DNA of 12,943 bases from NCBI GenBank assembly GCA_025928435.1, contig JAICJM010000110.1, positions 1-12,943 of the forward strand, read 5' to 3'. Below, one piece after another: positions 1-12,943 of the stretch. The position numbers and the translations under genes are program-made. The stretch comes from Thermoleophilia bacterium. GTDB lineage: Bacteria > Actinomycetota > Thermoleophilia > Gaiellales > JAICJC01. Every line of letters begins with the position of its first letter. Position 1 is the first letter of the stretch. Below the pieces are notes generated by a model. It searched no databases. It was not told the origin of the DNA and saw nothing but the letters and a program-made list of their open reading frames with translations.

Positions 1-345
1 CATGAGCTCGGCCGTGAGGGCGTTCGCGATCACCTCGCAGTCCGCGAAGGCCTCCGTGCCGGCGATGTGGTCGAGGTGCCAGTGGCTGAGGACGACCGTG
101 ATCCGGCTCGCGCCGCGCCGCTCCACCTCGGCCCTGATCGCACGCGCGTGCGGAACCGAGACGTGGGTGTCGTAGACCAGCGCGTCGGCGCCGCCGACGA
201 CCGCGAAGCTGCACGTGCCGAGCGAGAGCGCACCGTCGTCGACCCAGGTCGGGTCGGGCCCGAGCTCCTGTCCCGGCACGCGCCCGTCGTAGAAGCCGAG
301 CAGGTTCTCCGTGAGCTCGAGCGTGCGCAGGTTGGAGGTGTCCAT
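1..345 (-). CDS. Metallo-beta-lactamase-fold hydrolase, partial (C-terminus off the window)
   Basis: The first 115 residues are present and the gene continues past base 1. Residues 88-93 read HWHLDH, the HxHxDH zinc-binding signature of the metallo-beta-lactamase fold, inside SHWHLDHIAGTEAF. The preceding segment (SFAVVGGADALVYDTH, about 46-61) is the usual beta-strand/'D-T' lead-in. The start ATG (345-343) has a GGAGGG Shine-Dalgarno close upstream (353-348). Known members include hydrolases of thioesters, lactones, phosphodiesters and beta-lactams. Without the C-terminal half and the remaining zinc ligands the substrate cannot be assigned. The gene diverges from the anchored protein starting at 390 with only 44 bases between them, so control regions probably overlap. 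Fold call is firm; function is open. Confidence 0.85.
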   Translation of the reverse strand, partial: MDTSNLRTLELTENLLGFYDGRVPGQELGPDPTWVDDGALSLGTCSFAVVGGADALVYDTHVSVPHARAIRAEVERRGASRITVVLSHWHLDHIAGTEAFADCEVIANALTAELM

Positions 346-389
346 CGCCCTCCGAGCGTACAGGAGGCCGGCCCGACTAGCGTCCACGC

Positions 390-1145
390 GTGCGCCGCCG
401 GATCCTGATCGGCGTGGTCGTTGCGATCGCCGCCGTGGCCGGGGCGGTCGCCTACGTCCTGCTGCGCGGCAACAGCTCGACGCCGGTCGGCCGGGGCCCG
501 GCCATCGCCCGCTACGTCGCGCTGCAGGGCTCCGCCGCGCCGACGGGCGTTCCGGCGCCGGGCGTCTACACCTACGCCACGTCCGGATGGGAGTGCGGCG
601 GCATCGGCAGCCTCTGCCTGCACCGGTCGCTCCCGCACCGCGCCGTCGTGGTCGTCGCCCGCCGTGGCCCGTACCTCACGGTCGAGACGGACCTGTCGGC
701 CCAGCACCTCGAGGCCCAGCGGTTTCGGATCACGCCCCGCGGGCGGCTGCTCGTCTGGGAGCGCGCCCGGATCTCGATCCTCGGCATCACCCAGGACGAC
801 GCCCACGCGATCGCCCCACCGACCACGGTCTCCCTGCCCGCACGGCTCGTCGCCGGCGAGCGGTGGATCCAGGCGTTCCACGACGAGGCGCTGCCCGTCC
901 GCACCATCAGCCGGGTGATCCGGCGCGGACGGGTGACGGTCGCCGGGCGGTCGCTGCCCGCATGGGAGGTGGTGAGCGGCTCGGTGACGGGCGGGGCGCA
1001 TCCCGGCACCGAGCGGGACGAGAGCTGGCACTCGCCCACGCTGGGCCTCGACCTGCGGTTCTCGATCTCGCGCCGTATCGGCGGCACGTTCCCCTACCGG
1101 CTCGAGGTCACCGCCCGGCTGCTCCGGGTGACGCCGCTGCGATGA
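390..1145 (+). CDS. Membrane-anchored extracytoplasmic protein of unknown function
   Basis: This 251-residue protein starts at GTG 390; an in-frame TAG at 378-380 rules out any earlier start. Residues 1-25 are three arginines followed by a hydrophobic stretch (ILIGVVVAIAAVAGAVAYVLL), a signal anchor that would place the rest outside the membrane. A Ser/Thr/Pro/Gly-rich linker follows (about 28-57). The remainder alternates short hydrophobic and polar strands and looks beta-rich. Cys69 and Cys76 could form a disulfide. I recognise no catalytic motif or named family. No Shine-Dalgarno sits at a useful distance (AGGAGG at 362-367 is 22 bases away). A TANNNT element, TAGCGT at 378-383, just before the GTG would fit a leaderless transcript, but this is weak. 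Divergent from the metallo-hydrolase gene. Confidence 0.75.
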   Translation: MRRRILIGVVVAIAAVAGAVAYVLLRGNSSTPVGRGPAIARYVALQGSAAPTGVPAPGVYTYATSGWECGGIGSLCLHRSLPHRAVVVVARRGPYLTVETDLSAQHLEAQRFRITPRGRLLVWERARISILGITQDDAHAIAPPTTVSLPARLVAGERWIQAFHDEALPVRTISRVIRRGRVTVAGRSLPAWEVVSGSVTGGAHPGTERDESWHSPTLGLDLRFSISRRIGGTFPYRLEVTARLLRVTPLR

Positions 1146-1159
1146 GCTGCGCCCACCGG

Positions 1160-1194
1160 GGCGGTGGATGGGGGTTTCCACCCAATCCGCCGCC
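1160..1194 (+). terminator. Imperfect hairpin 14 bases after the stop at 1145
   Basis: Bases 1160-1173 pair with 1181-1194: 14 positions with one G-A mismatch (1170/1184), one T-G wobble (1165/1189) and a 7-base loop (GTTTCCA). It directly follows the stop codon of the anchored-protein gene, which suits a transcription end, but no T-run follows. GC-rich bacteria often end transcripts with such stems. It could instead be the first element of the structured leader of the downstream permease remnant. Confidence 0.4.
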
Positions 1195-1199
1195 CCGGC

Positions 1200-1228
1200 T
1201 TTACACGGCGCGGACGCCCTGCTGCGAT
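1200..1228 (+). promoter_or_regulatory. Weak promoter candidate and start of a structured leader before the permease remnant
   Basis: TTTACA (1200-1205) and TGCGAT (1223-1228) are separated by 17 bases; the -35 is good and the -10 poor. Two further short stems follow: CGATC/GATCG at 1225-1229/1237-1241, and CCCGGG-TTG-CCCGGG at 1249-1263. The latter abuts a GGGAGGGGGA ribosome-binding site (1261-1270), 8 bases before ATG 1279. The layout suggests an upstream regulatory leader, but I match it to no known riboswitch. Confidence 0.25.
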
Positions 1229-1278
1229 CGGGCCACGATCGAGCCGGCCCCGGGTTGCCCGGGAGGGGGAGAACGCGC

Positions 1279-2545
1279 ATGTCATCGAATCCGCCGCGCG
1301 GCTGGCCGCCGGCATCGGCGCCGTGCTCTACTGGGTGACGAACCCCTTCTGGGTCGGCGGGTCGCTCTGCTTCACGGCGACGGACGCGTGGAGCGCGAAC
1401 CTGCACTCGATCGGGAGCGGCACGGTCGGGCGACTACGCGTTCAAGCTCGTCTTCATCTGGATCTCGATCCTCGTCGCGATCGCCTCGCTGCGGCGGGGC
1501 AAGTGGATCCCGAACGCCGGCGCGATCGTGCGCTTCGTCGTCCTCATCTTCTTCGCCGTGACCGTGATCATCTACGCGGCCGAGCACGGCCTCCACGGCT
1601 ACGGCGCGAGCGACTTCAAGCCGACCTCGCAGATGTTCATCGCGCTCGTGCCGCTGCTGGTGTTCGCCTACGTCGGCTTCGAGCTCCAGAACGGCGCCGC
1701 GGAGGAGATGGAGAATCCGCAGCGCGACGTGCCCCGTTCGATCCTCTCGAGCGGCGCGATCACGGCGCTCGCCTACGGCGTCCCGATCCTCGGCATCGTG
1801 ACGGTGCTGCCGCAGACGAAGATCCAGGCATCAGCGGCTTCCTCGACGCCGTCCATCAGACCTTCGGCGTCTACGGCGGCGCCCAGGACTTCCTCACCGA
1901 CCTGATGGCGCTCGGGTTCATCTTCGCGCTCGTCACCTCCGGCGCCGTGTGGATGATGGGCTCCGACCGCATCCAGGCCGTGGCCGGCTACGACGGCGCG
2001 TTCATCGGCTGGTTCGGGGTCTTCAGCCAGCGGTTCGGCACCCCGGTGCGCGTGAACGTCATGTCGGGGATCACCTCGACCATCTTCATGGTCGCCGCCG
2101 TGAACCTCCTGCAGGGGAGCGAGGCGGCGGTCTTCGGCGTCGTGCTGAACATGGCGATCTCGACGACGCTGATGTCGTACCTGCTGATCTTCCCGGCGCT
2201 GATCAAGCTCCGCCGCGACTATCCCGATGTGTGCACCGCCCGTTCGTCGTGCCCGGCGGGAACGTCGGGCTGTGGGTCACGGGCGTCCTGTGCACCGCCT
2301 GGGCGCTGCTCGGCTCGTGGGTGGCGGTCTTCCCCGACACGCTCGAGCACCTGTTCGGCGCCGAGTACGACTTCCACTCCGTCTGGGGCGTGAGCCAGGC
2401 GCGGTTCGAGGTGTTCACGCTCGGGACGCTCGCGGTGGTGATCGCCCTCGCGCTGCTCGGGTACGTCCTCGGCGCCGACGTGCGCCGGCAGGCGGTCGAC
2501 GTGCCGCTGGTCGGGGGCGAGCGGATGGCCGACGACCCGGCCTAG
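1279..2545 (+). pseudogene. APC-family amino-acid permease, truncated and frameshifted
   Basis: Reading across three frames gives about 410 residues of an amino-acid/polyamine/organocation permease. Recognisable pieces are a helix around GAVLYWVTNPFWVGGSL (from about 1300), DYAFKLVFIWISILVA (from 1432), the family-typical EEMENPQRDVPRSI loop (1707-1748), a SGFLDAV...FGVYGG segment (from 1833), and a C-terminal part from 2234. Frame changes lie at an apparent extra G in GGG (1428-1430), an apparent missing G at 1827-1828, and an apparent 2-base duplication in GTGTG (2229-2233). Full-length relatives usually have 450-520 residues; helices 1-2 are absent. A well-spaced ribosome-binding site (1261-1270) and ATG 1279 remain, but that reading frame stops at TGA 1336-1338 after 19 codons. 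All flanking genes are intact. Either a decaying gene or local sequencing error; the missing N-terminus favours decay. Substrate unknown. Confidence 0.8.
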
Positions 2546-2557
2546 GAAAGATGGGTT

Positions 2558-2581
2558 CCCGGCCCCATTGCGGGGATCGGG
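2558..2581 (+). terminator. Small GC hairpin after the permease remnant
   Basis: CCCG (2558-2561) pairs with CGGG (2578-2581), and CCCC (2563-2566) pairs with GGGG (2572-2575), around a 5-base loop with small bulges. It begins 13 bases after the TAG at 2543-2545. There is no T-run. It may end the permease transcript. Confidence 0.25.
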
Positions 2582-2651
2582 CGGCGCTGGCAGCATCGGT
2601 GACGTCGTGTTCGAGGCCTCCGCAGCCGCATCCTGGCCCGGAGCGGATCTC

Positions 2652-3233
2652 GTGGCCGCCCGCTCGCTCGAGCGGATCACGCGCCGGCACCGGATCGCGC
2701 TCCTCGGGCTCGCCGCCGCGGCGCTGCTCCTCCGCGTCTCGCCCGTGGACGATCCCCGGCCCTTCGTGGTCGGGCTCATCGCGTTCAGCGGGCTCGCCGT
2801 GGCGATCGAGACCGCGATCGCCGTCTGGGCCCGCGACCGGCGCGACGCCCGCGCGGACGAGCTGATCGCCGCCGGGTTCGTCGTCTCGGGACGCGCCGAT
2901 CAGGTCAGCCGGGCGGTGGCCGAGCGGATCGACGCGCTCGAGTCCGCCCGGGCGCGCAGGCGGCTCGCAGGCAACCTCCGCTGGCACGTCGGCCTGGAGC
3001 GCGACCTCGTGTGCACGCGCAACACGTGCATCCCGGCCGTGCGGGGCTTCGCCGCGAACGCCGACCTGATCGAGCGGGCCGCCGCCGCGGTGGAGCGCGG
3101 ACCATGCGACCCCCGAGTGCTGGTGCGCCTCAACGAGCTGCTCGTCACGCCGTACGGGGGGAGCCGCGGCGCGGAGGGCATCCGCGAGGCGCTCGAGAGG
3201 GTCTGCGCGCTGATCGACCGCCCGGCGGCCTGA
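2652..3233 (+). CDS. Small two-helix membrane protein of unknown function
   Basis: I chose GTG 2652 because a GGAG (2640-2643) lies 8 bases upstream, giving 193 residues. In-frame TTG 2568 and GTG 2607 lack such a site but would extend it to 221 or 208 residues. After a basic N-terminus (LERITRRHR), two adjacent hydrophobic segments at about 14-28 and 38-59 form a probable helical hairpin. The rest is an Arg/Ala/Glu-rich, probably helical cytoplasmic domain of about 130 residues. Cys121 and Cys126 sit in CTRNTC, with further cysteines at 152 and 185; metal binding or a disulfide is possible but unproven. No family recognised. Its TGA (3231-3233) directly abuts the stop codon of the convergent kinase-lyase gene. 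Confidence 0.65.
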   Translation: MAARSLERITRRHRIALLGLAAAALLLRVSPVDDPRPFVVGLIAFSGLAVAIETAIAVWARDRRDARADELIAAGFVVSGRADQVSRAVAERIDALESARARRRLAGNLRWHVGLERDLVCTRNTCIPAVRGFAANADLIERAAAAVERGPCDPRVLVRLNELLVTPYGGSRGAEGIREALERVCALIDRPAA

Positions 3234-6149
3234 TCACCAGCCGGTCCGCAGCACCAGCTCGAGCTGCTCGGCGAAGAAGTCGGCGCTCTCCCGCGTGATG
3301 CAGAGCGGCGGCTTGATCTTCAGCATGTTGAGGTGGTCGCCGGTGGGCTGCACCACGATGCCGAGCTCGCGCATCCGCTCGCAGATCACCTCGGCCACCT
3401 CGGTCGCCGGCTCGCGCGTCTCGCGGCTCGTGACGAGCTCGACGCTCGCGTAGAGCCCTATCCCGTGCACGGCGCCGATGACCGAGTGCCGCTCGGCCAT
3501 GTCGCGCAGGCGGGCGAGCAGGTGCTCGCCGACGTCGCGCGCGTTCTCCTGCAGCCCCTCGGACTCGATCGCGTCGAGCACGGCCAGCCCCACCCGGCAG
3601 CTGACGGGGTTGCCGCCGGTCGAGGAGAAGAAGCTCCCCTGCGCCGCGAACGACTCGGCGATCTCGCGGCGGGTGATGACGGCGCCCAGCGGATGGCCGT
3701 TGCCCATCGCCTTGGCGACGGTGATCACGTCGGGCTCGACGCCCTGCTGCCGGAAGCCCCAGAAGTGGTGGCCCAGCCGGCCGTAGCCGACCTGGATCTC
3801 GTCGGCGATGCAGATCCCGCCCGCGGCCCGGATCGCGCCGTAGACCGCCTCGAGGTAGCCATCGGGGAGCAGGATGCCCCCGGCGTTCCCGTGCATCGTC
3901 TCGGAGATGAAGGCCGCCGGGACCTCGGCCCGCTCCTCGAGGCCGTGGATGACCGCGAGGGCGTCGCGGATGTAGGCCGGGCCGCTCTCCGGGCCACGGT
4001 GGGTGCCCGAGTAGGAGTTGGGCGAGTCGACGAGCCGCACCCACTCGGGCCGGGTCTCGAGCGCGCGCGGGTTGTCGGCGACCGAGGTCGAGATGGCGTC
4101 GGCCGCCATCGACCAGCCGTGGTAGGCCTCGCGCATGGCGATGACGATCTGGCGGCCCGTGTGCGCCCAGGCGAGGCGAAGCGCGACGTCGTTCGCCTCG
4201 GTGCCGCTGTTCACGAGCACCACGGTGTCGAGGCCGTCGGGCGCGAGCCCCGCGAGCCGCTCGCAGAAGTCGGCCACCGCGGCGTAGTTGAAGCGGGAGT
4301 TGGTGTTCAGGAGCCGCGACTGGCGGGCGATCGCGGCCGCCACGCGCGGATGGGCGTGGCCGAGCACGGTCACGTTGTTCACCATGTCCAGGTAGACCCT
4401 CCCGGTCGCGTCGACCAGGTGGTGGCGCCATCCGCGCTCGATCTGGGGCGGGTCGGCGTAGTAGTGCGGCTGGACGCGCGCGAAGGCCCCGTCGCGGCGT
4501 GCGAACACGCGTCGGGCGTCGACGTCCGGCGCCGCGCACTCGATGCCGAGCAGTGGCGACGGGTCGGGGCAGATGCGCCGCCACGCCGCCGCGGCGGAAG
4601 GGGTCGCGAACGCGGGCGGATCGGCATCGGGGGCGAGGCAGAGCTGGACGCGGATCCGGCCCCGGCCGCCCGGATTGCCCGCAACCGCGCCGACGGGGTC
4701 GCCGGACGCGACGCGGTCGCCGGTCTTCACCGACGGGGCGACCCCGTCGAGCTGCACGGTCGCCTCGCCGCAGAGGATGAGCAGCCGCTGCGGCGATGCC
4801 TCGACCACGACGCCGGCGGCGGGCGCGGCCACGGCGCGGCCGGCGGCGAGGCCGACCTCGGCGTGCAGGGCGCACGTGGCGGGCTCGTCCGCGCGGTGCA
4901 CGGCGGCGCGCGTCAGCCGGTGCTCGCCGTAGCGGGCGAGCGCGACCGGCGCCCCCCACTCCGCCTCCGCGAAGGCCGCGCCCTCGGTCCCGCGATCGAG
5001 CCAGCGGCCGTCGTCCAGCGCCTCGCCCGTCGCCGACAGGTCGACGACCGCGACCCGGTCGGCGGCCAGCCCGGACACCACCGGCGCGAGGCTCGGCACC
5101 GCCAGGTCGCGGCCCGGCAGGCCCAGCGCCTGGTGGATCGCCGCCTCCGCGACGGCCCACGGGAGCGCCGCCGCCGACTCGAAGATGACGAGGTCGTTCT
5201 CGAGGTTCCCGGCGACGTAGTCGTTCTGGGGGTCGAGCGCGAGCTGCCGCTCGTCCGCCGCCACGAGCGTGGCGCCGCGCAGGACGACCAGCGGCCAGAG
5301 GGCGGCGACGTCGGCCTCGTCGAGCGGCACCACGGAGTGGAAACCGGCGACGGCCGGGAGCCAGCCGAGCGGGTCGCCGCCCATCTGGTGGAGGATCGCG
5401 GCGCAGGTGACCGCGAGCTCGGAGGCGACCCAGCTGCGGGTGATGTCGCCGAAGTCGATCAGCCCTGAAGGCCATGCCCGCCCGTCGGCTCCGATCTCGC
5501 CGACCACGTTGTCGCCGGTGACGTCGCCGTGGATCGGGGCGATGCGCAGGTCTGCCTCGACCCGCCCGAGCCGCTCGCACGCGGCGGCGGTCACCGCGAT
5601 GAGCCGCTCCCGCCGGGCCGGATCGACCACGTGCGGCGCGAACGACGCAACGACCGCCTCGGCGTGGCGCAGATCCCATTCCAGCCGGCGGTCGAGCCCC
5701 GGCGCGTCGAAGCCGGCGAACGCCCGGCACGCGGTCGCGGCCAGGTGCCCGAGCCGTCCGCGCACGGCCGGGGAGAGATACCCGAAGCCGGCGAGCGCCG
5801 TGCCTTCGAGGAAGGTGAGCAGCCGGACGCGGACGTCGGCGTCGCCGACCCGCGCCCGCTCGAGCGTGGCGCCACTCCGCGCCGGGCACGGGCGGGGCAC
5901 CACCACACCGCCGCGCGCGAGATGCTCCATGGCCGCGTTCTGGCAGACGAGCTGCACCTCCGGGACGGCCGGGTTCGCGATCTTCAGGACGTAGCGGCCG
6001 TCGGCGGCGTCGATGCGGAAGTTGCGGTCCTGCTGGCTGCCGAGCTCGGTGGTCGACCCTGTGACGCCGAACACGGCTTCGGCGACGCCGGCCGCCTGCT
6101 CCAGGCTGACCTCGGGAGGTTCCGTCTCGGCGGTTGCGAACGTCGCCAT
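3234..6149 (-). CDS. Fused APH-type kinase / degenerate LytM domain / class-III aminotransferase-fold phospholyase
   Basis: 971 residues in three parts. Residues 1-335 are an aminoglycoside-phosphotransferase/hydroxylysine-kinase-like domain: Lys56 in VLKI, catalytic loop HGDVTGDN (207-214), metal motif IDFGD (231-235). Residues about 400-525 resemble a LytM/M23 beta-barrel, but the zinc ligands are not recognisable. Residues 545-971 are a class-III PLP enzyme: SGTEAND (648-654), Asp783 in ADEIQVGYGR, Schiff-base Lys813 in AKAMGNGHP, GGNPVSC (845-851). From memory the last third closely follows human ETNPPL/PHYKPL, which eliminate ammonia and phosphate from phosphoethanolamine or phosphohydroxylysine, and bacterial kinase-lyase fusions of this type are known. 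Predicted role: phosphorylate an amino alcohol, then eliminate. Start ATG 6149 has GGGGG 7 bases upstream; ATG 6191 (14 residues longer) lacks a site. Divergent from the catabolic and transport run; substrate not determined. Confidence 0.88.
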   Translation of the reverse strand: MATFATAETEPPEVSLEQAAGVAEAVFGVTGSTTELGSQQDRNFRIDAADGRYVLKIANPAVPEVQLVCQNAAMEHLARGGVVVPRPCPARSGATLERARVGDADVRVRLLTFLEGTALAGFGYLSPAVRGRLGHLAATACRAFAGFDAPGLDRRLEWDLRHAEAVVASFAPHVVDPARRERLIAVTAAACERLGRVEADLRIAPIHGDVTGDNVVGEIGADGRAWPSGLIDFGDITRSWVASELAVTCAAILHQMGGDPLGWLPAVAGFHSVVPLDEADVAALWPLVVLRGATLVAADERQLALDPQNDYVAGNLENDLVIFESAAALPWAVAEAAIHQALGLPGRDLAVPSLAPVVSGLAADRVAVVDLSATGEALDDGRWLDRGTEGAAFAEAEWGAPVALARYGEHRLTRAAVHRADEPATCALHAEVGLAAGRAVAAPAAGVVVEASPQRLLILCGEATVQLDGVAPSVKTGDRVASGDPVGAVAGNPGGRGRIRVQLCLAPDADPPAFATPSAAAAWRRICPDPSPLLGIECAAPDVDARRVFARRDGAFARVQPHYYADPPQIERGWRHHLVDATGRVYLDMVNNVTVLGHAHPRVAAAIARQSRLLNTNSRFNYAAVADFCERLAGLAPDGLDTVVLVNSGTEANDVALRLAWAHTGRQIVIAMREAYHGWSMAADAISTSVADNPRALETRPEWVRLVDSPNSYSGTHRGPESGPAYIRDALAVIHGLEERAEVPAAFISETMHGNAGGILLPDGYLEAVYGAIRAAGGICIADEIQVGYGRLGHHFWGFRQQGVEPDVITVAKAMGNGHPLGAVITRREIAESFAAQGSFFSSTGGNPVSCRVGLAVLDAIESEGLQENARDVGEHLLARLRDMAERHSVIGAVHGIGLYASVELVTSRETREPATEVAEVICERMRELGIVVQPTGDHLNMLKIKPPLCITRESADFFAEQLELVLRTGW

Positions 6150-6182
6150 GTCTGTACCCCCGGCGCTGCGAGGGGCGTGGGA

Positions 6183-6212
6183 GGTATCCATGACGGTCGA
6201 CAGTCTACTCAA
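6183..6212 (-). promoter_or_regulatory. Candidate promoter of the kinase-lyase gene
   Basis: On the minus strand TTGAGT (6212-6207) is followed by GGATAC (6189-6184) after 17 bases, or GATACC (6188-6183) after 18. Transcription from here would leave a leader of about 25-30 bases before ATG 6149, which supports that start over ATG 6191. The -10 match is only partial. Confidence 0.3.
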
Positions 6213-6240
6213 GCCCCGGCCTCGCCCGACCCCGCATCGG

Positions 6241-6246
6241 TACGCT
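6241..6246 (+). promoter_or_regulatory. Candidate -10 element of the methyltransferase operon
   Basis: TACGCT fits the actinobacterial TANNNT -10 pattern and is preceded by CGG. It lies about 38 bases before ATG 6284. No convincing -35 is visible 17 bases upstream, so this is tentative. The 134-base space between the two divergent genes is where a shared regulator would bind, but I see no clear palindromic operator. Confidence 0.22.
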
Positions 6247-6283
6247 GCCACGCCGGAGCCGTGAACCACCCAAGGCGGACCGC

Positions 6284-7393
6284 ATGAGCCAGATCTTCCT
6301 GCCCAACACCCGGCGCTCGCCCTACCACGCCGCCACCGAGGCTGCCGGAGCGACGGAGTACATGGTCTACAACCACATGTACCTCCCGCTCGACTACGGC
6401 CGCCCGCCGATGGAGGACTACCGCGCCCTGCGCGAGGCCGTCACGCTGTGGGACGTGGGCGGCGAGCGCCAGGTGCAGATCCAGGGGCCCGGCGCGGTCG
6501 CCTTCGCCGACTACCTCGTCACCCGCGACCTCACCGACCTCGCGACCGGCCGCTGCCGCTACGTGCTGGTCGCCGACGAGGCGGGCCGGGTGATCTGCGA
6601 CCCGGTGCTGCTGCGGCCGTTCGACGACACGATCTGGCTCTCGCACGGGAGCGTCGACCTGCTCCTGTGGGTGAAGGGCATCGCGCTGCACACCGACCAC
6701 GATGTGCGCGTCACCGAGGCCGACGTGCCGCCGCTCCAGCTCCAGGGCCCCAACTCGCGCGACGTGCTGCGCCGGCTGGTGGGCGATGCGATCGACGAGC
6801 TCGCCTACTACGACTGCCGCGAGATGGAGGTCGCGGGCGTGCGCGTGATCGTGTCGCGCACCGGCTGGAGCGGCGAGCTGGGCTACGAGCTCTATCCCCA
6901 GGGCTCCGCCGGGGCACCGGCGGTGTGGAACGCGCTCGTCGAGGCGGGCGAGCCGAGCGGGCTCCTGATCACCGGCCCCAACGTGCCGCACGCGATCGAG
7001 TGCGGCATCACCGACTGCCAGTACTACACCAACTTCGAGGTGAACGCCCTCGAGTTCAGCCCGCGGCTGGTCGACCTCGACAAGCGGGCGTACATGGGCC
7101 GCGACGCGCTGCGCGAGATCGCAGGGCAGGGCGTGCGGCGGCGCACGATCGGCCTTCTGGGCGGCCCCGAGCGCCTGCCGCGGCTGCAATGGGCGTGGAC
7201 GGCCCACCGCGGCGGAGAGCAGGTCGGCCGGCTGCGCTGGGCGGCGTACTCCCCGACCCTCGAGCGGATGATCGCCGTCGCGCTGATCGATGCCGAGCAC
7301 GCCGACCCCGGCGTCACCCTGACGATCCGCCACCACGCCGGCGAGGCCGAGATGACGACGACCACGCTGCCGTTCATCCCGCGCAAGGCCTGA
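6284..7393 (+). CDS. GcvT/DmdA-like tetrahydrofolate-dependent methyltransferase
   Basis: 369 residues, the size of DMSP demethylase DmdA and of GcvT aminomethyltransferases. Family hallmarks: LQGPNSRDVLRRL (153-165), SRTGWSGELGYELY (191-204, the GcvT RTG-x-x-GE-x-G signature) and RLVDLDK (261-267). The stretches YRALREAVTLWDVGGERQVQ (46-65), DPVLLR (106-111) and LLLWVKGIAL (126-135) look closer to DmdA than to glycine-cleavage T protein. Where GcvT has an Asp pair (IDD) and DmdA, as I recall, NDP, this protein has CDP (Cys105-Asp106). Such enzymes pass a methyl or methylene group from an N- or S-methyl compound to tetrahydrofolate. No glycine-cleavage partners are nearby, so a dedicated demethylase is more likely. 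AAGG (6272-6275) precedes ATG by 8 bases. The stop overlaps the next start by one base (TGATG). DMSP activity is not claimed. Confidence 0.85.
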   Translation: MSQIFLPNTRRSPYHAATEAAGATEYMVYNHMYLPLDYGRPPMEDYRALREAVTLWDVGGERQVQIQGPGAVAFADYLVTRDLTDLATGRCRYVLVADEAGRVICDPVLLRPFDDTIWLSHGSVDLLLWVKGIALHTDHDVRVTEADVPPLQLQGPNSRDVLRRLVGDAIDELAYYDCREMEVAGVRVIVSRTGWSGELGYELYPQGSAGAPAVWNALVEAGEPSGLLITGPNVPHAIECGITDCQYYTNFEVNALEFSPRLVDLDKRAYMGRDALREIAGQGVRRRTIGLLGGPERLPRLQWAWTAHRGGEQVGRLRWAAYSPTLERMIAVALIDAEHADPGVTLTIRHHAGEAEMTTTTLPFIPRKA

Positions 7394-8409
7394 TGAGGCT
7401 CGAGATCCTGTTCCTCTCGGGCGACGACGTCGGCCGGCTCGAGCCGGCCGATGCCGACGTGCTGGAGGCGGTCGAGGCCGGTCTGCGCGCGCACGGCAAC
7501 GGCGAGGTCGTGCTTCCGCCGAAGAGCCACCTCTCGCTGGAGGAGCGCTACGGCGGGCACTTCAACATCCTGCCCGGGTATGTCGGCGGCCTCGACGTCG
7601 CCGGCATCAAGACGATCGGCGACTACGCCCACAACCACCGCCACGCGCTGCCGTCGGAGATCGCGCTGCTCACGCTCTACCGGGCCGAGACCGGCGTCCC
7701 GTTCGCGATCCTGGACGCGACCAGGCTGACCTGGATGCGCACGGGCGCGGTCACGGCGATCGGCGCGCGGCACCTGGCGCGACCCGACAGCCGGGTGCTC
7801 GGCCACATCGGCGCGCGCGGGACGGCCCGCTACAACCTGCGCTACCTGGCGGGCCTCTTCGACCTCGACGAGATCCGCGTGACGAGCCGCCGGCCCGAGT
7901 CGCGGGCGGCGTTCGCGCGGGCGATGTCCGAGGAGCTGGGCCGCGAGGTCGTCGCCGTCGACACTGCCGCCGAGGCGATCGACGGCGCGGACATCATCGT
8001 CGACGCGTCGCGCCTCACCGAGCCGGCGGTGCTCGTGCCCACCGCCGCCGTCGAGCCCGGGGCGCTCGTCGTCCCCTACGGCGCCGTCATGTCCACCGGC
8101 GCGGACCTGCCCGCGGCCGCCGACAAGTTCGTGGTGGACGACTGGGAGCAGGCCGCGCGCGGGGAGTTCGGCCAGTACACCGGGATCATCCGCGCCGGCG
8201 AGTTGCGCCGCGAGCACCTGTACGCCGAGATCGGCGAGATCGTGACCGGCCGCAAGCCCGGCCGCGAGCGGCCCGACGAGCGGATCGTCTTCTGGCACCG
8301 CGGCTTTGCGATCAGCGACGTGATGCTGGGCAACCTGATCTACGAGCGCGCCGTCGCCTCCGGCGTCGGCAGCCGGCTGGCCTTGCAATCGGCGGCGTAC
8401 GAGCTCTGA
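7393..8409 (+). CDS. Ornithine cyclodeaminase/mu-crystallin-family protein
   Basis: 338 residues, starting at ATG 7393 within TGATG, so translationally coupled to the methyltransferase. Family features: Lys73 in GIKTIG, Arg116 in MRTGAVTAIGARHLAR (115-130), a Rossmann region beginning VLGHIG (135-140) and a VVD-x-W segment near 247-251. Characterised members are NAD-dependent ornithine cyclodeaminases, alanine dehydrogenases, ketimine reductases and opine-type enzymes. Two departures: the dinucleotide loop reads GARGTAR where most relatives have GAGVQAR, placing Arg142 at the second glycine; and the VVPYGAVMSTGADLP segment (226-240) lacks the GD(C/A)PG sequence that carries the catalytic Asp of true ornithine cyclodeaminase. 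It probably acts on another amino or imino acid from this pathway, or is a reductase. Confidence 0.85.
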   Translation: MRLEILFLSGDDVGRLEPADADVLEAVEAGLRAHGNGEVVLPPKSHLSLEERYGGHFNILPGYVGGLDVAGIKTIGDYAHNHRHALPSEIALLTLYRAETGVPFAILDATRLTWMRTGAVTAIGARHLARPDSRVLGHIGARGTARYNLRYLAGLFDLDEIRVTSRRPESRAAFARAMSEELGREVVAVDTAAEAIDGADIIVDASRLTEPAVLVPTAAVEPGALVVPYGAVMSTGADLPAAADKFVVDDWEQAARGEFGQYTGIIRAGELRREHLYAEIGEIVTGRKPGRERPDERIVFWHRGFAISDVMLGNLIYERAVASGVGSRLALQSAAYEL

Positions 8410-8412
8410 CCC

Positions 8413-9273
8413 GTGGCCGCCGAGCGCACCTACGACATGCACCAGCACCTGTGGCCGCCGGAGGTGCTGCGGGAGCTGGCCCGCCGCACGGAGCCGCCGT
8501 GGGTTCGCGACGGCCACTTCCAGGGGCCGGGCCTCCCGCCGCTCGCGCTTCCGCCGGGTTGGGACGACCTCGACCAGCGCCTGGCCTGGCTGGACGAGGC
8601 CGGCATCGACGTCGCCGTCGTCTCGCTCTCGCCCACCGACTGCTTCGACGAACCGCTGACGGAGCTCTGGCACGGGGGGATCCTGCGGATGGCCGGTGCG
8701 TCGAACGGACGGATCGTGCCGCTGGCCTCCGGCCGCCGCCGCGCGGGGTTCGCGGGCGTGACGGTCGCCGCAGACGCGCTCACCGCCGGCCTCGGCCCGC
8801 TCCCAGCCGAGCTCGCGGCCGCCGGGGAGATGCTGTTCGTCCATCCCGGCAGGGCGGCCCGACCGCCCGAAGGCGTGCCCGGCTGGTGGATGGGCGCGGT
8901 CGACTACTGCGCCCAGATGCAGCGGGCCTACGTCGCCTGGCTCGCCCGCGACGCCGCCGCCCATCCCGGCCTCGCCGCGGTCTTCGCGATCCTCGGCGGC
9001 GGGGCGCCGCTCCTGGCGGAGCGCTTCCACGCCCGCGGCGCGCGCATCGACCTGCAGGAGCACCCGAACACGGTCGTGGACTCCGCGTCCTACGGCCCGG
9101 CCGCGATCGGCCAGTTCATCGGGATGCATGGGACCGCCCACCTGGCGCACGGGAGCGACGCGCCGGTGCTCCACCACTGCGCCGCGGCGGCCTGCCTGCG
9201 CGGCCTCGGTGGCTCCGTGTTCCACGAGGCCGCGACGGGGACGCCCGGCCGGCTGCTCGGGCACCTGCGCTAG
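8413..9273 (+). CDS. ACMSD-type amidohydrolase (amidohydrolase_2 family)
   Basis: 286 residues from GTG 8413, three bases after the preceding stop. A metal-binding start DMHQH gives His10 and His12 (HxH), His144 lies in LFVHPGR and Asp249 in HGSDAP; together these match the metal ligands of the ACMSD/amidohydrolase_2 TIM barrel. Known relatives are non-hydrolytic decarboxylases (ACMSD, gamma-resorcylate decarboxylase) or lactone/amide hydrolases. The usual HGGG motif, whose His is catalytic in ACMSD, reads LGGGAP here (194-199), so Leu194 replaces it. The family is usually 290-340 residues, so this one is slightly short. Likely cytoplasmic and co-transcribed with the two genes before it; probably a late step (ring, lactone, amide or C-C cleavage). 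Reaction unknown. Confidence 0.82.
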   Translation: MAAERTYDMHQHLWPPEVLRELARRTEPPWVRDGHFQGPGLPPLALPPGWDDLDQRLAWLDEAGIDVAVVSLSPTDCFDEPLTELWHGGILRMAGASNGRIVPLASGRRRAGFAGVTVAADALTAGLGPLPAELAAAGEMLFVHPGRAARPPEGVPGWWMGAVDYCAQMQRAYVAWLARDAAAHPGLAAVFAILGGGAPLLAERFHARGARIDLQEHPNTVVDSASYGPAAIGQFIGMHGTAHLAHGSDAPVLHHCAAAACLRGLGGSVFHEAATGTPGRLLGHLR

Positions 9274-9334
9274 CGGCCGGGGACGCCGTGCCGGGCTTGC
9301 GTCATGTGGGTATCGATGAGATCGTCTCGCCTGC

Positions 9335-9366
9335 GGCCGGGCCGACACGTCCCGAGGGGCCCGGCC
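9335..9366 (+). terminator. Perfect 9-bp GC hairpin in the gap before the transporter genes
   Basis: GGCCGGGCC (9335-9343) pairs perfectly with GGCCCGGCC (9358-9366) across a 14-base loop. It sits 61 bases after the amidohydrolase stop and about 100 bases before the binding-protein start. No T-run follows. It could terminate the enzyme operon, or attenuate transcripts reading into the transporter. Confidence 0.4.
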
Positions 9367-9390
9367 ACCTCATGACCGGCATGGGACCTA

Positions 9391-9419
9391 TTGTGCATCG
9401 CTTTGGTGGAGAATATCGC
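9391..9419 (+). promoter_or_regulatory. Candidate promoter of the ABC transporter operon
   Basis: TTGTGC (9391-9396) and TATCGC (9414-9419) are 17 bases apart, in the least GC-rich part of the 196-base gap. Transcription would start near 9426, leaving a leader of about 45 bases with the GGAGG site at 9457-9461. The -10 matches only in its first three bases. Confidence 0.28.
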
Positions 9420-9469
9420 TACCATCGTCCCCCACCTCGCCACACTTTTCAACACCGGAGGAACGCCTC

Positions 9470-10603
9470 GTGAGCACGACCCAGGATCCGTTCACTGATT
9501 CATTGACCCGGCAGGCACTGCTGCAGCGTGCCGGGGCCGGGGCGCTGGGCCTCACGGCCGCATCGCTCCTCGCCGCATGCGGCTCCGGCGGGGGCTCCGG
9601 GTCATCGTCGCCCGGCGGCTCGGGCGCCCAGGCGATCACCGGCCAGGCGGTCCTCAGCAACTACCCCGGCTGGATGGGCAAGAACAACCTGTCGGCGTTT
9701 GCCGCGAAGTACCCGGGCGCATCGATCAAGATGATCTCGAACGCCACCTCGAGCTCGGCCGAGGTCGTGCAGCAGTTCAAGAGCAAGCAGTACGACTTCC
9801 TGCTCTCCGACACGACCGACTCGGGCCAGGCCTCGGCGGCCGGGTTCACCTCGCCGCTCGACTTCTCGAAGATCCCGAACATCAAGAACATCGACGCGAA
9901 GTTCCGCAAGTCGTATCCATGGGGCCTTCCCACCGACTACGGCAAGGTCGGCATCGCCTACCGCCCCGACCTCGTCGGCAACGCGACCATCGAGAGCTGG
10001 CACGACTTCTGGGAGCTGATCCCGCGGTACTCCGGCCAGACCATCTTCATCGACCTCGAGCGCGACTGCATGGGCTCGACCTGCAAGTACCTCGGCTTCT
10101 CGTCGAACACCACCGACCCCGACGAGATGAAGAAGGTGCAGGACACCATCGTGGCCGTCAAGCCGCACCTGAAGGCGTTCCTGAACACCAACGTCGGCGC
10201 CGGGCTGGTCAACGGCTCGACGGCGATGGCGATGGACTGGGACTACGACGTCGCCCTGCTCCAGCAGAAGAACGACAAGATCAAGTGGGTCTTCCCCTCC
10301 GAGGGCGCGCACGCCTACCTCGAGGGCTTCACCGCGGTGCAGGACACCAGCAAGCTGGCGGTGGTGGAGGCGTTCCTGAACTTCCTCGCCGAGCCGGCGC
10401 AGTACGCCGACTTCGTCAACACCACCGGCACTGCGTACATGATGTCGTCAGCGACCCCGCTCATCAAGAAGACGATCTCGAAGAACCCGATCCTCGTCCC
10501 CACCTCCGAGGTGCTCGACAAGACCGAGTTCGACAAGTACCTGGGCGCTGACGGGACCACCCTCTGGTCGAACACGTGGGAAGCAATCAAGAACGCGTCA
10601 TAA
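9470..10603 (+). CDS. Polyamine-type ABC transporter substrate-binding lipoprotein
   Basis: 377 residues; GTG 9470 has GGAGG (9457-9461) 8 bases upstream. The N-terminus is a lipoprotein signal: RQALLQRAG, a hydrophobic stretch, then lipobox LAAC with Cys37, followed by a Gly/Ser-rich linker (about 38-54). Only single arginines occur before the hydrophobic core, so a classical twin-arginine motif is absent. The mature part has PotD/PotF-family features: YDFLLSDT (about 104-111), WGLPTDYGKVGIAYRPD (about 150-166), DLERDCMGSTCKYLGFSSNT and a late AYLEGF segment. The family binds spermidine, putrescine and similar cations, and related proteins bind other amines. The protein should be tethered outside the membrane and deliver ligand to the permeases encoded next. 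Codons here (AAG, AAC, TTC) look optimised for strong expression. Ligand not predictable by eye. Confidence 0.9.
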   Translation: MSTTQDPFTDSLTRQALLQRAGAGALGLTAASLLAACGSGGGSGSSSPGGSGAQAITGQAVLSNYPGWMGKNNLSAFAAKYPGASIKMISNATSSSAEVVQQFKSKQYDFLLSDTTDSGQASAAGFTSPLDFSKIPNIKNIDAKFRKSYPWGLPTDYGKVGIAYRPDLVGNATIESWHDFWELIPRYSGQTIFIDLERDCMGSTCKYLGFSSNTTDPDEMKKVQDTIVAVKPHLKAFLNTNVGAGLVNGSTAMAMDWDYDVALLQQKNDKIKWVFPSEGAHAYLEGFTAVQDTSKLAVVEAFLNFLAEPAQYADFVNTTGTAYMMSSATPLIKKTISKNPILVPTSEVLDKTEFDKYLGADGTTLWSNTWEAIKNAS

Positions 10604-10620
10604 CCCCCGGGCTCATCCAG

Positions 10621-10653
10621 GCGCCGCCTCCCCCGTCCGCGGGGAGGCGGCGC
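10621..10653 (+). promoter_or_regulatory. Perfect 13-bp hairpin between binding-protein and permease genes
   Basis: Bases 10621-10633 pair without mismatch with 10641-10653 over a 7-base loop (CGTCCGC); TTCGATTT follows. It begins 17 bases after the TAA at 10601-10603. It looks like an intrinsic terminator or processing stem that lets the binding protein be made in excess over the membrane parts, as in many binding-protein operons. The 3' arm contains GGGGAGG (10641-10647), the only ribosome-binding-like sequence before the likely permease start at TTG 10660, so the fold would also hide that site. Confidence 0.65.
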
Positions 10654-10659
10654 TTCGAT

Positions 10660-11499
10660 TTGCGCGGCCTCGAGCGCCAGGCGCTGCTCCTGCCGACGCT
10701 GGTGATCACGACGCTCTTCTTCGTCGTGCCGCTGGGACTGATCACCCTGTACTCGTTCGGGTCGATCAACCAGGTCAACTTCGACGTCTACTTCGGCTGG
10801 ACGACCCAGAACTACCGCGAGTTCACGTCGTCGCTCTACGTGCACACGCTGCTGCGAAGCGTGGTGCTCTCGGTGTCGGCGACGCTGGCCTGCGGCGTCC
10901 TCGGGTTCACGTTCGCCTACTTCATCAGCCGCCAGCCACCCAGGGCCCAGCGGCTGCTGCTGGTGGCGGTGATCGTCCCGTTCTGGACGAGCTTCATCGT
11001 GCGCACCTACTCGTGGGTCGACCTGCTGCAGAACCTCGGCCCGGTCGACCGGTTCGCCCGCGCCCTCGGGCTGGACGGGCACATCAACATCCTCTACACC
11101 CAGTGGTCGATCGGCATCGGCATCGTGTACTCGTACCTGCCGCTCATGATCCTGCCGATCTACGTCTCGCTCGAGCGGATCGACCCCGCGCTCTTCGACG
11201 CGTCCGCCGACCTCGGCGCCACGCCCTGGAGGCAGTTCCGGCGGGTTGTCTTCCCGATGGCGCTCCCGGGCCTCATCGCGGGCATCATCATCGTCGGCGT
11301 GCCGGCGCTCGGCGAGTACGTGATCCCCGAGATCCTCGGCGGCGGCAAGACGTTCATGGCCGGCAACATCCTCGCCGACCAGTTCCTCCAGACCGGGAAC
11401 TACCCGTTCGGCTCGGCGCTCGCGGTCAGCGTCATGGTCGTGCTGCTCCTGTTCCTGTTCCTGCTGCGCCGCGCCCAGCCCGAGGCGGACCCGCGATGA
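10660..11499 (+). CDS. potB: ABC transporter permease, PotB type
   Basis: From TTG 10660 this is 279 residues, about the size of PotB. Hydrophobic segments at about 8-31, 64-89, 98-117, 148-169, 201-220 and 252-270 give the six helices of the family. The ATPase-contact EAA loop is at about 178-203 ([12 protein letters not shown]...LP). The same frame is open upstream to GTG 10576, which would add 28 residues (including APPPPSAGRRR) and overlap the binding-protein gene by 28 bases. I prefer 10660 because the extra stretch contains the perfect hairpin 10621-10653 and GTG 10576 has no ribosome-binding site. The TTG site has GGAGG at 10643-10647, but 12 bases away, so the start is uncertain. The stop overlaps the next start (ATGA, 11496-11499). 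Gene symbol by family and order only. Confidence 0.85.
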   Translation: MRGLERQALLLPTLVITTLFFVVPLGLITLYSFGSINQVNFDVYFGWTTQNYREFTSSLYVHTLLRSVVLSVSATLACGVLGFTFAYFISRQPPRAQRLLLVAVIVPFWTSFIVRTYSWVDLLQNLGPVDRFARALGLDGHINILYTQWSIGIGIVYSYLPLMILPIYVSLERIDPALFDASADLGATPWRQFRRVVFPMALPGLIAGIIIVGVPALGEYVIPEILGGGKTFMAGNILADQFLQTGNYPFGSALAVSVMVVLLLFLFLLRRAQPEADPR

Positions 11500-12329
11500 G
11501 CATCCGCCGGCACCCGTTCGCGGCGTCCCTCAGCCTGCTGATCCTGATCTTCCTGTGGCTGCCCCTCGTGGTCGTGGCCGTGAACTCGCTCAACTCCGAG
11601 ACGCTGATGGCGAGCTGGGGCGGGTTCACGACCCACTGGTTCCGGATGGCGTGGGGCGATGAGAACGTCCGCTCCGGCCTGCGCACCACCCTCCTGATCG
11701 CCGTGGCCTCGTCGCTGCTCTCGCTCGTGGTCGCGGTCTCGGGCGCGCTCTGGTGGCGGCACGCGTCGCCGAAGGCGCGGGCCGTCTACGACGGGCTGAT
11801 CTACGCCCGCATCATCCTGCCCGAGGTCGTCTTCGCCACCGCGATCTTCTTCCTCTTCATCAAGATCCACTTCGGCCTGGGGCTGACCGCGATGATCATC
11901 GGCCACACCGTCTGGAACTCGGCCTACGCGGCGATCATCGTCCAGGCCCGCATGGCGGGCCTCGACCCGGCGCTCGAGGAGGCCGCCGCCGACCTCGGCG
12001 CCACGCCCTGGCGCACGTTCCGGCGCGTGACGCTCTCGGCGCTGATGCCGGCGATCATCGCCGCCGGGCTGCTCGCGTTCACGTTCTCGTTCGACGACCT
12101 GGTCACGTCCTTGTTCCTGCAGGGCACCGCCCAGTCACCGCTGCCGGTGGTCATCCTGGGCATGATCCGGTTCCGGATCACCCCGGAGATCAACGCGATC
12201 GGCCTCCTGGTGATGCTGTTCACCGTGGCCATCATGAGCTTCGCCGTGATCTCGTACGCCACGGCCGGGGCGGTCGGGCGGTCGAGCCGGCGTGGCGGTG
12301 GAGGATCGATGCTGGACATGTACCGATGA
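11496..12329 (+). CDS. potC: ABC transporter permease, PotC type
   Basis: 277 residues, starting at the ATGA overlap with the preceding permease, so translation is coupled. Hydrophobic segments at about 11-30, 63-87, 100-124, 130-150, 184-208 and 233-258 give six helices. The EAA loop is at 160-185 ([12 protein letters not shown]...MP), and [14 protein letters not shown] (197-210) resembles the PotC SLDDFV region. It would form the heterodimeric membrane channel with the PotB-type protein. The C-terminus ends in a short Arg/Gly/Ser-rich tail (261-277). The stop overlaps the ATPase start (ATGA, 12326-12329). Its EAA-loop DNA shares a 26-base identical stretch with the neighbouring permease gene. 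Confidence 0.9.
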
Positions 12330-12943
12330 GCGACCCGGCCGTCGACCTGCAGGCGGTGGAGAAGCGCTTCGGCGACCTCGTCGCCGTGCGCCACCTCGAC
12401 CTGCGGATCCAGCCGGGCGAGTTCTTCTCGATCATCGGGCCGTCCGGCTGCGGCAAGACGACCACGCTGCGGATGATCGCGGGGTTCGAGGATCCGACGT
12501 CCGGGACCATCTCCGTCGGCGGGCGTGAGATGACCGGCGTGCGGCCCTACCGGCGGCCCGTCAACACGGTGTTCCAGAGCTACGCCCTGTTCCCCCATCT
12601 GGACGTGTTCGAGAACATCGCGTTCGGCCTGCGCGAGGGCAAGGTCAGGAAGGCCGAGGTGCGTGCGCGGGTCGCCGAGGCCGTGAGCCTGGTGCAGCTC
12701 GAGGGCCGGGAGAACGCGCGACCGCGACAGCTCTCCGGCGGCCAGCAGCAGCGGGTCGCCCTGGCGCGCGCCCTGGTCAACCGGCCCGAGGTGCTGTTGC
12801 TGGACGAGCCGCTGGGGGCGCTCGACCTGAAGCTGCGCACCGACATGCAGACCCAGCTCAAGGATCTCCAGCGCAGCGTCGGGGTGACGTTCTGCTACGT
12901 CACGCACGACCAGGGCGAGGCGTTCTCGATGTCCGACCGCATC
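12326..12943 (+). CDS. potA: ABC transporter ATP-binding protein, PotA type, partial (C-terminus off the window)
   Basis: The first 206 residues of the nucleotide-binding domain are present. Walker A is GPSGCGKTT (38-46), the Q-loop glutamine is Gln84 in FQSYALFPH, the ABC signature is LSGGQQQR (136-143), Walker B is LLLDEP (157-162), the D-loop LGALD (163-167) and the switch histidine His194 in THDQGEAF. All catalytic motifs are intact. PotA-type ATPases carry a C-terminal TOBE-like domain after about residue 235, which would lie beyond the window. It should energise uptake through the two permeases. The start is fixed by the ATGA overlap. THDQGEAF replaces the common THDQEEAL, a minor variant. 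Confidence 0.93.

Follow-up and report, generated by a model that had tools for sequence, protein, structure and literature searches.

Separate gene units, probably not one amine-catabolic pathway, side by side in a Thermoleophilia contig

Few catabolic pathways have been studied in the Thermoleophilia. The stretch analysed here, 12,943 nucleotides of contig JAICJM010000110.1 from a Thermoleophilia bacterium (assembly GCA_025928435.1; hereafter the window), carries a row of genes that raises a simple question: do they serve the use of one nitrogen compound, or do they only lie next to each other? An earlier note on this DNA took the former view of positions 3234..12943, where it described a kinase-phospholyase fusion, a demethylase-like gene, an OCD-like gene, an amidohydrolase and a polyamine-type importer. 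Open frames and family matches agree with this description. Every gene type named is an open frame and no unrelated genes lie between them; to this we add the divergent orientation of the fusion and a set of left neighbours that includes a permease. The features are as follows:

1164..2545, plus strand: broken amino-acid permease, left-side neighbour of the fusion, recognised by alignment to the closest genome found
2568..3233, plus strand: protein of no assigned family, convergent with the fusion
3234..6149, minus strand: kinase-phospholyase fusion (NF004800, PF01636, PF00202)
6150..6283: intergenic gap of about 134 bp between the divergent fusion and GcvT-like genes
6284..7393, plus strand: putative GcvT/DmdA-like tetrahydrofolate-dependent methyl- (or methylene-) transferase (PF01571, PF08669)
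7393..8409, plus strand: OCD/mu-crystallin family protein (PF02423, OCD_Mu_crystall)
8413..9273, plus strand: ACMSD-fold putative metal enzyme of the amidohydrolase superfamily (AlphaFold and Foldseek, profile alignment)
9470..10603 (the start could be 9503), plus strand: PotD/PotF-family substrate-binding lipoprotein (PF13416)
10576..11499, plus strand: PotB-like ABC permease, best model Pot-type
11496..12329, plus strand: PotC-like ABC permease, best model Pot-type
12326..12943, plus strand: PotA-like ABC ATPase, cut by the window end, best model Pot-type

The fusion, on the minus strand, diverges from the remaining genes, all of which are on the plus strand. The start of the OCD-like gene overlaps the stop of the GcvT-like gene by one base (TGATG), and the amidohydrolase and binding-protein genes lie about 196 bp apart. 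Genes in divergent orientation can use a common promoter and come under new joint regulation, a general point that speaks against treating the two sides of the intergenic gap as separate.

The fusion combines an APH kinase domain, an M23-like middle part and a class III aminotransferase-fold phospholyase. It scores 1314.7 bits against NCBIfam NF004800 over residues 4-972, above the curated full-length cut-off of 973. No essential difference was seen from PRK06149-type fusions, relatives of which at about 50% identity are common in Rhizobium; the middle domain is a sub-threshold match to M23 (PF01551; 19.4 bits, cut-off 28.7). Among solved sequences, human ETNPPL (6tor) and a bacterial phospholyase (5g4i) come closest; both align across the whole phospholyase domain, and the stretch ahead of MGNGHP is retained with its conserved lysine, which we take to be the PLP lysine. 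The sequence thus suggests an ordinary ethanolamine-type kinase-lyase, which would phosphorylate a vicinal amino alcohol, ethanolamine being the likeliest. Its second domain would split the phospho-ester into an aldehyde, ammonia and phosphate. On its left, the permease has lost about 268 bp near 1298 and carries frame shifts near 1429, 1827 and 2230; its intact counterpart in the closest genome found (G002; L160:14569-16224), a member of the AA_permease_2 family, is 91% identical over 1395 aligned bases. A 73% identical copy of the 2568..3233 protein also adjoins the fusion in that genome.

Nucleotide synteny with G002 (blastn, 79-88%) covers window positions 1-6212. It has a gap at 810-1027, jumps at 1298, and ends inside the intergenic gap between the fusion and the GcvT-like gene. 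Other genes follow in G002: an HpaB-like gene, a HutI-like gene, another Pot-like importer and, assigned by eye, an M20 peptidase, an IclR regulator and an amidase. In a second genome (G198), blastn synteny is limited to 3234-6208 and 1-371. The two ends thus lie four bases apart, as they might if the join at about 6212 were an assembly artefact, with the contig fusing two unrelated stretches. We consider this very unlikely. Both ends fall just upstream of the fusion start, a place where the similarity of conserved genes often runs out, and both sides of the join fit one lineage, since the fusion and operon genes are of similar G+C (0.72-0.77) and G002 also carries an orthologue of the right-hand importer at 80-90% protein identity. 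The importer genes have a G+C of 0.65-0.70, the same as in G002.

Having taken the row as a single pathway, the earlier note proposed import of either a methylated amino alcohol or a hydroxylated amino acid, demethylation to tetrahydrofolate, phosphorylation, loss of ammonia and a later cleavage; in the version weighed here, the last steps fall to the OCD-like protein and the amidohydrolase. Such a scheme would suit the uninterrupted adjacency of all the genes, the divergence of the fusion and GcvT-like genes from a short gap, with a possible shared regulator, and the broken permease, which the ABC importer could have replaced. A GcvT-type gene also lies 0.8-1.3 kb from the fusion at 2/21 fusion loci (L222 and L231), although in distant form: the identity is about 30%, within a protein of 659 aa, and the fusions there are 39-41% identical to that of the window. 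This recurrence speaks against separate units. By contrast, relatives of the OCD-like, amidohydrolase or binding-protein genes were found at none of the 21 fusion loci (read with wider flanks, two candidates being scored per genome and some contigs being of 4-11 kb). Likewise, among the matches listed, none of 80 GcvT loci carries a fusion or kinase, an amidohydrolase or a binding-protein relative. With the synteny break inside the fusion/GcvT gap, and with the importer orthologue located elsewhere in G002, we regard the single pathway as unlikely.

The genes to the right of the gap are linked to each other in a different manner. Relatives of the GcvT-like and amidohydrolase genes share contigs of 35096, 307507 and 15359 bases (P0003/P0129, P0009/P0132 and P0008/P0143, respectively), as judged by identical base counts. 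These three contigs are absent from the list of fusion relatives, an absence that is weak because the listings give one contig for most clusters and the window's own record is missing too, from the fusion and GcvT lists alike. The best matches in the genomes compared are 57% identical for the GcvT-like, 56% for the OCD-like and 46% for the amidohydrolase protein, so that an orthologue-level test of the fusion side comes from G002 and G198 only. Of the co-occurrence that the earlier note set as a check, the part joining the GcvT-like, OCD-like and amidohydrolase genes is supported, given the TGATG overlap and the three shared contigs, and the part joining the fusion to them mostly falls. Its remark that it knew of no described pathway with the full set agrees with the literature listings searched, which left most subscription journals outside and within which no paper describing the GcvT-OCD-amidohydrolase combination was found either.

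Synteny and co-occurrence in relatives therefore indicate that the window probably holds juxtaposed independent units and not one pathway. The first would be the kinase-phospholyase fusion beside its broken permease, the second an operon of uncharacterised kind made up of the GcvT-like, OCD-like and ACMSD-fold genes, and the third the polyamine-family importer, which accompanies another gene set in a close relative.

The first enzyme of the operon has the GCV_T and GCV_T_C domains common to the DmdA/T-protein family (DmdA, LigM, DesA, SesA, BrdA). Its best NCBIfam model is DmdA (NF009133; 253.6 bits, cut-off 410), its best solved match is 3tfh (E 3.8e-49), which we take to be a DmdA structure, and its W195 aligns with 3tfh W197, presumably a DMSP contact. 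These likenesses would be expected of a true DMSP demethylase, the operon being a land version of DMSP use, and in PMC7487153 a W171, in that paper's own alignment, is named DMSP-specific. W195, like D98 and E202, is identical in 23/23 aligned sequences, the window included, and therefore does not separate DmdA from these relatives. DmdA proper was rejected because the score is under the cut-off, and the protein stays below every curated cut-off among the DmdA, GcvT, TMAO demethylase, DesA and LigM models (140.7 bits against 300 for the glycine-cleavage T-protein, NF001567). The window is also without CoA-pathway genes, and relatives of 41-42% identity on two Roseobacter plasmids adjoin enoyl-CoA hydratase and acyl-CoA synthetase genes. 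DMSP use is thus highly improbable. A plasmid search with the GcvT-like gene matched 739 records, of which three relatives were read: those of H1 and H5 neighbour Lrp, OsmC, enoyl-CoA hydratase and acyl-CoA synthetase genes, and that of H6 has folate genes as neighbours and a Pot-type importer at a distance of 4-5 kb. The GcvT-like enzyme would move a methyl (or methylene) group from a methylated substrate to tetrahydrofolate. Demethylation as proposed earlier is plausible, but an N- or S-methyl group is not required, since relatives are described in PMC5547118 as acting on O-methyl groups and methylenedioxy rings.

The OCD-like protein matches the OCD/mu-crystallin family, which includes alanine dehydrogenase, pyrroline-2-carboxylate reductase and EutC, over its full length (PF02423; 204.4 bits, gathering score 24), with 6t3e and 1vll/1omo as best solved relatives. 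In place of a GxGxxA-type nucleotide motif it has G-[AS]-R-G-T-[AS]. On alignment to 6t3e, 1omo and 4m54, IGARGTA lies opposite IGAGVQA (6t3e) and IGCGTQA (1omo), and the alteration is present in 11/11 aligned OCD sequences, namely the window protein and ten relatives (L173 and L001 left out). All 10 matches of the OCD comparison were read, and the relatives adjoin a histidine-ammonia-lyase-like gene, absent from the window, in eight of the 10 loci from the order and at one locus in Leisingera. Ectoine use was rejected, as the protein misses the EutC cut-off (TIGR02992; 144.1 bits against 471.65); no other eut family appeared among the ten window proteins scanned. The amino or imino acid so released would next be acted on by the OCD-like enzyme.

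The third protein of the operon had no Pfam match at E up to 10 (HMMER filters drop most matches above 0.1) and does not reach the gathering score of Amidohydro_2 (PF04909), its 66% relative P0133 scoring 24.3 against 26.4. Its AlphaFold model (mean pLDDT 93.1) has an amidohydrolase-superfamily fold, with ACMSD as the top solved fold in Foldseek (TMq 0.78); the protein shares this fold with ACMSD and isoorotate decarboxylase, and the 30 leading rows span TMq 0.73-0.79. Equivalents of the ACMSD Zn ligands His9, His11, His177 and Asp294 are present as the putative metal ligands H10, H12, H144 and D249, the first two conserved in 38/39 sequences (one gap each) and the last two in 39/39. In contrast, ACMSD His228, its site aligned via isoorotate decarboxylase, is replaced by Ile193 in the window, and the position is hydrophobic in 39/39 (I 33, M 2, V 2, F 1, L 1). 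According to PMC11650718, the H228A change in ACMSD lowers decarboxylation 142-fold while tautomerisation remains. The metal enzyme of the operon would isomerise, hydrate or hydrolyse its substrate instead of carrying out an ACMSD-type decarboxylation. An identical protein occurs on a second contig (P0122). A class-wide search for the amidohydrolase gave 0/392 at E 1e-66, a stricter threshold than the best known match would pass (8.3e-66), so that this zero is uninformative. Of the amidohydrolase places listed, 20 of the top 23 were read (ranks 12, 17 and 18 left out).

The importer shares family and best models with the PotABCD polyamine importers. It misses the Pot cut-offs (PotD 85.4 against 582 bits, PotB 211.5 against 348, PotC 160.5 against 326), and polyamine use proper was rejected on this ground. 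The PotD ligand contacts seem from the alignment to be kept only in part in the binding protein. The orthologue in G002 (82% for the binding protein) lies on contig C60, apart from the fusion contig, and adjoins two CocE/NonD-type hydrolase genes, with no GcvT, OCD or amidohydrolase relative within the 20 kb read. The earlier note held that the importer family implies a cation; the family does not fix the ligand, in view of the low PotD score and the setting of the G002 orthologue. Pot-type importer genes near other GcvT relatives (L031, L101, L191 and L003) make a tie between importer and GcvT plausible, and in the window the importer may feed the operon.

In sister genomes, relatives of the OCD-like and ACMSD-fold genes are linked with histidine-ammonia-lyase-like and cysteine-dioxygenase-like genes. 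The operon might belong to an undescribed catabolic network, with a GcvT-type demethylase feeding an OCD-like enzyme of remodelled cofactor motif and an ACMSD-fold enzyme that has lost the decarboxylase histidine. Such neighbours would suit, as substrates, histidine or aromatic amino acids that are N-methylated and perhaps thiolated, for example hercynine or ergothioneine; we put this forward as a speculative and quite unlikely extension.

Reading this locus as independent units corrects the single-pathway interpretation that such a row of genes invites, in that apparent pathway neighbours separate once orthologous loci are compared. What it leaves is a small operon of GcvT-like, OCD-like and ACMSD-fold genes, with two enzyme subfamilies of altered catalytic motifs, for which a direct search for the substrate is possible.

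The window, a G+C-rich contig, contains every gene type named in the earlier note, each with an open frame as judged by gene calling and family scans:

3234-6149, minus strand: kinase-phospholyase fusion gene
6284-7393, plus strand: GcvT-like gene
7393-8409, plus strand: OCD-like gene
8413-9273, plus strand: 'amidohydrolase' gene of the ACMSD fold (AMH)
9470-12943, plus strand: Pot-family importer, with its binding protein at 9470-10603 and an ATPase gene that continues past the window's end

All of these had been tentatively assigned to a single amine-catabolism pathway. This view is upheld in part for the GcvT-OCD-AMH genes, but not for the fusion, which mostly has other neighbours in relatives. 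Putative mechanisms for all units are inferred from protein families.

The stop codon of the GcvT-like gene and the start codon of the OCD-like gene overlap by one base (TGATG), and 3 bases separate the OCD-like gene from AMH. The nine closest GcvT relatives in the protein database are 77-93% identical to the window's protein, and for four of these the longest contig exceeds 9 kb (35096, 25545, 15359 and 307507 bases). Three of these exact sizes recur, with matching sources, among the AMH relatives (protein clusters P0129, P0143 and P0132; 71%, 60% and 68% identity), and the GcvT and AMH relatives with equal-sized contigs almost certainly sit on the same contigs. From the overlap, the short gap and the shared contigs, we take the GcvT-OCD-AMH genes to form a genuine operon; for GcvT and AMH, the proposed co-occurrence is thus borne out. 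The three shared contig sizes are absent among the 120 fusion relatives listed, which says little because for the majority of clusters a single contig is given, and even the window's record does not appear there.

Among the 399 genomes of the class of genome G001, GcvT relatives were found in 18 at E 1e-60 (best 57%) and AMH relatives in 84 at E 1e-8 (best 46%). Kinase, AMH and binding-protein relatives were found, among the matches listed, at none of 80 GcvT loci (L004-L083, 1.38 Mb), where identity of the GcvT genes to the window's does not exceed 57%, which makes them relatives, not orthologues. At one of these loci (L020, from Leisingera) an OCD relative is present, about 8 kb off in a separate gene group.

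Residues D98, W195 and E202 of the GcvT-like protein are invariant across an alignment of 23 sequences, the window's included. The groups on which tetrahydrofolate-dependent relatives are reported to act include S-methyl, O-methyl and methylenedioxy (PMC5547118), so the 'methylated N or S' substrate suggested previously is too narrow. GcvT-like relatives adjoin an SnoaL/NTF2-like gene at L191:10479-11986, L006:1235-2800, L008:243-1726 and L009, and in many database relatives GcvT and SnoaL are fused in one protein of ~497 aa. The OCD-like protein carries IGARGTA, a form common to all ten OCD relatives aligned, where solved relatives have IGAGVQA or IGCGTQA; enzymes of this superfamily are described as catalysing NAD(P)(H)-dependent ketimine reactions (PMC4113996).

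AMH has no Pfam match. Its predicted structure, built on 39 sequences (mean pLDDT 93.1), most resembles those of ACMSD and isoorotate decarboxylase (TMq 0.73-0.79 at 17-20% identity, best 30 matches). Of the 39 sequences, 38-39 retain the equivalents of ACMSD His9, His11, His177 and Asp294, and at the position matching His228 all 39 carry I, M, V, F or L. Since the H228A mutation of ACMSD is reported to lower decarboxylation 142-fold and to keep oxaloacetate tautomerisation (PMC11650718), a non-decarboxylating reaction is more likely for AMH.

An OCD search within the order (129 genomes) gave ten matches, eight of them with a histidine-ammonia-lyase-like gene within 129 bases (L173, L175, L186, L216-L219 and L221) and two without a lyase-like neighbour (L215, and L220, where the OCD gene lies at the contig end). 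The same pair is present at the Leisingera locus. We call these proteins lyase-like, and HutH identity is not proven, because all four scanned score below the HutH cut-off (297-383 vs 539.15). Among 20 AMH loci read, a cysteine-dioxygenase-like gene (PF05995 in the one scanned) lies within 57 bases of the AMH relative in 16 (L172, L173, L175-L178, L180 and L182-L190), a lyase-like gene within 2.3 kb in ten, and an OCD relative within 3.5 kb in three. Based on these lyase-like and cysteine-dioxygenase-like neighbours, the operon could conceivably serve an undescribed catabolic network for N-methylated, perhaps thiolated, histidine or aromatic amino acids, a reading we consider improbable. The OCD and AMH relatives share no more than 36-56% identity with their counterparts in the window, and their pathway may therefore differ.

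The closest relative found among the genomes compared is G002 ('Thermoleophilia bacterium isolate GZL_FP_2_bin.148', the genome of L008). Its orthologue of the importer (binding protein 81-82%, permeases 80-83%, ATPase 90%) lies on contig C60 and is divergently oriented to two CocE/NonD-type genes (one of the two family-scanned), and the operon was not found within the 20 kb read around it. In three of five genomes with this importer type (L211:6500-14418, L191 and L213), CocE-like genes occur no more than 3 kb from it; they were not found in L212 (the whole 6575-base contig) or L214 (where the sole importer relative found is a binding protein). Such company of CocE/NonD (X-Pro peptidase-like) genes suggests peptide- or ester-like ligands at these three loci, not polyamines. 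G154, from the family of G002, has a GcvT relative of 50% identity and, 4-6 kb away, an importer whose proteins match the window's at 53-72%, with a CocE-like gene and, by eye, oxygenase-like genes between them. A Pot-type importer adjoins the GcvT gene at one of the 80 GcvT loci (L031:9977-15371, an Actinobacteria MAG), where the GcvT-like gene is followed directly by the ATPase and importer, and a Pot-type ATPase adjoins a GcvT relative at L101. A tie between the operon and the window's importer type is plausible but unproven.

The whole C-terminal domain of the fusion can be aligned with the human ethanolamine-phosphate phospho-lyase 6tor and with 5g4i, a phospholyase from bacteria, and ethanolamine is therefore its most likely putative substrate. 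The middle part (4518-5165, minus strand) has a sub-threshold Peptidase_M23 match (19.4 bits vs a cut-off of 28.7) and is probably not catalytic. Eighteen of the 399 genomes have a fusion match that reaches E 1e-100, and all 21 fusion places found were read together with extended flanks, 365 kb in total. None has OCD, AMH or binding-protein relatives, or lyase-like or cysteine-dioxygenase-like genes, and permease relatives occur at one (L160 of G002, belonging to its other importer); co-occurrence thus fails for the fusion, apart from a distant GcvT-type protein at two loci, L222 (L222:5807-7786, 0.8 kb from the fusion) and L231 (L231:5355-7334, 1.3 kb). This protein is 659 aa long, has its GCV_T domains in the C-terminal half and is ~30% identical to the window's GcvT-like protein, and its best models (GcvT and TMAO-demethylase) are both below cut-off; these neighbours favour the single-pathway idea at a distance. 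At both loci a small unknown gene separates it from a PRK06148-like kinase-phospholyase gene, PRK06148 and not PRK06149 being the best model for the L222 fusion. Elsewhere the partners of the fusion vary; by eye, L160 and L166 have amino-acid permeases, and L162 and L163 have a solute symporter together with a deacetylase-like gene.

The fusion protein of G002 is 87% identical to the window's, as is a protein-database relative named 'Gaiellales bacterium'. By blastn, the window matches L160 at 1-809 (86%), 1028-1298 (79%) and 1299-6212 (88%), and past 6212 only through an ATPase gene. The shared stretch comprises a metallo-beta-lactamase-fold gene, the 390-1145 gene, a permease, the 2568-3233 gene and the fusion, of which the metallo-beta-lactamase gene and the fusion (to 6208) are also common to a second relative, G198. 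On the other side of the G002 fusion are a HutI-like amidohydrolase, an HpaB-like hydroxylase and a different Pot-like importer, together with an IclR regulator, an M20 peptidase and an amidase assigned by eye. In G002, the nearest genome, both the fusion and the importer thus have different surroundings.

The 390-1145 gene is open in the window, and its G002 match (L160:16243-16699) is shorter and split over frames. The reverse applies to the permease (1164-2545), which is broken in the window relative to the open G002 gene (91% identity over aligned bases): it lacks ~268 bases and carries frame shifts of +1, -1 and +2. General sequencing error is an unlikely cause of this damage to the permease gene, because the fusion and operon genes are full-length. 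If the break is real, the transporter adjoining the fusion would have been lost in the window's lineage.
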